Source: Anaeromonas frigoriresistens (GTDB lineage: Bacteria; Bacillota; Clostridia; Tissierellales; SIT17). From it: DNA of 64,000 bases. The stretch covers positions 1 through 64,000 of the forward strand of contig NZ_WSFT01000013.1 of NCBI RefSeq assembly GCF_016820655.1. The letters are read 5' to 3'. The notes under the pieces are model-generated. The model was not told the DNA's origin. It made no database searches and was given only the letters and a program-made list of their open reading frames with translations. The position numbers were made by a program, and so were the translations under genes. Every line of letters begins with the position of its first letter. Positions within the stretch are counted from its first letter, which is position 1. Shown here piece by piece: positions 1 to 64,000 of the stretch.

Positions 1-81
1 TTCTTCTCCTGGTCTGTGTAATAGTACTGTCTTAAGTCTTCCAATTTCTGATGTTACTTTCAGGATACTTTTTTCACTCAA
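1..81 (-). CDS. arcA: Arginine deiminase, N-terminal fragment (window edge)
   Basis: Only the first 27 codons are inside the window. They read L/M-S-E-K-S-I-L-K-V-T-S-E-I-G-R-L-K-T-V-L, then LHRPGEE. The IGRLKxVLLHRPGxE block is the characteristic N-terminus of arginine deiminase, which converts arginine to citrulline and ammonia in the first step of the ATP-yielding ADI pathway. I place the start at the TTG at 79-81 because a GGGGGAAGG Shine-Dalgarno lies 8 nt upstream. An in-frame GTG at 88-90 touches that site and is too close. A near-perfect sigma-A promoter lies about 75 bp upstream. Identification rests on this short block only. Confidence 0.72.
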   Translation of the reverse strand, partial: MSEKSILKVTSEIGRLKTVLLHRPGEE

Positions 82-153
82 ACTATTCACCTTCCCCCAA
101 GATATATACAATTAAATTCATTATTTAGAAATATCTAAATTATCTATATTTTG

Positions 154-182
154 ATTATATGCACCATATTTTCATGTGTCAA
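154..182 (-). promoter_or_regulatory. Consensus sigma-A promoter for arcA
   Basis: Reading the minus strand, TTGACA (177-182) and TATAAT (154-159) are both perfect hexamers separated by exactly 17 bp. Transcription would start near 147 and give a leader of about 65 nt before the arcA TTG codon. The rest of the 91-350 interval is AT-rich and shows no other gene or clear operator. Confidence 0.8.
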
Positions 183-351
183 GGATGTGATTTTGTTTAT
201 ATATTAGATGAATGAATTTTTATACATTGTCTTTTTATAAAATTCGACAATTTACTTTTCTTTTCTTTGTATATTCTTATTCTCATTTTTTTATCAAATT
301 TTTAAAGGGAATTTCATTATAAATATACATAATATTTAATAAATATTTTTT

Positions 352-386
352 TAACAAAAAATATAGACTAGTTTACTAGTCTATAT
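352..386 (-). terminator. Intrinsic terminator of the MBL-fold gene
   Basis: Two 11-nt arms (361-371 and 376-386) form a perfect stem around a TTTA loop. On the minus strand the stem is followed by a T-rich run. The right arm contains the stop codon of the gene that ends at 381. Confidence 0.8.
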
Positions 387-1115
387 AAAGTACGCCTTCA
401 TCTCTTGGCTTAATTCGAATATTGAATTATAATTATTTAATGTTTCAGTTCTAATTGCTTCACTTTTATATCCTGGGTAAAAATGAGTAAGGACCAGTCT
501 CTTCACTTTAGCTTTATTAGCTATATCACTTGCTTCTTGTGGGGTTAAGTGAAGTATTTCCTCATTTTTATCCTTTGATAAGATCCCTACTTCACACAAG
601 AATAAATCAGCATTTTTAGAGAATTCTATTAACTCTTCAAAGTAAGCTGTATCGGAAGAGTATATGAATTTTTTATTCCCGGAAGTAGCTCTTATAGCAT
701 ATGTTTCTACTGGATGTTTTGTTTTAATAAAGTCAAATTTAATATCACCTATATTAATACTATTATCTTCATCTATAAATTTGATTTCAAAACAATCATT
801 ATAGTTCATATTCTCTATCAAATATTTATCCCCATTTGCTGTATAAACCGGTACTGTTTTAATATCTTTTTGTATGTTTTTATTTATTCCTAATGCATAT
901 TTCATAATAAATATATCGCTTATATGATCACTATGAAGATGAGTTAATATAATAGCATCTAATTTATTAACTGGACAGAACTTTTGTAACCTTGATAATA
1001 TCCCGTTTCCACAGTCAATCAATATTTTTGTATCTTTATATTCTAATAAATATCCTGAGCAGGCTCCCCCTGCCTTAGGAAAAGGACCATAATTTCCTAA
1101 TACAGTTAACTTCAT
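381..1115 (-). CDS. MBL-fold metallohydrolase (RNase Z-like)
   Basis: A 244-residue single-domain metallo-beta-lactamase-fold protein. The zinc motif THLHSDH is at residues 58-64, and further ligand candidates are His134 (KHPVE), Asp154 (SSDTAY) and His211 (THFYPG). The compact size and the SSDT block resemble the RNase Z/ElaC-like branch of predicted hydrolases rather than true beta-lactamases. There is no signal peptide, so it is cytosolic. The start is supported by AAGGAGTGAG 4 nt before ATG. It is separated from arcA by its own terminator and lies 29 bp downstream of the ECF S-component gene. The substrate cannot be deduced. Confidence 0.85.
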   Translation of the reverse strand: MKLTVLGNYGPFPKAGGACSGYLLEYKDTKILIDCGNGILSRLQKFCPVNKLDAIILTHLHSDHISDIFIMKYALGINKNIQKDIKTVPVYTANGDKYLIENMNYNDCFEIKFIDEDNSINIGDIKFDFIKTKHPVETYAIRATSGNKKFIYSSDTAYFEELIEFSKNADLFLCEVGILSKDKNEEILHLTPQEASDIANKAKVKRLVLTHFYPGYKSEAIRTETLNNYNSIFELSQEMKAYFI

Positions 1116-1144
1116 TCTCTCACTCCTTGATATTCCCTAGTTTC

Positions 1145-1924
1145 TTATCTTAAGTATTTTTTAATCCCTTCTATTCTATCAAGGGTAATAATTAAGAAAT
1201 AAGCAATAACCCCACCTACAACAAACTGTAGTATATTTGCAGGTATACTAAACATTGGTATTATCATATTTCCTTTTAAAAGACCACCGGCAATATAATA
1301 TCCTACCACCATCCATAAGCCTGACATGAATATACCTATTATTGTGCTAAACTGTTTGAAAAATACATTTTTTCTTTTGAGAAAATAAAAAAACAAAATA
1401 ACAAATGGAATGATTATCAATGATATACCTAAGTAAGTATTTACTCTTTGAACTAGCTGTATAAATTCTTGAGTATTTTCTAATTCAAGTTCGTTAAGAT
1501 TAAAAACATTTTCTCCACCATTAGATATATTTGATAAAACCCTATTAAGAACATATCTCAATATACTAACTATAGATATCCATACTATTGTTATGGATAT
1601 GATAATCAAATTTTTATATTTTAAGTATTCATCTTTGTTTATATCATTTGATAAAAATCCAATTATAGCCCCCATTAAACCTTTTATTATTAGTGTTGGT
1701 AATATCCAGTGGTTATAACCTAATATCATATCCGCCATTGCAGATCCTATTCCTCCAGCAACAAGTCCAAATCTCCAACCAAATAAAATTCCTGAAATAA
1801 ATATTATGCTATCTCCCGCATGAATATATCCTTCAGTGAAAGGTACTGGAATAGGTATAATTATCGTTGCTACAACTACTAATGCTATTAAAAGTCCTTT
1901 CAATACTATATCCTTAGTATACAT
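1145..1924 (-). CDS. ECF transporter S component (membrane)
   Basis: About 259 residues with roughly six hydrophobic segments. The block YIHAGDSIIF followed by a glycine-rich GWRFGLVAGGIGSA stretch is typical of substrate-binding S components of energy-coupling-factor vitamin transporters in the ECF-type riboflavin/S-component family. These work with EcfA/EcfA'/EcfT, which are not in this window. I choose the internal ATG (five codons after the longest start) because GAGGGGG lies 6 nt upstream of it. No FMN, TPP or cobalamin riboswitch is visible upstream, so the vitamin transported cannot be named. An insertion of about 45 residues after the third segment is unusually polar. Confidence 0.8.
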   Translation of the reverse strand: MYTKDIVLKGLLIALVVVATIIIPIPVPFTEGYIHAGDSIIFISGILFGWRFGLVAGGIGSAMADMILGYNHWILPTLIIKGLMGAIIGFLSNDINKDEYLKYKNLIIISITIVWISIVSILRYVLNRVLSNISNGGENVFNLNELELENTQEFIQLVQRVNTYLGISLIIIPFVILFFYFLKRKNVFFKQFSTIIGIFMSGLWMVVGYYIAGGLLKGNMIIPMFSIPANILQFVVGGVIAYFLIITLDRIEGIKKYLR

Positions 1925-2025
1925 TTTACTCCCCCTCATAGTATATATTTCAATTGAAATTATAACACAATTGTATCCCTTTCAGAAGAGCTATACTATT
2001 GATTTGAGGTTTTGTACCGATACAC

Positions 2026-3330
2026 TTATTGTTTTTCTATCATATTTTTATATTCAATTAATTTATGTATTTTTTCTTTTGTTGGTGATTTATTACCATA
2101 CCTAACTTTTTCATATTCACTAACTATAAATTCTGTTTCATCTATATTACCTCTGTCTTGTCTTAAAAATTCTCTTGGGGTATATTCTTTCTTAAAAACA
2201 TACCCTTTTTTTATCATAATTAATGATATTTCAATAAATAATTTCCTTACTATATTTAGCTCTTTATGATTTATCCCTTCACTTTTTCTTCCTTTAACCC
2301 TGTTAATTATCCCATCTAATATATCTTTTTTCTTTAGAATGAATTCTTTTTCTTCTTCTACAAAAGAATCCTCATCTTCACAAGATTTCTCAATATCTTT
2401 TGTTAAACGATAAATAATATATCCAATAACTATTATAATTATTGCTACTGATATCCATCCTATATAAGTAATAATTAGCTGTGCAGTAGGATTTTGATTT
2501 ACATGTAATTCCACTTCCATTTCTTTTGATTTATCAATTTCCATCTCAGGGACTTCAAATTTTTTATTGACCTTCAATAACTTAAAAAGTTGTCCCAAAA
2601 AATATATTATATATGATATTAATAATACTATAGGATAGAATATGGTTTTAACTATTGGTAATGATTTTTCTATTACTAATCTAATATCTAAGAAATCAAA
2701 TGTAAGATTAGCAAGAATAAAAATCATTAATATAATAAATATATTAGATAAAATATTAAACCTCTTTAAATTTTTCTTTTTATTTATTGAATTTATATTG
2801 TTATAGGCACTATACATATTAGATCTTATTGAGTAAATTAATGATATCACTACAAAAATAAAAATATATGGTGATAGTTTGTCTATATACCATCTTAATG
2901 ATCCTACTATAATATCAATAGAAAATAAAAACCCTATAAAAATTGTAATGATAAATTTTCTAAAAATGTCTTTATTAGTATCTATATCAATAATCAATTT
3001 CAATCCTTGCATCCAAATAAACAGATAAATGATAATAAATACTATAGGCATAGCTCTTAAGCTAGTACTAAATATTGCAAATAACGTTGATACTAGTATC
3101 CCTAGTATAGGAATTATTTTATTCCTATGATATGATTCCTTAGTTTTTCTAGTTAATTTTTCTCCTGCAATATTACTTAATATGAGAATCATAAATGTAA
3201 ACATAAGAATTCTATCAATAAATATTTTTTCTGTAACCATTCCAATAACTATTATTGTTAATATAAAATACCTTAAGCCTTCAAAAACAATTCTAATAAT
3301 TCCATTAGGATCTCTTAAAATTCTAAACAT
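2026..3330 (-). CDS. Membrane protein with C-terminal DUF4129-like domain
   Basis: 434 residues. About five to six hydrophobic segments lie in the first 210 residues, two more around 220-250 and 290-310, then a cytosolic helical tail. The tail, with KEYTPREFLRQ near residue 385 and YEKVRYG near 410, matches DUF4129, which is usually found at the end of transglutaminase-like proteins. No transglutaminase Cys-His-Asp core is present between membrane and tail. The gene overlaps the 3' end of the DUF58 gene by 16 bp and follows moxR, so it is the third member of a MoxR/DUF58/DUF4129 operon. A role in envelope protein folding or maturation is inference from that context. Confidence 0.75.
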   Translation of the reverse strand: MFRILRDPNGIIRIVFEGLRYFILTIIVIGMVTEKIFIDRILMFTFMILILSNIAGEKLTRKTKESYHRNKIIPILGILVSTLFAIFSTSLRAMPIVFIIIYLFIWMQGLKLIIDIDTNKDIFRKFIITIFIGFLFSIDIIVGSLRWYIDKLSPYIFIFVVISLIYSIRSNMYSAYNNINSINKKKNLKRFNILSNIFIILMIFILANLTFDFLDIRLVIEKSLPIVKTIFYPIVLLISYIIYFLGQLFKLLKVNKKFEVPEMEIDKSKEMEVELHVNQNPTAQLIITYIGWISVAIIIIVIGYIIYRLTKDIEKSCEDEDSFVEEEKEFILKKKDILDGIINRVKGRKSEGINHKELNIVRKLFIEISLIMIKKGYVFKKEYTPREFLRQDRGNIDETEFIVSEYEKVRYGNKSPTKEKIHKLIEYKNMIEKQ

Positions 3331-4490
3331 AGGTCTTCAACCTCTCTAGTGGAGTTTAGATTATTATTAGTATAGGTAACTACTCTAGAATTCAACATGG
3401 ATGTATTTATCCCATCCTTAATTAAAATTAGTTTTATATTATAGCCCATATCTACGCATTCATTTATCAATTCAATAGATCCTTTATTAAGATAAGGTGT
3501 TACTAATACAATAGTAGTATAAGTATCATATATATTAATGATATTATCAATTAAACTTTCTATTTTTATTTTAGACATATAAGAGACTTTAGCAAGAGTA
3601 CCTAATATATTTTCTCCTTGTCTCGGATTTATATCAGGAGTAATTATGCTTAATTTATCATTAATAAAATCATCTGAGTCTAAAATTCCATTAGTAGCAA
3701 ATCCAATAGGAATTTTAGATTCTATACATTCATTCATAATAGCTGCTGAAATTGTAATTCCATATTCAATTATACCTTCATTTAAGTCCCTCCATGGCTG
3801 CTCATCACATTGAACATTTAATAAAACCATTATTGATGCTTCAGAGGTAAAATCAAATTCCTTAACATGTAAATCTCCAGTTTTAGCTGTGGCTTTCCAA
3901 TCTATTGTATTAAAGCTATCCCTAGTTGTATATTCTCGAACTCCTTTTATATCAATGGGATCTGGTATTATCCATCGTCTTACTGATATCTCTCCTTGGG
4001 GGCTATTCTCTTGTATTATTAGTTCATTTATTCTTTTTATCTCAGGATATACAATTATCCTTAAAGGGGAATTTACCTTTAAAATTCCTTTTGAAAAGCC
4101 TAGGATATCTCCTATAGTTATCTCTAAATCGTCCATCTTATAGTAGCCTCTCTTATTAATGACAAATCTATTTCTTCTTGTTACTTTTTGAAAAGGAAAT
4201 AAAGAAGTAATTACTTTATACACATTTGTTTTGATTATTTTTCTATGTTTCATTATTTGATCTTTGTAAATGATAGCTTCCGGGAGTTCTGAATATATTT
4301 CAATCCAAGGTAATGGTAGAATTTTATTATTACTTAGTACGGTAGTTATTATAATCTCCTCTTTAGGAAATACAACTTCTTTATCTACATACCTAGTGTA
4401 ATTAATTTTCTTAATAGAAATTGTCTCCCAAGCCATACCAAATATATAAAATAAAATTATTAATAAAATAACCCCGAATAATGTATTCAT
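3315..4490 (-). CDS. DUF58 domain protein (VWA-like, MoxR partner)
   Basis: 391 residues with an N-terminal hydrophobic anchor (about residues 5-23), a beta-rich middle, and the DUF58 signature around residues 183-212 (VREYTTRDSFNTIDWKATAK, then HVKEFD). The C-terminal third resembles a von Willebrand A-type fold (IMVLLNVQ followed by IGFATNG), which often binds metal and partners. It sits 8 bp after moxR and overlaps the next gene. DUF58 proteins are nearly always encoded with MoxR ATPases, which are thought to remodel them. The exact client is unknown. Confidence 0.88.
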   Translation of the reverse strand: MNTLFGVILLIILFYIFGMAWETISIKKINYTRYVDKEVVFPKEEIIITTVLSNNKILPLPWIEIYSELPEAIIYKDQIMKHRKIIKTNVYKVITSLFPFQKVTRRNRFVINKRGYYKMDDLEITIGDILGFSKGILKVNSPLRIIVYPEIKRINELIIQENSPQGEISVRRWIIPDPIDIKGVREYTTRDSFNTIDWKATAKTGDLHVKEFDFTSEASIMVLLNVQCDEQPWRDLNEGIIEYGITISAAIMNECIESKIPIGFATNGILDSDDFINDKLSIITPDINPRQGENILGTLAKVSYMSKIKIESLIDNIINIYDTYTTIVLVTPYLNKGSIELINECVDMGYNIKLILIKDGINTSMLNSRVVTYTNNNLNSTREVEDLCLEF

Positions 4491-4498
4491 TTTTTCAC

Positions 4499-5455
4499 CT
4501 AATTCCTTATGTTTTCTGATGGTACTTCTACTTCTTTTACTATTCCCTCTATAATTTGATCAATATTAATACTTGTAAATCTTGATCTTCCCTGAACTAT
4601 TATTCTATGTCTAAATATAGGCTTAATTATAGCTTTTATATCATCAGGAGTTACAAAATCTCGCCCTTGTATTGCTGCATAGGCTTGGCTACCTCTAAAG
4701 AGAGCTTGAGAACCTCTAGGACTAATTCCTAGCTTAATATCAGTATGTTCTCTTGTTTTATGAGTTAATTTCAATATGTAATCAATCAAATCATCTTCTA
4801 TCTTCACATGTTTAAATAATTCTCTAGCTTTAATGATGTCTTCAGAACCTACTACTGCTTCTATTTCATCTAAAGGATTCTCAGTTTTAAATCTTGTTAA
4901 AATCTTAAACTCTTCATCAAAATTTGGATAACCTATATGTAATTTCATAAAAAATCTATCTAATTGAGCTTCTGGTAATGGGTAAGTCCCTGCATTTTCT
5001 ATTGGATTTTGTGTTGCTATAACAAAAAAGGGCTCGTCCAATTTATGAGTTATGCCATCTACTGTAAGTTGATGTTCTTCCATTGATTTTAATAGACTAG
5101 ATTGAGTTCTTGGAGTAGCTCTGTTTATTTCATCAGCCAAAATTAATTGACTCATCAATGGTCCTTTTTTAAATTGAAATTGATTAGACTTTTGATTGTA
5201 GTAATTTATTCCTGTTATATCCGATGGTAACAAATCCGGTGTAAATTGAATCCTAGAAAAACTACTATTAATTGATTTTGACAATGATCTTGCAAGTATT
5301 GTTTTCCCTAACCCAGGCACATCTTCTAGAAGTACATGGCCTGAACAAAGAATAGATACCATTATATAATCAATAATTTCACCTTTTCCTACTATTACTT
5401 TCTGTACATTATCTTTAATTTTATTTACTATATTTTTCACTTCTATCACTTCCAT
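4499..5455 (-). CDS. MoxR-family AAA+ ATPase
   Basis: 318 residues. The Walker A EDVPGLGKT is at about residues 44-52, Walker B LILADEINRATP at about 104-115, and a sensor-1 ATQNP near 150, all in the form typical of MoxR ATPases. The C-terminal lid contains GISPRGSQAL. MoxR proteins act as chaperone-like ATPases on neighbouring VWA/DUF58 proteins. It is the first gene of the operon with DUF58 and DUF4129 proteins, starts after GGGGAGG, and has a well-formed promoter about 30 bp upstream of its ATG. Confidence 0.93.
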   Translation of the reverse strand: MEVIEVKNIVNKIKDNVQKVIVGKGEIIDYIMVSILCSGHVLLEDVPGLGKTILARSLSKSINSSFSRIQFTPDLLPSDITGINYYNQKSNQFQFKKGPLMSQLILADEINRATPRTQSSLLKSMEEHQLTVDGITHKLDEPFFVIATQNPIENAGTYPLPEAQLDRFFMKLHIGYPNFDEEFKILTRFKTENPLDEIEAVVGSEDIIKARELFKHVKIEDDLIDYILKLTHKTREHTDIKLGISPRGSQALFRGSQAYAAIQGRDFVTPDDIKAIIKPIFRHRIIVQGRSRFTSINIDQIIEGIVKEVEVPSENIRN

Positions 5456-5482
5456 AATATACCTCCCCTTACCATTTTAACT

Positions 5483-5511
5483 ATTTTATCATAACCTACA
5501 ATTATGTTCAA
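5483..5511 (-). promoter_or_regulatory. Sigma-A promoter of the moxR operon
   Basis: On the minus strand TTGAAC (5506-5511) and TAAAAT (5483-5488) are separated by 17 bp. Transcription would start near 5476, about 20 nt before the moxR ATG. Confidence 0.6.
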
Positions 5512-5524
5512 TTTTCAGATAATT

Positions 5525-5568
5525 GTAGAATAAACCCTAAGAACTAATCTGTATTATTTCTTAGGGTT
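5525..5568 (-). terminator. Terminator after the 84-residue membrane protein
   Basis: Arms AACCCTAAGAA (5533-5543) and its complement (5558-5568) form an 11-bp stem with a 14-nt loop. On the minus strand it is followed by TTTATTCT. It separates the small gene from the moxR promoter. Confidence 0.65.
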
Positions 5569-5808
5569 CATTTCTTGATATATATTTTTCGTACCACTAT
5601 AAAACCCAACAGCTGAGGCCCCTATAAATATGCCAGATAATATCCCTTTTAATAGATTGTCTGGCTCTATATAAAATATTCCAAATACAATACCAAGTAT
5701 AGTTGAGATTATTGGTCCAAATCTCTTTGGTATACCTATATTTAATATAATAGATGTCAAAAAAATTATAATAGGAACAAATGAAATATCATATATCTCA
5801 AAACTCAT
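5554..5808 (-). CDS. Small holin-like integral membrane protein
   Basis: 84 residues with two to three hydrophobic helices (about 8-26, 32-46 and 55-72) joined by short turns and ending in a lysine-rich tail. The layout (FVPIIIFL, then KRFGPIISTILGIV, then GILSGIFIGASAVGFYSGTK) resembles small holin-like proteins found singly in clostridial genomes. No lysin or other phage gene is nearby, so I treat it as a conserved chromosomal membrane protein. Start supported by AGGAGATG. Confidence 0.6.
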   Translation of the reverse strand: MSFEIYDISFVPIIIFLTSIILNIGIPKRFGPIISTILGIVFGIFYIEPDNLLKGILSGIFIGASAVGFYSGTKNIYQEMNPKK

Positions 5809-5878
5809 ACTAACATCTCCTTTAATATATTTTATGTAAAAATTTATTAAAGGTTATATCAATAACTAAGCACAAGGT

Positions 5879-6064
5879 CTATTCTTCTTTTTCTCTTTTA
5901 AACACTGATATAACATTTCTTCCACTAGCACTGGTAGATATACCTACCATTTCCCAACCTTGCTCACCTAGCTCATTCATTTTCTTTTCATGATCTTTTG
6001 TTAGTACCATTGATGTCATCCCATGTAATCTTAAGTTTTCTACTTTATACTCAAACTTTTTCAT
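5879..6064 (-). CDS. DUF4177 domain protein
   Basis: 61 residues that fit the DUF4177 pattern: KKFEYKVENL at the start, a central helix ending in LGEQGWEMVGI (the conserved GWE(L/M)V core), then a beta strand ending VFKREKE. The function of this family is unknown. It is cytosolic with no signal peptide. It is monocistronic by spacing (70 bp from the gene downstream, 264 bp to the divergent gene upstream). GGAGGT supports the start. Confidence 0.85.
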   Translation of the reverse strand: MKKFEYKVENLRLHGMTSMVLTKDHEKKMNELGEQGWEMVGISTSASGRNVISVFKREKEE

Positions 6065-6278
6065 TTATATTACCTCCTCTAAATAACATTATATAGAATA
6101 ATAATAAATATTTAATCATATTTTTTAACAAGATTAAAATTATCAACGAAATAAATCTATATATTTTTGATTTATTTTGGTAATAAATATTATTATTAGC
6201 TCAATATTTAACCACTAATTAATATATAATAAAAAATATATTTTTTATTACGAATAGTTATTATACCAAATTATGATA

Positions 6279-6307
6279 TTTACATTTTGTATTCTTAAAA
6301 ATATAAT
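6279..6307 (+). promoter_or_regulatory. Sigma-A promoter for the acidic protein gene
   Basis: TTTACA (6279-6284), a 17-bp spacer and a perfect TATAAT (6302-6307). The ATG is only 22 bp past the -10 box, so the leader is about 15 nt and consists of little more than the ribosome binding site. The rest of 6065-6278 is AT-rich with no visible gene. Confidence 0.7.
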
Positions 6308-6328
6308 ATAAAGGAAGGAGGATGAATA

Positions 6329-6790
6329 ATGGATAAATATAGAGTTCAAATTGATTGGTTAAATAAATTATATGATGACATTTATTTTAGTGAATTAGAA
6401 GATAATGAGCATGCAATGGATATCATTAGTACTTTAATTGCAGATAAAGAAGTAAAACCAATCACCACTGAAGAAAAAAATCTTACTAGTATTATTATAG
6501 AAGTATCTGAAGAATTAGCAGAGTTATTTGATAGTGAAGGTTTAACTGAATGTTATAATTTCATTGTTGATAAAATAGAAAAAGTACAAGATGGGGAGCT
6601 AGATGAAGCTTTAAGAGAAGAGTATTTTCCTGACTTATTTGATTTAGAGAAGGATACTGAAATATCAGATGATGATTTTGATGAGATTGATGATATGTAT
6701 GTAGAAGAAGAATCTATTGACCAAGATGATGATACATATATTGAGGAATATCCTGAAGAAGATGATGACGAAGAAAATGATGAATATTAG
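6329..6790 (+). CDS. Highly acidic hypothetical protein
   Basis: 153 residues, not recognised. Residues 1-105 look alpha-helical and mixed-charge. Residues 110-153 are an almost uninterrupted Asp/Glu tail broken by Tyr, Ile and Pro. Such tails are typical of low-complexity acidic chaperone-like or binding proteins, but no family is evident. AAGGAGG precedes the ATG and a clear promoter lies directly upstream. It is convergent with the next gene, sharing a bidirectional terminator. It lies alone, so context gives no functional hint. Confidence 0.7.
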   Translation: MDKYRVQIDWLNKLYDDIYFSELEDNEHAMDIISTLIADKEVKPITTEEKNLTSIIIEVSEELAELFDSEGLTECYNFIVDKIEKVQDGELDEALREEYFPDLFDLEKDTEISDDDFDEIDDMYVEEESIDQDDDTYIEEYPEEDDDEENDEY

Positions 6791-6828
6791 AAAAGAAATC
6801 CTAATTTAAATTAGGATTTCTTTTTTTT
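6791..6828. terminator. Bidirectional terminator
   Basis: A perfect 34-bp palindrome (6791-6824) followed by T8 on the plus strand and preceded by A-rich sequence on the other side. It serves the acidic protein gene and overlaps the 3' end of the convergent gene that stops at 6806. Confidence 0.8.
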
Positions 6829-7387
6829 CTTCCATACCTTTAATAAATTCTATAGCTGGACATGGCTTATAAAAATATTCTATATTCTGGTTGTTTAAAT
6901 ATAATAATCTGGCAATATTATTTAATTCATTTCCTGTTATGTTTTTAAATTCATAGTTTAGTAATTTATTGATGATATAACTGGCTAATTCATTATCAAT
7001 CTCGTAAACATCATAATCACTAATTTTAAATGCTCTCCTTAATTCTGCTACCGTAAGGATATCCTTAAGAGCTATATTATATATATTGTTATATTGGCTA
7101 TCTAAATCTACTACCATTTCTGACCAGTGTTCAAAGCCCTCGTTATTTAGTTTTGGTAAGACTTTATTTTTATCTTCAAAAACTTTAATTAACAATATTT
7201 TACAACAATGATTAATAGCTGACTTAGTTATAAACATTTGACACCATTTATCTTCACTTAAATCTTTATTCAATCCGCTCTTCATTCTAAATTTTTTTAC
7301 TATTCCTCTATTTTCATACTTATATTTCATAATAAAAAAATCAATAAACTCGGTTAGGTCTTTTAATAAATCTTCAACATAAATCAT
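6806..7387 (-). CDS. Hypothetical protein, weakly like N6-methylase N-terminus
   Basis: About 193 residues, all helical in appearance. The succession SAINHCCKILLIKVFEDKN, a W in FEHWSEM, IYNIALKDIL and then LASYIINKLLNYEFKNIT resembles in order the helical N-terminal region of class I N6-adenine DNA methylases of restriction systems. The protein ends before any SAM-binding or NPPY motif and no restriction gene is adjacent. It may be a shortened descendant or an unrelated helical protein. The ATG at 7387 is chosen over the longer start because GGAGG lies 7 nt before it. Confidence 0.45.
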   Translation of the reverse strand: MIYVEDLLKDLTEFIDFFIMKYKYENRGIVKKFRMKSGLNKDLSEDKWCQMFITKSAINHCCKILLIKVFEDKNKVLPKLNNEGFEHWSEMVVDLDSQYNNIYNIALKDILTVAELRRAFKISDYDVYEIDNELASYIINKLLNYEFKNITGNELNNIARLLYLNNQNIEYFYKPCPAIEFIKGMEEKKEILI

Positions 7388-7477
7388 GATATTTCCTCCA
7401 ATCTTTTTTAATAGTATTATTACCATATATTACATGTTTAATACATTAAAAGAAAAGAGCTAGGTAAAACCCTAGCT

Positions 7478-8737
7478 CTAATAAATATCTTTTATGTCCT
7501 TAGTAGGATGATTTTCATATTTGATCACCTTACCCTCCCAGGTTCTGATCATAATAAAGTCTTTACCTCTAGATAATAAGTACTGAGGTAAAATAGGGGT
7601 TTTGCCTTGTCCTTTAGGAGCATTCACAATATAAGTAGGAATTGCCATCCCTGATGTATAGCCTCTTAAGTACTCCATTATTTCAATACCATCATCTACA
7701 GAAGTGTTAAAATGAGTTGTTCCCATTACATGCTTAGCATGGAAAATATAATAGGGTCTTACTCTTATCTTTAATAGTTCTTGATTTAATGCTCTCATGA
7801 TATATTTGTCATTATTAATTCCATTCAAAAGAACAGCTTGATTTCCTAGGGGAATTCCAGCATTAGCTAGTTTTTCGCAAGCTTCCTTGGATTCTCTACT
7901 TATTTCTTTTGGGTGATTAAAATGAGTATTTACATATATAGGATGGTATTTCTTTAACATATTGACTAATTTATCGGTTATTCTTTGAGGCATAGTGACA
8001 GGAGTTCTTGTTCCTATTCGAATATACTCAACATGAGGTATGTTTTTTAATTCTTTAAGTATCCATTCTAATCGGTCATCAGGTAAAGTTAAAGGGTCTC
8101 CTCCAGTAATAAGTACATCCCTTATCTCTTGATTTTCTCTAATATAATCTATTGATTCTTGAATAATATCAGTTGTTTTATGATGGTCCTCATTACCTAT
8201 ATTTCTTCTTCTCTGACAATGTCTACAATACATTGCACATTCGTTTGTTACATTTATTATCAATCTATCAGGATATCTTCTTGTTATACTCCCAGCTGGA
8301 TTTGTAAATTCTTCAGCCATAGGATCATTATCTCCTATATTATCTGATAGTTCTATTCCTAATGGTATAGATAGCATTCTTATAGGATCATATTTATTAT
8401 TATTATCCATTAAACTAGCATAATAAGGTGATATGGCCCATCTATATTTCTTACCCACTTCTTCAATTTGCTTTATTTCTTCAGGGGTTAAATCTATTAT
8501 TTTACCTAATGTCTCTACATCAGATATTCTATTTGATAATTGCCACTTATAGTCTTTCCAATTCTCTTCATTACCTTTTAATACTTTAATTATGTTGTTT
8601 TTACTACTATTATATTGACCTTCCAATTCCAGTCCTTTTGGAATAGTATCTTTCACCTTTAAATAATCATCAATTCTTCCCTTTAATTCCTCTGCCCTCT
8701 CCAAAGATACTTCCCTCTTTTTGTCTATTTGAGGCAT
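7478..8737 (-). CDS. eam: Glutamate 2,3-aminomutase (radical SAM)
   Basis: A 419-residue member of the lysine 2,3-aminomutase family. The radical SAM cluster CxxxCxxC is Cys167, Cys171, Cys174 (in CAMYCRHC). The PLP lysine is Lys379 in GQGKTP. In lysine aminomutase two aspartates hold the substrate side-chain amine. Here the equivalent positions are Lys335 (IFHAKHV) and Asn372 (IVNAPKG), the pair described for glutamate 2,3-aminomutase, so the likely reaction is L-glutamate to beta-glutamate, a compatible solute or intermediate. Length and motif order are complete. AGGAGAGTG precedes the ATG. It is monocistronic, with no acetyltransferase partner adjacent. Confidence 0.85.
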   Translation of the reverse strand: MPQIDKKREVSLERAEELKGRIDDYLKVKDTIPKGLELEGQYNSSKNNIIKVLKGNEENWKDYKWQLSNRISDVETLGKIIDLTPEEIKQIEEVGKKYRWAISPYYASLMDNNNKYDPIRMLSIPLGIELSDNIGDNDPMAEEFTNPAGSITRRYPDRLIINVTNECAMYCRHCQRRRNIGNEDHHKTTDIIQESIDYIRENQEIRDVLITGGDPLTLPDDRLEWILKELKNIPHVEYIRIGTRTPVTMPQRITDKLVNMLKKYHPIYVNTHFNHPKEISRESKEACEKLANAGIPLGNQAVLLNGINNDKYIMRALNQELLKIRVRPYYIFHAKHVMGTTHFNTSVDDGIEIMEYLRGYTSGMAIPTYIVNAPKGQGKTPILPQYLLSRGKDFIMIRTWEGKVIKYENHPTKDIKDIY

Positions 8738-8773
8738 ATTATCACTCTCCTTGATTAGAATTTTTTTCTTTTA

Positions 8774-8802
8774 TATGTAATTTTTTCCATGTTAGATGTC
8801 AA
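8774..8802 (-). promoter_or_regulatory. Possible promoter of eam
   Basis: A perfect TTGACA (8797-8802 on the minus strand) lies 17 bp before a weak TACATA. An alternative TATAAA follows at a longer spacing. The 8738-9049 interval contains no other gene; it is AT-rich, with the divergent gene's ribosome binding site at its end. Confidence 0.4.
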
Positions 8803-9049
8803 GTATTAATTCATCATAAAATCTATTTTGTTGTAATATTAATAATTAATAAGTCTAATTGGATGTAAAAGATTAGCTAGTTCGAAATCTCTAGTTAGAA
8901 TAGTTAAAAAGAACTACTTTATTAATAGAAGTTAATTAATTATATCTTTTATTTTAAATCTTGTCAATTTTGTCCCATTTTATCGGGTTTAGTAAAGATA
9001 AAAAAATATTTTATTAAAAGTAAATCTGTATAAAAAGGAGGTAAGATTT

Positions 9050-10021
9050 ATGAAAAAACCATTTTTAATTTTAATAATAATTTTCTTTTTTTCTATTATG
9101 GTCATTTTTTTCTTAAATAATAACAATATATTGACAATAAAAAACATTTTAAGCCCATTAAAATTAACAGATGCTATTGTTGATAACTATTTCTCTAATG
9201 ATATCGAGAAGAAATCGGAGTCTATTAAGCGAATTAAAGAGATTGTTCTTACGGATTTAGGATATGATGATTGGATGGATTACAGTAAATATATGAATAT
9301 ATTAGTTTTTCCTAAGGATATTAACCAAGATAATAATTTGGATGTTATAATAGCTTTAAATCTATCTAAAGATTCAGGTGTTGTAGCAATATATGAAAAG
9401 ACCAACGAAAGTTATCAATTTAAGGATTCTATAAAAGATTTATCCTATATAGAGTATGTATCTATTTTAACTGCTAATAGTGATATCTTTTTAATAATTG
9501 AAGAAGTTATTGATGAAAAACTAGGAGGATACTTTTATGATGAAAGTGTTGTGATATATTATAAGGATGATACATATAAAAGGATTTTTCAGGAGTCTAA
9601 AAATTATGAATCTTATTTCTATGAAGGCTGGAAAAATAATGACATTAAAAATCCAAAGTGGTTTAAATTAATAGAAAGCAATTTAATAGATATTGTTCCG
9701 GATGACAGCACTATAAGCATTGATGTAAATAAACAATTAGAAGTCTATACTAGTGATGAATCAACTACTTCTATTCCAAGTAATTTTAACCTAAGTGAAG
9801 ATAAAGAGTTTTCTATAAACTATTATTGGAGTGATAAATATAAATATTTTATTCAACAAGAAGGAAAAATAGTTGACACTGGAGAAATAGTAGGTATAAT
9901 ATCTATTTCTGATCAAAATGTAGACTCATATCTAAACAAAGACAAAGTAATATATAAAATAATAAACGATGCTAGAGATATAAAACTTGAAGATTCTAAT
10001 AATATAAGGGTATTAGAATAA
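9050..10021 (+). CDS. Membrane-anchored hypothetical protein
   Basis: 323 residues, not recognised. A strongly hydrophobic N-terminal helix (about residues 4-21) after KK suggests a signal anchor or uncleaved signal peptide. There is no lipobox cysteine. The rest is polar, rich in Asn, Asp, Ser and Tyr, with predicted beta structure, including an FPKDINQDNNLDVIIAL stretch around 87-103 that resembles the repeat of FG-GAP/VCBS-like propeller proteins (D-x-N-x-D-N pattern). It probably faces outside the membrane. AAGGAGG supports the start. AlaX follows 36 bp downstream and may be cotranscribed. Confidence 0.65.
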   Translation: MKKPFLILIIIFFFSIMVIFFLNNNNILTIKNILSPLKLTDAIVDNYFSNDIEKKSESIKRIKEIVLTDLGYDDWMDYSKYMNILVFPKDINQDNNLDVIIALNLSKDSGVVAIYEKTNESYQFKDSIKDLSYIEYVSILTANSDIFLIIEEVIDEKLGGYFYDESVVIYYKDDTYKRIFQESKNYESYFYEGWKNNDIKNPKWFKLIESNLIDIVPDDSTISIDVNKQLEVYTSDESTTSIPSNFNLSEDKEFSINYYWSDKYKYFIQQEGKIVDTGEIVGIISISDQNVDSYLNKDKVIYKIINDARDIKLEDSNNIRVLE

Positions 10022-10057
10022 CTATAGATTTACTTAATAGTACAATGAGGTGTTAAG

Positions 10058-11272
10058 ATGACAGAGAAAATTTATTTAAAAAATCCATATTTGATGGAAG
10101 TTAATGCAAAAGTTATAGAGAATAAATTTGAAGATAATAAGTTCTATGTAAAATTAAATCGAACTATTTTCTATCCCCATATGTCAGGAGGTCAACCTAG
10201 AGATAAAGGTTATATTGATGATATTGAAGTATATGATGTTTATGAGCAAAACAATGAAATTATACATGTATTAAGAGATATGCCTAATAAAGATATTGTT
10301 AAATTATCAATAGAATGGGATACAAGATTTAAACATATGCAACAACATACAGGTCAGCATATTTTATCTGCATCCTTTGATAAATTACTGAACTCTAAAA
10401 CATTAAGCTTTCATATGGGACAAGACATAAACTATATTGATATTGATACTCAGTGTTTAACTCAAAATGATATAGATAAAATTGAATCCTTTGCTAATAA
10501 AATAGTTTTTTCTAATTTTGAAATACAAAATTACATAATTAATAAAGAAGAATGTTCTAAATTACCTCTAAGAAATTTACCAACAGTGGATGAAGATATA
10601 AGAATAGTAGAAATAAACAAACTAGATTTCTCCCCTTGTGGCGGAACTCATCATAGGAGTACTGCAGAGGTGGGTATCATAAAAATAATAAACTGGTACA
10701 AAACAAAAAAGTATCATAGAGTTGAATTTGTATGTGGTGTAAGTGCCCTTAACGATTATAAAGAAAAAAATTATTTATCTCAAAAAATATCAAAAATTTT
10801 ACAAGTAAATCAAAATAAAGCTATTGAAACTATAAGTAGAATAAATACAGATATTGATAACTTAAAAAAATCTAATACCATACTTAAAACTAAACTCCTA
10901 TCATACAAAACAAATTGGTTGATTAATAGTTCAGTTAAATATAAAAACATTAAAATATGCTCCGATATTGTAGATGATTTTGATTTAAATGAAATTAGAA
11001 AGTTAATTAGCAATGTAACCAATTATAACAATTATGTAGTTATTATTGGAATAGAGTCAGAAGATAAGTCAGAAATTCTGCTAGGTAAATCTGATAATGT
11101 GTCCATAGATATCAAAGGATTATTTGATACCATATTAACAAAAATCAATGGTAAAGGAGGAGGAACTCCTTCAATTTGCCAAGGGGGATGTAATGATCCT
11201 AAGATTGTATATGAAGCTTTAGAATTTGGACTTAGCTTAATTAAAGAGGAAATAGACCGAAAAGAAAATTAA
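10058..11272 (+). CDS. Alanyl-tRNA editing protein (AlaX-type, with DHHA1)
   Basis: 404 residues. The N-terminal part is the AlaRS editing fold: PHMSGGQP near residue 40, the zinc motif HTGQH at 97-101, and Cys194/His198 in CGGTH. A coiled-coil stretch (about 235-275) leads to a DHHA1-like domain with GKGGGTPSICQGG near residue 365-377. Long AlaX proteins hydrolyse Ser or Gly mischarged on tRNA-Ala in trans. The aminoacylation domain of AlaRS is absent, so this is a free-standing editor. It is followed by a strong terminator. Confidence 0.88.
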   Translation: MTEKIYLKNPYLMEVNAKVIENKFEDNKFYVKLNRTIFYPHMSGGQPRDKGYIDDIEVYDVYEQNNEIIHVLRDMPNKDIVKLSIEWDTRFKHMQQHTGQHILSASFDKLLNSKTLSFHMGQDINYIDIDTQCLTQNDIDKIESFANKIVFSNFEIQNYIINKEECSKLPLRNLPTVDEDIRIVEINKLDFSPCGGTHHRSTAEVGIIKIINWYKTKKYHRVEFVCGVSALNDYKEKNYLSQKISKILQVNQNKAIETISRINTDIDNLKKSNTILKTKLLSYKTNWLINSSVKYKNIKICSDIVDDFDLNEIRKLISNVTNYNNYVVIIGIESEDKSEILLGKSDNVSIDIKGLFDTILTKINGKGGGTPSICQGGCNDPKIVYEALEFGLSLIKEEIDRKEN

Positions 11273-11297
11273 TTAATTTTCTTTTCGGTCTATTTTT
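11254..11297 (+). terminator. Terminator after alaX
   Basis: A perfect 38-bp palindrome (11254-11291) overlapping the end of alaX, followed by ATTTTT. The A-rich opposite side means it may also serve the convergent peptidase gene ending at 11304. Confidence 0.8.
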
Positions 11298-11303
11298 AAA
11301 CCC

Positions 11304-12548
11304 TTATCTATTTTTCATGAATTTTTCTATATCTTCAACAGTCTTAATGATATCTTTGGATAGGTTTTCGCATCCATCTTCTGTTATTAAGACATCATCT
11401 TCTATTCTTATTCCTATACCTTCTTCTTCAATGTATAGACCAGGTTCAACTGTTATTACCATACCTGGCTCTAATTTTTTATGATAACTCCCTACATCAT
11501 GAGTATCTAACCCCATATAATGAGATACAGAATGATAATAGTATTTTATTATTTCTTCGTCTTTATCTATTAAACCTAACTTCTTAGCTTCTTCTATTAA
11601 AATTCCCTTTGTAAAGTCATTCAATTCTCTTAAAGTCATTCCTGGTTTTACTTTATTAATTGTATCAACTTCTGCTTTTAAAACTGCTTCATACACTTCT
11701 TTTTGTCTTGAACTAAAAGTCCCACTAATTGGAAATGTCCTAGAAATATCAGAACTATAATAATTATGTTTAGCTCCTAGATCAAATAGAATTAAATCTT
11801 TATCTTTTATTGTACTATCGTTTTCTTCATAATGAAGTACAGTAGCATTATCACCAGAAGCAGCAATAGTTTTGAATGCAAAATCTTTCGCTCCATTTTG
11901 TTTAATTATAAAATCAAAATATGCTTCTAATTGATACTCATACAAGTCAGGTTTAGCATTTTTCATTAAACCCTCAATTCCTTTTTTAGTTAAATCAATA
12001 GCTTTTCTTATATTTTTTATCTCTTCATCAGATTTTATCATTCTCATATCACTTATCTTATGATAGATATTTTCTATATTGATATAAGGATAATTATCTC
12101 TTAGTTTATTGGCAAGTATTAAAGATTGACTTATATCCCCTTCCCATTTTCTTTTCTCTAAATCTAAATAAATATTATCAATTTCTTCTCTAATAAAAGT
12201 TGAAGCCATATGACTTTCAAAATCTTCAAGAAACATAATATTGTTTATGCCACTAACTTCACTTACTTTATCTTTTCTCATCTTTTTGCCAATCCACTTT
12301 TCTATATCTGGGTTTGGTTTTTCAATATATACTTTTTCTTCAATTTTTCCTTTGATTTTTGAAATTATCAAAATAAATTTTTCTCGATTAAGTCCTGTCA
12401 TATAATAATAATTCATGTTTGGAATATACTTATAATTTTCATCAGCACTCTTTCGGGGAGCTTCTCCAGCAAATAATACTAATAAAGAATTATCTCTAAT
12501 ATCTTCCACTAATTTTTTTCTATTATTAATAAAAAAATCTTTGTTCAC
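11304..12548 (-). CDS. Aminopeptidase P family (M24, Xaa-Pro) metallopeptidase
   Basis: 414 residues in two parts: an N-terminal AMP_N-type domain (about 1-150) and a C-terminal pita-bread domain. Dinuclear metal ligands are visible in order: Asp in LFDLGAKH, Asp in SSDISRTFP, His in SHYMGLDTH, Glu in VTVEPGLYIE and Glu in GIRIEDDV. It would remove N-terminal residues that precede proline from peptides in the cytosol. The start is GTG (M-N-K-D) 7 nt after AGGAGGT. It stands alone, convergent with alaX. Confidence 0.9.
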   Translation of the reverse strand: MNKDFFINNRKKLVEDIRDNSLLVLFAGEAPRKSADENYKYIPNMNYYYMTGLNREKFILIISKIKGKIEEKVYIEKPNPDIEKWIGKKMRKDKVSEVSGINNIMFLEDFESHMASTFIREEIDNIYLDLEKRKWEGDISQSLILANKLRDNYPYINIENIYHKISDMRMIKSDEEIKNIRKAIDLTKKGIEGLMKNAKPDLYEYQLEAYFDFIIKQNGAKDFAFKTIAASGDNATVLHYEENDSTIKDKDLILFDLGAKHNYYSSDISRTFPISGTFSSRQKEVYEAVLKAEVDTINKVKPGMTLRELNDFTKGILIEEAKKLGLIDKDEEIIKYYYHSVSHYMGLDTHDVGSYHKKLEPGMVITVEPGLYIEEEGIGIRIEDDVLITEDGCENLSKDIIKTVEDIEKFMKNR

Positions 12549-12645
12549 ATTAAAACCTCCTAAATTAAGATTATTATAAATGTATTCTATTTTATATAGA
12601 TAAATCCTTTATTTAATACAACTCAATTTACAAATAAATTTATAT

Positions 12646-13077
12646 TTAATCTGTCCTTTTATTTTTCCTTTTTTTATAATCACTATAGTTTAATATAAAA
12701 AAAGAGTATTCTACTAATAAGATAGCCCCTGTTAGAAAAGCCATATAAACACCATAAATCATTTTCTTTAAAGATTGGTTTGATGATAATAAAAAATTTA
12801 TCATTCCATCTGCTAAAAAATAGATTGCCAATAATGTAATAATTATGACTATAGCTCTAAATATCAGATTCCTGTTCAATATAATAAAATTTCTTGAAGT
12901 CCTAATAATTATATAACTGAAACTAAATATGTACAGAATATTATATATGTAAAATTTCTGATCTACTAAACTTCCTAACCTAAATTGATACATACTATAA
13001 AGAAATATAATAAATCCTAATATTCTTAACAATATTCCTAAAGGAGCTACTTTTTTAATTTTAGTTGATTTTTTCAT
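12646..13077 (-). CDS. Small integral membrane protein, four helices
   Basis: About 143 residues with four hydrophobic segments (roughly 15-32, 45-62, 75-92 and 105-127) and positively charged ends (MKKSTKIKK and KKRKNKR). Not recognised. The ATG at 13077 is preferred because GGAGGT lies 8 nt upstream, while the longer start has that site inside it. It is transcribed divergently from the SEC-C gene across a 37-bp palindrome. Confidence 0.6.
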   Translation of the reverse strand: MKKSTKIKKVAPLGILLRILGFIIFLYSMYQFRLGSLVDQKFYIYNILYIFSFSYIIIRTSRNFIILNRNLIFRAIVIIITLLAIYFLADGMINFLLSSNQSLKKMIYGVYMAFLTGAILLVEYSFFILNYSDYKKRKNKRTD

Positions 13078-13100
13078 TAGTTTTACCTCCATATCTTTGT

Positions 13101-13137
13101 AAATATTATTATAGCATATTATGCTATAATAATATTT
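13101..13137. repeat. 37-bp perfect palindrome between divergent genes
   Basis: 18-nt arms (13101-13118 and 13120-13137) are exact inverse complements around one central T. The arms are AT-only except for a GC step near the centre. Each arm carries a TATAAT-like box facing outward, and the element lies between two divergent start codons (13077 and 13211). It has no poly-T tail in a useful orientation, so an operator or paired promoter element is more likely than a terminator. Confidence 0.6.
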
Positions 13138-13210
13138 TTACTTATAAATTTAATTTTCTTCTATTTTATGTTATAATTATTTCGGCAATATATTTAAAAG
13201 GAGAATGATT

Positions 13211-13711
13211 ATGGGTTTATATGGAGAATGGACAGCTTTAGTAGAATCGAATTCTACGCCTCAGCAATATGAAGAATTTTGGAAAGAGTATCTTCCACAG
13301 GAACAAAAAATATATGAACAAATATTATCCAATAATAGTAATGTAATAGAAGGGACTATGAAGGACTTAGCTGATAAATACAGTGTAGAAACAGTTCTTT
13401 TCACTGGATTTGTGGATGGTCTAAATACTAGTTTAAACAAAGAAGTAGATATGGATTCCTTAGAAGAGGATAGCAATGTAAAATTGGATATCAATTTTGA
13501 AAAGCTATATTATAATATGCACGAAGCTAAAGCAAAATGGCTCTATAAATTACCTCAATGGGATGATCTTCTATCAAAGGATCAAAGAAAAGAAATCAAA
13601 AAACAGTATGATAAGACAGTAATTGTAGTTAAAGAAAATAAGATTGGTAGAAACGATCCATGTCCTTGTGGCAGTGGTAAGAAATACAAAAAATGTTGCT
13701 TAAATAAATAA
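13211..13711 (+). CDS. SEC-C motif protein
   Basis: About 166 residues. The C-terminal 22 residues are a canonical SEC-C zinc-binding motif ([18 protein letters not shown]), as found at the end of SecA and in many stand-alone proteins. The remaining 140 residues are helical ([24 protein letters not shown]), a pattern seen in small SEC-C proteins of Clostridia. Cytosolic. The role is unknown but may involve ribosome or SecB-type contacts by analogy. The second ATG (13211) is chosen because AAGGAG lies 7 nt upstream; the first ATG would be one nt away. Confidence 0.82.
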
Positions 13712-13718
13712 CAAAGAA

Positions 13719-13750
13719 TAAAGATGGTAGGATATATCCTACCATCTTTA
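13719..13750. terminator. Bidirectional terminator
   Basis: A 32-bp perfect palindrome (16-nt arms) with T- and A-rich flanks lies exactly between the convergent SEC-C and HD-domain genes. Confidence 0.75.
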
Positions 13751-14308
13751 TTATAATAAACTCAATCCTTCTTTATTTAATTCTTCTTCCCTATCTTGAA
13801 GACCTTTAATAATAATATTTAAGTGGTCATTCATATCTACTCCTAAATCTCCGGCACTTTCATCTATTTGATCTCTATCCACTGCTGCTGCAAAGGATTT
13901 GGTCTTGAATTTCTTTTTAACCGACTTAGGTTTCATTCCTTCTAATTTAGTAGGCCTTACTAATGCACAGGCAACAACAAAACTTGATAATTCATCTACA
14001 GCAAAAAGTGTTTTTGCCATAAGACTATCTCTACTTTCATCTTTCACCGCATGTCCTTTTACTGCCATTATTAAATCTTCAGAATATCCATTTTTTCGAA
14101 GTATTTCGAGACCTTTATAAGGATGGGTTTCTGGATACATTTCAAAATCAATATCATGCAACAGACCACAAATGGACCATTTCTCTATATCTTCATTAAA
14201 TTCTTTAGCATAGGCTATCATACTAGCTTCTACTGCTAGACAATGTTTAATAAGACTATCCGTTTTTACATATTCATTAAGTAATTTAAAAGCTTTTTCC
14301 CTATTCAT
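13751..14308 (-). CDS. HD domain protein (predicted phosphohydrolase)
   Basis: 185 residues. His18 (IKHCLAVE), the LLHDIDF pair near residues 49-55 and a later GHAVKDES give the metal-binding H...HD...H pattern of small HD-domain phosphohydrolases. VVACALVRPTK is typical of the subfamily annotated simply as HD-domain hydrolase in Clostridia. The substrate is likely a nucleotide or phosphate ester but is not defined. AGGAGGT supports the start. The vanW relic lies 27 bp beyond its start. Confidence 0.85.
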   Translation of the reverse strand: MNREKAFKLLNEYVKTDSLIKHCLAVEASMIAYAKEFNEDIEKWSICGLLHDIDFEMYPETHPYKGLEILRKNGYSEDLIMAVKGHAVKDESRDSLMAKTLFAVDELSSFVVACALVRPTKLEGMKPKSVKKKFKTKSFAAAVDRDQIDESAGDLGVDMNDHLNIIIKGLQDREEELNKEGLSLL

Positions 14309-14335
14309 CTAATTACCTCCTATAAAAATTTAATC

Positions 14336-14794
14336 TTACACTTGTTGTTCAAGAAATGGCTGATACATCATCAAGGCATGATTTTCTGTTATATATTCAT
14401 CATCTATCACATCACCTTCTAAATCATACCTTTTACGATATATTAGATTATGTCTTACATAATCTACCCAATGTTCATGGGTAATTTTATGTTCCTTTTC
14501 ATAAATCTCATAGTTATATAGTTTTCTTCTATTACTTCTTATCTCTCCATGAAGATATTCCACATCCATATATAGAACTATCTGATACTCTTCATCAGTA
14601 TCATTATATAACTGCAAATCCCTATAATTATATACGCAGGTAGCACCACTGCCAAAGGGCTGTGTGCGATTTGAATCAGGAAACACATCATAACTATGTC
14701 TATATCTTTCAGTTATTTTTAACGGGGAATGTAAGGTAATCCAAAATATCAAGTTTGATAATTGACATAATTCTCCCCCCTTATAAAAAACAAC
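14336..14794 (-). pseudogene. vanW-like gene, 5'-truncated relic
   Basis: The reading frame from 14794 to the stop at 14336 matches the C-terminal half of VanW: GELCQLSNLIFW, then ERYRHSYDVFPDS, RTQPFGSGATCVYNYRDL and IYEKEHKI. VanW proteins are about 275 residues or more; here only about 150 remain. The frame is closed upstream by TAG (14795-14797) just before the conserved Cys-Gln-Leu-Ser-Asn block, and nothing upstream resembles the missing half. No ATG/GTG start with a ribosome site lies in this frame. AAGGGGGGAG-ATG upstream opens a different frame that stops after 19 codons. It is therefore probably dead. No other van gene is present. Confidence 0.78.
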
Positions 14795-14934
14795 CTATTT
14801 ACTATATTTCTATTAATGTCACTAATTTCCTTTAATATTCAATAAATTTTTCATTCGACAAATTATTACAAAAATAGTCAAAGGTATTTAGATTATTATA
14901 TAGAATATACAATATAGGGATTGGGGATTAATAT

Positions 14935-14976
14935 AAAACTAGCCCATCAGTTAAGTTTAACTGATGGGCTAGTTTT
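14935..14976 (-). terminator. Terminator after the PQQ-propeller gene
   Basis: A 20-bp stem (14935-14954 with 14957-14976) with a two-base loop lies just beyond the stop codon at 14987. On the minus strand the tail is TTTTATATT. Stem length and GC core make it strong. Confidence 0.75.
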
Positions 14977-14986
14977 TATTTGTATT

Positions 14987-16672
14987 CTACTCTACTTTTA
15001 TACCATATATTTTATTTCCTCTAGAACCTACTATTATCATATCATTATAAAATATAGGACTGGCTTCTATATTCATTTCAAGATCAATATTGGTAATTCG
15101 ATCTCCTGTTTTTCCATTAATCAACCACATTCTTCCTAAAGAGTCACATTGAATTAAATATCCTTTACCTTCATTGTTATAGAAAGATATAGGGGATGAC
15201 CATGGGTAATTTTTCATATTCCATCTCCACATTTCTTCTCCACTATTCTTATCTACCGCTACCATAATCCCTTGATTTGCTTTATTTACTCTAGCCACAT
15301 TATAAACAACTAGATTTTCCATATCTTCGTCCCCTAATACAGCAGTACTATATATACCACCATTAGAATAACTACCTCCAGAAAAAACATCGTATTTATT
15401 TTCCCATAGGACGTCACCAGACAATCCATCTAATTTCTTAAAATATGCACCTTTTGTCTTATTCTGTTGCTTATCAAGTTCAGAGCCAATATATAAAAAT
15501 GGTTTGTCATTTATCACCTCTAAAACAATAGTCGTATTTGTATCATCTTTATTCATACCATTCCACACCCATTTAGGCTCCATTGTAGATAAATCGAAGC
15601 AAGTTATATTGCCACTATTATCAGGCCAATATATTAGGTTTTTATATCCAGATATAGAGCTTTCTATACCAGGATAATAACTGCCTTTTACTTGATACTT
15701 AAACTTTATTATTTTAGGATTTACATTGATTTTTGAAGTTTTAATGTCAAAATCTGTATTTAACTTTACTATATATAATAACCCATTTTCTCCTCCTAGA
15801 ACCATAACATCTGATTCTTTAATAATTAATGGTGAACTGTCAAAAGCACCCCATTTTCTTATAGCAAAATTATCTTTTCCATTAATAAAGTGTAGTAACT
15901 TTCCATCTATCAAGCTATAAATTCTATATCCTATGCTACCAACTTCCGGTACTCCTTGACCTACATATAATAAAGGATACCCTCTAGGATCTAAAGTGAC
16001 TGTGCCTTTAATTGGATTTCCTATGTCTATAGGTTTTCTAGTCTCTTCTCCAGTATCTAAATCAATAAAATATATTTTACCATCTAAAGAGCCAATAATC
16101 ACTTCACTAAAATTCTCTTTGTTCTTAAATTTATCCTTAATATTCATTATGTTTTTAATATCTCTCTCCCATTTAATAACTGTAGGTTGACCGGTCCATC
16201 CAACTCCTCCACCCCATGGTCCAAAGTTTTTGTTATGATTTCCTGTAACTAAAGATGTTTCAAATGTCCAAGCTTTTTTTAATGTTTCATCTTCCATATT
16301 ACTGATATTAAAAGATGATAGATCTCTTAGGTTATTACCCCTAAAACTTAATATGCCTTCAATATTTGTATAATTATTTGATATTCTAATATTTCTATTA
16401 TCATTTATAAAAGTATCCAGTATACTTTCATTTTCAAAAGAATAAACCATTTGGTCTATGCTATCATCTTGCTTTAAATCAATATTAGAAGAACTATTTC
16501 CCATTATCCAATTAAACTTAAGTTTCTTTCTATAAGATATACTTTCAATCAAAGTATCTTCCTTTAAAATTACAGGGTGTTCTTTTGATGCATTTAAATA
16601 TAGCCCCTTATCTATAAATAAAAAACTAAAGACTAATGATAATATAATTATAAGTATTTTTATGCTTTTCAA
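14987..16672 (-). CDS. Exported PQQ-like beta-propeller protein
   Basis: 561 residues. The N-terminal MKSIKILIIILSLVFSFLFI is a signal peptide or anchor. From about residue 105 the sequence shows repeated propeller blades: FRGNNLRD entry motif, GSLDGKIYFIDLDTGEE, GGENGLLYIVKLN, LIYWPDNSGNITCFDLST, MVAVDKNSGEEMWRW and GSRGNKIYGI, each with the W/Y-x-x-D-x-x-T/S-G-x-x-x-W style of PQQ repeats. No dehydrogenase catalytic domain is evident, so it is likely a surface scaffold or binding protein. Start is TTG, 6 nt after AGAGGGAT. It is downstream of an MFS gene and upstream of a strong terminator. Confidence 0.8.
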   Translation of the reverse strand: MKSIKILIIILSLVFSFLFIDKGLYLNASKEHPVILKEDTLIESISYRKKLKFNWIMGNSSSNIDLKQDDSIDQMVYSFENESILDTFINDNRNIRISNNYTNIEGILSFRGNNLRDLSSFNISNMEDETLKKAWTFETSLVTGNHNKNFGPWGGGVGWTGQPTVIKWERDIKNIMNIKDKFKNKENFSEVIIGSLDGKIYFIDLDTGEETRKPIDIGNPIKGTVTLDPRGYPLLYVGQGVPEVGSIGYRIYSLIDGKLLHFINGKDNFAIRKWGAFDSSPLIIKESDVMVLGGENGLLYIVKLNTDFDIKTSKINVNPKIIKFKYQVKGSYYPGIESSISGYKNLIYWPDNSGNITCFDLSTMEPKWVWNGMNKDDTNTTIVLEVINDKPFLYIGSELDKQQNKTKGAYFKKLDGLSGDVLWENKYDVFSGGSYSNGGIYSTAVLGDEDMENLVVYNVARVNKANQGIMVAVDKNSGEEMWRWNMKNYPWSSPISFYNNEGKGYLIQCDSLGRMWLINGKTGDRITNIDLEMNIEASPIFYNDMIIVGSRGNKIYGIKVE

Positions 16673-16757
16673 AGTTATCCCTCTTTCAACATTTTTATAA
16701 TATATATTATTTAAAATGCTAAAATAGACTAACTTGTCTCTAATTTTTATTTATGGC

Positions 16758-18041
16758 CTATTTACTAATATTGTTCAGTACTGATTTTTTTTGTATATTT
16801 TCTTCCTTTGGAACTTTTAATAGAATCAGTCCCCCGATAATAAATAAAATAATGATGCTAAATACTCCGTTATTTGTTTTGCCAGTAACCTGTGTTATAA
16901 ATCCTACCAATAAGGGACCCATGATAGCTGCAAATTTACCAAAAATGTTATAAAATCCAAAAAATTCATTAGAATTTTCTTTTGGCACTAATTTCCCAAA
17001 ATATGACCTACTTAATGCTTGAATCCCACCTTGAGAAGTACCCACTAACATTGCTAATATCCAAAAATCCAAGGCACTATCTAAAAAGTATGCATATATA
17101 CATATTATTATATAAACCACAATTCCTACATATATCATTTTCCTAGCTGTAAATTTTTCAGCTAATTTCCCATATAATATTGCAAAAGGGAAAGCTACAA
17201 ATTGAGTAACTAATAATACTACTAATAGGGTTGTTGTTCCAATTCCTAAATCTGCTCCATAGGAGGTAGCCATCTTTATGATAGTTGACACCCCATCAAT
17301 ATAGAAAAAATATGCTAGTAAAAAGATAAATAATTGTTTGTGTTGTTTTATATTTTTAAAGGTATTATAAAGTCTAATAAAGCTCTTTTTTACTGTATGC
17401 TCTTCCTTCTCAATTCCATGAACCTGTTTAACATTTTTTATCATAGGAATACTAAATAATCCCCACCACAAAGCAGTAATTATAAATGCAATTTTACATG
17501 CTGTTGCTATATCAATAGGTATTTTATTAAATTGTGCTAATATAACAATTGTCATAGATACAATAAAAGGAATAGTGCTTCCTATATAACCTAATGCAAA
17601 ACCTAAAGTAGATACTTTATCCATTTTTTCTTCAATAGTGACATCAACTAAAAAAGAATCATAAAATACATTTGCCCCTGCAAAACCTATTGAACTAAGG
17701 AGATAAAAGAACAACAATACTATCCATATACCACTAGTAACAGTAGCTAATCCAAGAGTTGAGACTACCCCTAAGGATACAAATATTATAAAAATTATTT
17801 TTTTATATCCTTTATAATCTGCTAATGTACCTAATATAGGAGCTAATATAGCTATAACAAGGGTAGCAAGTGCATTTGTATACCCCCAATATACAGTTGA
17901 TAATGAAGCCTTTTCCCCTGCATCTACTAATATCATCTTAAAAAATAAAGGTAATATAGTAGAAGTAACAGCAAGAGTGTATGCAGAATTAGCCCAATCA
18001 TACATTATCCAACTTTTTTCTAGCTTATTAATTTTATTCAT
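16758..18041 (-). CDS. MFS transporter, UMF1/Atg22 family
   Basis: 427 residues with about 12 hydrophobic helices. The N-terminal WIMYDWANSAYTLAVT is the hallmark YDWANSA(Y/F) of the UMF1 family related to yeast Atg22 (vacuolar amino acid efflux). The helix-6/7 loop is long and charged (about residues 195-225). GTSQGGIQALSRSYFGKLVP matches the conserved MFS helix 10-11 loop of this family. In bacteria the substrate is unknown; amino acids are plausible. It follows the phosphodiesterase gene by 19 bp, so the two are likely cotranscribed. Confidence 0.88.
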   Translation of the reverse strand: MNKINKLEKSWIMYDWANSAYTLAVTSTILPLFFKMILVDAGEKASLSTVYWGYTNALATLVIAILAPILGTLADYKGYKKIIFIIFVSLGVVSTLGLATVTSGIWIVLLFFYLLSSIGFAGANVFYDSFLVDVTIEEKMDKVSTLGFALGYIGSTIPFIVSMTIVILAQFNKIPIDIATACKIAFIITALWWGLFSIPMIKNVKQVHGIEKEEHTVKKSFIRLYNTFKNIKQHKQLFIFLLAYFFYIDGVSTIIKMATSYGADLGIGTTTLLVVLLVTQFVAFPFAILYGKLAEKFTARKMIYVGIVVYIIICIYAYFLDSALDFWILAMLVGTSQGGIQALSRSYFGKLVPKENSNEFFGFYNIFGKFAAIMGPLLVGFITQVTGKTNNGVFSIIILFIIGGLILLKVPKEENIQKKSVLNNISK

Positions 18042-18060
18042 AATATACCCCCCATTTTTA

Positions 18061-19362
18061 TTAATCTAGAATTTCTTCTAATACTCTTCCATCGATATTC
18101 TCTAATTCAAACCCTAGTAATCTAGAGAAGGTACCTCCTTGATCGACTAGACTCATATTATCTATTTTAACACCAGGCTTTATTCCTTTTCCTTTAGCTA
18201 TAAAAACAGTAGTATAGTCTTTTTTATAAGGTGAGTATCCATGGGTAGATAAAGTTATGTGAGGAACGTTACCTACATCTTCAATTTTTACATTTTTTAT
18301 AGGTTCACCCCTATGAGAATCTAAAAAATAATAACCTTTTTTTGCTTCTAACATAAAATCACACTCACTATCTGCTCCTAAATATGAAGCCTCTTCTGAT
18401 GTGAGAATTTGTTCTATACAATTATACTTTGAGTTAAACTTTTCTAATATTTTCTTAATTTTATTCTTCATTTCACTATCATTATTCTTAGTATAAATGT
18501 AAGCCGAACCACCACAATTTTTCAAAATTGCTTTCCATTCTTTTATTTCATTTTTACTATTTACTTTAATAAAACCTTCCTCTTTTAAAACAACGTTGAA
18601 ATTAATTATTTTATCTTCATTTAAGCTACTATGATCCCCTAAGATAACAAGTGTACTATCCTCATCCATATCAGTTTCCTTTAAACAATCTAATATCTCT
18701 CCTAATCTTTTATCATGTCTTAGTAAAGAATCCTTTGCTTCCTTTGAATCAAATCCATGGTAATGCCTTTTTGTATCTAAATCTGTAAAATGAGCCATAG
18801 TTATATCTGGTTTTTTATTTGTTAAAGTATTAATTAAACATTTCTGGATAAAATTATCTAATTCAGGTTGAGACTTTCCTTTTCTAATATTTCCATACTT
18901 ATGATTCATCCCTATCTGATACATAGGACTTCCATTCAATAGAGATACAATGATTTGATTTTGCCATGGTCTATTTGAAAATATCTCTGGCATATTATAT
19001 TGAATTTTGGATTTGCCGGTAACTGGCCATAATAAAGCTGCTACTTTCATCCCATTATTAATGGCTATATCATAAAATGTTTGAGATTTTATATAGCTTC
19101 TTTGCCAATACCAATCTGGAGAAATTCTATTGGGTTGTATCAAAGTATTATTTATTATTTTATGATTTTTAGGATGTTTACCAGTAACAATACTAGCATG
19201 GGCTGGATAGGTGAGGCTTGGATATATACTATATACATTTCTACAATAGGATGAGTTTTGGATAAACCTTTTAAAATTAGGTAAGGTATTGATATACTCA
19301 AAGTCTAAAGTGGATAGTCCATCAAAGGATATAATTATTAAATATTTCGTTTTTCTTTTCAT
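18061..19362 (-). CDS. Type I phosphodiesterase / nucleotide pyrophosphatase family
   Basis: 433 residues of the alkaline phosphatase superfamily. The metal-binding Asp is in IISFDGLS (residues 10-17) and the nucleophile Thr in PSLTYPAHASIVTGKHP (about 48-64). Later ligands are visible in MAHFTDLDTKRHYHG, VILGDHSS and HITLSTHGYSP. This layout is that of PF01663 enzymes, which cleave nucleotide pyrophosphate or phosphodiester bonds. There is no signal peptide, which suggests a cytosolic location. AGGAGGAGG precedes the ATG. The MFS gene follows directly. Confidence 0.88.
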   Translation of the reverse strand: MKRKTKYLIIISFDGLSTLDFEYINTLPNFKRFIQNSSYCRNVYSIYPSLTYPAHASIVTGKHPKNHKIINNTLIQPNRISPDWYWQRSYIKSQTFYDIAINNGMKVAALLWPVTGKSKIQYNMPEIFSNRPWQNQIIVSLLNGSPMYQIGMNHKYGNIRKGKSQPELDNFIQKCLINTLTNKKPDITMAHFTDLDTKRHYHGFDSKEAKDSLLRHDKRLGEILDCLKETDMDEDSTLVILGDHSSLNEDKIINFNVVLKEEGFIKVNSKNEIKEWKAILKNCGGSAYIYTKNNDSEMKNKIKKILEKFNSKYNCIEQILTSEEASYLGADSECDFMLEAKKGYYFLDSHRGEPIKNVKIEDVGNVPHITLSTHGYSPYKKDYTTVFIAKGKGIKPGVKIDNMSLVDQGGTFSRLLGFELENIDGRVLEEILD

Positions 19363-19636
19363 AAATCCTCCTCCTGAAAGTTATAATAAAAATTAGCCTT
19401 AAGTAATTATATGCTAATACTTCTTTTGCTAATATTTGAATAAATAATTATTAACTATATAATTCTTCATCATGTAGTCATATCCTTTTAAGTATTCTGA
19501 TAATTTAATAAATATCTGTTTAATATGTTAATTAATTTTAATAACTTTATATGTTTCATACCCAGCGAAAATGTATTATAATATATGAATGTGCAAAAAT
19601 ATCACTTTTGATAAAAATATAAAGGAGGAAATTATA

Positions 19637-20251
19637 ATGAATATTAAAGAAACAAGTAACGTTAATGTTACTGCTGCAGATCCATCTGCTTTAGGTCTTT
19701 TTGGACTAGCTATGGTAACATTAGTTGCATCTTCACAAAAACTTGGATTAACTACTGGTGTAAGTTATATAATTCCATGGGCATTATTCTTAGGAGCATT
19801 TGCTCAACTATTTGCATGTATAAATGATTCTAAGCGTAATAATGTATTCGGTACAACAGCTTTCGGGGGATATGCTTTCTTTTGGATGGCTGTAGCTACA
19901 TCATGGCTTATGAAGTTAGGATTATTTGGAGAGAATGTTGTTCAAGATATCGATGGAAAACAATTAGGATTTGCATTTTTAGGTTATCTAATATTTAGTA
20001 TCTATATGACAATAGGAGCAGCTGAAACTCACAAGGTATTATTTACTATTTTTGTATTAATTGATTTTCTATTTATAGGTTTAACTTTAAGCAGCTTTGA
20101 TATTGCTTACCACTTTACTCATAAACTTGCAGCTTTTTCTGAATTGGCTATAGCAATAGTTTCATTCTATGGTTCAGCAGCATCGGTCTTAAATGTACAT
20201 TTTGGAAAAGAGTTTTTACCTATTGGAAAACCCTTTGGAATATTTAAATAA
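19637..20251 (+). CDS. Acetate uptake transporter (GPR1/FUN34/YaaH, SatP-like)
   Basis: About 204 residues with six hydrophobic helices. The N-terminal DPSALGLFGLAMVTLVAS corresponds to the NPAPLGL-type motif of the AceTr/SatP family of acetate-succinate channels. A PWALFLGAFAQLFA helix and FGTTAFGGYAFFW are also typical. I start at the ATG at 19637 because AAAGGAGG lies 8 nt upstream; an upstream ATG at 19589 has no ribosome site. A TATAAT at 19577-19582 may be its -10 box, with only a weak -35. Two hairpins follow the gene. Confidence 0.9.
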   Translation: MNIKETSNVNVTAADPSALGLFGLAMVTLVASSQKLGLTTGVSYIIPWALFLGAFAQLFACINDSKRNNVFGTTAFGGYAFFWMAVATSWLMKLGLFGENVVQDIDGKQLGFAFLGYLIFSIYMTIGAAETHKVLFTIFVLIDFLFIGLTLSSFDIAYHFTHKLAAFSELAIAIVSFYGSAASVLNVHFGKEFLPIGKPFGIFK

Positions 20252-20305
20252 TAAATGATATTAAAAAACTTGTATATTAATATACAAGTTTTCGATATCA
20301 TTTAT
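20251..20305 (+). terminator. Nested hairpin terminator after the acetate transporter
   Basis: An outer stem (20251-20261 with 20295-20305) encloses an inner AACTTGTATATTAATATACAAGTT stem-loop ending in TTTTC. It begins at the last base of the stop codon of the transporter. Confidence 0.6.
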
Positions 20306-20318
20306 CTTATTATTATTT

Positions 20319-20360
20319 CAACCTAATGTATTTCCATGGAAATACATTAGGTTGTTTTTT
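20319..20360 (+). terminator. Second terminator, 36-bp palindrome
   Basis: A perfect palindrome (20319-20354, centre CCATGG) is followed by T6 on the plus strand. Coming 14 nt after the first hairpin, it makes a tandem terminator. Its 3' tail overlaps the stop codon of the convergent gene (20359). Confidence 0.75.
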
Positions 20361-20823
20361 ATTTATTACCTTTTCCTGTTAAGTATTCTATCTCAATTCT
20401 TAATACTGTTGTATCTCCATATGACTTGGATACATATTTTTTACCTTTAGTCATATAGGATTTAGCAAACTTACTAATAAATTCTACTAACACTTCCTTC
20501 TTTTCATCCACGTCAGCTTTTTCTATCTTTCCAAATACTATTACACTCTTATAATTTGTAGTGAATTTCTCTGAAATAACTTTAGAATCTCCTACAACAC
20601 AAAAACTTACTTTATTATTCTGTGAAATATTATCTAATTTATATCCGTCCTCTGCGCAATGAAGATATAGACTATCTTTATAATATATATAATTCATTGG
20701 AACTCCATATGGATAACCATTTTCTCCCGTTACTGATAAAACTCCGTAATTACATTCTTCTAGAATAGATATAGCTTCCTGATGTTGTAATTGTTTATCT
20801 TTTCTTCTCATCTCTCTAAACAT
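20359..20823 (-). CDS. Pyridoxamine 5'-phosphate oxidase-like flavoprotein
   Basis: 154 residues of the FMN-binding split-barrel family related to NimA. MRRKDKQL starts the typical N-terminal helix, followed by GVLSVTGENGYPYGVPMNYIYYKDSLYLHCAEDGYKLDNI, the conserved barrel and FMN phosphate region, and VSFCVVGD. NimA-type proteins reduce nitroimidazoles, while most homologues have unknown substrates. Cytosolic. It follows the GNAT gene by 38 bp in the same direction, so possibly cotranscribed. Confidence 0.85.
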   Translation of the reverse strand: MFREMRRKDKQLQHQEAISILEECNYGVLSVTGENGYPYGVPMNYIYYKDSLYLHCAEDGYKLDNISQNNKVSFCVVGDSKVISEKFTTNYKSVIVFGKIEKADVDEKKEVLVEFISKFAKSYMTKGKKYVSKSYGDTTVLRIEIEYLTGKGNK

Positions 20824-20861
20824 AAAATCCCCCTATTATTTTTTATAGTATTAAAAGCTTC

Positions 20862-21350
20862 TTAATCTAAAATCAACTGATATATGTAAATATCAATATA
20901 TTTGCTAAATTTAAACCCTGCCTCCTTCATAGTACCTATATGATTAAATCCATATTTTTCATGAAGATAGATGCTCTTTTGATTAGCCCCTGCTATTCTA
21001 GCTATAATAGAATGATACTTAAGTTTCTTAGCTATTTCTATTCCTTCATGAAAAAGTTTATTACCTATACCTTTACTTCTAAAGCTATTTTCTATATAAA
21101 TAGATATTTCTATAGTTGGATCATATCCCTTTTTATTTGACCAGGAGGATAGAGAAATCCATCCTATCACTTCACCACTTACTTCAGCTACTAAAATAGG
21201 ATATCTTTCATTATGATCTTCGTACCAAATCATTGCCCCCTTCTCATCCCTTACATCAATATCCATAGTTGCAATACTATGAAGTACTGCTTCATTATAA
21301 ATTTCTGTAATTCTATTTATATCTTCTTTCTTAGATTTTCTTATAATCAT
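20862..21350 (-). CDS. GNAT N-acetyltransferase (PAT/MnaT-like)
   Basis: 162 residues covering a full GNAT fold. IRKSKKEDINRITEIYNEAV opens beta1-alpha1, WISLSSWSNKKGYD precedes beta4, and the acetyl-CoA loop is RSKGIGNKL (Q/RxxGxG/A form). NQKSIYLHEKYGF is the conserved C-terminal helix. The FEHIGTM-like end (FNHIGTMKEAGFKF) resembles phosphinothricin/methionine sulfoximine acetyltransferases, but resistance function is not shown. It is divergent from bioY, so BirA-type box 1 lies 34 bp upstream of its start codon and might also affect it. Confidence 0.87.
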   Translation of the reverse strand: MIIRKSKKEDINRITEIYNEAVLHSIATMDIDVRDEKGAMIWYEDHNERYPILVAEVSGEVIGWISLSSWSNKKGYDPTIEISIYIENSFRSKGIGNKLFHEGIEIAKKLKYHSIIARIAGANQKSIYLHEKYGFNHIGTMKEAGFKFSKYIDIYIYQLILD

Positions 21351-21383
21351 GGTTTCACCTACTTTTGTTATATGAATAATTAA

Positions 21384-21417
21384 ATTGTTAACCTCTTTTT
21401 ATTTTTAAGTTGACAAT
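21384..21417. promoter_or_regulatory. BirA-type operator, box 1
   Basis: ATTGTTAAC (21384-21392), a 16-bp gap, then GTTGACAAT (21409-21417): an inverted repeat with one mismatch, of the form recognised by biotin protein ligase/repressor BirA in Firmicutes. Its right arm contains the bioY -35 hexamer. Confidence 0.75.
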
Positions 21418-21438
21418 GCCACTGTATTATATTAATAT
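21410..21438 (+). promoter_or_regulatory. bioY promoter
   Basis: TTGACA (21410-21415), 17 bp, TAATAT (21433-21438). The -35 lies inside BirA box 1 and box 2 begins just after the -10, so repressor at either site would block polymerase. Confidence 0.65.
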
Positions 21439-21441
21439 TTA

Positions 21442-21475
21442 ATTGTTAACCATTGTTTTAACTTTAGTTGACAAT
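21442..21475. promoter_or_regulatory. BirA-type operator, box 2
   Basis: ATTGTTAAC (21442-21450), 16-bp gap, GTTGACAAT (21467-21475). It is the same motif and spacing as box 1 and is placed 58 bp downstream of it, over the expected transcription start. Confidence 0.75.
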
Positions 21476-21500
21476 CAAATATTATAACGGGAGTGAGCTT

Positions 21501-22055
21501 ATGAAATCTAAAAATATTGCATCAGTATCCATGTTTGTAGCTTTGACAGCTATATGTGCCCAAATATCTATACCATTACCTTCAGGTGTTCCAATCACCT
21601 TACAAGTTTTACCTGTATTATTATCAGGAGTAATTTTAGGAAGCAAATACGGAGCTATGTCTCAAATAGTATACATATTATTAGGAGCAATCGGTATACC
21701 GGTATTTGCTAATGGATATTCAGGTCTACAAGTCCTAGCAGGAGTTACTGGTGGGTACATATGGAGTTTTCCAATTGCTAGTTTTATTATTGGATTATTA
21801 GCAAAATCATTTAGTAGTAGAAGCAAAACTAAAAATGCAATAATATATAGTATATCCTTTATATTAGGACTTTTAATTATTTATTCTTTAGGATCAATGC
21901 AATTTTATAAGTTATCAGGAATGACTTATGCTAATACATTAAAATTTACTATTATTCCATTTATAATACCTGATTTAATTAAAATAGGAATAACTGTACC
22001 ACTAGCTATAAAGTTAAAAGAATCATTACTCAAAGCAAATTTGATATCAATTTAA
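21501..22055 (+). CDS. bioY: Biotin transporter BioY (ECF S component)
   Basis: About 184 residues with six hydrophobic helices. The BioY pattern is clear: ALTAICAQISIPLPSGVPIT, LQVLPVLLSGVILGSKYGA, YILLGAIGIPVFANG and GGYIWSFPIASFIIGLL. BioY binds biotin and imports it alone or with the ECF energising module. The ATG at 21501 is used because GGGAGTGAG lies 5 nt upstream; the longer start would lie inside operator box 2. Regulation by biotin through BirA is inferred from the twin boxes. No biotin synthesis genes are nearby, in keeping with a scavenger. Confidence 0.93.
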   Translation: MKSKNIASVSMFVALTAICAQISIPLPSGVPITLQVLPVLLSGVILGSKYGAMSQIVYILLGAIGIPVFANGYSGLQVLAGVTGGYIWSFPIASFIIGLLAKSFSSRSKTKNAIIYSISFILGLLIIYSLGSMQFYKLSGMTYANTLKFTIIPFIIPDLIKIGITVPLAIKLKESLLKANLISI

Positions 22056-22063
22056 TTAATATG

Positions 22064-22096
22064 TAGAAATCCACCCCAGGGTGGATTTCTAGTTTT
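22064..22096 (+). terminator. bioY terminator
   Basis: 13-bp stem (22064-22076 with 22079-22091) with a GC-rich CCACCC core and a minimal loop, followed by GTTTT. Confidence 0.8.
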
Positions 22097-22712
22097 ATAA
22101 ACTAATAATATATTTTATAAGATTATCAACATCAGCTTCACTAGCTTCTATTTTAAGTGCTTTTGAAAAAAGATCATATCCCTTCTCATCATTAAAATAT
22201 AGCCATTTTAACGACTCTTTAGGTCCTAAATACCACATATCTTTGATATTAAAATATATTTCTATACTGTCCTTCAACATCCAGTGATATCGAAAATTTC
22301 CTTCAATATCTCTTTTCTTAGTTCTCTCATTCATTTTGTTTAACCAATTTCTTAGATGTTCCTTTTCCTCATCAGTTTTTATCTTTGGTCCTTTATTATA
22401 CTCTTCTTCTATATCATTTAATAATCTCTCTCCAATATATCTATTATCTAAGATTAATTGACCCCCATGAATATGTATATAGTCCCTAGCTTTTCTTGAT
22501 TGGGTGATAGGATATATCCATGCATCTAATTGTTTATCCATTATAATAGAGCTATCATGTAGCTTTTCATACCCTTCATAAAAACATAGGATATCAATAT
22601 CACTTTCATCAGTAAAGTTTCCTTTGGCGTAAGATCCATATAGAACAATAGTGTGGACTTTATATTTATTAATCAAATATTTCTTTACTTCTTCAATATA
22701 TTCATTATACAT
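22095..22712 (-). CDS. Nucleotidyltransferase-domain protein
   Basis: 205 residues. The pol-beta-type nucleotidyltransferase signature VLYGSYAKGNFTDESDIDILCF is at about residues 22-43 (GS...DxD metal site). The remainder is helical (RTKKRDIEGNFRYHWMLKDSIEIYF) and resembles stand-alone proteins with a C-terminal HEPN-like helical region, which suggests a fusion of toxin/antitoxin-type MNT and helical modules. The actual target is unknown. It follows the LiaF-like gene by 27 bp. Confidence 0.75.
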   Translation of the reverse strand: MYNEYIEEVKKYLINKYKVHTIVLYGSYAKGNFTDESDIDILCFYEGYEKLHDSSIIMDKQLDAWIYPITQSRKARDYIHIHGGQLILDNRYIGERLLNDIEEEYNKGPKIKTDEEKEHLRNWLNKMNERTKKRDIEGNFRYHWMLKDSIEIYFNIKDMWYLGPKESLKWLYFNDEKGYDLFSKALKIEASEADVDNLIKYIISL

Positions 22713-22739
22713 TAATTCACCTTCTCTATATCAATAATA

Positions 22740-23420
22740 TTAGTTTATTACTCCTGTATATTCTTTTATTTCAAATCCCCCAAACATAACAAAGCAGTTA
22801 ATTCTAAGAGTAGGTAATTTATCATTACCTTTATTTGTTGTCTTATTACTCCACCCTCCAAATAAAGGAATACCTTTGACAACTACATTCCATCCATTTG
22901 GCACATATATGTCTAATCCTCCAAAAGCTACGAAAACATCTATTACAGCTTCATTTTCGTCTATTATTTTAGCTTCTCTTAAATCCAAATCAATTCCCCC
23001 AAAAATAGCTGTTGCACTCCCCCCCTTGAACTTATCAGAAGAATTTTTTAGATTAATACCTGAAAATACTGCTATAGGATTACATGCATCCTTACTTTGT
23101 TTTTGCCACTTATTTTGTGAGGAAAATATAATCCATAATCCTACTAATATAAGTACAACTGGCCAAAACTCTAGGTACTCAAAAATGTTAAAATAATCTA
23201 GATTCCTTAATTGAAACATAACTCCTATAATAAATACTATCAGTCCTCCTGTTTTCGATGCAGGATTAGTTATTAAACTAAATAACCCAATTAATATAAG
23301 GACTGATGGCCAAAAAGTTGAAATCAAACTTCCTATACTTACGTCTAAAATTCCATTAGCATTCAAAAGTAATATAATTCCCACCAAAATAATAATAACC
23401 CCAAATAAATTTTTTCTCAT
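22740..23420 (-). CDS. LiaF-like membrane protein
   Basis: 226 residues. Three to four N-terminal hydrophobic helices (about 5-22, 29-46, 51-67 and 78-97) form a LiaI/LiaF-type (DUF5668-like) region. The cytosolic C-terminal half has the repeated FSGINLK, IFGGIDLDLREA, AFGGLDIYVPNGW and MFGGFEIKE blades of the cell-wall-active antibiotic response domain found in LiaF. LiaF restrains the LiaRS two-component system in Bacillus. No liaR or liaS is adjacent, so this may be an orphan sensor of envelope state. Confidence 0.85.
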   Translation of the reverse strand: MRKNLFGVIIILVGIILLLNANGILDVSIGSLISTFWPSVLILIGLFSLITNPASKTGGLIVFIIGVMFQLRNLDYFNIFEYLEFWPVVLILVGLWIIFSSQNKWQKQSKDACNPIAVFSGINLKNSSDKFKGGSATAIFGGIDLDLREAKIIDENEAVIDVFVAFGGLDIYVPNGWNVVVKGIPLFGGWSNKTTNKGNDKLPTLRINCFVMFGGFEIKEYTGVIN

Positions 23421-23516
23421 TAAATCACTCCCACTTTTTTCTTAGAATATATTATATTATTATTCAATAAAAAATTAATAAATCCTTTATTCTAGATATT
23501 TGATCTAATTTTATCT

Positions 23517-23690
23517 TTAATATTCTTCTCGGAGGATTCCCATAATTATATCATCATGATACTCTCAATTTCTGAATATCATTTTTCTAATTCTTCCTTC
23601 TTTAGCAAATCCATTTTCCTTATATGAATTTATTGCCCTTTCATTAAAACTGAATACATTTAATTGAATTTTATTCCCTTTTAACATCAT
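23517..23690 (-). pseudogene. GNAT acetyltransferase C-terminal relic
   Basis: A 58-codon frame encodes the last part of a RimJ/RimL-type acetyltransferase: LNVFSFNERAINSYKENGF, EGRIRKMIFRN, stop, EYHDDIIMGILREEY. The internal TGA (23565-23567) falls where the family has Gly in RNGEYHD, consistent with GGA to TGA. About 110 upstream residues are missing. A ribosome-site-like AAGGGGGA precedes ATGATG at 23690, so a short peptide could still be made. The rest of the 23421-23815 spacer shows no other gene. Confidence 0.75.
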
Positions 23691-23815
23691 CAATCCCCCT
23701 TTTGAATATACTTCTATATATTCTTTTTTAAACCCTTTTAGTATAAAAAATTTTTATAAAAAATTAACACATTTATTTTTAATGATGCTATAATTAATTT
23801 AGAGGAGATGATATC

Positions 23816-24028
23816 ATGAAAAATATTTTTAGTTGGCTTATAGTTTTAAGTATATTGGCTATGGTATTGTTTAATATCTTCACAGTAATGGATTCAATAA
23901 ATATACATATTTTTTATATTATAACTATTTCAATATTATTTATAGCACTGGTGGGTTTAATAGTTGTTTTAATTAAAGAAAGATTAAAAGAAAAGGAGGA
24001 GGAAAAAGATGTTATTGGTAAATACTGA
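23816..24028 (+). CDS. Small two-helix membrane protein
   Basis: 70 residues: a first hydrophobic segment at about 4-24, a second at about 31-53, then a highly charged tail KERLKEKEEEKDV. Not recognised. Start supported by AGAGGAG. It overlaps the ybjQ-type gene by 20 bp, and the ribosome site of that gene lies in the charged tail codons, so the two are translationally linked. Confidence 0.6.
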   Translation: MKNIFSWLIVLSILAMVLFNIFTVMDSINIHIFYIITISILFIALVGLIVVLIKERLKEKEEEKDVIGKY

Positions 24029-24323
24029 TTACATAACAAATGTAGAAATAACTGAATCCCTTGGTTTAGTTAAAGGAAGTACAATAAGAGCAAAACATGT
24101 GGGTAGAGATATTGCTGCTGGTTTAAAGAACTTAGTAGGAGGAGAGCTAAGTGGATATGCTGAAATGATTGATGAAGCTCGTCAAATTGCTACATCTAGA
24201 ATGGTAAAGGAAGCAGAGGGCCTGGGGGCTGATGCAATCATTAATATTAGGTACTCAACCACTGCCGTGACTCAAGGAGCTGCTGAAATTTTAATCTATG
24301 GTACTGCTGTTAAAACAAAATAA
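24009..24323 (+). CDS. YbjQ family heavy-metal-binding-domain protein
   Basis: 104 residues matching the UPF0145/YbjQ family end to end: ITESLGLVKGSTIRAKHVGRD, a GGELSGYAEMIDEARQIA helix, and LGADAIINIRYSTT. The family forms pentameric cytosolic rings whose function is not established; the heavy-metal-binding name is historical. AAAGGAGGAGG precedes the ATG. Cotranscribed with the small membrane protein upstream and closed by a terminator. Confidence 0.9.
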   Translation: MLLVNTDYITNVEITESLGLVKGSTIRAKHVGRDIAAGLKNLVGGELSGYAEMIDEARQIATSRMVKEAEGLGADAIINIRYSTTAVTQGAAEILIYGTAVKTK

Positions 24324-24357
24324 ACAAAGACCCTGGTTAGGGTCTTTGTTTATTTTT
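24322..24357 (+). terminator. Terminator after ybjQ-type gene
   Basis: 13-bp stem (24322-24334 with 24339-24351), GC-rich centre, then ATTTTT. It lies between convergent genes and overlaps the stop of the hydrolase gene. Confidence 0.8.
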
Positions 24358-25246
24358 GATCTATAAAACTCACTATGTACTCGATTAAATTATCAAGATT
24401 ATCAATCAATGGTGAATGCCCACTATTTTCTATAATTTTTAAAGTAGCATTATCCCCTATAGCTTCTTCTATTCCCTTAGCCATTTCCATTGGAACAACA
24501 TAATCCCTGTCCCCTTGAATAATCAATGTAGGTATATCTATTTTATGGGCTAAATTTTTACCTTCTACTACCCCATTATGTTTATTGCTTATATTAAAGG
24601 TCATTAAAGCATAATCTACATCAACTAAATTTCTTTGGGTTAACATATCCTCCAAATATTCATCATACCTTTTTTCCTCAGGCTTATTGTGAGTATATAT
24701 AGTCATTTCCCAAATCTGTCTTAATGTGTCTTTATCTTTATTTTTATATGCATTTAGTATAGGTAACACTTGAACAGGATCCATTGCAACCTCTTCTCTA
24801 GTTGTTAAGAATTCTCCTATTATTGGTTTTCCAATCTCATTCTTTTTAAATATTGGATATCCACTAACACCAACTGATTCAACTAAAATAAGCTTTTTAA
24901 CATAATCTGGATAATCAATTGTGAATTGCATAGCTACTCCACCTCCAGTAGACCAACCAGCCAATGAAAAGTTTTTAATGTTTAATTTATCCACAAATAA
25001 TTTTACATCTTCTGAAAAGTCTTTCAAAGAATCAATTCTTTGATTATAAGTAGAAATACCAAATCCTCTTAAATCTATGGAATAAATCTTATATTCATTC
25101 GGAAGATTTTCCATTACTAAATCCCAATGTTTTGATGATGTCATATTCCCATGAATTAATATCAGAGTGTTATCACCACTGCCACCCTCTCTATATCCTA
25201 AGGTTTCACCATTTCCAATTTCTATTGATTTTAGAGTAGTCTCCAC
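24350..25246 (-). CDS. Alpha/beta hydrolase
   Basis: 298 residues. Oxyanion region LIHGNMTSS (about 31-39), nucleophile elbow GWSTGGG (Ser near residue 99), acid Asp in GDRDYVVP (near 246) and catalytic His in SGHSP (near 278) form a complete triad. The family spans esterases, haloperoxidases and lyase-like enzymes, so the substrate cannot be told. No signal peptide. Start is GTG (M-E-T-T) after AGGAGGAAT, in preference to no better ATG. A possible promoter (TTGTAC-17-TATAAA) lies in the 228-bp upstream spacer. Confidence 0.85.
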   Translation of the reverse strand: METTLKSIEIGNGETLGYREGGSGDNTLILIHGNMTSSKHWDLVMENLPNEYKIYSIDLRGFGISTYNQRIDSLKDFSEDVKLFVDKLNIKNFSLAGWSTGGGVAMQFTIDYPDYVKKLILVESVGVSGYPIFKKNEIGKPIIGEFLTTREEVAMDPVQVLPILNAYKNKDKDTLRQIWEMTIYTHNKPEEKRYDEYLEDMLTQRNLVDVDYALMTFNISNKHNGVVEGKNLAHKIDIPTLIIQGDRDYVVPMEMAKGIEEAIGDNATLKIIENSGHSPLIDNLDNLIEYIVSFIDQK

Positions 25247-25440
25247 AGTAAATTCCTCCTAATAGTTTATTATTTAGATAATGCAATCTTTGTACCATAT
25301 GTCTATTGTCTAAAAATAGCTATTCAAATAAATATTAACAAAATATTTTTGTATTATATTTATACATAGTGTATTAAGTTTGTACAATAATATATGTTAA
25401 TAATTATATATTCTTTATACACCAATTGAATTCCTTTAAG

Positions 25441-25484
25441 TGATAAATAAAAAGGATATCTTAAGATATCCTTTTTATTTATCA
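25441..25484. terminator. Bidirectional terminator, 44-bp palindrome
   Basis: An exact 44-bp palindrome centred on TTAA, with AAAAAGG and CCTTTTT arms. It lies at the 3' end of the ATPase gene (stop at 25475), and its arms carry the T-run needed on either strand. Confidence 0.7.
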
Positions 25485-26548
25485 TATTTTAATATTCTGT
25501 TTATTAATTCTTTTTCTAAGTAATCAACATCATTAAAATTCATATTGGGAATATAAAATTTTTCTAACTTATCATGTAAAGATTTAGCTTCTTTTAAATT
25601 TTCTATAGCTCTTGCTATTAATTCATTTACTAATTTTCTATCTTCTTCTATTTTTTCTCTATATTTATCAATTATATTATTATTTATATATTGATTTAAA
25701 TTAAGAGTATTATTTTTATCTTTAAAAGCATCACTAATCGTTATACCAACTTTTATATCTTTAATATATACTGATTCTATTTTCTCTGGAATTAAGGGCG
25801 TATGTAACACCTCAACATCTAAACCTCTCTCTATTGCACTATAGAATATTTTTTCTAGAACTGTAGTTTTCCCTGTTCCATAATCCCCCTTTATCCCGTA
25901 AACTTTCGCAGCATTTGATAATATAGACTCAGTATACTCAATATGACCATTAGGCGTATATGCACTACCGAATAAATGTCTTATTTTACCTTTCTTATCT
26001 GAATAAGGACTTCCCATAAATATTTCAGAAATAAACTCATTTACTGCTAGGTTAACCTTACCAAAGATCATAGATTCTGAATTCTTCTCAATAATATCTT
26101 CTACTATAGGTCTTGAAGCCATTAAAAATTTATATGCTCTTTTAAAACATTTACTAACTTCACTGTTTACAGATAATATTTCTTCTTTCTTTTCCTCTAC
26201 TTTATCTTTATCCCAGAAATCACCCATATTTACAATCTCATCAACAGCTCCAGGATTTTTAGGGTCTACTATATGAGGTGCTGTTCCATCTACCATGGCA
26301 ACTCTAAGCTTTGGTATAACTATTCCATCAAGAGAATTATTATCTGAAGAACAATGATGATATTCTACAGCATATCCTATGTTATTAAGATGTTTACCTA
26401 TTTTTTTCATAATTGAAGATTTTCCTACTCCTGGACCACCTTTAAGTACAAAAATCCTATTTGCGTCTTGTTCTATTATATAATCATAATATGAGTAAAA
26501 CCCTTTCGATGTATTTCCCCCTGGAAAGAAATTCCTAATTGTAGACAT
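25475..26548 (-). CDS. PRK06851-type double P-loop ATPase
   Basis: 357 residues with two separate Walker A motifs: KGGPGVGKSS (about 36-45) and GDYGTGKTT (about 227-235). The region between includes HHCSSDNNSLDG and VAMVDGTAPHIVDPKNPG, features I associate with an uncharacterised ATPase family (PRK06851-like) common in spore-forming Clostridia and Bacilli. A role in sporulation or nucleic-acid handling is speculation. The C-terminal 80 residues are helical and probably coiled coil. The start ATG follows AAAGGGG by 7 nt. Monocistronic. Confidence 0.75.
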   Translation of the reverse strand: MSTIRNFFPGGNTSKGFYSYYDYIIEQDANRIFVLKGGPGVGKSSIMKKIGKHLNNIGYAVEYHHCSSDNNSLDGIVIPKLRVAMVDGTAPHIVDPKNPGAVDEIVNMGDFWDKDKVEEKKEEILSVNSEVSKCFKRAYKFLMASRPIVEDIIEKNSESMIFGKVNLAVNEFISEIFMGSPYSDKKGKIRHLFGSAYTPNGHIEYTESILSNAAKVYGIKGDYGTGKTTVLEKIFYSAIERGLDVEVLHTPLIPEKIESVYIKDIKVGITISDAFKDKNNTLNLNQYINNNIIDKYREKIEEDRKLVNELIARAIENLKEAKSLHDKLEKFYIPNMNFNDVDYLEKELINRILKYDK

Positions 26549-26679
26549 TGTTTAACCCCTTTCATATCTTAATAATTTTAATCCTACTCTATACTATATA
26601 TACTCTTTGCAAATGGTCACAAATATATTAAATATAATAATAATTATGAAAGATTCTGATTTATAATTCTTTTATTAAT

Positions 26680-26943
26680 CTATTTCTTATCTTTATTAAT
26701 GTTAAATTGTTTTATTAGTTTTTCTTTCTCATATTTATTAAGTTTTTTTATTGCATATTCTCTCTTAGTAGCTTCACTTTTCGATTGATAAGCCTCATAA
26801 TATTCTAATAACACTGGTATTCTACCTCTTGTATACTTAGCTCCTTTTCCACTGTTATGGACCTCTAATCTTTTTTGGATATTTGTTGTCCAGCCAGTAT
26901 AAAGAGTATTATCTTTACATCTTAATATATATACGTAGTTCAT
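26680..26943 (-). CDS. GIY-YIG nuclease superfamily protein
   Basis: 87 residues, a minimal GIY-YIG domain. YVYILRCKDNTLYTGWT carries the two motif halves (YVYIL and YTGWT), then RLEVHNSGKGAKYTRGRIP with the conserved Arg, and SEATKREYAIKKL with the catalytic Glu region. The family resembles UvrC and Slx1 nuclease domains; these short bacterial homologues (YhbQ/YazA type) have no fixed role. Cytosolic. The ATG is followed by the methyltransferase gene 47 bp upstream in the same direction. Confidence 0.92.
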   Translation of the reverse strand: MNYVYILRCKDNTLYTGWTTNIQKRLEVHNSGKGAKYTRGRIPVLLEYYEAYQSKSEATKREYAIKKLNKYEKEKLIKQFNINKDKK

Positions 26944-26990
26944 TAAATCATCCTATCATAAAATATTTACTTATTATTTTATCATATCAT

Positions 26991-27785
26991 TCATTTTCTA
27001 CTCTCAGATGTTTTCCTACCCATTAATAATACTCCTGAGTAATTTTTGTCTATGCTTCCTCCATATTGATTAATTGTTTTAATCATTTCATTGAATAGTT
27101 TATATCTTATCTCTTCATCCAATAATCTATAGGAGGGATTTGTACTTAATAATTTAATATACTCATCTGATGTATATTCTTTATGCCAAGAATATTTACA
27201 TGCTTTAATGTTATCAAAACAATTAGAGTTAAGAATTTCATTTTTTCTATTATATATTTCATCATCAAGGTTAGGTAATTTTAAATCAATCAATCCTGGC
27301 ACATATTTTCTATATATTTTTCTTAATTGTATATCTAACTCTTTATTTCCAGGAGTCTCCATAGACCAAAACAGTCCAATAAAACCCTCTCTTTTTAAGT
27401 ATTTGTAAGCTTTATTATACCCAATTTCTGGTGGTATAAAGTGAAAGGCATTAACTGAAAGCACTATATCATAATCCAGGGATACCCCTTCCCAATCTTC
27501 AAATGAAGATATATTTATGTTGAACTTTTTATATTTATTAAACTTTTTCCATAAATAAGTTCCTAAGTTATATTCAATTTCTATGCCAGTTATATTAGTA
27601 ACACCTAATTGTAAAAGCTTTTCAGTTGCTTTTCCTGTTCCACATCCAATTTCTAATATTTTATCATTTTTATCACAGTTACTATATTTTAATATATCCT
27701 TAAACACGTCAATAGGATATTCAGAAGCTAGTCTATCGTATTCAGAAAATATATTATGTGAGCTTTTTCTTTTTAATTTGTCCAT
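26991..27785 (-). CDS. Class I SAM-dependent methyltransferase
   Basis: 264 residues. SAM-binding motif I is ILEIGCGTGKATEKL (about 44-58), motif II IEIEYNLG, and YDIVLSVNAFHFIPPE (about 108-123) corresponds to the post-II/IV region of methyltransferase type 11/25 proteins. The C-terminal YSWHKEYTSDEYIKLLST is typical of a subfamily of small-molecule methyltransferases annotated only generally. Substrate unknown. Start is supported by GAGGGAT 6 nt upstream. It is divergent from thyA across a spacer with short palindromes. Confidence 0.87.
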   Translation of the reverse strand: MDKLKRKSSHNIFSEYDRLASEYPIDVFKDILKYSNCDKNDKILEIGCGTGKATEKLLQLGVTNITGIEIEYNLGTYLWKKFNKYKKFNINISSFEDWEGVSLDYDIVLSVNAFHFIPPEIGYNKAYKYLKREGFIGLFWSMETPGNKELDIQLRKIYRKYVPGLIDLKLPNLDDEIYNRKNEILNSNCFDNIKACKYSWHKEYTSDEYIKLLSTNPSYRLLDEEIRYKLFNEMIKTINQYGGSIDKNYSGVLLMGRKTSESRK

Positions 27786-27975
27786 ATTATATCCCTCATT
27801 TTTAATTTTACATTATATATTACTATATTTAAATTAGATTGTTTATATGATAGTTATCCCATAGGGGATTCATTATATATACCCTAGGGATATGATACTA
27901 TTTGAAGATAATTTACTTTATTAACTTATACCTATGATATAATTAATATTAAAATGTATTTAAGGAGGTTACAAA

Positions 27976-28803
27976 GTGACAAAAGCTGATATTTTATATG
28001 TAAATAATATTAAAGAAATTATAGAAGATGGATATAGTACAGAAGATGGTAAGGTCCGCCCCCACTATAAGGATGGTACCCCTGCCCATACTCTATTTAT
28101 TACTCAAGTATATGAAAAATATGATATTTCTAAAGGGGAATTTCCAATTACTACACTGAGACCTACAGCTTGGAAAAGTGGTATCAAAGAAATTCTATGG
28201 ATATATCAAGACCAAAGTAACAAACTTGAAGTATTAAAGAATAAATATAACATTCATTGGTGGGATGATTGGAATGTTGGAGATGGAACTATTGGACAAA
28301 GATATGGAGCAACTGTAAAAAAGTATGATTTAATGAATAAATTATTAAATGGTATAAAAGACCAACCCTATGGAAGAAGACATATAATAGATATGTATCA
28401 ATACTCTGATTTTGAAGAAACGAAAGGATTACATCCCTGTGCATTTATGACTGAATGGAGTGTAAGAGGGGAATATTTAGATGTGACATTAATACAGCGT
28501 TCAAACGATTATCTTGTAGCTGGACATATAAATAAAATCCAGTATGTGGCATTACTTATGATGGTAGCAAAGGCTACTGGATATAAGCCTGGTATATTTG
28601 CCCATCATATTCAAAATCTACATATTTACGATAGACACATTTCACAAGCAAAAGAATTATTACAAAGAAAGCCTAGTGATAAAAATCCTAAATTGATATT
28701 AGATACTGATAAGACCAATTTCTATGATTTTACTCTAGATGATTTTAAAATGGTTGACTACGAACCAATAAAACCTCAACTTAAATTCGAATTAGCTATA
28801 TAA
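27976..28803 (+). CDS. thyA: Thymidylate synthase (ThyA type)
   Basis: 275 residues. It makes dTMP from dUMP using methylene-tetrahydrofolate. The catalytic Cys is in [10 protein letters not shown] (near residue 155). The dUMP-binding segment [13 protein letters not shown] aligns without gaps to the usual QRSxDxxLGxPFN, keeping the Asn but replacing the LGxPF part, and IYDRHISQ gives the distal His-Ile-Tyr-type motif. GQRYGAT is also present. It starts at GTG, 6 nt after AAGGAGG. The folA gene follows after 13 bp, the usual pairing because ThyA produces dihydrofolate. Confidence 0.92.
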
Positions 28804-28816
28804 TGGAGGTATTAAT

Positions 28817-29308
28817 ATGAATATTAGTATGATAGTAGCTCTAGATAAGAATAATGGTATAGGTAATGAAAATAAATTATTAGCTCATATTCCAGAGGAT
28901 CTAAAATATTTTAAAAATGTTACGAATGGTCAAATTATTGTTATGGGATATAATACTTATCTATCCCTTCCCAAAAGACCTTTACCTAATAGAATCAATA
29001 TCGTCCTAACAAGAAAAAACATTAATTTAGATGGTGCAATAGTAGTAAATAGTATAGACAGACTTCTTGATCATCTTAAAGAATATAAAGATAAAGAGAT
29101 ATTTATCTGTGGAGGAGCATCTATTTATGAACAAATGATGCCCTACTCAAATAAATTGTATATAACCCATATATTTAATGAATTTTCAGCAGATACTTTT
29201 TTCCCTAAAATAGAAGAGGAAGAATGGAATATAGACAGTATTAGTGGTGATTTTGAAAACATCTATAATAAATATCCTCATGTTTTTACCATATATAAAC
29301 GAAAATAG
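28817..29308 (+). CDS. folA: Dihydrofolate reductase
   Basis: 163 residues. MNISMIVALDKNNGIGNENKLLAHIPEDLKYFK shows the substrate site with the catalytic acid (Glu in IPEDLKYF), VMGYNTYLSLP the NADPH-binding loop, and IFICGGASIYEQMMPY the second nucleotide loop. It reduces dihydrofolate to tetrahydrofolate and completes the thymidylate cycle with thyA, 13 bp upstream. GGAGGT precedes the ATG. A terminator follows at once. Confidence 0.95.
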   Translation: MNISMIVALDKNNGIGNENKLLAHIPEDLKYFKNVTNGQIIVMGYNTYLSLPKRPLPNRINIVLTRKNINLDGAIVVNSIDRLLDHLKEYKDKEIFICGGASIYEQMMPYSNKLYITHIFNEFSADTFFPKIEEEEWNIDSISGDFENIYNKYPHVFTIYKRK

Positions 29309-29330
29309 ACTCTATAGAGTCTATTTTTTA
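29302..29330 (+). terminator. thyA-folA terminator
   Basis: Perfect 26-bp palindrome (29302-29327, centre CTATAG) overlapping the folA stop codon and ending in T6. Confidence 0.8.
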
Positions 29331-30341
29331 TTATCTATATATATTTATCATATCTTTAATAGCTGAGGAAGCAGCCCCTTTAGGAGAGGATTCTCCACCT
29401 GATACTACTATTTTACCCATGTCTTTTGTATAGTAGACTATTCCCTTCTCTTTTCCATCTACGTAATATAGAGGATTAGATTGAGATATTTCCATAGGCC
29501 TTACTTCTATACCTTCATCATCTGCAATTCCTATTAGTTTAATTTTATTTCCTTTTCTTTTTTCTTCTCTAATCTTTTCTATACTTATATTCTCAATACC
29601 TTCTATTTTAATACTTTTATAATTCATTGTACTAGTCAGTAAAGATTTCGTAAGAATATATAGCTTATTTGCTGTATCTATTCCTTTTATATCATAGTCT
29701 ATATTTTTTTCAGCTATTCCCTCTTCTTGAGATCTTTTAATTATTTGGTCAAAATTTTCTTCTTTATTATACATTTCAGTCAAAATATAATTACTAGTAC
29801 CATTTAAAATACCTTCAATCCTGTCTATTTTAGTTGAAGATAGACTATATAACCCTACATCCATAGAAGGCAATGCTGCCATTGTTGCTCCACTATATTT
29901 TATTTGAGAATTTGATTCTATTTTCATTTCCATGATTTCGTCAAAGTATTTTACTAATGCTCCCTTTGATAAGGATACCACGTCCATTTTATTTTTAATG
30001 GCCCATTTGATATATGAATACCCTGGTTCTCCAGTATTTATGTCAGTAGGTGTTGACTCTATTAGTAGACCCCCTTTAATATCATTAAGAGTCTTAGACT
30101 TTATTCTTTTGTTTTTAGCGTAATTTTCTAATGAAGAAGAACCCAAACCATACAATGATAAATCATCTATATCTATCCCTTCTTCCTGATAGAGCAGAAA
30201 CTTACTGCCAATAACAGCAACGACAATAAACTCAATATTGTACTTTTTAGTAAAAAGTACCCTGTATTCTTTTAAAAGTTTTAATATTTCCTTTGCTACT
30301 TTGCCATATCCTGAAATAATTATTTTTTTCTTCATTATCAT
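29331..30341 (-). CDS. hom: Homoserine dehydrogenase-like protein
   Basis: About 336 residues. The NAD(P)-binding loop is SGYGKVAKEILKLL (about 8-21), and the catalytic domain signature NGTSNYILTEM (about 184-194) plus GIAEKNIDYDIKGIDTANKL follows. These are the substrate-binding and dimer motifs of homoserine dehydrogenase, which reduces aspartate semialdehyde to homoserine. The usual C-terminal ACT regulatory domain is absent, so threonine feedback is not expected. The ATG at 30341 is preferred over the GTG at 30344 by spacing from AAGGA. The start overlaps the stop of the upstream gene region (TAGTGATG), which implies coupling. Confidence 0.85.
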   Translation of the reverse strand: MIMKKKIIISGYGKVAKEILKLLKEYRVLFTKKYNIEFIVVAVIGSKFLLYQEEGIDIDDLSLYGLGSSSLENYAKNKRIKSKTLNDIKGGLLIESTPTDINTGEPGYSYIKWAIKNKMDVVSLSKGALVKYFDEIMEMKIESNSQIKYSGATMAALPSMDVGLYSLSSTKIDRIEGILNGTSNYILTEMYNKEENFDQIIKRSQEEGIAEKNIDYDIKGIDTANKLYILTKSLLTSTMNYKSIKIEGIENISIEKIREEKRKGNKIKLIGIADDEGIEVRPMEISQSNPLYYVDGKEKGIVYYTKDMGKIVVSGGESSPKGAASSAIKDMINIYR

Positions 30342-30343
30342 CA

Positions 30344-30643
30344 CTATTCCTTATCCTCAATTTCATAATCAACATCTTCAATAATATCCTTTTTTCTAAA
30401 TTTAATAACATTCTTTTTCTTTGGAATATATTTTTCTAAGTACTCTGATAATTTAGTCCATGAATAGAGCAACAGTACAATGTCATCTATCCAACCAACT
30501 AGTATAATTGGATCAGGTATAATATCAATAGGAGAAATAGTGTATGCTATTGCAAATATAATTAATAGTTTTTTAGGTATAGCCACATCACTATCTTTTA
30601 GAAATTTAGGTATCATAGTTAATTTATAAAAAAAATTTCTCAT
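30344..30643 (-). CDS. DUF1232 (YkvA-like) protein
   Basis: About 99 residues. The core ISPIDIIPDPIILVGWIDDIVLL is the DUF1232 signature, preceded by a hydrophobic helix (LLIIFAIAYT), and the C-terminal tail is acidic. Function unknown; homologues are small membrane-associated proteins. Three candidate ATGs lie in frame within ten bases (30652, 30649, 30643); the last has the best distance from TGAGGA. Its stop codon overlaps the start of the homoserine dehydrogenase gene. Confidence 0.82.
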   Translation of the reverse strand: MRNFFYKLTMIPKFLKDSDVAIPKKLLIIFAIAYTISPIDIIPDPIILVGWIDDIVLLLYSWTKLSEYLEKYIPKKKNVIKFRKKDIIEDVDYEIEDKE

Positions 30644-30715
30644 TAACATCATTCCTCATAATTTTATTTTATAATAATATTATATCAGTATATTTCATTT
30701 TAAAAAAGCATAGTT

Positions 30716-30745
30716 ACAAGAAAATAACCCGTAATAACGGGTTAT
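30716..30745 (-). terminator. Terminator after the DsrE-like gene
   Basis: ATAACCCGT (30724-30732) pairs with ACGGGTTAT (30737-30745); the minus-strand tail is TTTTCTTG. The stem covers the last codons of the gene. Confidence 0.65.
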
Positions 30746-31218
30746 ATAAATAGCTGTATATCTGATTCTAAAGCATCCTTTAAGTAATCATACACTTCCA
30801 TAGTTATAGCCTCATCAATTAACTCTTCTTCACTAAATCCCATGACCTCTTGAGAAAGTTTACAGGCATAGAATTTTACATTTTTATGTCTTGCCCCATC
30901 TAAAAAGTCTTTTAACATAGGCTTACCACTTTCTTTCATCATATGTTTTAACATTTTCTGTCCTGCTCCTAAAAAGTTCATATTAGAAATATTAAGATCT
31001 TCTGCACACTTAGGAGTCATACTTTTAAAAGCTTTCTGGTATAAAGTCTCATGTATATCTTCTTCATATCCTTCCTTTCTAATAACTAATAATCCCCAGA
31101 AGGCAAAAAAGATAGTGACTTCCATTCCCATCTCTCTAGCACCATTTGCTAATATCAATGCAGCTAAAGCTTTATCATACTCACCACTGAACACTAATAA
31201 ATTTAATCTTTTATTCAA
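30742..31218 (-). CDS. DsrE/DsrF/DrsH-like protein
   Basis: About 158 residues of the DsrE-like sulfur-relay/peroxiredoxin-like family. LNLLVFSGEYDKALAALILANGA is the first beta-alpha unit, VTIFFAFWGL the second, and the CKLSQEVMGF segment (Cys near residue 118) carries the conserved Cys before SxEVMG. These proteins are thought to bind sulfur or tRNA-thiolation partners. I choose TTG at 31218 because AAAGGGAG lies 7 nt upstream, while the longer ATG start at 31251 places that ribosome site inside the coding region. The site is part of a terminator-like hairpin (see 31217-31262). It lies 58 bp after the universal stress gene. Confidence 0.8.
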   Translation of the reverse strand: MNKRLNLLVFSGEYDKALAALILANGAREMGMEVTIFFAFWGLLVIRKEGYEEDIHETLYQKAFKSMTPKCAEDLNISNMNFLGAGQKMLKHMMKESGKPMLKDFLDGARHKNVKFYACKLSQEVMGFSEEELIDEAITMEVYDYLKDALESDIQLFI

Positions 31219-31262
31219 AAAAACACTCCCTTTCAGAAATATTTTTTCCATAGAGAGTGTTT
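31217..31262 (-). terminator. Terminator-like hairpin covering the DsrE ribosome site
   Basis: On the minus strand AAACACTC (left) pairs with GAGTGTTT (right) around a loop of about 20 nt, and T7 follows. The right arm is also the Shine-Dalgarno AAAGGGAGTG of the DsrE-like gene, and the T-run leads into its TTG start. It can act as an intrinsic terminator after the UspA-like gene and hide the ribosome site when folded. Confidence 0.55.
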
Positions 31263-31276
31263 ATAATTCTTTATTT

Positions 31277-31657
31277 TTAAATTATTAAAAATTGTCGTCC
31301 AGGTAAATGTTTTTTAAGCTTTAATGCTATACTATGATTTTGAATATCCTGTCCTTCTGGTGATGAACCCATAATAATATTAGTTATTCCTTTATCTTTA
31401 GCAAAATCCACCATTGCTTTTATTACATCTTTAGATCTAATAACTGTTAAATCAGCACCTACTTTTTTAGAAACTCTAAAAAGATATTCCAAGGCATCTC
31501 CATCATTATTTTCATACAAAAAAGTATCTTTTTCATTTACTACATGAATCACATACAACTCTTGTTGATCATTATCAATTTCTTTGTATCCATTTTCTAT
31601 TAATCTTTCACAAGTCTTTTGTTGAGTTACGCATACCATTACTTTTTTAGTTTTCAT
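31277..31657 (-). CDS. Universal stress protein-like (UspA fold)
   Basis: 126 residues. KKVMVCVTQQKTCERLIENG starts a UspA/KdpD-type alpha/beta fold, LYVIHVVNEKD is strand 2, VIRSKDVIKAMVDFAKDKGI the third unit, and NIIMGSSPEG the G-x-x-x nucleotide-binding turn. ATP binding is not certain because the usual G-2x-G-9x-G(S/T) is partly altered. It has its own promoter (31721-31748) and a leader of about 55 nt with AAAGGAGT before the ATG. The DsrE-like gene follows. Confidence 0.75.
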   Translation of the reverse strand: MKTKKVMVCVTQQKTCERLIENGYKEIDNDQQELYVIHVVNEKDTFLYENNDGDALEYLFRVSKKVGADLTVIRSKDVIKAMVDFAKDKGITNIIMGSSPEGQDIQNHSIALKLKKHLPGRQFLII

Positions 31658-31720
31658 ATATGACTCCTTTCAACGAATCGAATCAAAACTATAGATGTCA
31701 TTAACTTCTCCCCATTAAAT

Positions 31721-31748
31721 ATTATATCAAGTTTCCATATATATTCAA
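31721..31748 (-). promoter_or_regulatory. Promoter of the UspA-like gene
   Basis: TTGAAT (31743-31748), 16 bp, TATAAT (31721-31726) on the minus strand. Confidence 0.55.
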
Positions 31749-31769
31749 ATATTAACTTAAAAATAAGCA

Positions 31770-31795
31770 AAAATAAAAGAGCCCAAAAGGCTCTT
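31770..31795 (-). terminator. tRNA-Sec terminator
   Basis: AAGAGCC (31777-31783) pairs with GGCTCTT (31789-31795) around CAAAA; on the minus strand the tail is TTATTTTTG. It lies 9 bp beyond the encoded CCA of the tRNA. Confidence 0.75.
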
Positions 31796-31803
31796 ATCTA
31801 CTG

Positions 31804-31900
31804 TGGCGGGAATATGTGGGAATCGAACCCACCCAGGACGCTCCTAACGCCCCGAACTGGTTTTGAAGACCAGAAGGCACACCAGCACCCATCTACTCCC
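31804..31900 (-). tRNA. selC: tRNA-Sec (anticodon TCA)
   Basis: A 97-nt gene with encoded CCA (31804-31806). The acceptor begins GGGAGTAG and closes with ATATTCCC plus G73. The anticodon arm CTGGTCTTCAAAACCAG gives anticodon TCA, which reads UGA. The extra arm is long (about 22 nt, TTCGGGGCG...CGTCCTG), as in Sec tRNAs, and the T arm GTGGGTTCGATTCCCAC is canonical. These features separate it from suppressor or Ser tRNAs. It has its own consensus promoter and terminator and lies about 7 kb from selB in the same orientation. It supplies SelA and SelB. Confidence 0.95.
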
Positions 31901-31927
31901 ATAGATTATGTTATTTGACACTAGTAT

Positions 31928-31955
31928 ATTATAGCATATTTATACTATGTGTCAA
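31928..31955 (-). promoter_or_regulatory. Consensus promoter of tRNA-Sec
   Basis: TTGACA (31950-31955) and TATAAT (31928-31933) are perfect, with 16 bp between them. Transcription would start about 20 nt before the mature tRNA 5' end. Confidence 0.8.
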
Positions 31956-32022
31956 GGTTAATGTTAACATTTTTTAGCACACTTTTGACTCTTTATTCCA
32001 TTTGAATGCTTTGTGTGCAAAA

Positions 32023-32808
32023 TTAATGTTTTTCCCAAAGCATCCATGTTTCTTTACCCACTATATTAAATCCCATTTTACTATACATTAATTTAGGTGT
32101 ATCATCTTCTTCCGCCATAAGATATATTGTTTTGATATTTTTTTGTAGAGCAAATTCTTTTATAGAATTTAAAATACTGCTAGCTATTCCTTTACCCCTG
32201 AAACTATTCAACACTAGTAAACTTTCAATTCGTAATAGATGTTCGTTAATTAATACTTCACATTTACCCACTGGCACTTCATTTATGTAAGCTATAAAAT
32301 AAAATAAGTTATCTTTATTTTGTAAAAATACATTTTTTTTATGAGTATTGCATTTGTATAAAAATGCGAACCCATCATCTTCACCTTTTATTTCACATAT
32401 AATTCCGTCATATAACATTTTTTCATTATCAGCAATTTTCACAGTACATTCATTGTTTAGTTTGATAATATTCATTTTTTCAGTCTCGATCATCATGTAC
32501 AATAAACATGAAACTTCTATGCCTAATATTTTAAATTCATTCCAATCTAAAGAATAATCTGGTGCAAATAGAAAATTCATAAAAGATTTCTCTTTATTTT
32601 CCTCTATTTTTTCTTTAACCAAACTAAAAGCAATTTTATCGTCTAAACCACTCTTAACATAAGTAAAGTTATGGGTATACATGTTTTTAATATTTTTGTC
32701 TACATAAACTCTATAATTTTCATGATCAGTAAAAGTAGTATAATATGAAAGATATTCATCTTCACAGTCTTTTAATAGATCAACCCTATCTTTTAATAAG
32801 TTATCCAT
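32023..32808 (-). CDS. GNAT family acetyltransferase, two-part
   Basis: 261 residues. The C-terminal GNAT fold occupies about residues 120-261, with LLVLNSFRGKGIASSILNSI containing the acetyl-CoA loop RGKGIAS and KLMYSKMGFNIVGKETWM the final helix and strand. The N-terminal 120 residues are a diverged GNAT-like or helper domain of a kind seen in two-domain acetyltransferases. Substrate unknown. GGGGGATAT precedes ATG by a short distance. It is monocistronic, between tRNA-Sec and a gene-poor spacer. Confidence 0.83.
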   Translation of the reverse strand: MDNLLKDRVDLLKDCEDEYLSYYTTFTDHENYRVYVDKNIKNMYTHNFTYVKSGLDDKIAFSLVKEKIEENKEKSFMNFLFAPDYSLDWNEFKILGIEVSCLLYMMIETEKMNIIKLNNECTVKIADNEKMLYDGIICEIKGEDDGFAFLYKCNTHKKNVFLQNKDNLFYFIAYINEVPVGKCEVLINEHLLRIESLLVLNSFRGKGIASSILNSIKEFALQKNIKTIYLMAEEDDTPKLMYSKMGFNIVGKETWMLWEKH

Positions 32809-32983
32809 AATTATATCCCCCTATGTCTATGTAAATTAAATACATTATATTTACATAGTATTTACACTTTGTACCATACCTATTTAAATTTTTATATTAA
32901 TAAAAATTTAAAATAAAACCAACTCTTAAATTATAGCATGAAAGATACTGAATAAACAGTATGTTCTATTAATTCTATCTAAT

Positions 32984-33052
32984 TTATTCTTTATAAACTA
33001 TAGAACTACATACGCCACCGGTACCCATGTGACCATTTTGCGATTGAAAAAC
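32984..33052 (-). pseudogene. Short protein-tail relic (22 codons)
   Basis: A small frame between TAA codons reads VFQSQNGHMGTGGVCSSIV, then YKE and stop, in a patch that is clearly richer in G and C than the surrounding spacer (CGCCACCGGTACCC on the plus strand). It looks like the conserved C-terminus of a lost gene, perhaps from a mobile element, but I cannot name the family. The alternative is a short structured RNA. Nothing else in 32809-33341 looks coding; two hairpins (33077-33109 and 33230-33265) are listed separately. Confidence 0.3.
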
Positions 33053-33076
33053 TTACAACTATCCAAAACCAAACAA

Positions 33077-33109
33077 AACCACTTGAAACTTTAATCGTCT
33101 CAAGTGGTT
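33077..33109 (-). terminator. Candidate terminator, distal to the DUF4179 gene
   Basis: AACCACTTGA (33077-33086) pairs with TCAAGTGGTT (33100-33109); on the minus strand the tail is TTGTTTGGTTTT. It is more than 230 bp after the DUF4179 stop codon, so the assignment to that gene is tentative. Confidence 0.5.
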
Positions 33110-33229
33110 ATTAATCAGTATTATTCATAGCAATATTCAATTATGTAAAATCACTTCACAGGTTTTGGATACCATAAGGTACGATAAACTTTTATATTAA
33201 AGCATTTATTCCTTATGTCAAGATTTCAG

Positions 33230-33265
33230 TTAACTATTACGACGATTTGTCGTCGTAATAGTTAA
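33230..33265. repeat. Orphan 16-bp hairpin without T-tail
   Basis: TTAACTATTACGACGA (33230-33245) and its exact complement (33250-33265) flank the loop TTTG. Neither strand has a T-run after the stem, which argues against an ordinary intrinsic terminator. Confidence 0.6.
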
Positions 33266-33341
33266 ACATATAAAGATGAAAAACTTCACAATCTATTATT
33301 TCTAACTTCAATGTTTAAAATACTTTTCTAAAGTTTTTTTA

Positions 33342-34742
33342 TTAATTTGTTAACTCTATAGAAAATGGCTCTAATTTTTTAGTTTCAATAAAGCTATCGA
33401 AATTAAATTGTAAAATAGTATCCTTTAATGATAAATTTTCTATCTTTTCTTCTCCATCAAGAGGGAAAACTGACCTAAAGTGATAAGTATTTTTATTAAT
33501 TAATTTAACGTTATTTTTTGATATACTATGATCCTTAGGAGGTACAGGATTATCTGGATTAATATCATTTACAAAATCTTTATCAACTAATAAGAAACTA
33601 TAAGATAGATTATGAACTATAATATCTAATTTATCCTCACTTATATTTTGTGGTAACCCATTAAAATTATAATCAAATATTAATTTATTATTATCTTTAG
33701 TCACATTGTTTACTTCAATTGCCATGTCCGTACGTTTACTTTTTAATATAAATGCTGATTTATCCAAAGACTCTTGAACTGGAGATTCCGAGATGTTAAC
33801 AAAGGGATATAGTTTAATTGATTTTATACTTTTATCTACTTTATTAATATTCTTTCGTAAAAGATTATGGTACCCATCTTCTTCCTTCGAATGATTAAGG
33901 TTAGTATTATTTTCATGAGTAAATAATACATTTCCATAATCATCTTCCGCCTTATAAAAATCTATTTGATCCTTTTTATGTTTTGAAATAGTCTCAAATA
34001 TCATAGTTGTAGTAGCCTTAGCTGTATTAATTTCATTAATATTTATCCTAATTTCCTCACTTTCATAAGCTTTAAACTGATTAATAACTAGTGTTTCGTT
34101 TATCTCTTGTTTAATTGGAATATTAAAATTCCAATTTCCTTTAATTCCGTTTATATTATGAATAGATATAGGTAATGTAAACTCTTTATCTATTTCTTTA
34201 TAAGGATATTTGAACTTCCATTGAAAATCATATCCTTCATCTGATTTCTTTATAGCAGTCGACTTGCCATTAAGCCAAGGATCATTATCACCTTTATGAT
34301 TTTCAAAATTAACATCAATGCTTAATTCTCCATTTCCAACATTACCATTTATATGTCCTATAACCGAAAGTATATCACCATCGAAATAAGCATTCTTTAA
34401 TTTAACTGTTACTCCATTTCGTGTTATTTCTTCATCTAATTGTGTTACTAAGTCCTCCTTAGCCAATTCAATTCCCAGTTTATCACCGAATTCTTCATAT
34501 ATTCTTCCAATAAAAGGAGCACTAGCTAATACTTGATTTATCTTGGGACTTATAAAACCTGACAGAAATATAATCCCCAAAGCAGCTGCGGTAGCCAAAT
34601 AACTAATCATAAATTTCTTTTTAGCAGAAATTTTCATTACAGATTCCCTATCCTGTTCCATACCTTTTCTAATTGCATTTAACACATCTTCTTTAGGCAC
34701 TTCTATTTTATCAATAGCTAATTTTATTTTATTATTATCCAT
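33342..34742 (-). CDS. DUF4179 protein, probable anti-sigma factor
   Basis: About 466 residues. A short cytosolic N-terminus with KIEVPKEDVLNAIRKGM leads to a single membrane helix (about 44-62, SYLATAAALGIIFLSGFI), then a long extracellular part. The region SPKINQVLASAPFIGRIYEEFGDKLG and what follows is the DUF4179 pattern seen in proteins encoded next to ECF sigma factors, so it is a likely membrane anti-sigma factor. The ATG at 34742 has AAGGAGAG 5 nt upstream and overlaps the sigma gene stop by 8 bp (ATGGATAA), which implies translational coupling. Confidence 0.82.
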   Translation of the reverse strand: MDNNKIKLAIDKIEVPKEDVLNAIRKGMEQDRESVMKISAKKKFMISYLATAAALGIIFLSGFISPKINQVLASAPFIGRIYEEFGDKLGIELAKEDLVTQLDEEITRNGVTVKLKNAYFDGDILSVIGHINGNVGNGELSIDVNFENHKGDNDPWLNGKSTAIKKSDEGYDFQWKFKYPYKEIDKEFTLPISIHNINGIKGNWNFNIPIKQEINETLVINQFKAYESEEIRININEINTAKATTTMIFETISKHKKDQIDFYKAEDDYGNVLFTHENNTNLNHSKEEDGYHNLLRKNINKVDKSIKSIKLYPFVNISESPVQESLDKSAFILKSKRTDMAIEVNNVTKDNNKLIFDYNFNGLPQNISEDKLDIIVHNLSYSFLLVDKDFVNDINPDNPVPPKDHSISKNNVKLINKNTYHFRSVFPLDGEEKIENLSLKDTILQFNFDSFIETKKLEPFSIELTN

Positions 34743-35268
34743 AATTTCTCTCCTTTTCAAAATCCTTTTTTAATGCGGATTTACCTCTACTTAAATAAGT
34801 TTTTACAGTCCCCTCAGGTACTTCCATTATCTGACCAATTTTTTTAATAGAATAATCATAGTAATAAAAAAGGACTATTACTGTTCTATAATTTTCTTTT
34901 AGTTTCCCAATAGCATCTATTAAGTATAGAGAATCGTCATTTATTACACCAATATCAGAATCTAATTTTAATAAAATTCCATCTGTTAAAGAGACTATAT
35001 TTTTTCTCTTTGAAAGTACTTGACCTGAACATCTAATAACAATCTTTGTAAACCAAGTCATAAAATATTCAGGATGTTTTAAAGTGTGAATAGATATTAA
35101 AGCTTGATAAGTTGCCTCTTGAACAATATCTAAAGCATCTTCTTTATTATGTACATATAAGTAAGCTGTACGATAAATTTGCTCATAATGTTTTTTAATT
35201 AATTTTTCACAAGCTTTTTTATCTCCTTTTATTGATTTTTTTATTAATTTGTACTCTTTTTCTTTCAT
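34735..35268 (-). CDS. ECF-type RNA polymerase sigma factor
   Basis: 177 residues. Region 2 is YLYVHNKEDALDIVQEATYQALISI (about 37-61) with the -10 recognition helix, and region 4 is LKENYRTVIVLFYYYDYSIKKIGQIMEVPEGTVKTYLSRGK (about 128-168) with the helix-turn-helix that reads the -35. There is no region 1.1 or 3. It resembles SigV/SigW-like factors used for cell envelope stress. AAGGAGG supports the start. The promoter in front has a TGAAAC -35, consistent with self-transcription. The anti-sigma candidate follows in the same operon. Confidence 0.92.
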   Translation of the reverse strand: MKEKEYKLIKKSIKGDKKACEKLIKKHYEQIYRTAYLYVHNKEDALDIVQEATYQALISIHTLKHPEYFMTWFTKIVIRCSGQVLSKRKNIVSLTDGILLKLDSDIGVINDDSLYLIDAIGKLKENYRTVIVLFYYYDYSIKKIGQIMEVPEGTVKTYLSRGKSALKKDFEKERNYG

Positions 35269-35288
35269 ATCCTGCCTCCTTTCAATAT

Positions 35289-35319
35289 ATTAGTGGGGAA
35301 AACTCTCAAAAAAGTTTCA
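35289..35319 (-). promoter_or_regulatory. Candidate ECF-type autoregulatory promoter
   Basis: On the minus strand TGAAACTTTT begins at 35319 and about 17 bp later comes CCACTAAT (near 35289-35297), which resembles the TGAAAC ... CGTC pattern used by envelope-stress ECF sigma factors, with an imperfect -10. A leader of about 15-20 nt ends at the GGAGG of the sigma gene. Confidence 0.5.
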
Positions 35320-35341
35320 TATTTTTTAGAGTAACTAAACA

Positions 35342-35382
35342 ATAAATAAAGCCATTGGAAACTTTGTCAGTTTCAATGGCTT
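35342..35382 (-). terminator. Terminator after the GerMN gene
   Basis: AAGCCATTG-GAAAC (35349-35362) pairs with GTTTC-AATGGCTT (35370-35382) with one bulged G; the minus-strand tail is TATTTATTG. It separates the GerMN gene from the sigma promoter. Confidence 0.7.
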
Positions 35383-35391
35383 ATTTCAACT

Positions 35392-36246
35392 TTACTCATA
35401 TATATCACTTATTTTAAAGACATCCTCTTCTTCAACGTATACTAGACTAAAGACATGGTTTTTATCTATTTCTTTATCTTCATTTGTAATTACTTTTATT
35501 CTTACATCAACTAAAATAGTTTGTTTATAGTTGTTTATTTTAAAACCTTCTATATTATATTGCTTTATATCTCTATTGATATGTTGCATACCATATGCTA
35601 TTCTACTTTTTTTATCTACTTCTTTAAATATATCCACTAATTCACTTGGATCTTGTCTTTTAACTATATCATAGTACTTTTTTATTGTATCAATTGGATC
35701 AACATAGTTAGTTTTTACTATTAATTCACTATATTTTAAAGGACTTTCTATATTGTAATAATTTGAGAAAATATCTTTTCTTTCACCATCAATCAATATT
35801 TGAACACTATTAATTGAGTCAATTTGTGTCATAGTATTAACTATAGAATATATAAGTAAGGCCTCTTCTTCTTGAGTTATATCTTCTTTGTTTACTTCTT
35901 TAGATAAGTTTATATAAGCTATCTGATCAGAAATATCTATAGATCTGACTTTAGTTTTCTGTGGTATCAAATTTTTTATATCTTTATCCTTTATTCCTTC
36001 TATTAATTTCTCTAATACTTCTATTTCAAGATTATTTGTTATATCTTCTATTCTTATAGTTTTTGGTACTAATCTCTCAAGATTCTTATCAGGATAATAA
36101 AGAGTTACATCAAAATTATTTTCAGAAGAATAAGGAGATATTATAGGTGTTTTATCATTCGATTGACTTATATCATCATAGTTTTTACATCCTGCTAAAA
36201 TGGTTAATATTATAATTATATTAATTAAAAAAAGTTTTTTATTCAT
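35392..36246 (-). CDS. GerMN-domain lipoprotein
   Basis: 284 residues. A lipoprotein signal (MNKKLFLINIIIILTILAGC, lipobox LAGC with Cys20) places it on the outer face of the membrane. Residues about 48-160 form a GerMN domain (VTLYYPDKNLERLVP, then LIEGIKDKDIKNLIP and IAYINLSKEV ... ILIDGERK), found in the germination/sporulation protein GerM and in lipoproteins encoded by two-component operons. The C-terminal part is a second alpha/beta domain of unknown type. It follows the sensor kinase by 9 bp, so it is part of that operon. Confidence 0.88.
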   Translation of the reverse strand: MNKKLFLINIIIILTILAGCKNYDDISQSNDKTPIISPYSSENNFDVTLYYPDKNLERLVPKTIRIEDITNNLEIEVLEKLIEGIKDKDIKNLIPQKTKVRSIDISDQIAYINLSKEVNKEDITQEEEALLIYSIVNTMTQIDSINSVQILIDGERKDIFSNYYNIESPLKYSELIVKTNYVDPIDTIKKYYDIVKRQDPSELVDIFKEVDKKSRIAYGMQHINRDIKQYNIEGFKINNYKQTILVDVRIKVITNEDKEIDKNHVFSLVYVEEEDVFKISDIYE

Positions 36247-36255
36247 ATTAACCTC

Positions 36256-37710
36256 CTAGACCATATTGGTATCTATTGGCAATTTTATATAAAATGTAGT
36301 TCCTTTATCAACTTCACTTTCTACTTCTATCTTACCTTGATGTAATGTTACTATCTGATATGCAATAGAGAGCCCCAAACCTGTACCACCAGTGTTTCTT
36401 GTCCTAGCTTTATCCACCCTATAGAATCTTTCAAATATGTGCTCTAAATCCTTATTTGGGATTCCTATTCCATCATCTGAAATTTCAATAACTACATTTT
36501 TCCCATCAGAGTGTAGTTTCACTTCTACATTCCCGCCATTAGGGGTATACTTTATTGCATTGTGTACTATATTTATTATAGATTGTTGGATTTTATCCTT
36601 ATCTAAATTAATTTGCAATTTTTCTTCTGCTTTATAACTTATACTTATATTCTTTTTATCTGCAATAGGTTTTAATCTAGTTATAATTTTTTCTAATAAA
36701 TAGTTTACATAGGTAACTTTATAATTTAAATTTAATCTCTCTTTATCTAAATCCACTAAGGTTAGTAAATCATCAATTATATTATTTAATCTATCAATTT
36801 CAGAATCTATATCAGTTAAAAACTCACGATATATTTCTACTCCTGCATTATCTTGATGTAATAAAGATTCTGATAATAATTTTATCGAGCTTAAAGGAGT
36901 TCTCAATTCATGAGATACATTCGCTACAAAGTCTTTTCTCTGTATATCTACTTGATCTAATTTTGTACTCATTATATTAAATGCCGATGCTAATTGACTA
37001 AATTCATCATTAGTATCAATATCTACCCTTTGGTTTAAATTACCTTTAGCCATATTCATGATAGCATTAGTGAACTTTTTTATTGGTTTTGAAAATATAT
37101 TAGCTAGAATAAAACTAATTAATGCAATAAATAAAGTGCTGATAAAGGATATTATATATAAAGCATTTTCAATATCCTCAACTCTACTATAGATATTGTC
37201 AATTGATGTCGAAATTAAGGCAGCTCCTATTATTTTACTATTTAATATTATTGGTACTGAGGTATACATTAATCGTCCATATTCTTTATAATTATATATA
37301 TTAGCAGCACTATTACCTTTTAGAGCCTTTTGCACTTCCTCATGTTTAAATGTATCTCCAATAAATTCCTCTCTTGAATCTACTTTGACCTTATTATCAT
37401 TATCAATAATAATAATCCTTGAATTTATTTCTTTACTGTATCTAATAACCTCATTTCTCATTAATTCATAAAGAATTGAGTTTGGTACACTATTAGTATA
37501 ATAATCAATATTGTTTGCTATTATATTTGTTTTAGCCAGCATATCTATCTTTTTTTCTTCTAAATATATATTTGTAATAGTCCTAGAAATAAATACATTA
37601 ATAATTCCTAATAAAATTATTACTAATAATAAATAGGTGGAAACAAGTTTCCACCTAATACTTATAAATCTTGTTTTTTTATTGAGTCTTACTCCTAAAA
37701 TAGTAACCAA
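36256..37710 (-). CDS. Sensor histidine kinase (WalK/PhoR-like)
   Basis: 484 residues. First membrane helix about 24-42, an extracellular PAS/CACHE-like sensor (43-180), second helix about 184-204, HAMP (205-257), HisKA with His267 in SHELRTP, and HATPase with N box, DDGIGIP (G1) and GGTGLGLSIA (G2). It phosphorylates the response regulator encoded just upstream. The longest frame starts at TTG (37710) inside the 3' end of the regulator gene, 32 bp of overlap. TAGGAG occurs further in but is followed by no ATG, GTG or TTG at a usable distance, so the exact start is uncertain. The GerMN lipoprotein gene follows. Confidence 0.9.
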   Translation of the reverse strand: MVTILGVRLNKKTRFISIRWKLVSTYLLLVIILLGIINVFISRTITNIYLEEKKIDMLAKTNIIANNIDYYTNSVPNSILYELMRNEVIRYSKEINSRIIIIDNDNKVKVDSREEFIGDTFKHEEVQKALKGNSAANIYNYKEYGRLMYTSVPIILNSKIIGAALISTSIDNIYSRVEDIENALYIISFISTLFIALISFILANIFSKPIKKFTNAIMNMAKGNLNQRVDIDTNDEFSQLASAFNIMSTKLDQVDIQRKDFVANVSHELRTPLSSIKLLSESLLHQDNAGVEIYREFLTDIDSEIDRLNNIIDDLLTLVDLDKERLNLNYKVTYVNYLLEKIITRLKPIADKKNISISYKAEEKLQINLDKDKIQQSIINIVHNAIKYTPNGGNVEVKLHSDGKNVVIEISDDGIGIPNKDLEHIFERFYRVDKARTRNTGGTGLGLSIAYQIVTLHQGKIEVESEVDKGTTFYIKLPIDTNMV

Positions 37711-38374
37711 CTCCCCATTTTGTTAGGATATATTCAGCCTGTGATGAGTTCTTTTCAATTTTTTCTCTCAATCTTCTGATATGAACATCAACTGTTCTTA
37801 AATCTCCAAAATACTCATATCCCCAAATTATTTCCAGAAGTTCTTCTCTTGTAAATACCTTCCCTGGATTTGTAGCTAATAATAATAATAAGTCAAATTC
37901 TTTAGCAGTAAGATTTACATCCTTATCCCCTATAGAAACTTTTCTACCAAGAGTGTTTATAGTAAATTCCTCAACATGTATCACTTGATCTCCTATTTTT
38001 GATTCTTTACTAATAGATCTTCTTAATATAGCTTTAATTCTAGCTTTAAGTTCTAAAATATTAAATGGTTTAGTTAAATAGTCATCCGCTCCATATTCTA
38101 AACCTAATATTTTATTCATATCCTCACCTTTAGCAGTAAGCATAATAATTGGCACTTGAGATGTTTCTCTTATCTTCTGACATACCTCTAATCCATCCAT
38201 CTCTGGTAACATAAGGTCCAATATGATTAAATCATATTCATTGCTCTTAGCCTTATTTAACGCCTCTCTACCATCATATGCAGTATCTATATCATAACTA
38301 TCCTGCTCAAGACTATATTTTAAACCTTTCACTAATAGGGCCTCATCATCAACAATTAATATATTACTAGCCAT
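37679..38374 (-). CDS. OmpR/PhoB-family response regulator
   Basis: 231 residues. The receiver domain has the acid pair D9-D10, phosphoacceptor Asp53 (IILDLMLPEMDG), Thr/Lys switch residues (LTAKGED, LTKPFN). The C-terminal winged-helix DNA-binding domain contains KEFDLLLLLATNPGKVFTREEL and VDVHIRRLREKIE, typical of WalR/PhoP-type regulators. It forms a pair with the kinase gene it overlaps. Ribosome site GAGGTGAT 6 nt before ATG. It lies 73 bp after selB, in the same direction. Confidence 0.94.
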   Translation of the reverse strand: MASNILIVDDEALLVKGLKYSLEQDSYDIDTAYDGREALNKAKSNEYDLIILDLMLPEMDGLEVCQKIRETSQVPIIMLTAKGEDMNKILGLEYGADDYLTKPFNILELKARIKAILRRSISKESKIGDQVIHVEEFTINTLGRKVSIGDKDVNLTAKEFDLLLLLATNPGKVFTREELLEIIWGYEYFGDLRTVDVHIRRLREKIEKNSSQAEYILTKWGVGYYFRSKTQ

Positions 38375-38447
38375 TTCATCACCTCAAATTAAATTTGTCT
38401 TTCGAATAAATATTATTAAATAAATTAAATTACTCCTTTAATTTATT

Positions 38448-40355
38448 TTAATATAATTTCCTCTTATCTTCAATTCTTTTAGTAAATTTATTTCTATCAA
38501 AGTCTTCTAATAGTACCATAGCAAATTTTCTGCTAGTATCTAAAAGATCTCTAAACTCTGCCAAGGTAATAAATTCATTTTTTTGGAGATAACTGATTAT
38601 CATCCTTTTTGCCTCATCATAGGCTTTTTTATGAAATATTAAGTCTTCATCTAATAATATTATTTCTCCTCTTTGGATCATAGAATCAAGTATTTTTATA
38701 ATATCATCCTTTTTATAATCTAATTTTTGTACTAGATCACTTATTTTTGGAGGAGTAAATTTGTTTGATAAAATCCCATCCTCTATAGCATTTTTTATAT
38801 CCATCTCTTTATTATTAAAACTAACCTCAAAATTATATAGTGATATATAGAGATTGTTCTGTTTTAAGATGTCTGCTTCTATTAACTTATCAATAAATAG
38901 CTCTCCTAATTTAGGTTTTATATTAATAAAGTATTTACTTCGCAATTCTTCTCTTAAAATACCAAGTTTTAGAGAATTCTTATTATGATATTCCTTCAAA
39001 AACTCTTCTATTTTACCTTTCATAGATACAAAATAATCTTCATGAATATAATACTTTATACCAGAGGTTTCAAAAATTAATATTCTTTTCTTTTCCAATA
39101 ATTTTTCAGTTACATCTATTATTTCATTTTCATTAGTTACTAATTCAGTGGCTAATTCTTTTGTAGAAGGGAATTTTCTGCTTTTGTCTTTGATAGTTTC
39201 CTCTATTATTCTTTCATTATCTCCAGTTTCTTTTATTTTCAGGTCATCTATTACATTTTCTTTGAACCTCTTTTTCTTAGTAGGGCTTCCATCTAAAATA
39301 GTTCCACCACCTATTGTAGTCATAGGTGAATAAAACCTAACTATAAAACGGTCTCCTATCTTGGCTGAAGTTTCTTCTTCTAATCTTAATTGAACATAAC
39401 CACTTTCTCCAGGAGTAAGATACTCTTTGTCTAAAAGGACTGCTCTACACAGTATTTCTTGAGTTCCTAAATAAAGTCTCAATCTTGTCCTATTTTCTAT
39501 TATCCATGGAGAATTTTTTAGTAAATTTAATTTAACATCTAACATCATGGTATTTACCATAGATTCTGGTAGAGCAACAATATCTCCTTTATCTAAATCA
39601 TTTTTTTTAACACCAGCTAGATTTATAGCGACCCTTTGTCCTGCTAAAGCTTCCTCAGAGTCTTCCCCATGTACCTGTACTGATCTCACTCTACTTTTTA
39701 TTCTCTTTGGAAATATCTCTACCTCATCTCCTACTTTTAAGCTTCCTTGTAATAGAGTTCCAGTTACTATTGTACCGAATCCTGTCAAAGTAAAAACTCT
39801 ATCAATAGGTAGTCGCGGAACGTTATCACTATCTCTATCTTCTAATTTCTCTGTTAGTTTATCCACTTCTGCTGCTAAAGTTTCTATTCCTGTTTTTTTG
39901 GTAGATGATACTTCTATTATTGGACTATTCTCAAGAAATGTATTCTCAATACTTTCCTTGATATCTTCTTTAACAAGCTCTCTCCATTCATCATCAACTA
40001 AATCACACTTAGTTAGGGCTACAATTCCTTTTTTTAAATTTAATAGATTAAGTATATTTAGGTGTTCTACAGTTTGAGGCATGATACCTTCATCTGCTGC
40101 AACTACTAATATCACTACATCCATACCACTAACTCCAGCTAACATGTTTTTAATGAATTTTTCATGTCCCGGTACATCTATAATACCTGCTCTTCTACCA
40201 CTGGGTAAGTCAAAATATGTAAATCCAAGTTCTATAGATATCCCTCTATTCTTTTCTTCTTTCAATCTATCTGTTTCTCTTCCAGTAAGAGCTTTAATTA
40301 ATGTTGTTTTTCCATGATCTATATGTCCTGCTGTTCCTATAATAATATTCTTCAT
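38448..40355 (-). CDS. selB: Selenocysteine-specific elongation factor SelB
   Basis: About 635 residues. It delivers Sec-tRNA to the ribosome at UGA codons next to a SECIS. The GTPase domain has G1 GHIDHGKT (10-17), switch region GISIELGFTYF, G3 DVPGHEKFI and G4 TKCD. Domains II and III follow, then four winged-helix repeats at the C-terminus (about 380-635) that bind the SECIS hairpin. I use the ATG at 40355, which follows TAGGAGTG by 6 nt and lies two bases after the selA stop (TAGTATG), rather than the longer start at 40400. It is the last gene of selD-selA-selB. Confidence 0.96.
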   Translation of the reverse strand: MKNIIIGTAGHIDHGKTTLIKALTGRETDRLKEEKNRGISIELGFTYFDLPSGRRAGIIDVPGHEKFIKNMLAGVSGMDVVILVVAADEGIMPQTVEHLNILNLLNLKKGIVALTKCDLVDDEWRELVKEDIKESIENTFLENSPIIEVSSTKKTGIETLAAEVDKLTEKLEDRDSDNVPRLPIDRVFTLTGFGTIVTGTLLQGSLKVGDEVEIFPKRIKSRVRSVQVHGEDSEEALAGQRVAINLAGVKKNDLDKGDIVALPESMVNTMMLDVKLNLLKNSPWIIENRTRLRLYLGTQEILCRAVLLDKEYLTPGESGYVQLRLEEETSAKIGDRFIVRFYSPMTTIGGGTILDGSPTKKKRFKENVIDDLKIKETGDNERIIEETIKDKSRKFPSTKELATELVTNENEIIDVTEKLLEKKRILIFETSGIKYYIHEDYFVSMKGKIEEFLKEYHNKNSLKLGILREELRSKYFINIKPKLGELFIDKLIEADILKQNNLYISLYNFEVSFNNKEMDIKNAIEDGILSNKFTPPKISDLVQKLDYKKDDIIKILDSMIQRGEIILLDEDLIFHKKAYDEAKRMIISYLQKNEFITLAEFRDLLDTSRKFAMVLLEDFDRNKFTKRIEDKRKLY

Positions 40356-40356
40356 A

Positions 40357-41775
40357 CTAAACACTCCTACAGTTATTAATTGCCCATATAATTCCTTCAA
40401 CTATTATATCAAAATCTTTTTCTTCTACTGTTCTTAAATCTATAAGAAGATTATTATTATTAATTCTAGTAATTATTGGTGTTCTAAAAGTACGTAAACT
40501 TTCTTCTAGTAAATTAACACTGAAATCTTCACTTTTAATACTCAATACCTTTGTAGGAATTTGCTCTAAAGGCAGTGAGCCCCCTCCTACTTGAGAAAAA
40601 TCATCAACTATTTCAACTGACAATTTATCAACATTCTTAATAATTAAATTATATAGTTTTTCTGCTTTTATACCTATTTCCTCTAATTGTATTGTAAGCA
40701 TTCTTAAAGTAGGAATATTCCTAATGGCTTTATCCTCATCTAAGTATTCCCTTAGAATTAGTTCTAAAGCAGCTATTGTCATTTTATCTACTCTTATAGC
40801 TCTAGTTAATTGATTTCTTTTCATTTTATCTATTAGATCCTTCTTTCCTACAATAATTCCAGCCTGGGGACCACCTAATAGCTTATCACCACTAAAGCTT
40901 ACTATATCTACTCCTCTATTTATTGACTCTTGAACTGTAGGCTCATAACTTAATCCGTATTTACTTAAATCTATTAAAACTCCACTACCAATGTCTTCAA
41001 CTACAGGAATACCCCTTTGATTTCCAAGTTTAACTAGTTCTTCTATTGAAACAGATTCTGTAAATCCTACTATTCTATAATTACTTGTATGTACTTTTAA
41101 TAAGACTGATGTATCTTCTCCTATTGCTTTTTCATAATCCCATAGATGAGTTTTATTTGTGGTACCTACATCAACTAATTTTCCTCCGCTTTGTTCCATT
41201 ACTTCAGGAACTCTAAAAGATCCACCAATTTCAACTAATTCTCCTCTAGATACAATTACTTCTTTATTTTTAGCTAGAGTACTTAATATAAGCATAACAG
41301 CAGAAGCATTATTATTTACTACTAATGCTGCTTCTGCTCCAGTTATTCTACATATAATATCTTCTATATGACTATATCTAGACCCTCTTCTACCTTCTTC
41401 TAGATCATATTCTAAATTAGAATACTCTGATGCTATTTCTACAACTCTCTCCATTATCTCTCGAGAAATTAAAGATCTTCCTAAGTTAGTATGGATTATT
41501 GTACCAGTTCCATTAATAACCTTTCTAAGCTTCGGTTGAATTTTCATTTTGGCTTTTTCTATAATTTCATAATCTATCCTTTGTATTCTTTCTTCAATAG
41601 ATGCTTTTGTTATAGTTGAAGATTGAATATTTTTTCTAATATCTTCTATCACTTCTCTTATAGATTCTAATACTATATCTCGGGGGATATAATTCAAAGC
41701 TTCTTCTATTTTTTCTTTTTGAAGAATTTCATCAACTTTAGGTAGACTTCTAAATAGTATGTTTTTATTTTCCAT
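40357..41775 (-). CDS. selA: L-seryl-tRNA(Sec) selenium transferase SelA
   Basis: 472 residues, full length. It converts Ser-tRNA(Sec) to Sec-tRNA(Sec) with selenophosphate. The N-terminal domain (1-65) binds the tRNA. The PLP lysine is Lys298 in FSGDKLLGGPQAG. NGTGTIIHTNLGRSL (about 88-102) and LEYDLEEGRRGSR (121-133) are hallmark SelA stretches. Start supported by AAGGGTGAAG. It follows selD by 12 bp and abuts selB, so the three are cotranscribed. Confidence 0.97.
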   Translation of the reverse strand: MENKNILFRSLPKVDEILQKEKIEEALNYIPRDIVLESIREVIEDIRKNIQSSTITKASIEERIQRIDYEIIEKAKMKIQPKLRKVINGTGTIIHTNLGRSLISREIMERVVEIASEYSNLEYDLEEGRRGSRYSHIEDIICRITGAEAALVVNNNASAVMLILSTLAKNKEVIVSRGELVEIGGSFRVPEVMEQSGGKLVDVGTTNKTHLWDYEKAIGEDTSVLLKVHTSNYRIVGFTESVSIEELVKLGNQRGIPVVEDIGSGVLIDLSKYGLSYEPTVQESINRGVDIVSFSGDKLLGGPQAGIIVGKKDLIDKMKRNQLTRAIRVDKMTIAALELILREYLDEDKAIRNIPTLRMLTIQLEEIGIKAEKLYNLIIKNVDKLSVEIVDDFSQVGGGSLPLEQIPTKVLSIKSEDFSVNLLEESLRTFRTPIITRINNNNLLIDLRTVEEKDFDIIVEGIIWAINNCRSV

Positions 41776-41787
41776 ATATCTTCACCC

Positions 41788-42825
41788 TTATTCTACAATT
41801 ATATAGTGTTCACCTTTTTCTATTACTCTACCAATAATACTGTATTCTGTATCTAACACTTTTAACTCTTCCATTAACTGATCTGCTTTATTCTTATCTA
41901 CAGATATTAATAAGCCGCCGGAGGTTTGAGGATCAAACATAATATCTTTTAAAGATTCTTCTATATCCTCACTTATTTTTACATTATCTCCTATAAAAGA
42001 TTTATTAGAGTATGCACCAGCAGGTATTATACCCATTTTAGCTAAATCATGGGCTTCTTTTATAACCGGTATTTTATTACTATGAAGCTCAATGGTTACA
42101 TTGCTTCCTTTAGCCATTTCTAAACCATGACCTAATAGTCCAAATCCTGTAACATCAGTACAACTATTTACACCTACATTAATCATTGCATCTTTAGCTT
42201 TTTTATTTAAGGTAGTCATTATCTTAACTGCTTCATTATATGCATCCTTTGAAGCTATATCAGCTTTAATCGCAGTATTAACAATACCAGTACCTATAGG
42301 TTTAGTTAATACTAGAATATCACCAATTTTCGCATTACTATTAGTAATGACATTATCTGGATGTACAAATCCTGTAACAGTTAGACCATATTTAGGTTCA
42401 TCATCTTCAACTGTATGTCCTCCAACAATTAATGCTCCAGCTTCTAATACTTTATCATTCCCACCTTTTAATATTTCAGTCATTACATCGGGACTCAAAC
42501 AAGTAGGAAAACCAATGATATTCATTGCTAGTTTAGGTTCTCCCCCCATTGCATATATGTCACTTATTGAATTAGTAGCAGCTATTTGACCAAATGTATA
42601 GGGATCATCTACAACTGGAGTAAAAAAATCAACAGTCTGAATTATAGCGGTATCTTCATTAATTTTATATACAGCACCATCATCTGAGGTATCTATTCCA
42701 ACCAGTAAGTTTTCATCAGTATTTCTTGGTATATGACACAGAACCTGTGCCAAGGTCTCAGGACCTATTTTGGCAGCTCAGCCAGAGGCAGTAGTCATTT
42801 GTGTAAGTCTAAATTTATTATCCAT
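41788..42825 (-). CDS. selD: Selenophosphate synthetase SelD, selenoprotein (Sec16)
   Basis: 345 residues when the in-frame TGA at 42778-42780 is read as selenocysteine. The N-terminus is MDNKFRLTQMTTASG-U-AAKIGP; Sec16 and Lys19 correspond to the catalytic Cys/Sec17 and Lys20 of other SelD proteins. The ATP-binding part has DTSDDGAVY and the glycine-rich GGHTVEDDEP loop. It makes selenophosphate from selenide and ATP, the donor for SelA. Automatic calling would start at 42753 and lose the active site. A SECIS-like hairpin lies right after the TGA. The ribosome site is weak (AAAGGTAGTG). It follows comEA by 18 bp. Confidence 0.96.
42748..42775 (-). promoter_or_regulatory. SECIS-like hairpin of selD
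   Basis: Two bases past the UGA, TGCCA pairs with TGGCA (lower stem), a four-base AAAT bulge follows on the 5' side, then AGGTC pairs with GACCT around the loop CTGA. Size and distance fit bacterial SECIS elements that recruit SelB. Confidence 0.75.
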
Positions 42826-42843
42826 TGCTATCACTACCTTTCA

Positions 42844-43482
42844 TTAAATGCTTATTTTACTTTGAATGTTTTGAAAGGTTTTCTCTCCTATACCTTCCAC
42901 ATTCATAATATCTTCTATTGAATTAAATTTATTACTATTTCTATACTCTATTATTTTATTTGCTTTTACGGAGCCTATGCCCGGTAAAGTTTCTAGTTCA
43001 TTTTGATTGGCTGTATTTATATTTATCTTTCCATTATTATCTTCACTATTATTTTGTGTTAAATTATCATTGCCCAAGGATGATATCTCTTCTTCACCAA
43101 CTTTATAAATATGTATCTTTTCTTCATCATCAACCTTTTTTGCTAAATTTATTCTATTTTCATCAGCTTCTGAAGTTAAACCCCCGGCTGCTAATACGGC
43201 ATCATTTATTCTACTACCCAATTTTAATGTAAATATTCCAGGACTATTTACTGCTCCAGTTATATGTATAATTATATCTTCTGTCGGTTTTTCTGTCACA
43301 ATCTCAATTGGTTCTTCTTCTGATATATCATCTTCTGTTTCTTCTAAATCAACTGCCTCTTCATATTTTTCGTAAGAAATATCATTTTTATTAGTAAATA
43401 ATAGATTAATGCTAATTATACCTATTATAATAATAACTAGTATAAGTATAACTATTTGCTCCTTTCTTGTAAAGGAAATCAT
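42844..43482 (-). CDS. comEA: ComEA-type helix-hairpin-helix DNA-binding protein
   Basis: About 212 residues. A membrane helix at about 10-30 anchors it. Residues about 75-130 are a SLBB-type domain (IHITGAVNSPGIFTLKLGSRINDAVLAAGGLT). The C-terminal 60 residues are the double HhH region (KININTANQNELETLPGIGSVKANKIIEYRN ... VEGIGEKTFQNI). ComEA binds incoming double-stranded DNA in competence. The ATG at 43482 follows GGGAGGCGGAG; the longest start lacks a ribosome site. No comEC or comEB is next to it; instead selD follows by 18 bp. Confidence 0.93.
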   Translation of the reverse strand: MISFTRKEQIVILILVIIIIGIISINLLFTNKNDISYEKYEEAVDLEETEDDISEEEPIEIVTEKPTEDIIIHITGAVNSPGIFTLKLGSRINDAVLAAGGLTSEADENRINLAKKVDDEEKIHIYKVGEEEISSLGNDNLTQNNSEDNNGKININTANQNELETLPGIGSVKANKIIEYRNSNKFNSIEDIMNVEGIGEKTFQNIQSKISI

Positions 43483-43648
43483 TTTCTCCGCCTCCCTAAT
43501 TATCAATTGTATTATACTTCTACAAAGTTTACGTTTTCCCTTCATATAATTCTTTAATATTCCAATAAAAAACAATTAATACTTAGACTTAAAATATCAT
43601 TAAAAATTTGATATACTATAATGTATCAGAATCAAGGAGTGATAACAG

Positions 43649-44956
43649 GTGAAAAAATTTGTCTCAATATTTATACTAATATTAATTGTCTTAAATTCAT
43701 TTACTATAGTTTATGGAGAAGATAATTCCCTAAATCCCAGTGCTATTATTGGAGAAGCAGCTATTCTTATAGATGGAAATACGGGAGAGATTCTATTCGA
43801 AAAAAATATTCATAAACAAATGTTTCCTGCTAGTACTACTAAAATGCTTACAGGCATACTGGCAATAGAAAAGGGGAATTTTGATGAGATAGTGACTGTA
43901 GATGCTGAAACTCCTTATGAGATTGATGGAGCCCATATCGCTTTAGAGCCAGGAGAAAAGCTTAAGTTTAAAGATCTAGTGAACGCAACACTTATAGAGT
44001 CAGCAAATGATGCTGCTGTAGTTTTAGCAAAACATATTAGTGGCTCAGTTCCAGAATTTGCAGGTCTAATGAATAAGAAAGCTCAGGAAATAGGAGCTAA
44101 AAACTCAAACTTTGTAAATCCTAATGGACTACCTAATGATGAACATCTAACTACAGCCTATGACTTAGCTATGATAGCAAAATATGCAATGGAAAACGAA
44201 CAATTTAGAGATATCGTTAAGAATTATCAGTACACTATAGAACCTACTAATATCAAAGATGAAAAGAGATTTATGCAATCTTCTAATAAACTACTATACA
44301 GTAAAAATAATATTGAAGTAAATGGTAAGGTTGTAGATATAAAATATGATGGAGCTATTGGTGTGAAAACAGGTTATACTACTGTAGCTCAACAATGCTA
44401 CGTAGCAGCTGCTGAAAGAGATGGTAGAATGCTAATTTCAGTTGTTCTTAAGTCAGTAAGTAACAATATCTGGATAGATACTCATAAATTATTGAACTAT
44501 GGGTTTGATAATTATAATAGTGTTAATTTAGGTTTTAAAAATGAATTCATTAAAAATATTGAAGTAGATAATGGAGACAGCGACTTTGTAACAGGAATTA
44601 TAGGAGAAAATGTTTCAGTTACTGTTCCAAAGGGATTTGAAAATGCTATAGAGAAGAATATCGTTTTAAAAGATAAAATAGAAGCACCAATCTCTAAAGG
44701 CCAAGTATTGGGACAAGTTGAGTATATATCGGATTCGGAAGTTATAGCTACTGCAAATATTGTATCTACTTCTGATATCAGTTTAACTGGTATGTATAAG
44801 GCAATGTCTAAAACATCATTACATCCTGAGTTTAATCTATGGTGGTTATCTATTATATTGTTGTTTATTATTTGGAGATTTATTGTCATAAAAAGAAGAG
44901 CTAAAAGAAAAAGGAGATTTTCTAGAAATAATTTGACCTATAAGGGTAAATATTAA
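43649..44956 (+). CDS. dacF: D-alanyl-D-alanine carboxypeptidase (DacF-like PBP)
   Basis: 435 residues. Cleavable signal peptide (about 1-23, ending VYG). The penicillin-binding motifs are complete: S62-T-T-K65, S118-A-N120 and K240-T-G242. After the peptidase domain comes a PBP5_C-type beta domain (about 290-375) and a C-terminal membrane anchor (about 393-412) with a basic tail (KRRAKRKRR). It trims pentapeptide stems in peptidoglycan. Subfamily (dacF versus dacA) is inferred from length and anchor. Start is GTG after AAGGAGTGATAACAG. Its bidirectional terminator is shared with the convergent regulator. Confidence 0.92.
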   Translation: MKKFVSIFILILIVLNSFTIVYGEDNSLNPSAIIGEAAILIDGNTGEILFEKNIHKQMFPASTTKMLTGILAIEKGNFDEIVTVDAETPYEIDGAHIALEPGEKLKFKDLVNATLIESANDAAVVLAKHISGSVPEFAGLMNKKAQEIGAKNSNFVNPNGLPNDEHLTTAYDLAMIAKYAMENEQFRDIVKNYQYTIEPTNIKDEKRFMQSSNKLLYSKNNIEVNGKVVDIKYDGAIGVKTGYTTVAQQCYVAAAERDGRMLISVVLKSVSNNIWIDTHKLLNYGFDNYNSVNLGFKNEFIKNIEVDNGDSDFVTGIIGENVSVTVPKGFENAIEKNIVLKDKIEAPISKGQVLGQVEYISDSEVIATANIVSTSDISLTGMYKAMSKTSLHPEFNLWWLSIILLFIIWRFIVIKRRAKRKRRFSRNNLTYKGKY

Positions 44957-44961
44957 TTCTT

Positions 44962-45001
44962 AAAAAAGGTGTAAGTTCCAATGGAACTTACACCTTTTTT
45001 A
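44962..45001. terminator. Bidirectional terminator
   Basis: An 18-bp stem (AAAAAGGTGTAAGTTCCA, 44963-44980, with its complement at 44982-44999) flanked by A-rich and T6 runs lies between dacF and the convergent regulator gene. Confidence 0.8.
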
Positions 45002-45655
45002 TTTATATGTTCTTATTTCATCTAGATAATTATATATTGTATATCTTGATACACACAATACTTCTGCCACATACTCAACGGATCCTTTAATTAAGAAAGT
45101 GCCTTTTTCATCTAGAATTTTAACTATTTCAACCTTTTCTTCCTTATTCATATATGCTACGGGCTTACCTATACCTTCTAGTACCTTTCCCACTACACTA
45201 TATAAAATATCATTAATATTTGTACCATAGGTCTCTTGAGTTTCTTTATATTTACCGAACTCATCTATTGTTTCTGTTAGCTCTGTTATAACTTTCTTTG
45301 CTACTACGAATTCAGATATATCTAAGTTTATACAAAGACACCCTACGACTTCGTCTGATTGGTCCTTAATAAATAATGTGGAGGACTTTAAAGTTCTTCC
45401 ATCATTAGTAACATTTTTATATTTAATAAGGTTTTTTTCATATTCCTTATTTCTTATTGCCATAAGGCCTCTCTCAGTCATTGGGCTACCGACTTTTCGA
45501 CCTGTTACATGACCATTTGATATTGCTATTACAGAGTGTTGAGGATTTTTTATATCATGTAGTACTACTTCGCAGTTACTTCCTAATGTCCTTGATATTC
45601 CATCTACTAATGGAATCATATTTAACAATAAAGGATGGACCTTTTCATTAGACAT
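44999..45655 (-). CDS. YheO/DauR-like transcriptional regulator
   Basis: 218 residues. The N-terminal half is a YheO-type PAS domain (LLNMIPLVDGISRTLGSNCEVVLHDI, then GHVTGRKVGSPMT and LFIKDQSDEVVGCLCINLDIS). The C-terminus is a DNA-binding HTH (LDEKGTFLIKGSVEYVAEVLCVSRYTIYNYLDEI). Similar proteins such as DauR regulate D-arginine or small-molecule catabolism genes. Ligand unknown. It begins 12 bp after leuS and likely shares its T-box-controlled transcript, an unusual pairing. Confidence 0.87.
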   Translation of the reverse strand: MSNEKVHPLLLNMIPLVDGISRTLGSNCEVVLHDIKNPQHSVIAISNGHVTGRKVGSPMTERGLMAIRNKEYEKNLIKYKNVTNDGRTLKSSTLFIKDQSDEVVGCLCINLDISEFVVAKKVITELTETIDEFGKYKETQETYGTNINDILYSVVGKVLEGIGKPVAYMNKEEKVEIVKILDEKGTFLIKGSVEYVAEVLCVSRYTIYNYLDEIRTYK

Positions 45656-45667
45656 CTTTTCCCCCCA

Positions 45668-48133
45668 TTAATTTGCTACAATATTTACAAGTTTTTTAGG
45701 TATTACTATAACCTTTCTCACTTGTTTGCCTTCAGTAAACTCTTTCACTTTCTGATTTTCTATAGATATTTTTTCTAATTCTTCTTTAGAGATACCAGAA
45801 GAAACCATGATTTTATCTCTGAGTTTACCATTAACTTGAATAACTACTTCCACCTCATCTTTTACTAAAGCTTCTTTATCATATCTTGGCCATTTAACGG
45901 TATGAATACTTTCTTTATGACCTATCATATTCCACAATTCTTCAGTAAGGTAAGGTGCAAAAGGAGCTAATAATACTGTTATTGTTTCAACAGAATCTGC
46001 TAAAAGAGCCTTTTTAGTATCTGTGCTTAGATCTTCCTTATACTTGTTCGTATCATTTACAAGCTCCATGATACTACTTATAGCAGTATTAAAATTAAAT
46101 CTTTCATCTATATCTTCAGTTACCTTTTTAATGGTATTGTGAATAGAATATTTAATTTCTTTATCTTTTTTGTCTAACTTTTCTATATTTTTATTAGCAT
46201 AGTTTTTATATACATCTCTTGATTCATCTACTAGTCGATATACTCTATTTAGGAATCTAAAACAGCCTTCTACCCCTTGATCATTCCACTCCAAGTCTCT
46301 TTCAGGAGGAGCCGCAAATAACACAAATAATCTAGCTGTATCTGCTCCGTAATTATTAATTATCTCTTCTGGACTAACAACATTTCCTTTTGATTTGGAC
46401 ATTTTAGCTCCATCTTTTAATACCATTCCTTGAGTTAAAAGATTTTCAAAGGGTTCATCAACTGGTGATATATCCATATCATACAATACCTTTGTAAAGA
46501 ATCTAGCATAAAGTAAATGTAGAATTGCATGTTCTACTCCACCAATATATTGATCAACCTTCATCCAATATTTCGCTTTGGATTTATCAAAAACTTTTTT
46601 ACTATTATTTGGATCAGTATATCTCAAGAAATACCAAGAAGAGTCAACAAATGTATCCATTGTATCAGTTTCTCTTCTAGCTTTCTTACCACATTTAGGA
46701 CAATTTGTATGCATAAATTCTTTACTAGTTAATAAAGGTGACTCTCCTTTACCAGTAAATTCTACATCTGTAGGTAATAATACAGGAAGACTTTCTTCTG
46801 GAATAGGTACAGTTCCACAATCGTCACAGTATACTATAGGAATTGGAGTACCCCAGTATCTTTGTCTTGATATTAGCCAATCTCTTAATCTATAGTTAAC
46901 AGTTTTATTTCCTAACTTCTCTGATTCTATATAGTTTGTGATTTTTGATTTTGCTTCTTCACTGCTTAAACCATTAAATTTATCGGAATTAATCATTATT
47001 CCTTCATTAGTATAAGCTTCAGCTAAATCCTCTATCTCTTTACCTTCTTCTGCTATAACTTGAGTTATTCTAATATTATATTTCTTTGCAAATTCAAAAT
47101 CTCGTTGATCATGAGCTGGAACTGCCATTATTGCACCTGTTCCATAGTCAATTAATACATAATTAGCAATATATATTGGTATTTCTTTATTAGTCACAGG
47201 ATTTATAGCATATCTACCAGTAAATATACCTTCCTTCTCTACATCTGTTGCTGTTCTATCTATATCAGATATATGTTCCATCTTCTTTTTGAATTCCATT
47301 ACATCTTTTTCATATTCAGTTCCTTTTACTAAGTCATTTACATAAGTATGTTCTGGTGCAAGTACCATATAGTTCACACCATAAATGGTATCAGGACGAG
47401 TAGTAAAAACATTCAGATTGGAAGGGTAATCCTTAATTTTGAATTCAATTTCTGCCCCTTCACTTTTACCTATCCAATTTGTTTGCATAGACTTTACTTT
47501 TTCAGGCCAGCCTTCTAGCTTATCAATATCATCAAGTAACCTTTGAGCATAATCTGTAATCTTGAAATACCATTGATCTAATTCTTTTTTGCCTACTTCT
47601 GAATCACATCTTTCACATTGTCCATTTACTACTTGCTCATTGGCTAGAACTGTCTCACAGGATGGACACCAGTTAACTGCATAGTTCTTTTTATAAGCCA
47701 ATCCTTTGTTATACATTTGTATAAAGAACCATTGGGTCCATTTATAGTAGTCTGGTTGGCATGTGGTAACTTCCCTATTCCAATCATAACTTAACCCAAT
47801 ACCTTTTAATTGCTCTCTCATATCATCAATATTCTCTAATGTCCATTTATTTGGATGAATACCATGTTTTATAGCTGCATTCTCAGCCGGTAATCCAAAA
47901 GAGTCCCATCCCATAGGATGAAGTACATTATATCCTTGCATCCTTCTTACCCTAGCTACTACATCACCTATAGAATAGTTTCTTACATGACCCATATGGA
48001 TTCTTCCTGATGGATATGGGAACATTTCTAATTGATAGTATTTTTTCTTGTCATTCTCAAAGGCTTCAAAGGAATTAGAACTATCCCATTTTTGTTGCCA
48101 TTTTTTTTCAATTTTACTAAAATTATAAGACAT
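45668..48133 (-). CDS. leuS: Leucyl-tRNA synthetase
   Basis: 821 residues, full length for a bacterial LeuRS. HIGH-type motif HMGH in [12 protein letters not shown] (about 43-54) and KMSKS in [10 protein letters not shown] (about 579-588) define the class Ia catalytic site. A zinc-binding [21 protein letters not shown] segment and the editing CP1 domain ([12 protein letters not shown]) are present. The anticodon-binding and C-terminal domains end the protein. It charges tRNA-Leu. Expression is controlled by the upstream T-box. A YheO-like regulator follows. Confidence 0.98.
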
Positions 48134-48183
48134 ATTTATCCTCCTTCTTACTACTTATCTATATTTTAAACTTTATTTTACAA

Positions 48184-48412
48184 AATAAAAACTCCCCATC
48201 CTTATCTATATAGATAGGGACGAGAAGTAACCCGCGGTACCACCCTAATTGGCAATAATGCCCACTCATCGAGTCCTATAACGGGGACCAATCTTTTAGC
48301 TAAAGGAAGTTCAGTATCCAAACTTTATCAGTTTTCACCAACCACTGACTCTCTATAAAAATTTAAAATACTTACTACTCTTTATTTTATATTTTTAGTT
48401 GTAATAATTAAT
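48184..48412 (-). promoter_or_regulatory. T-box leader of leuS (leucine)
   Basis: The T-box core AGGGTGGTACCGCG (minus strand, 48233-48246) is followed by the antiterminator partner and a terminator (about 48186-48222) ending in T5. Upstream, Stem I contains the GAACTTCC segment (48305-48312), whose CTT (48307-48309) is the likely specifier for leucine. Uncharged tRNA-Leu would stabilise the antiterminator and allow leuS transcription. The region between 48134 and 48429 holds only this leader. Confidence 0.92.
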
Positions 48413-48419
48413 TAATAAT

Positions 48420-48449
48420 ATTATATATATCAACCTATATAGTTGTCAA
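48420..48449 (-). promoter_or_regulatory. leuS promoter, within the rsfS 3' end
   Basis: TTGACA (48444-48449) and TATAAT (48420-48425) on the minus strand, 18 bp apart. The -35 lies inside the last codons of rsfS; the T-box leader starts near 48412. Confidence 0.65.
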
Positions 48450-48786
48450 TATCAAGTTTCTTTCCATCTATCCATAATCTTTCTAAGTTATAAAATTCTC
48501 TATCTTCTTTATGGAATATATGAACTATTATATCACCAAAATCTAATAATATCCATCTTCCTGATCTATGTCCTTCTTTTGCTTTTAACTCATAACCACT
48601 TTTATGCATTTTATCATCTATAGCATCAGCTATTGCTATAGTTTGTCTTTCGCTATTACCACTACAAATTACAAAATAATCTGCAATACTTGTTATTTCA
48701 GTTACTTGTAATGCTGTGATATCATCTGCTCTTTTATCATCTGCTGTATTTATAACTATAGATAATTTCTCATTATTTTCTGTCAC
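48430..48786 (-). CDS. rsfS: Ribosomal silencing factor RsfS
   Basis: 118 residues. Matches RsfS/Iojap end to end: DKRADDITALQVTEITSIADYFVICSGNSERQTIAIADAI, then KEGHRSGRWILLDFGDIIVHIFHKEDREFYNLERLW. RsfS binds L14 and blocks subunit joining in nutrient limitation. It starts at GTG (M-T-E-N) after AGGAGGT. It is the last of nadD-yqeK-rsfS, with 11 bp to yqeK, and the leuS promoter overlaps its 3' end. Confidence 0.95.
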   Translation of the reverse strand: MTENNEKLSIVINTADDKRADDITALQVTEITSIADYFVICSGNSERQTIAIADAIDDKMHKSGYELKAKEGHRSGRWILLDFGDIIVHIFHKEDREFYNLERLWIDGKKLDIDNYIG

Positions 48787-48797
48787 TTGATAACCTC

Positions 48798-49370
48798 CTA
48801 TTTTTTATTTCTAGAAAGAATCAAATTATTTCTAGTATTAACTGTATTAGGATGCACTAGCCATCCCTTATCAATAATATACTTTATAGTATTATCCATA
48901 GAAATAATAATCGCCTTGTCTATATCATTAAAAGCTAATTCTCTGATTTCATTTATTCCTTCAAAATTTCTTCCTGGTTCAATATAATCTGCTATAAAGA
49001 TTATTTTCTCCAGTATACTCATATCTTCTCTTCCTATAGTATGGTATTTTATAGCATTTAATATATCATCATCTACTATATTATATTTTAGTTTTGCTAT
49101 TTCCGCTCCTAAAAAGCTATGTATTAAATGATGATTATGTCTTGATATAATATCTAAGATTATACCAAACTCTTCTGCCCTTTTCAATAATACCTTTCTA
49201 TCCTTGTATTTTGCACAGTCATGTAGCAGAGCAGCTATTTCTGTTCTCCTATCATCAACTCCATAAACTAATGCTAACTTCTTAGCTGTTTCAACTACTC
49301 TAAGGGTGTGATTATATCTTTCTTCATCTATCTCTTGGATTAGTATTTTTTTGATATTTTCAATATCCAT
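48798..49370 (-). CDS. yqeK: YqeK-type HD phosphohydrolase
   Basis: 190 residues. HD motif: RYNHTLRVVETAKKLA, AALLHDCAKY (about 46-55), then NHHLIHSFLGAEIA and YHTIGRED. These residues match the YqeK family, whose members hydrolyse diadenosine tetraphosphate symmetrically. It sits between nadD and rsfS, the standard Firmicute order. GAGGT supports the ATG. Confidence 0.94.
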   Translation of the reverse strand: MDIENIKKILIQEIDEERYNHTLRVVETAKKLALVYGVDDRRTEIAALLHDCAKYKDRKVLLKRAEEFGIILDIISRHNHHLIHSFLGAEIAKLKYNIVDDDILNAIKYHTIGREDMSILEKIIFIADYIEPGRNFEGINEIRELAFNDIDKAIIISMDNTIKYIIDKGWLVHPNTVNTRNNLILSRNKK

Positions 49371-49383
49371 ATAGTTACCTCCA

Positions 49384-49995
49384 TTATCTATAGAGATTTT
49401 TCTTATTTATATAATTGATAACTGAGTCAGGTATCATGTATTTAACAGTTTTTCCTACCTTAAGTCTTTTTCTTATATCTGTAGATGACAAATCAATTGG
49501 AGCTATTGATAAGGAACTAATTTGCCTATTATATTTTTTCTCTAGTTTTTGAATTCCAGATTTTAATTCATTCATATTATACCCCGGTCTAGTGGCAGCA
49601 ATAAATTTACATGAATCTAATAACTCTTTTGTATTTTTCCATGTTTCTATTTCTAATATTGCATCTGCTCCTGTAATGAAATAAAACTCTGCCATTGGAT
49701 AAATTTCTTTTAGTTCTTTAATAGTATCAACAGTGTAGCTTGTACCTATTCTTTTTGTTTCTATATCAGACACTTCAAAATGCTCATTAGAAGCCGTAGC
49801 AAGTAAAGTCATTATATATCTATCTTCAGAAGATACTTGACCTTCAATAAGTTTATGAGGTGGGTTCCCTGTAGGTATAAAAAGTACTTTATCTAGTCCA
49901 AAACCTTTTCTTATTTCCTCTGCCATAACTAAATGTCCTATATGTATAGGATTAAATGTTCCACCCATCAGTCCTATCTTTATTAATTTTTTCAT
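49384..49995 (-). CDS. nadD: Nicotinate-nucleotide adenylyltransferase
   Basis: 203 residues. It adenylates nicotinate mononucleotide in NAD synthesis. The HxGH motif is in MGGTFNPIHIGHLVMAEE (about 9-26), and SSTDIRKRLK (about 170-179) is the ISSTxIR signature of the nucleotidyltransferase family. It is the first gene of nadD-yqeK-rsfS (13 bp to yqeK). Start ATG follows GGGAGGT. Confidence 0.96.
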   Translation of the reverse strand: MKKLIKIGLMGGTFNPIHIGHLVMAEEIRKGFGLDKVLFIPTGNPPHKLIEGQVSSEDRYIMTLLATASNEHFEVSDIETKRIGTSYTVDTIKELKEIYPMAEFYFITGADAILEIETWKNTKELLDSCKFIAATRPGYNMNELKSGIQKLEKKYNRQISSLSIAPIDLSSTDIRKRLKVGKTVKYMIPDSVINYINKKNLYR

Positions 49996-50049
49996 AATTA
50001 ACCTCCCATATATAATACAACTGTATTATATATCAATTATCTATAATAA

Positions 50050-50077
50050 TAAACAAAATCCCCCAAGTTGGAGGATT
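50050..50077 (-). terminator. Terminator after the 61-residue protein
   Basis: In the minus-strand transcript AATCCTCCAA pairs with TTGGGGGATT (one G-U), followed by TTGTTTATT. It separates the small gene from nadD. Confidence 0.6.
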
Positions 50078-50261
50078 AATTTTGATCTACATAACTTTTT
50101 AATTGATTTATTTCATTCATATTAGATGATTGGATGTCATCAATATGTTCCTTTTCAAAATTTTTAAAATACATCTTAAAGGTTCCATCATTTTCATCTT
50201 CATAGCGTATACATTTATACCCTTTTTCATATAGACGTCTTAATTTTTCTATGTTATCCAT
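50076..50261 (-). CDS. Small hypothetical protein
   Basis: 61 residues, not recognised as a named family. MDNIEKLRRLYEKGYKCIRYEDENDGTFKMYFKNFEKEH suggests an alpha-beta-beta arrangement followed by a helical tail rich in Asn and Gln. There is no membrane segment or Cys motif. AAAGGAGAT supports the start. It lies between yhbY and nadD with its own terminator. Confidence 0.65.
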   Translation of the reverse strand: MDNIEKLRRLYEKGYKCIRYEDENDGTFKMYFKNFEKEHIDDIQSSNMNEINQLKSYVDQN

Positions 50262-50308
50262 TATTTCATCTCCTTTAATAAAAGTATTATAGAAATAATA
50301 TATTTTTC

Positions 50309-50342
50309 AAAAAAAATAAAGAGGATTATTCCTCTTTATTTT
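50309..50342 (-). terminator. yhbY terminator
   Basis: Perfect stem AATAAAGAGGA with its complement (about 50311-50342) followed on the minus strand by T8. Confidence 0.75.
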
Positions 50343-50366
50343 GACCTATCTACATATTTATATTCA

Positions 50367-50660
50367 CTATTTTGGTAATTTTATAGTTTTGTTTTCTTCA
50401 GATTCTCTATATAGTACAAACTTATTACCAATACTTTGAACAAACTCAGCTCCAGTTTTATTAGCTACATCATTTGCTACTTCTTTAGTATCAAGAAAAC
50501 TATTATTTAAAACATTTACTTTTACTAATTCTCTAGCTTCTAATGCATCATTAACTTGAGTTATAAAATTATCTGTTACTCCATTTTTCCCAATTTGTAA
50601 TATAGGATCAACACCATGGGCTTCCTTTTTTAAAAAGCTTCTTTGTTTACCTGTAAGCAC
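50367..50660 (-). CDS. yhbY: YhbY-type CRM-domain RNA-binding protein
   Basis: 97 residues, a single CRM domain. LTGKQRSFLKKEAHGVDPILQIGKNGVTDNFI carries the conserved LTxKQRxxLKxxAH and GKxG turn that binds RNA; VNDALEARELVKVNVL follows. YhbY associates with pre-50S ribosomal particles. It starts at GTG 6 nt after AAGGAGTG; that ribosome site overlaps the TAA (50673-50675) ending the extended small ORF upstream. Confidence 0.92.
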   Translation of the reverse strand: MLTGKQRSFLKKEAHGVDPILQIGKNGVTDNFITQVNDALEARELVKVNVLNNSFLDTKEVANDVANKTGAEFVQSIGNKFVLYRESEENKTIKLPK

Positions 50661-50672
50661 TTATAACACTCC

Positions 50673-50858
50673 TTATAGTTCTATTTCTCCCTTACGTAAT
50701 ATTCTACGTCTGTTCTCATAATCTTTATTACCCTTTTTTCATCCATTTCTTTCTTTTACTAATGGTTCATAATTCTCATTTGTTAGAATTTCATTTTTTT
50801 CAATACAATAATAAGTGGGCTGATTATCTTTACAATTATTACATTGCAAACAACACAT
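50673..50858 (-). pseudogene. Small Cys-rich ORF with in-frame UGA
   Basis: GGAGGT precedes ATG at 50858. The frame encodes 39 residues beginning MCCLQCNNCKDNQPTYYC (two CxxC pairs, zinc-ribbon-like), reaches TGA at 50739-50741, and stays open for 21 more codons (KKGNKDYENRRRILRKGEIE, then L) to TAA, which abuts the yhbY ribosome site. The basic tail and operon-like spacing suggest the ancestral gene ran through. Likely a Trp or other codon changed to stop. Selenocysteine insertion is possible in principle because this genome decodes it, but I see no convincing hairpin after the UGA. The 39-residue product may still be made. Confidence 0.5.
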
Positions 50859-50876
50859 TTTTTCTAAACCTCCATA

Positions 50877-52157
50877 TTACTCAAAGAATTCAAATTCATA
50901 TCCACAAATATTTACAGAATCTTCTTCTGATATACCTAAATCTCTTAATCTATCAATTATGCCTAAATCTCTTAGTCTTTTTTGGAAGAATCGAGCTGAA
51001 TCTAAATCATCCAGATTAGTAGAATCCATCAATTTTTCAACTATTGATCCCTCTACAAAATACTCATCCTCTTCTTTTCTTACAATAATGCCTTTATTTT
51101 CATCTTCAAGTTTATATAGTTTTACATCCTCTTCTACTTGAATAATAGATTCTACTTCCCCTACTTCTTCTAGTTTTTCAGCAATTTTAAATATTAGTTC
51201 CTTAACACCTTCTTGAGTTGCAGCAGATATACTATATACCTCATATCCTAACTTTTCAATTTCTTCTTTGAACAATTTAAAATTCTCTTCAGTATCAGGT
51301 AGATCAATTTTATTCGCTACAACTATTTGAGGTCTTAAAGATAATTTTTCATTATATAATTTTAGTTCTTCATTTATTTTATGAAAATCATCAATCGGAT
51401 CTCTGCCTTCTTGACCAGAAATATCTACTAAATGCACCAACACTTTAGTTCTCTCTATATGTCTTAAAAAATCATGACCTAATCCTGTACCACTATGAGC
51501 ACCTTCTATTAATCCTGGAATGTCTGCAATTGCAAAGCTATTACCTTCTGCTACTCTTACTACTCCTAGATTAGGTTTTATAGTAGTAAAATGATAATTA
51601 GCAATTTTAGGTTTTGCTGAGGATACTATTGATAATAGTGTAGATTTTCCTACATTAGGAAATCCTATAAGTCCTACATCTGCTAATAGTTTAAGCTCTA
51701 GTACAATCCATCTTTCTTGTCCTGCTTCTCCACCTTCAGCAAATCTAGGCGCTTGTCTAGTAGAAGTTGCAAACTTTGCATTACCTCTACCTCCTCTTCC
51801 TCCTTTAGCAACCACAAAACTATCATTTTCCAATGTTAAATCGGCAATTATTCTTCCTGATTCCTCATCTTTTACTATTGTTCCTGGGGGAACTCTTATT
51901 ATTAAATCATCCCCATCTTTTCCATATTGTCTCTTTGATCTACCACTGTCTCCTACTGGAGCTTTAAAATGCTTTTTAAAACGTAAATCCATCAAGGTTC
52001 TTAATCCTTCATCAACCTTTAGAATTACATCACCACCATCACCACCATCGCCTCCTGCTGGCCCTCCAGATGGCTCATACTTTTCTCTTCTCCATGCAAC
52101 AGCTCCATGACCTCCATTTCCACCTTTTACAAAAATCTTAGCTTTATCTATAAACAT
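50877..52157 (-). CDS. obgE: Obg-family GTPase
   Basis: 426 residues in the full three-domain form. The glycine-rich Obg fold spans 1-157 (VKGGNGGHGAVAWRREKYEP, GGDGGDGGDV). The G domain has G1 GFPNVGKST, G3 DIPGLIEGAH, G4 NKID. The OCT domain covers about 345-426. It acts in 50S assembly and stringent control. Located after rpmA in the usual rplU-prp-rpmA-obgE order. GATGAGGTTG precedes ATG at a reasonable distance. Confidence 0.97.
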   Translation of the reverse strand: MFIDKAKIFVKGGNGGHGAVAWRREKYEPSGGPAGGDGGDGGDVILKVDEGLRTLMDLRFKKHFKAPVGDSGRSKRQYGKDGDDLIIRVPPGTIVKDEESGRIIADLTLENDSFVVAKGGRGGRGNAKFATSTRQAPRFAEGGEAGQERWIVLELKLLADVGLIGFPNVGKSTLLSIVSSAKPKIANYHFTTIKPNLGVVRVAEGNSFAIADIPGLIEGAHSGTGLGHDFLRHIERTKVLVHLVDISGQEGRDPIDDFHKINEELKLYNEKLSLRPQIVVANKIDLPDTEENFKLFKEEIEKLGYEVYSISAATQEGVKELIFKIAEKLEEVGEVESIIQVEEDVKLYKLEDENKGIIVRKEEDEYFVEGSIVEKLMDSTNLDDLDSARFFQKRLRDLGIIDRLRDLGISEEDSVNICGYEFEFFE

Positions 52158-52304
52158 ATTATCAACCTCATCTTATAATTACTTATATTTTAGTATTCTA
52201 TAAAATACAATTTAATTTATTTTTCCACTAAAAATTCAATTTAATCTTATAGAGTACTATATGTAATTTTTACCTCAAAACTATATAAATTATTCATTAA
52301 TAAA

Positions 52305-52338
52305 TAAAATAAAGACCTACCTAAGTAGGTAGGTCTTA
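52305..52338 (-). terminator. rpmA terminator
   Basis: AAGACCTACCT (52312-52322) pairs with AGGTAGGTCTT (52327-52337); on the minus strand a TTATTTTATT tail follows. It would separate rpmA from obgE. Confidence 0.75.
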
Positions 52339-52629
52339 TTCAGCAATAGCATCTGTTGCATATACGCTTACTTGCTTTTTATCTTTGCCTTTTCTCTCGA
52401 ATTTAACTACTCCATCTATTGTAGCGAATAGAGTATCATCTCCACCTTTTTTTACATTGTGTCCTGGATGGATTTTAGTTCCTCTTTGTCTTACTAGTAT
52501 ATTTCCAGACAATACATGTTGTCCGTCAGCTCTCTTAACACCAAGTCTTTTGGACTCACTGTCACGACCGTTCTTAGAACTACCTACCCCTTTTTTGTGG
52601 GCAAATAACTGTAAATTCATAATTAACAT
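52336..52629 (-). CDS. rpmA: 50S ribosomal protein L27
   Basis: 97 residues with the Firmicute N-terminal extension MLIMNLQLF before [16 protein letters not shown]. That extension aligns residue for residue with the L27 leader that the Prp protease removes between Phe and Ala, exposing the mature end near the peptidyl transferase centre. The ATG at 52629 fits GGAGGTG 7 nt upstream. Prp is encoded immediately upstream. Confidence 0.97.
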
Positions 52630-52633
52630 TCCT

Positions 52634-52966
52634 CTACACCTCCCTATACTTAAGGGTTATATATTTTGGATAAGATTCCATAGTACTTTTTATACCTACT
52701 AATATTGTTTGTAAAACTATCTGAGCTTTACTCCAATTTTCTATATCTATATCTGCCGGTAACTCAACTTCAATATATCCATCATCAATGGTATATTCTA
52801 CAGGTATATTTAACACTTCACTTAAAGATACCACCCCGGTTTGTGCTAATACTGAAATAGCAGCACAAACAATATCTTTTCCATGATTATCATATCCTGT
52901 ATGACCTTTGACAATATATTTAGTTATATCACCATTTTCTTTTCTGAAAAACTCAACTATAGTCAT
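52634..52966 (-). CDS. prp: Ribosomal-processing cysteine protease Prp
   Basis: 110 residues. The catalytic His is in KGHTGY (near residue 22) and Cys in [15 protein letters not shown] (near residue 34), the spacing described for Prp (YsxB). It cleaves the N-terminal extension of L27, encoded four bases downstream. It lies between rplU and rpmA as in Firmicutes. The ribosome site is weak and may depend on coupling to rplU 9 bp upstream. Confidence 0.95.
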
Positions 52967-52975
52967 TTTTTATCA

Positions 52976-53287
52976 CTATCCGTTAATTTTTTCAATTTTT
53001 ACTTTAGTGTAAGGCTGACGATGTCCTTGCTTTCTTCTGTAATCTTTTTTTGCTTTAAATTTGAACACGATTATTTTCTTTCCTTTTCCATGTTCAACTA
53101 TAGATGCATCAACTGTTACATCCTCAACAAAAGGCTTTCCTACCTTCACATCACCATCATTAGATACTAATAATACTTTATCAAACTTAATGTTATCTCC
53201 TTCGTTTCCAGCAACTTTCTCAACAAACAAAGTATCTCCTTCTTGAACTCTGTATTGCTTTCCACCAGTTTCAATTACTGCGTACAT
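52976..53287 (-). CDS. rplU: 50S ribosomal protein L21
   Basis: 103 residues. [24 protein letters not shown] is the L21 signature, and [22 protein letters not shown] ends it (the conserved KKKYRRRxGHRQ). It binds 23S rRNA. First gene of rplU-prp-rpmA, behind the L21 leader and a consensus promoter. GGAGGTGTAG precedes ATG. Confidence 0.98.
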
Positions 53288-53296
53288 AAACTACAC

Positions 53297-53368
53297 CTCC
53301 TCAATCCAGTCTCGCCATGTTAGGTACTTTCGTTTAAAACCTAACTTGAGCGGCTACTTACAGAATAG
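53297..53368 (-). ncRNA. L21 leader RNA (ribosomal autoregulation)
   Basis: The 5' leader of rplU contains AGCCGCTCAAG, a CCTAAC/GTTAGG stem with AAACGAAAGT loop, and CATGGCGAGACTGG just before the ribosome site. These match in order the L21 leader found upstream of rplU in Firmicutes, believed to bind L21 and reduce its own synthesis. Confidence 0.8.
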
Positions 53369-53369
53369 T

Positions 53370-53398
53370 ATTCTATCAAATAGATACAAGTTTGTCAA
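53370..53398 (-). promoter_or_regulatory. rplU operon promoter
   Basis: TTGACA (53393-53398), 17 bp, TAGAAT (53370-53375) on the minus strand. The start would fall near 53363, at the beginning of the L21 leader. Confidence 0.75.
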
Positions 53399-53411
53399 TG
53401 AATTCTTCTGT

Positions 53412-54902
53412 TTAGTCCATTATCTTCTCTATATCAATGATTCTACCCATTTTCTTATTGATAAGATCATCAATTTTTAAATCTTCATTTCCAACCATAT
53501 AGATTTTGATATTAAAATGGTTCTCTATTATTTCAATCATATCTTTATAATCTTCTATTATTTCCTTTAATTTAAAAGGATTTAATTCAAATAAAATCCC
53601 CTCTGCTGATGTATGTATACTTACTCTTTCCGCTTCCTTTTCTATCTTAGTAAGTAAGAAATCAGTAGATTTTATTTTTGAGGTACCATTACAACAAGGA
53701 CATTCAGAAAGTAACCTAGTAGATAGTTTATTCCTGCTTTTTTTCCTTGTCATTTCTAATAACCCTAATTGAGTAATACCTAAAACTGTAGTTTTAGTTC
53801 TGTCTTTCTTTAATTCATTTTTAAAAACATTTATAAGGTTTTCTTCATCTTCTTTATTGGTCATATCGATAAAATCAATTATAATGATTCCACCAATATT
53901 TCTTAGTCTCAATTGTTTAGTAATCTCTTTTGCAGCCTCAATATTAGTTTTATAAACTGTATCTTTTAAGTTAATACTTCCAACAAATTTGCCGGTATTC
54001 ACATCTATGGACGTTAATGCCTCGGTTTCATCTATAATTATATATCCGCCGCTTTTAAGCCATACCTTTTTATCTAGGGCACTTTTGATTTTAGAGTCAA
54101 TTCCTGTTACCTTAAATAAGTCATCTCCTCTTTCAAAGTAATGTATTCTTGATTTAAGGTTAGGTGATATATTACTAGATAATTCTAATAAATCTTCATA
54201 TTTATTTTTATCATTTATAAGTATCTTATCAATTTTCTTAGTAAACATATCTCTAATAGTTCTTCCTAGTAAATCAAAATCTTTATAAATCACTCTAGGA
54301 GATGTACCAAGATTTCTTTCCCTATCAATTTTAGAATAAATATTAACTAAATAATCTATATCTTGCTTTAAATCTTCTTCTGTTTTATCTTTTGAAGCTG
54401 TTCTTAATATTAATCCCATGTCTTCTGGCCTAATACTCTCAGCTACCTTCTTTAATCTTTCTCTTTCTTCTTCACTGCTAATCTTTCTAGATACACCTAC
54501 ATAAGTATTATAAGGCATTAATACTAAGTACCTTCCAGGCAAAGTTATATGGGTAGTGACTCTAGCTCCTTTTGTTCCATAGGGTTCTTTTATAACTTGA
54601 ACTATTAGTTCTTGTCCTTGTTTTACTAAATCTTTTATAGATAAACTTTTGATATCAATATTTTGATTAAGCATAGATTTAGGCACTGCATCCCTAACAT
54701 ATAAGAACGCATTTTTTTCTAACCCAATATTTATAAAAGCAGCCTGCATTCCTGGTAACACATTTACAACTCTACCTTTATAAACATTGCCTTGAATCTT
54801 TTTATCTTCTTTTCTTTCATGAAATATTTCTACTAATTCATTTTCTTCTATAATTGCTACTCTATTTTCATAGAGTCCCACATCAATTATAATCTCATTC
54901 AT
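53412..54902 (-). CDS. rng: Ribonuclease G (RNase E/G family)
   Basis: 496 residues, the size of RNase G without the RNase E scaffold tail. S1 domain (about 38-130, GNVYKGRVVNVLPGMQAAFINIG ...), RNase E/G catalytic region with IIDFIDM (metal Asp) near 350 and CPCCNGTSKIKS for the Zn-link cysteines near 430. It degrades or matures RNA including 5S/16S precursors. AAGGAGG precedes the ATG. It is the last gene of the mrdA-to-rng run before the rplU promoter. Confidence 0.95.
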   Translation of the reverse strand: MNEIIIDVGLYENRVAIIEENELVEIFHERKEDKKIQGNVYKGRVVNVLPGMQAAFINIGLEKNAFLYVRDAVPKSMLNQNIDIKSLSIKDLVKQGQELIVQVIKEPYGTKGARVTTHITLPGRYLVLMPYNTYVGVSRKISSEEERERLKKVAESIRPEDMGLILRTASKDKTEEDLKQDIDYLVNIYSKIDRERNLGTSPRVIYKDFDLLGRTIRDMFTKKIDKILINDKNKYEDLLELSSNISPNLKSRIHYFERGDDLFKVTGIDSKIKSALDKKVWLKSGGYIIIDETEALTSIDVNTGKFVGSINLKDTVYKTNIEAAKEITKQLRLRNIGGIIIIDFIDMTNKEDEENLINVFKNELKKDRTKTTVLGITQLGLLEMTRKKSRNKLSTRLLSECPCCNGTSKIKSTDFLLTKIEKEAERVSIHTSAEGILFELNPFKLKEIIEDYKDMIEIIENHFNIKIYMVGNEDLKIDDLINKKMGRIIDIEKIMD

Positions 54903-54926
54903 TTAATCCCTCCTTATAAGGGTGTA

Positions 54927-55625
54927 TTATATGGGAGCTACCTTCTTTCCATCTATTTCAGTAAATAATTCTAATCTATGAATTTTATATTCCTCATTAT
55001 TAATATTTAACCCTTCTCTGTGCAATGTCTCTATTAATATCTCAGGCTTTAAATTCCCGTTACTTCCTGTTTTTAATAATGTTTTTAATATAAGCTTATT
55101 TTCTTCTAATAATAATAACTCAATATTCTCTATTCCTTCTCTTATATTAACTTCCCTTGTGACAATTCTACCTTTTTTCTTTTTTTGTTTTGTAATTAAT
55201 ATTTCATCCTGTTTTAGATAATCAGATATATTTTCTAATACTTTTTCTTTTGATGTACCCTCCAAGAGTTCTAATTCTATAATATAACTAGACCATTTTA
55301 TTAAAGCCATTAATGATTTAGAATCTTCCGTGTAATTAGCTTTTAGAATTTTAACACCCTCCGGTAATACTTCATTCATTTTTCTAGTAAACTCTTCAGT
55401 ACTAATTTCTTCTACAACCTCAATATCCATATATTCCCCTTCGCTGGTAAGGCCTAGAGCCAATGCTGTTGCTAATGAAAACTTTGGTTGAGGGTTATAC
55501 CCTTGTGAATACTCTACAGGGATATTTGCCCTTCTAAATGCTCTTTGAAATAATCTCATTAGGTCTAAGTGGGATATATATCTGATTAAAGAATCTTTTT
55601 TGAATTTTACTCTTAATTTAGCCAT
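54927..55625 (-). CDS. TIGR03936 family (radical SAM-associated) protein
   Basis: About 232 residues. AKLRVKFKKDSLIRYISHLDLMRLFQRAFRRANIPVEYSQGYNPQPK is the conserved start of the DUF2344/TIGR03936 family, always found with a B12-binding radical SAM partner (next gene). The function is unknown. The ATG at 55625 overlaps the partner's stop (TAATG), and GGGGGA is 8 nt upstream, so translation is coupled. Confidence 0.9.
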   Translation of the reverse strand: MAKLRVKFKKDSLIRYISHLDLMRLFQRAFRRANIPVEYSQGYNPQPKFSLATALALGLTSEGEYMDIEVVEEISTEEFTRKMNEVLPEGVKILKANYTEDSKSLMALIKWSSYIIELELLEGTSKEKVLENISDYLKQDEILITKQKKKKGRIVTREVNIREGIENIELLLLEENKLILKTLLKTGSNGNLKPEILIETLHREGLNINNEEYKIHRLELFTEIDGKKVAPI

Positions 55626-57466
55626 TAACATATTCCCCCTTTAAAATCCTTAGTAATTCCACATCCACTACAACTTACTTGACAATTAGGGGTTAACTCG
55701 CCTTTTTGTGCTTTTTCATTCTCTTTAATCAAAAATTGTTTAGTTACACCTATATCTATAAAGTCCCAAGGTAAAATTTCTTCATATTCTCTTTGTCTAT
55801 TAGCATAGAAATGAGGATCTATTTCTAACTTTTCAAAAGCATCCATCCATACATCATATTTAAATTGATCTCTCCATCCATCAAATTTAGCTCCATTTTT
55901 ATATGCTTCTATTAGGACTTGAGAAACCTTCCTATCTCCCCTAGCAAAAACTGCTTCTAGAAAACTAACCTTAGCATCATGGGTATTATAAGTAATTTTT
56001 CTATCTTTTATTATACTCTTTAGATAATCCTGTTTTTCTTTAAACTCTTCTATTGTATCTTGTGGATACCATTGAAAAGGTGTAAAGGCTTTAGGTACAA
56101 AACATGAAGCACTAGTTGTTATTTTTAAACTACCTTTCATTTTTTCTCTAGGTAAATTAAAAAATTCTTCTTTTACTTTATATGCTAAATCTTTAATGCC
56201 GTAGAGATCTTCTTCTGTTTCAGTAGGCAAGCCTATCATAAAGTACAATTTAACTGTTGACCATCCCATTCCAAAAGCATCTCTGACAGAAGTAATAAGA
56301 TCTTCTTCATTTATTCCCTTATTTATTACATCCCTAAGTCTTTGGGTTCCAGCTTCTGGAGCAAAGGTTAACCCTGTTTTTCTAACCTTTTGTATTTCTT
56401 GTATCATTTCAAGAGAAAATGAATCCAATCTTAAAGATGGTAGTGATAAGCCTATTTTTTTATCTTTAAACTCACTAATCAAAGAAGTAACTAGTGTTTC
56501 TAATTGTGAATAATCACTAGTACTCAATGAAGATAAAGATATTTCCTCATGTCCTGTTACTTCAATCAATTCTTTAGCTAATGAAATAAGACTATCAACA
56601 CTTCTTTCTCTAACGGGTCTATAAATCATACCCGCTTGACAGAATCTACATCCCCTAGTACACCCTCTAAATATTTCCAGAATGACTCTATCATGAACAG
56701 TTTCAATATATGGTATTATCATTTTCTTTGGGAAATAAGTATCATCTAGGTTTTTTTGAATTACTTTTTTTATTTTAATAGGATACTCTTCTTTTAAAGG
56801 AATCGTTTCTTTTATTGTATTATCCTCATTATAATCCACCTTATAAAATGAAGGTACGTATATGCCATCAATATTTACAATTGATTCTAAAAATTCTTTT
56901 CTTGATAATCCATTTTCTTTTCCCTCAATGTATTTTCTCATTACTTTAAGTATAGTTTCTTCTGACTCTCCTATAACAAAAAAATCTATTATATCTGCAA
57001 GAGGTTCAGGATTATAGGCACAAGGTCCTCCAGCGATAATGAAAGGATCGTCCTCACCTCTATCAACTGTCTCTAAAGGAATATCTGATAAATCAATCAT
57101 ACTTAAGATATTGGTATAACTCATTTCATATTGTAATGTAAATCCTACAAAATCAAATTCTTTTATCGGAGTCTTACTTTCTAGAGAATATAATGGAATA
57201 TTGTTGTCTCTCATCTGTTCTTCCATATCTACCCATGGCGTGAAAACTCTTTCACAATAAATATCATTTTCTTCATTTAAAAGATTATATAATATATGTA
57301 ATCCTAAATGACTCATCCCCACATCATAAATATCTGGGAAAGCAAAAGCAAATGTTGCTTTAACATCTGATTTTTCTTTTGTATAAATGTTTTGTTCATG
57401 TCCTATATATCTAGCAGGTTTTTCTACTTTTAAAAGAACTTTATCTAATCTTTCTTGACTAATCAT
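55625..57466 (-). CDS. TIGR03960 family B12-binding radical SAM protein
   Basis: About 613 residues. A B12-binding-like N-terminal region with DIYDVGMSHLGLHILYNLLN precedes the radical SAM core, whose cluster is CTRGCRFCQAG (CxxxCxxC). The C-terminus carries CQVSCSGCGI, likely another metal or cluster site. The family is always paired with the DUF2344 protein that follows. Function not established; tRNA or ribosome modification has been suggested from its neighbours and is inference. The ATG at 57466 is used, 9 nt after AAGG. Confidence 0.9.
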   Translation of the reverse strand: MISQERLDKVLLKVEKPARYIGHEQNIYTKEKSDVKATFAFAFPDIYDVGMSHLGLHILYNLLNEENDIYCERVFTPWVDMEEQMRDNNIPLYSLESKTPIKEFDFVGFTLQYEMSYTNILSMIDLSDIPLETVDRGEDDPFIIAGGPCAYNPEPLADIIDFFVIGESEETILKVMRKYIEGKENGLSRKEFLESIVNIDGIYVPSFYKVDYNEDNTIKETIPLKEEYPIKIKKVIQKNLDDTYFPKKMIIPYIETVHDRVILEIFRGCTRGCRFCQAGMIYRPVRERSVDSLISLAKELIEVTGHEEISLSSLSTSDYSQLETLVTSLISEFKDKKIGLSLPSLRLDSFSLEMIQEIQKVRKTGLTFAPEAGTQRLRDVINKGINEEDLITSVRDAFGMGWSTVKLYFMIGLPTETEEDLYGIKDLAYKVKEEFFNLPREKMKGSLKITTSASCFVPKAFTPFQWYPQDTIEEFKEKQDYLKSIIKDRKITYNTHDAKVSFLEAVFARGDRKVSQVLIEAYKNGAKFDGWRDQFKYDVWMDAFEKLEIDPHFYANRQREYEEILPWDFIDIGVTKQFLIKENEKAQKGELTPNCQVSCSGCGITKDFKGGIC

Positions 57467-57508
57467 AATAATCATCCTTTGTTATAAATTAAAATCTCAG
57501 TATTTATT

Positions 57509-58393
57509 TTAACACTTTTTGTTATTAATTAGTAGTGTTTCTATATTTTCATTACATCCATACTCTATTATACCATTAAAAAAATTCTCTTCTGTAATTC
57601 TTCCTAAAAAGTTACCCTCCCTATCAATAATAAATATAATATTATACCTATGGGGTAATATTATATCCAATATTGATTTTAATTTTGCATTCTCGAGTGC
57701 TATTAAAAAATGAGCTTTCATCATCCTATTATTTTCTAAGTTAGTCTTTTTCCTTGTAATACTTTGGGTTAAAATAAAGGCCGCCATTTCTCTTTCAACT
57801 TTGGCAGCCTTTAATAAATAAAATACCAGTAATACTAGAACTATTACTTCAAAGATATCTTTAGTAAAAAATAACCCTATACAAAACAATAGGGTTAGAG
57901 TAAATTTACCAATGATACTTGTATACTTAATGGAAAACTTAAAGCCTCCTTGCATGTATAATATACCTCTAACAACTCTACCCCCATCTAGAGGTAAAAT
58001 AGGTAAGATATTAATAGCAAATAACAATATATTAATCTCAATAAACAAGTTAATCAGTTCACTGTCTGGAAATACAACAACTAATAAATACGAAAAGAAT
58101 AGCAAAACAACATTACACATAGGTCCAGCTAAACTTATCATTATTTCTTTTACTGGATCTATACCTAGAGGATATTCGAATTTTATAATTGCTCCTAAGG
58201 GAAAAATATTAAATTCCCTAATCTTTACTTTATTTATTAATGCAGTTACAAAGTGTCCTGTTTCATGAATCAAAAGAATAAAAAATAAAATAGTAAACTC
58301 ATAAATATATCCATTAAAATATATCATAATTAATAAGGGGATTAAGGTAAGGTTCAAATTAATTTTAATATTTTTTATTGATGAAATATTCAT
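57509..58393 (-). CDS. spoIVFB: M50 site-2 protease, SpoIVFB-like
   Basis: 294 residues with about six membrane segments. Zinc site H43-E-T-G-H47 in LLIHETGHFVTALI and a third ligand Asp136 in LPLDGGRVVRG. The C-terminal 90 residues are a CBS-like cytosolic tail (IIFIIDREGNFLGRITEENFF). In SpoIVFB this part binds ATP and the pro-sigma-K substrate. Next to a SpoIVFA homologue (15 bp), so this is the pro-sigma-K processing enzyme of sporulation. GGAAGGTG precedes the ATG. Confidence 0.92.
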   Translation of the reverse strand: MNISSIKNIKINLNLTLIPLLIMIYFNGYIYEFTILFFILLIHETGHFVTALINKVKIREFNIFPLGAIIKFEYPLGIDPVKEIMISLAGPMCNVVLLFFSYLLVVVFPDSELINLFIEINILLFAINILPILPLDGGRVVRGILYMQGGFKFSIKYTSIIGKFTLTLLFCIGLFFTKDIFEVIVLVLLVFYLLKAAKVEREMAAFILTQSITRKKTNLENNRMMKAHFLIALENAKLKSILDIILPHRYNIIFIIDREGNFLGRITEENFFNGIIEYGCNENIETLLINNKKC

Positions 58394-58408
58394 TTTTCAC
58401 CTTCCAAA

Positions 58409-59092
58409 TCAAATTAGTAATATATCTTCATCACCATACTCTATATCATCTATTGGATCTATTGATTTATTATCTTTGTAAATCTCTATTCTAAAATTAA
58501 GTTTTTCATTAGTATTTTTGATTTCACCTATTATTTCACCTTTCTTTACATTATCATTTATTTCTTTATTAATTACACCCAGTCCATAATATTTAGCCAA
58601 ATACTCCCCATGCCTTATAACCATGTAATTTCCATAGATATTATCTTTACCTACTTCTAAAACAGTTCCTTCTGATATTGACTTCACAGCCTCATTATCT
58701 GCTATTATATCTACTCCTTTATTAAACACTTGTATATCATTAGATTTTTTGTATTCTCCGTAATCTTTATATAAAACACCAGCAACAGGAAATACATATT
58801 TATCATCAGTATCTTCATTATGAAACATGGTACTTATCACTTCTTTTTCTTTTATCTTATTATAAACTAATATTACATCAGATTTTATACTTCTATCTTC
58901 TTCTATACTACTTTTTATAACTTTAATAGCTTTATCTGAGCTAGCTGTACTAAATAATTTAATAATAATGATAACTATGACAATTAATATACATAAGAAT
59001 GTGTTAATAAACATCCTTCTATAAAATTGTTTATTTGTTTTACCTGTAGTATAGTATTTGGGCCTATGTTTATATATTTTTCGTCTCTTCAC
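58409..59092 (-). CDS. spoIVFA: SpoIVFA-like degenerate M23 domain protein
   Basis: About 227 residues. A basic cytosolic N-terminus (MKRRKIYKHRPKYY), one membrane helix (about 27-47) and an extracytoplasmic LytM-like domain. The metal residues are lost: the expected H-x-G-x-D is NKGVD, the HxH region reads YLAKYYGL, and LNFRIE replaces the usual LHFEI, so no endopeptidase activity is expected. SpoIVFA tethers and restrains SpoIVFB. The GTG at 59092 is chosen because GGGGAT lies 7 nt before it and the longer ATG lacks a site. Confidence 0.85.
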   Translation of the reverse strand: MKRRKIYKHRPKYYTTGKTNKQFYRRMFINTFLCILIVIVIIIIKLFSTASSDKAIKVIKSSIEEDRSIKSDVILVYNKIKEKEVISTMFHNEDTDDKYVFPVAGVLYKDYGEYKKSNDIQVFNKGVDIIADNEAVKSISEGTVLEVGKDNIYGNYMVIRHGEYLAKYYGLGVINKEINDNVKKGEIIGEIKNTNEKLNFRIEIYKDNKSIDPIDDIEYGDEDILLI

Positions 59093-59174
59093 ATTTATCC
59101 CCTGCCTTATATTCTTTATCATTATTATAATTATTTAATTAATAGGTTATTTATTACAATAAATTAGACAATAA

Positions 59175-59211
59175 ATAAAGAAAGACAGTCTGACTCTTAG
59201 TCAGACTGTCT
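59175..59211 (-). terminator. Terminator or attenuator after mgsA
   Basis: AGACAGTCTGACT (59183-59195) pairs with AGTCAGACTGTCT (59199-59211), which covers the last codons of mgsA; on the minus strand TTCTTTATTTATT follows. It would partly separate spoIVFA from the min genes. Confidence 0.75.
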
Positions 59212-59601
59212 AATTACTTTTCTCCAAGATAAATCTCCTCTTTCCAATCCTTTAAGAAGCAGTTCTGCTCCTCCAATATTGGTAGCTAAAGGTATGTTGT
59301 GAACATCACATAACCTCATTAATGCAAGTATATCTGGCTCATGGGGTTGAGCAGTTAAAGGATCTCTTAAAAATATAACAATATCCATCTTATTTTCTGC
59401 AATCATTGCCCCTATTTGTTGATCTCCACCTAAAGGGCCAGAGTTAAATCTATGAATAGTTAAATTAGTTGCTTCTTGAATTCTAGTCCCTGTGGTTCCT
59501 GTAGCAAAGAGATTATGTTTTTCAAAAATTCTTTCATAGGCAATTGAAAAGTTAACAATGTCTTTCTTTTTCTTATCGTGGGCAACTAAAGCTATGTTCA
59601 T
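59197..59601 (-). CDS. mgsA: Methylglyoxal synthase
   Basis: 134 residues. It converts dihydroxyacetone phosphate to methylglyoxal and phosphate. [10 protein letters not shown] (phosphate and substrate loop), [23 protein letters not shown] with the catalytic Asp, and [15 protein letters not shown] are all in place. Cytosolic. AAGGAGATG precedes ATG. It is 11 bp after minE and followed by a terminator, in the mrdA-minCDE-mgsA order of clostridia. Confidence 0.96.
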
Positions 59602-59612
59602 AAGACATCTCC

Positions 59613-59897
59613 TTATTTCATTCCTTTGTCTTTCATTTTCAGAATAGGTATATTAGCTACTAATGCAGGTATAGGTGTATTATCGGATTCTCTTCTTGTT
59701 CTAGTAAATTGTATATCTAAACCTTCTTCATCAATTTCCATATAATCTGAAATCACATTAATAATATCACCTTTCACCATTTCTAAAAACTTTGGTGATA
59801 CATTAGTCCTATCATGAATTAGTACCAGTTTAAGTCTTTCTTTGGCAACACTCTTGCTTTTATTATCACTTTTATTAAAGATTTTAAACAGATCCAA
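59613..59897 (-). CDS. minE: Cell division topological factor MinE
   Basis: 94 residues. The N-terminal MDLFKIFNK amphipathic start and [39 protein letters not shown] match MinE, with the anti-MinCD helix region at about 20-35. Starts at TTG after GGGGGAG; no ATG is available. MinE releases MinCD from the membrane at midcell. Last of minC-minD-minE. Confidence 0.96.
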
Positions 59898-59915
59898 TTT
59901 TTCTCCCCCTTCCTA

Positions 59916-60710
59916 TTATTTCCCAAAAAATATTTTTTTCAACTTAGAGAATACATTTTCATCTACATCTAGATTTAATAGTGGGACCTCTTCACCTTGT
60001 ATACGTTTTGTTATGTTTCTATAGGCTTGTCCAGCTAATGCCTTGTCGTCTGTTACAACTGGTTCACCTTTATTAGTAGATATAACAATAGATTCATCAT
60101 CAGGAACAATTCCTAATAAATCTATAGCTAAAATATCTATCATATCATCTATATTCATCATGTCTCCTCTTTTAACCATATCGTTTCTGATTCTATTAAT
60201 GATTAATTTTGGATCATAAATACCTTTAGCTTCTAATAAACCTATAATTCTATCAGCATCTCTAACAGCAGAGATTTCTGGTGTAGTTACAACAATAGCT
60301 TTATCGGCTCCTGCTATAGCATTTTGAAATCCTTGCTCAATTCCAGCAGGACAATCTATTATTACATAATCAAAAATTTTCTTCAATTCTTCAGTTAAAT
60401 CCTGCATTTGTTTTGGAGATACAGCTGTTTTATCTTTTGTTTGCGCAGCAGGTAAAAGACATAACCCATCATACCTTTTGTCTTTTATTAATCCTTGTTT
60501 TAGTCTACATACTCCTTCAACTATATCTACTATGTCATAAACAATTCTATTTTCTAGACCCATAACAACATCTAAATTTCTAAGTCCTATATCTGCATCT
60601 ACAACTACTACTTTATTTCCATCCATAGCCAATCCAGTTGCAATATTTGCAGAGCTTGTTGTTTTACCAACCCCGCCTTTACCTGATGTAATTACAATAA
60701 CTTCACTCAT
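59916..60710 (-). CDS. minD: Septum site-determining ATPase MinD
   Basis: 264 residues. Deviant Walker A K11-G-G-V-G-K-T, DADIGLRNLDVVMGLE (Walker A' and switch), DYVIIDCPAGIEQGFQNAI (Walker B), and a C-terminal amphipathic helix (VFSKLKKIFFGK) for membrane binding. It recruits MinC and cycles with MinE. 18 bp before minE, 22 bp after minC. Confidence 0.98.
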   Translation of the reverse strand: MSEVIVITSGKGGVGKTTSSANIATGLAMDGNKVVVVDADIGLRNLDVVMGLENRIVYDIVDIVEGVCRLKQGLIKDKRYDGLCLLPAAQTKDKTAVSPKQMQDLTEELKKIFDYVIIDCPAGIEQGFQNAIAGADKAIVVTTPEISAVRDADRIIGLLEAKGIYDPKLIINRIRNDMVKRGDMMNIDDMIDILAIDLLGIVPDDESIVISTNKGEPVVTDDKALAGQAYRNITKRIQGEEVPLLNLDVDENVFSKLKKIFFGK

Positions 60711-60732
60711 TTATCTGCCTCCATTCAATACT

Positions 60733-61359
60733 TTATTTTTTTTGTAAGTAAGGTTCTATCATTACTGTATTATCTTTTATCTTTGCTATTTCTGGCCACT
60801 GAGGAGACAGTATCTCATTGTCAGGGCTTCTTGCAATAATATCTGCTATCCTCAATTGATTAGGCTTCATCTGAAATGCAGCTACTATTGCCTCTTTATT
60901 TCCATCACTACCTGCATGGGCAATGCCTCTTAAGGCACCCATAATTATAATATTACCCTTAGCCACTATAACTGAACCAGGGTTTGTATCCCCTAAGACT
61001 ACTATATTTCCATCAAATTCCACTCTTTGGCCCGAACGCAAAGTATGACGCAAGAATTTTGTATTACCAATATCTATGCCATCAAAAGGTAGTATTTCTT
61101 CTATATCTTCTTCTATTAACTCTTTTTCCACTATTTCTACCTCTATTCCAAACTCTTCTATCAAACTAACCAAAATATTAAATTCCTCTTCTAAAAGGTG
61201 ACCTCCTTTAATATCAACCACCTTTGCACCTTGAAAAAATTCTTTAGTTGTCTCTAGTTTATTTATTAATTGATTCTTTATAAGATTAAAATCTCCTTCT
61301 TTTATTTGTATATAAATACCGTCTTTATTTCCTTTAAAGCTTATCATATTTTGATCCAT
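60733..61359 (-). CDS. minC: Septum site-determining protein MinC
   Basis: 208 residues. N-terminal FtsZ-inhibiting domain (about 1-95) and a C-terminal beta-helix domain with LRSGQRVEFDGNIVVLGDTNPGSVIVAKGNIIIMGALRGIAHAG, the conserved MinD/FtsZ contact surface. Ribosome site GGAGGT 7 nt before ATG. First of minCDE, 100 bp after mrdA's terminator. Confidence 0.96.
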   Translation of the reverse strand: MDQNMISFKGNKDGIYIQIKEGDFNLIKNQLINKLETTKEFFQGAKVVDIKGGHLLEEEFNILVSLIEEFGIEVEIVEKELIEEDIEEILPFDGIDIGNTKFLRHTLRSGQRVEFDGNIVVLGDTNPGSVIVAKGNIIIMGALRGIAHAGSDGNKEAIVAAFQMKPNQLRIADIIARSPDNEILSPQWPEIAKIKDNTVMIEPYLQKK

Positions 61360-61431
61360 GTCTTTACCTCCAAAAAATTGCTGCTCTTTATTTATTATTC
61401 TATGTTTTTATCATAAATCCTTCAAAATTTT

Positions 61432-61476
61432 ATAAAAAAAATAAATTGATGAGATAGTACTATCTCATCAATTTAT
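61432..61476 (-). terminator. mrdA terminator
   Basis: A perfect 36-bp palindrome (61441-61476, centre GTAC) overlaps the mrdA stop codon, and on the minus strand T8 follows. minC must then have its own promoter or depend on read-through. Confidence 0.8.
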
Positions 61477-64000
61477 TTTCTATATTCATTTCTTTAATTT
61501 CTTTATTCACTCCAAGGTATTTAGCTATAATATCTCTAGTCACAGGAGCAGAGTTACCACCGCTACCTCCTTGTACTATAACTGTTGCCACAGCTATTTC
61601 AGGATTATCATAGGGTGCAAAACCAACAAACCAAGCAAAATTATCATAAGACCCCCAGGCTTGGGCAGTACCAGTTTTTCCTCCTACTTTGACTGGTAAG
61701 TCTTTAAAAATCCCTCTAACAGAGCCATCTTCTACTACTTGTAGCATACCTTTTTTAATATCATCTAGATACTTATAATCTTTAATATCGATTCTTTCAA
61801 CTTTTTTATCTTTTTCATATCCTACATCTTTTCCATCGTAACTTGTTATATCATCAATTATACTTACTTCATGCTTATATCCACCATTAACTAATGTGGC
61901 TACATAGTTAGCTATTTGAATAGTTGTATAATTGTTCTCTCCTTGACCTATCGAAATACTCAAAGCATCGCCAAGTCCAAATTCAGCTGAACGAAAGTAA
62001 GTATAATATAGATAATCTTTTAATACATATACTTGAGTTTCTTCTTCAATATCAAGATCTTTTAAACCTTCTATCACTTCTTTAACTGACATTTTATCTT
62101 CTCTACTGGCCCATTCACTGAAAATATTTACCAGTTCATCTATTTCTTTATCATTCAAATTCTTTCCTTCTATCAACTCATCTTTCCTATTTAAAAGAAA
62201 AGATCTTAATGCCCTATTAGCTACTGCTAATTTATCTTCTTCATTAGGTATACTACCAGATATCTCCTCTGGAATTTCTATTCCGGTCTTTTCATCGAAT
62301 CCAAATTCTTTTGACATGTTCTGCATATCTTCTATACTAACATTTAAACCTAAACCTTGACCGGTTCTTAAGTTCCTACCAGCTGCTAAAGTATAAAAAT
62401 AATAGTTACAAGAGTCCCGTAATGCTTCATACATATTAGTCGGTCCATGGGTACCACGATAATCATTCCATATCCAACAGGCTTGAGTCGTATTACCTAT
62501 TTTAACATAGCCTAATGAATTAACCTTTGTATAAGGATTGAGTCCATTTTCTAACCCCGCCAATGCTGTTAACATCTTAAAGGTTGATCCTGGTGGCATC
62601 TTACCTCTTATTGCTAAATTATTAAGGGGTCTTGCCGCCAAATAATCCTTTTCATTCTCTGGTTTTAACTTCTCATAATCATTTGCAGATATACCTGTTG
62701 CAAATAAATTTGGATCATAGGAAGGATAGTTAGCTATTGCTAATACTTCTCCAGTTTTTACGTCTATTGCTACCGTAGATCCAGAGGTTGCATTCCTATA
62801 AGGCTTTCCATATTTATGGTTTCCCCATTCACTTTCATAAGTCCCTCCTACTTGAATCTTTTCTATAGCTTCCTTTAAAGAATCTTCTGCTATTTTTTGC
62901 AGGTCAGAATCTATCGTCAGTTGAATATTATTCCCAGGTATAGGTGCCTCCCCTTCTATGGTCCTATGGGTATTTCCAAAGGCATCTACTTCTACTGTTC
63001 TATATCCATCTTCACCTTTTAGAAACTGTTCAAATTCTTTTTCTATACCAGTCTTGCCTATTATATCATTTCTAGAATAGTCTAATTTATTAATATATTT
63101 TTCAATTTCTGGCCCTTGAGATATTTTTCCTAGATAACCTAAGGCATGGGCTGCACTTTCTCCCATTGGATAATATCGCATTGGCTCAATAGCAGTTTTA
63201 ATTCCTGGCAGATCTCTACTTTGCTCTTTTATCATCGCTATAGTTTCATCTTTTACATTATAAGCTATATTTATAGGTTCATATGCTCTATATCCTTGTT
63301 TTCCTAGCATATCTGCTATTAATAATATAAATCTCTTTTCATATATACTAAGTGATTCTGATAAGTCCACATCATATTTAATTACGAGCTTATCAAAAAC
63401 TTCCTTTGCATCATTATATTCATCTATCTTTTTACCTTTAATCCATGTCTTTTTATTTATAATAGAAGTATATTCCCATTTCGATGTAGAAATTTTAGGA
63501 TTTATATAATTTAATAGAAAGCTTTGGGAGTAAAATTTTATGTCATCAGAAGTAATGAATTTGCCAAATATAGTATTGGTTACTGATTTACCTTCTGCAC
63601 TTTTCACTTTGTTGTTGTCGATAATATGAGTTTTTACAAAATTATCTAATGCACCATCTGCTGATATATCTGTTTGGAGATTATATTTAGAAAGAAATTC
63701 ATCTTTTTTCTCTGTATCAGTATACTTAAAGACTTTTCCCTCTTCTGGAGAATATACAATGGGTATAACAACTCCACTATTTTGTATATATTTAAGTAAT
63801 TCTTCACCCAAGGCTACTGTATTTTCTTCATCGATAGTAGTACTCATAAAGCTTTTAAATCCTTTATAGGATAAAAGGGTAATAAAATCTTCCTTTGCTG
63901 AAGTCTTCAAATCTATTTTGGGATATAATAAAGGGTAATCTTTTGGAATTTGTTTAGATAAATTTAACTTATCTTTTTCACTTAATCCTTTTTTTGTCTC
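61460..64000 (-). CDS. mrdA: Penicillin-binding protein 2 (class B PBP), partial
   Basis: 846 residues are inside the window and the frame is open to the edge, so the true start lies outside (reading ETKKGLSEKDKLNLSKQIPK at the edge). The TTG at 63910 is only the first start codon after the edge, not the real start. The transpeptidase domain has S-x-x-K in MPPGSTFKMLTAL, S-x-N in RDSCNYYFYT and KTG in VGGKTGTAQAW. The PBP dimerisation region is upstream. A polar insert between SCN and KTG (about 100 residues around NRKDELIEGKNLNDKEI) is long. It forms the elongation complex with RodA and MreBCD. minCDE follows. Confidence 0.92.
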   Translation of the reverse strand, partial: ETKKGLSEKDKLNLSKQIPKDYPLLYPKIDLKTSAKEDFITLLSYKGFKSFMSTTIDEENTVALGEELLKYIQNSGVVIPIVYSPEEGKVFKYTDTEKKDEFLSKYNLQTDISADGALDNFVKTHIIDNNKVKSAEGKSVTNTIFGKFITSDDIKFYSQSFLLNYINPKISTSKWEYTSIINKKTWIKGKKIDEYNDAKEVFDKLVIKYDVDLSESLSIYEKRFILLIADMLGKQGYRAYEPINIAYNVKDETIAMIKEQSRDLPGIKTAIEPMRYYPMGESAAHALGYLGKISQGPEIEKYINKLDYSRNDIIGKTGIEKEFEQFLKGEDGYRTVEVDAFGNTHRTIEGEAPIPGNNIQLTIDSDLQKIAEDSLKEAIEKIQVGGTYESEWGNHKYGKPYRNATSGSTVAIDVKTGEVLAIANYPSYDPNLFATGISANDYEKLKPENEKDYLAARPLNNLAIRGKMPPGSTFKMLTALAGLENGLNPYTKVNSLGYVKIGNTTQACWIWNDYRGTHGPTNMYEALRDSCNYYFYTLAAGRNLRTGQGLGLNVSIEDMQNMSKEFGFDEKTGIEIPEEISGSIPNEEDKLAVANRALRSFLLNRKDELIEGKNLNDKEIDELVNIFSEWASREDKMSVKEVIEGLKDLDIEEETQVYVLKDYLYYTYFRSAEFGLGDALSISIGQGENNYTTIQIANYVATLVNGGYKHEVSIIDDITSYDGKDVGYEKDKKVERIDIKDYKYLDDIKKGMLQVVEDGSVRGIFKDLPVKVGGKTGTAQAWGSYDNFAWFVGFAPYDNPEIAVATVIVQGGSGGNSAPVTRDIIAKYLGVNKEIKEMNIENKLMR

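Follow-up and report, generated by a model that had tools for sequence, protein, structure and literature searches.

The selD locus and its gene neighborhood

The window analyzed here, a stretch of 64,000 nucleotides from Anaeromonas frigoriresistens, contains on its reverse strand selD, followed by selA and selB, and the tRNA-Sec gene elsewhere within the window. The selD gene (selenide, water dikinase; 41788..42825, (-)) starts with an ATG at 42825-42823, ends at 41788 and comprises 345 codons, including a UGA-encoded selenocysteine (Sec) at position 16 and Lys19. With the TGA read as Sec, this frame matches the selD equivalog TIGR00476 with 406.9 bits (E 5.1e-122), which is well above the curated cut-off of 125. 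The selA gene (40357..41775, (-); TIGR00474, E 1.9e-192) is overlapped by selB (38448..40400, (-); TIGR00475, E 1.3e-108), for which the coordinates are those of the listed open reading frame. The tRNA-Sec gene (selC; 31804..31900, (-)) was identified by ARAGORN and by RF01852 (72.5 bits). SelA, SelB, and tRNA-Sec, the partners expected for a Sec-containing SelD, are thus all encoded in this genome. In this genome of 3.2 Mb (53 contigs, 99% completeness), only one strong SelD match was found, and a second SelD was rejected, as the only further candidate is a remote match with 29% identity. The nearest named relative, Anaeromonas gelatinilytica, is 85% identical.

Catalysis by SelD and the feedback of selenophosphate on SelD synthesis are taken from established biochemistry. 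Ribosomes would start at 42825 and reach the UGA at codon 16 (42778..42780, (-)), where delivery of Sec would generate the catalytic Sec16 beside Lys19, and the product selenophosphate would feed SelA. Since SelD makes selenophosphate for SelA, its synthesis would depend on its own product. An initial annotation of this DNA had proposed a frame that begins with the ATG at 42825 and has a TGA (42780-42778) as its codon 16, and both codons are indeed present. It had also anticipated that automatic callers lose the active site and start at 42753; the mechanical list of open reading frames does so, placing the start at a TTG at 42753, as a consequence of which residues 1-24 are dropped.

Conservation of the UGA codon

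SelD was present in 135 of 150 genomes (own genome included), and a single in-frame TGA was detected in 118 of 137 SelD matches, a tally of table rows counted by hand, in which 6 of the 137 matches were not fetched. These 118 include matches from each of the three further genomes of this genus (G001-G003). Of the 19 matches outside this group, three are without the N-terminus, and those inspected have Cys. In a sample of the phylum, SelD was present in 111 of 159 genomes, with one TGA in 118 of 124 matches (again a row count made by hand, with 3 of the 124 not fetched). The UGA aligns with TGC or TGT in 20 of the 102 matches of a motif search with identical context and in 31 distinct Cys leaders, and it is hence located where other SelD proteins have Cys. 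Several genomes of the phylum sample possess two or three SelD genes, most of them with an in-frame TGA; examples are G152, G160, G195, G228, G245, G259, G279, and G295.

A sequencing error or pseudogene at codon 16 was rejected in view of the in-frame TGA in 118 of the 137 matches. The related possibility that the UGA truly terminates translation or arose as a pseudogene mutation, with the SelD product starting at the TTG at 42753, coincides with what open reading frame finding yields, but it is considered exceedingly improbable: the UGA is conserved, the codons past it preserve both the protein sequence and a covarying hairpin (see below), the short form would be without Sec16 and Lys19, and the Sec machinery is present. 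Judged by the TIGR00476 score and the conservation of the UGA, selD is predicted to be a selenoprotein gene with Sec at catalytic position 16, in agreement with the initial annotation.

Sec-containing SelD is a long-known selenoprotein family and in itself ordinary. It is well documented in passages of PMC1794560 and PMC4561486, the latter of which states that Sec is present in 19% of the prokaryotic SelD genes of its reference set. The SelD of the window shares with the bacterial Sec-SelD family the UGA at the catalytic position, the family score, and the proximity of Sec machinery genes, and as a protein it is no different from known Sec-SelD. What appears to set the lineage of the window apart is a predicted SECIS element farther from the UGA, with a second hairpin before it.

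The hairpin closest to the UGA

In the following, columns are numbered with the T of the TGA as 1, so that the UGA occupies columns 1-3. The hairpin noticed first, H1 (AGGUC-CUGA-GACCU; 42753..42766, (-)), pairs columns 15-19 with 24-28 around a CUGA loop. The initial annotation had described it as SECIS-like and had it begin two bases after the UGA. The hairpin is present at 42766-42753, but its apical part starts 11 nt past the UGA, with the loop at 16 nt; a start two bases past the UGA would apply only to a potential lower stem, formed by columns 6-11 and 28-33.

The bacterial SECIS model given in the legend to Fig 2 of PMC13188914 (bSECISearch consensus) comprises a loop of 3-9 nt, a stem of 4-16 bp, a G as first or second loop base, a spacing of 16-37 nt between UGA and loop, and an energy of -7.5 kcal/mol or lower. 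H1 agrees with this model in its 4-nt loop, its 5-bp stem, and its spacing of 16 nt. However, the G of its CUGA loop is in third position, and H1 alone folds at -5.4 kcal/mol. Among 200 shuffles of the 16-nt stretch, 5 fold at least as well, and H1 as drawn is unusual only to a modest degree. The initial annotation had suggested a search for compensating changes in other SelD leaders, and none emerged: in its register of H1, 55.2% of the cells are paired with a covariation of 0.133, below the shuffled mean of 0.148, and the lower stem did not show any either. H1 as the SECIS element was rejected on account of its loop sequence, its folding energy, and the absence of covariation in this register.

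A second hairpin with strong covariation

Immediately downstream of H1, with zero unpaired bases in between, lies a second hairpin, H2 (UGGCACAG-GUU-CUGUGUCA; 42734..42752, (-)), over half of which falls outside the coordinates given in the initial annotation. It pairs columns 29-36 with 40-47, and its apical triloop GUU (columns 37-39; 42742..42744, (-)) corresponds to codon Val28. In contrast to H1, this hairpin agrees with the SECIS model in every respect: it has a loop of 3 nt with G in first position followed by U, a stem of 8 bp, a spacing of 33 nt between UGA and loop, and an energy of -8.7 kcal/mol for the 19 nt alone. None of 200 shuffles was as stable. The bSECISearch model is a single stem-loop, whereas the selD gene of the window appears to have two adjacent hairpins under selection. 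The SECIS element of Escherichia coli fdhF and H2 are alike in that both carry a small GU-tipped loop on a hairpin in the coding region, but in the window it is the second hairpin that bears the SelB-type loop, with its stem base 25 nt from the UGA. No Rfam family was found at the gathering threshold at either hairpin.

The selD leaders align without gaps. Identical 60-nt leaders were counted once, genomes present in two collections were not doubled, and 11 of the 336 records yielded no leader (8 SelD loci, 3 not). In 25 diverse leaders, chosen for having at least 6 of the 8 H2 pairs, 96.5% of the H2 cells are paired, and the covariation is 0.510 as compared to 0.196 after shuffling. This value was reached by none of 500 shuffles, and controls in which the helix was slid gave at most 0.153. 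All of the pair types AU, UA, GC, CG, GU, and UG occur at pair 33-43 among these 25 leaders. When 156 leaders were picked from 250 without using that pair, it was formed in 152 of them, as AU in 83, GC in 41, UA in 20, CG in 5, GU in 2, and UG in 1. When 141 leaders were scanned for helices, with synonymous recodings as the null, H2 came out far ahead of all other helices.

H2 is also frequent. Of the 139 distinct Sec leaders in the first set, 108 had all eight pairs, against a null of 1.9 (maximum 7), whereas none of 31 Cys leaders did. The full set gave 155 H2 calls among 250 distinct Sec leaders, as compared to a mean of 12.1 (maximum 22) in 200 runs of synonymous recoding, and no call among 32 Cys leaders; among representatives at 80% identity, it was called in 93 of 173 (null 7.6, maximum 16). 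The loop reads GUN in all 155 leaders called H2. H2 would be a strong covarying annotation marker for Sec-SelD in Bacillota.

An alternative to two separate hairpins, implied by the initial annotation, is one composite fold, in which the lower stem is located under H1 and H2 forms only after the ribosome has passed. Short stretches of the window adopt this fold, and five of the six lower-stem pairs (7-32 to 11-28) take 14th place among the 5-bp helices of that scan, occurring in 0.38 of the leaders when 0.18 are expected. However, the lower stem uses the 5' arm of H2 and is hence incompatible with it, and across leaders 70.0% of its cells are paired versus 69.7% after shuffling, with a covariation of 0.096 versus 0.089. 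With pairing and covariation equal to those of shuffles, the lower stem was rejected, and the composite fold is regarded as very unlikely.

Proximal and distal leader types

The 250 Sec leaders comprise 155 of the H2 type, referred to as distal, and 95 without H2, referred to as proximal. The H1 region (columns 11-31) is more stable than synonymous recodings of the same leaders in both types, with median percentiles of 0.98 in distal leaders (n=155), 0.99 in distal leaders without the loop G (n=86), and 0.99 in proximal leaders (n=95), whereas Cys leaders are hardly above their recodings (0.62, n=32); these nulls recode each leader independently, and shared ancestry thus inflates the H1 signal. 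The register of H1 differs among leaders, and in 60 of the 155 distal leaders H1 is weak, with an energy above -3 kcal/mol. In the strong cases, the commonest start is 11 nt past the UGA (37 of 95 distal and 39 of 86 proximal leaders). Because this region is more stable than recodings in Sec but not in Cys leaders, it is probably a second conserved part of the selD SECIS element and more than a relic. The H2 structure, the conserved UGA, and the excess stability of the H1 region are each supported by comparison among leaders.

The two types differ in the H1 loop. Among leaders with H1 at -3 kcal/mol or better, a comparison that excludes the 69 of 250 leaders with a weak H1, 77 of 86 proximal but 27 of 95 distal leaders have a G as first or second loop base. 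The weak distal H1 hairpins partly show the opposite trend, with a G in these positions in 42 of 60 cases, 30 of them as GUCC. A quick search on representatives at 80% identity (191 of 282) gave an unrooted protein tree, from which the leader region had been removed and in which 61 of 188 inner branches are starred. On this tree, the distal/proximal label requires 20 changes, and starred branches provide 11 independent pairs whose members differ in H2; in these pairs, the H1 loop G differs in the opposite direction in 6.7 and in the same direction in 0.1 on average (median p 0.0156). In most cases, the H1 loop G is the third base of the Pro22 codon. This codon is CCG in 77 of 95 proximal, 15 of 153 distal, and 14 of 24 Cys leaders, as compared to a CCG share of 26%, 14%, and 41%, respectively, in the remainder of these genes.

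A tentative reading of these data, to which we give somewhat less than even chances, is that selD has two SECIS positions 16 nt apart, with the G-loop borne by either the proximal or the distal hairpin. The proximal hairpin would be kept as a structural spacer in the distal type, its loop G often being removed synonymously at a single proline codon, and the function would have moved between the hairpins more than once via leaders carrying both.

The same data bear on the possibility that in the window H1 itself is the SelB-binding SECIS element, as it would be in relatives with H1 alone, and that H2 has another role. H1 is located at the classical distance of 16 nt between UGA and loop, its region is more stable than recodings, and the 95 leaders without H2 mostly possess a strong H1 with a G as first or second loop base (77 of 86 strong cases). 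However, the H1 of the window has its G in third position and folds at -5.4 kcal/mol, in conflict with two published criteria, its covariation is absent in the register initially drawn, and the loop G becomes much less frequent where H2 exists. This explanation is therefore considered unlikely.

A proposed two-hairpin SECIS element

We consider it likely that Sec is inserted into SelD by means of a SECIS element composed of two hairpins, in which H2 binds SelB and H1 takes up spacer. SelB loaded with Sec-tRNA-Sec would bind H2 at its GUU triloop, as we infer from the agreement of this hairpin with the SECIS model and its conservation. H1 would probably act as a spacer-absorbing hairpin: when folded it would take up 14 nt and shorten the unpaired stretch between the UGA and H2 from 25 to approximately 11 nt. 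Across leaders with a strong distal H1, the number of unpaired nucleotides between the UGA and H2 with H1 folded is most often 11 (32 of 95 cases, range 6-14); in 28 of the 95, the folded H1 window overlaps an H2 arm. According to passages of the review PMC11431864, the SECIS must lie 11 nt from the UGA, and this distance, noted in the comparison with fdhF, equals the one at which H1 most often starts. The spacer proposal is based on this coincidence of the H1 start, the remaining spacing, and the published requirement. Competing folds that mix the arms of both hairpins are seen in the window itself, where stretches of 42 nt and 48 nt fold otherwise and the centroid of a 51-nt stretch is unlike its minimum-energy structure.

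Two adjacent or tandem SECIS hairpins in selD were not found in the open full-text literature, to which the search was confined; a prior description may be contained in the supplement of PMC4561486, which includes an RNAz figure of SelD SECIS elements. If true, a two-hairpin SECIS element with the recognized loop on the second hairpin and a lineage-dependent position would bear on the relation between the 16-37 nt spacing of the model and the stated fixed distance.

Residue 30 as a probable by-product of RNA pairing

Pair 33-43 of H2 joins the third base of codon 26 (42748) to the first base of codon 30 (42738-42736). The residue at position 30 follows the type of pair in nearly all of the 93 representatives, being Cys with A-U, Arg with G-C, Ser with U-A, and Gly with C-G; since pairing is part of the definition of this class, only the choice of pair is free. 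As residue 30 follows its pairing partner in codon 26, Cys30 of the window should not be read as catalytic, and the protein probably makes no functional use of it. The variation of SelD residue 30 between Cys, Arg, Ser, and Gly would be explained by base pairing with a synonymous position of codon 26.

Other features of the window and the genome

The genes for GrdA and GrdB of the same genome (G000 contig C36, loci L213 and L214) also carry UGA codons. In GrdB, the UGA is followed by a triloop hairpin (CGUUGC-GGU-GCAACG) with a spacing of 18 nt, which resembles H2, and in GrdA by a weak fold only (-4.0 kcal/mol). The GrdB UGA is located directly after the end of the Pfam GRDB match, and a gene caller would therefore truncate this protein. 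Formate dehydrogenase alpha (TIGR01591) had no match in the genome, and a crude two-sided TGA screen of the window, with its top rows inspected by eye, gave no convincing further selenoprotein.

Just downstream of the tRNA-Sec gene, the window encodes a DsrE2-like sulfur carrier protein (PF13686; 30742-31251, (-)), for which a part in the delivery of selenium is purely speculative. A T-box leader (RF00230, 110.5 bits; 48213-48397, (-)) is located upstream of the leucyl-tRNA synthetase gene (45668-48133).
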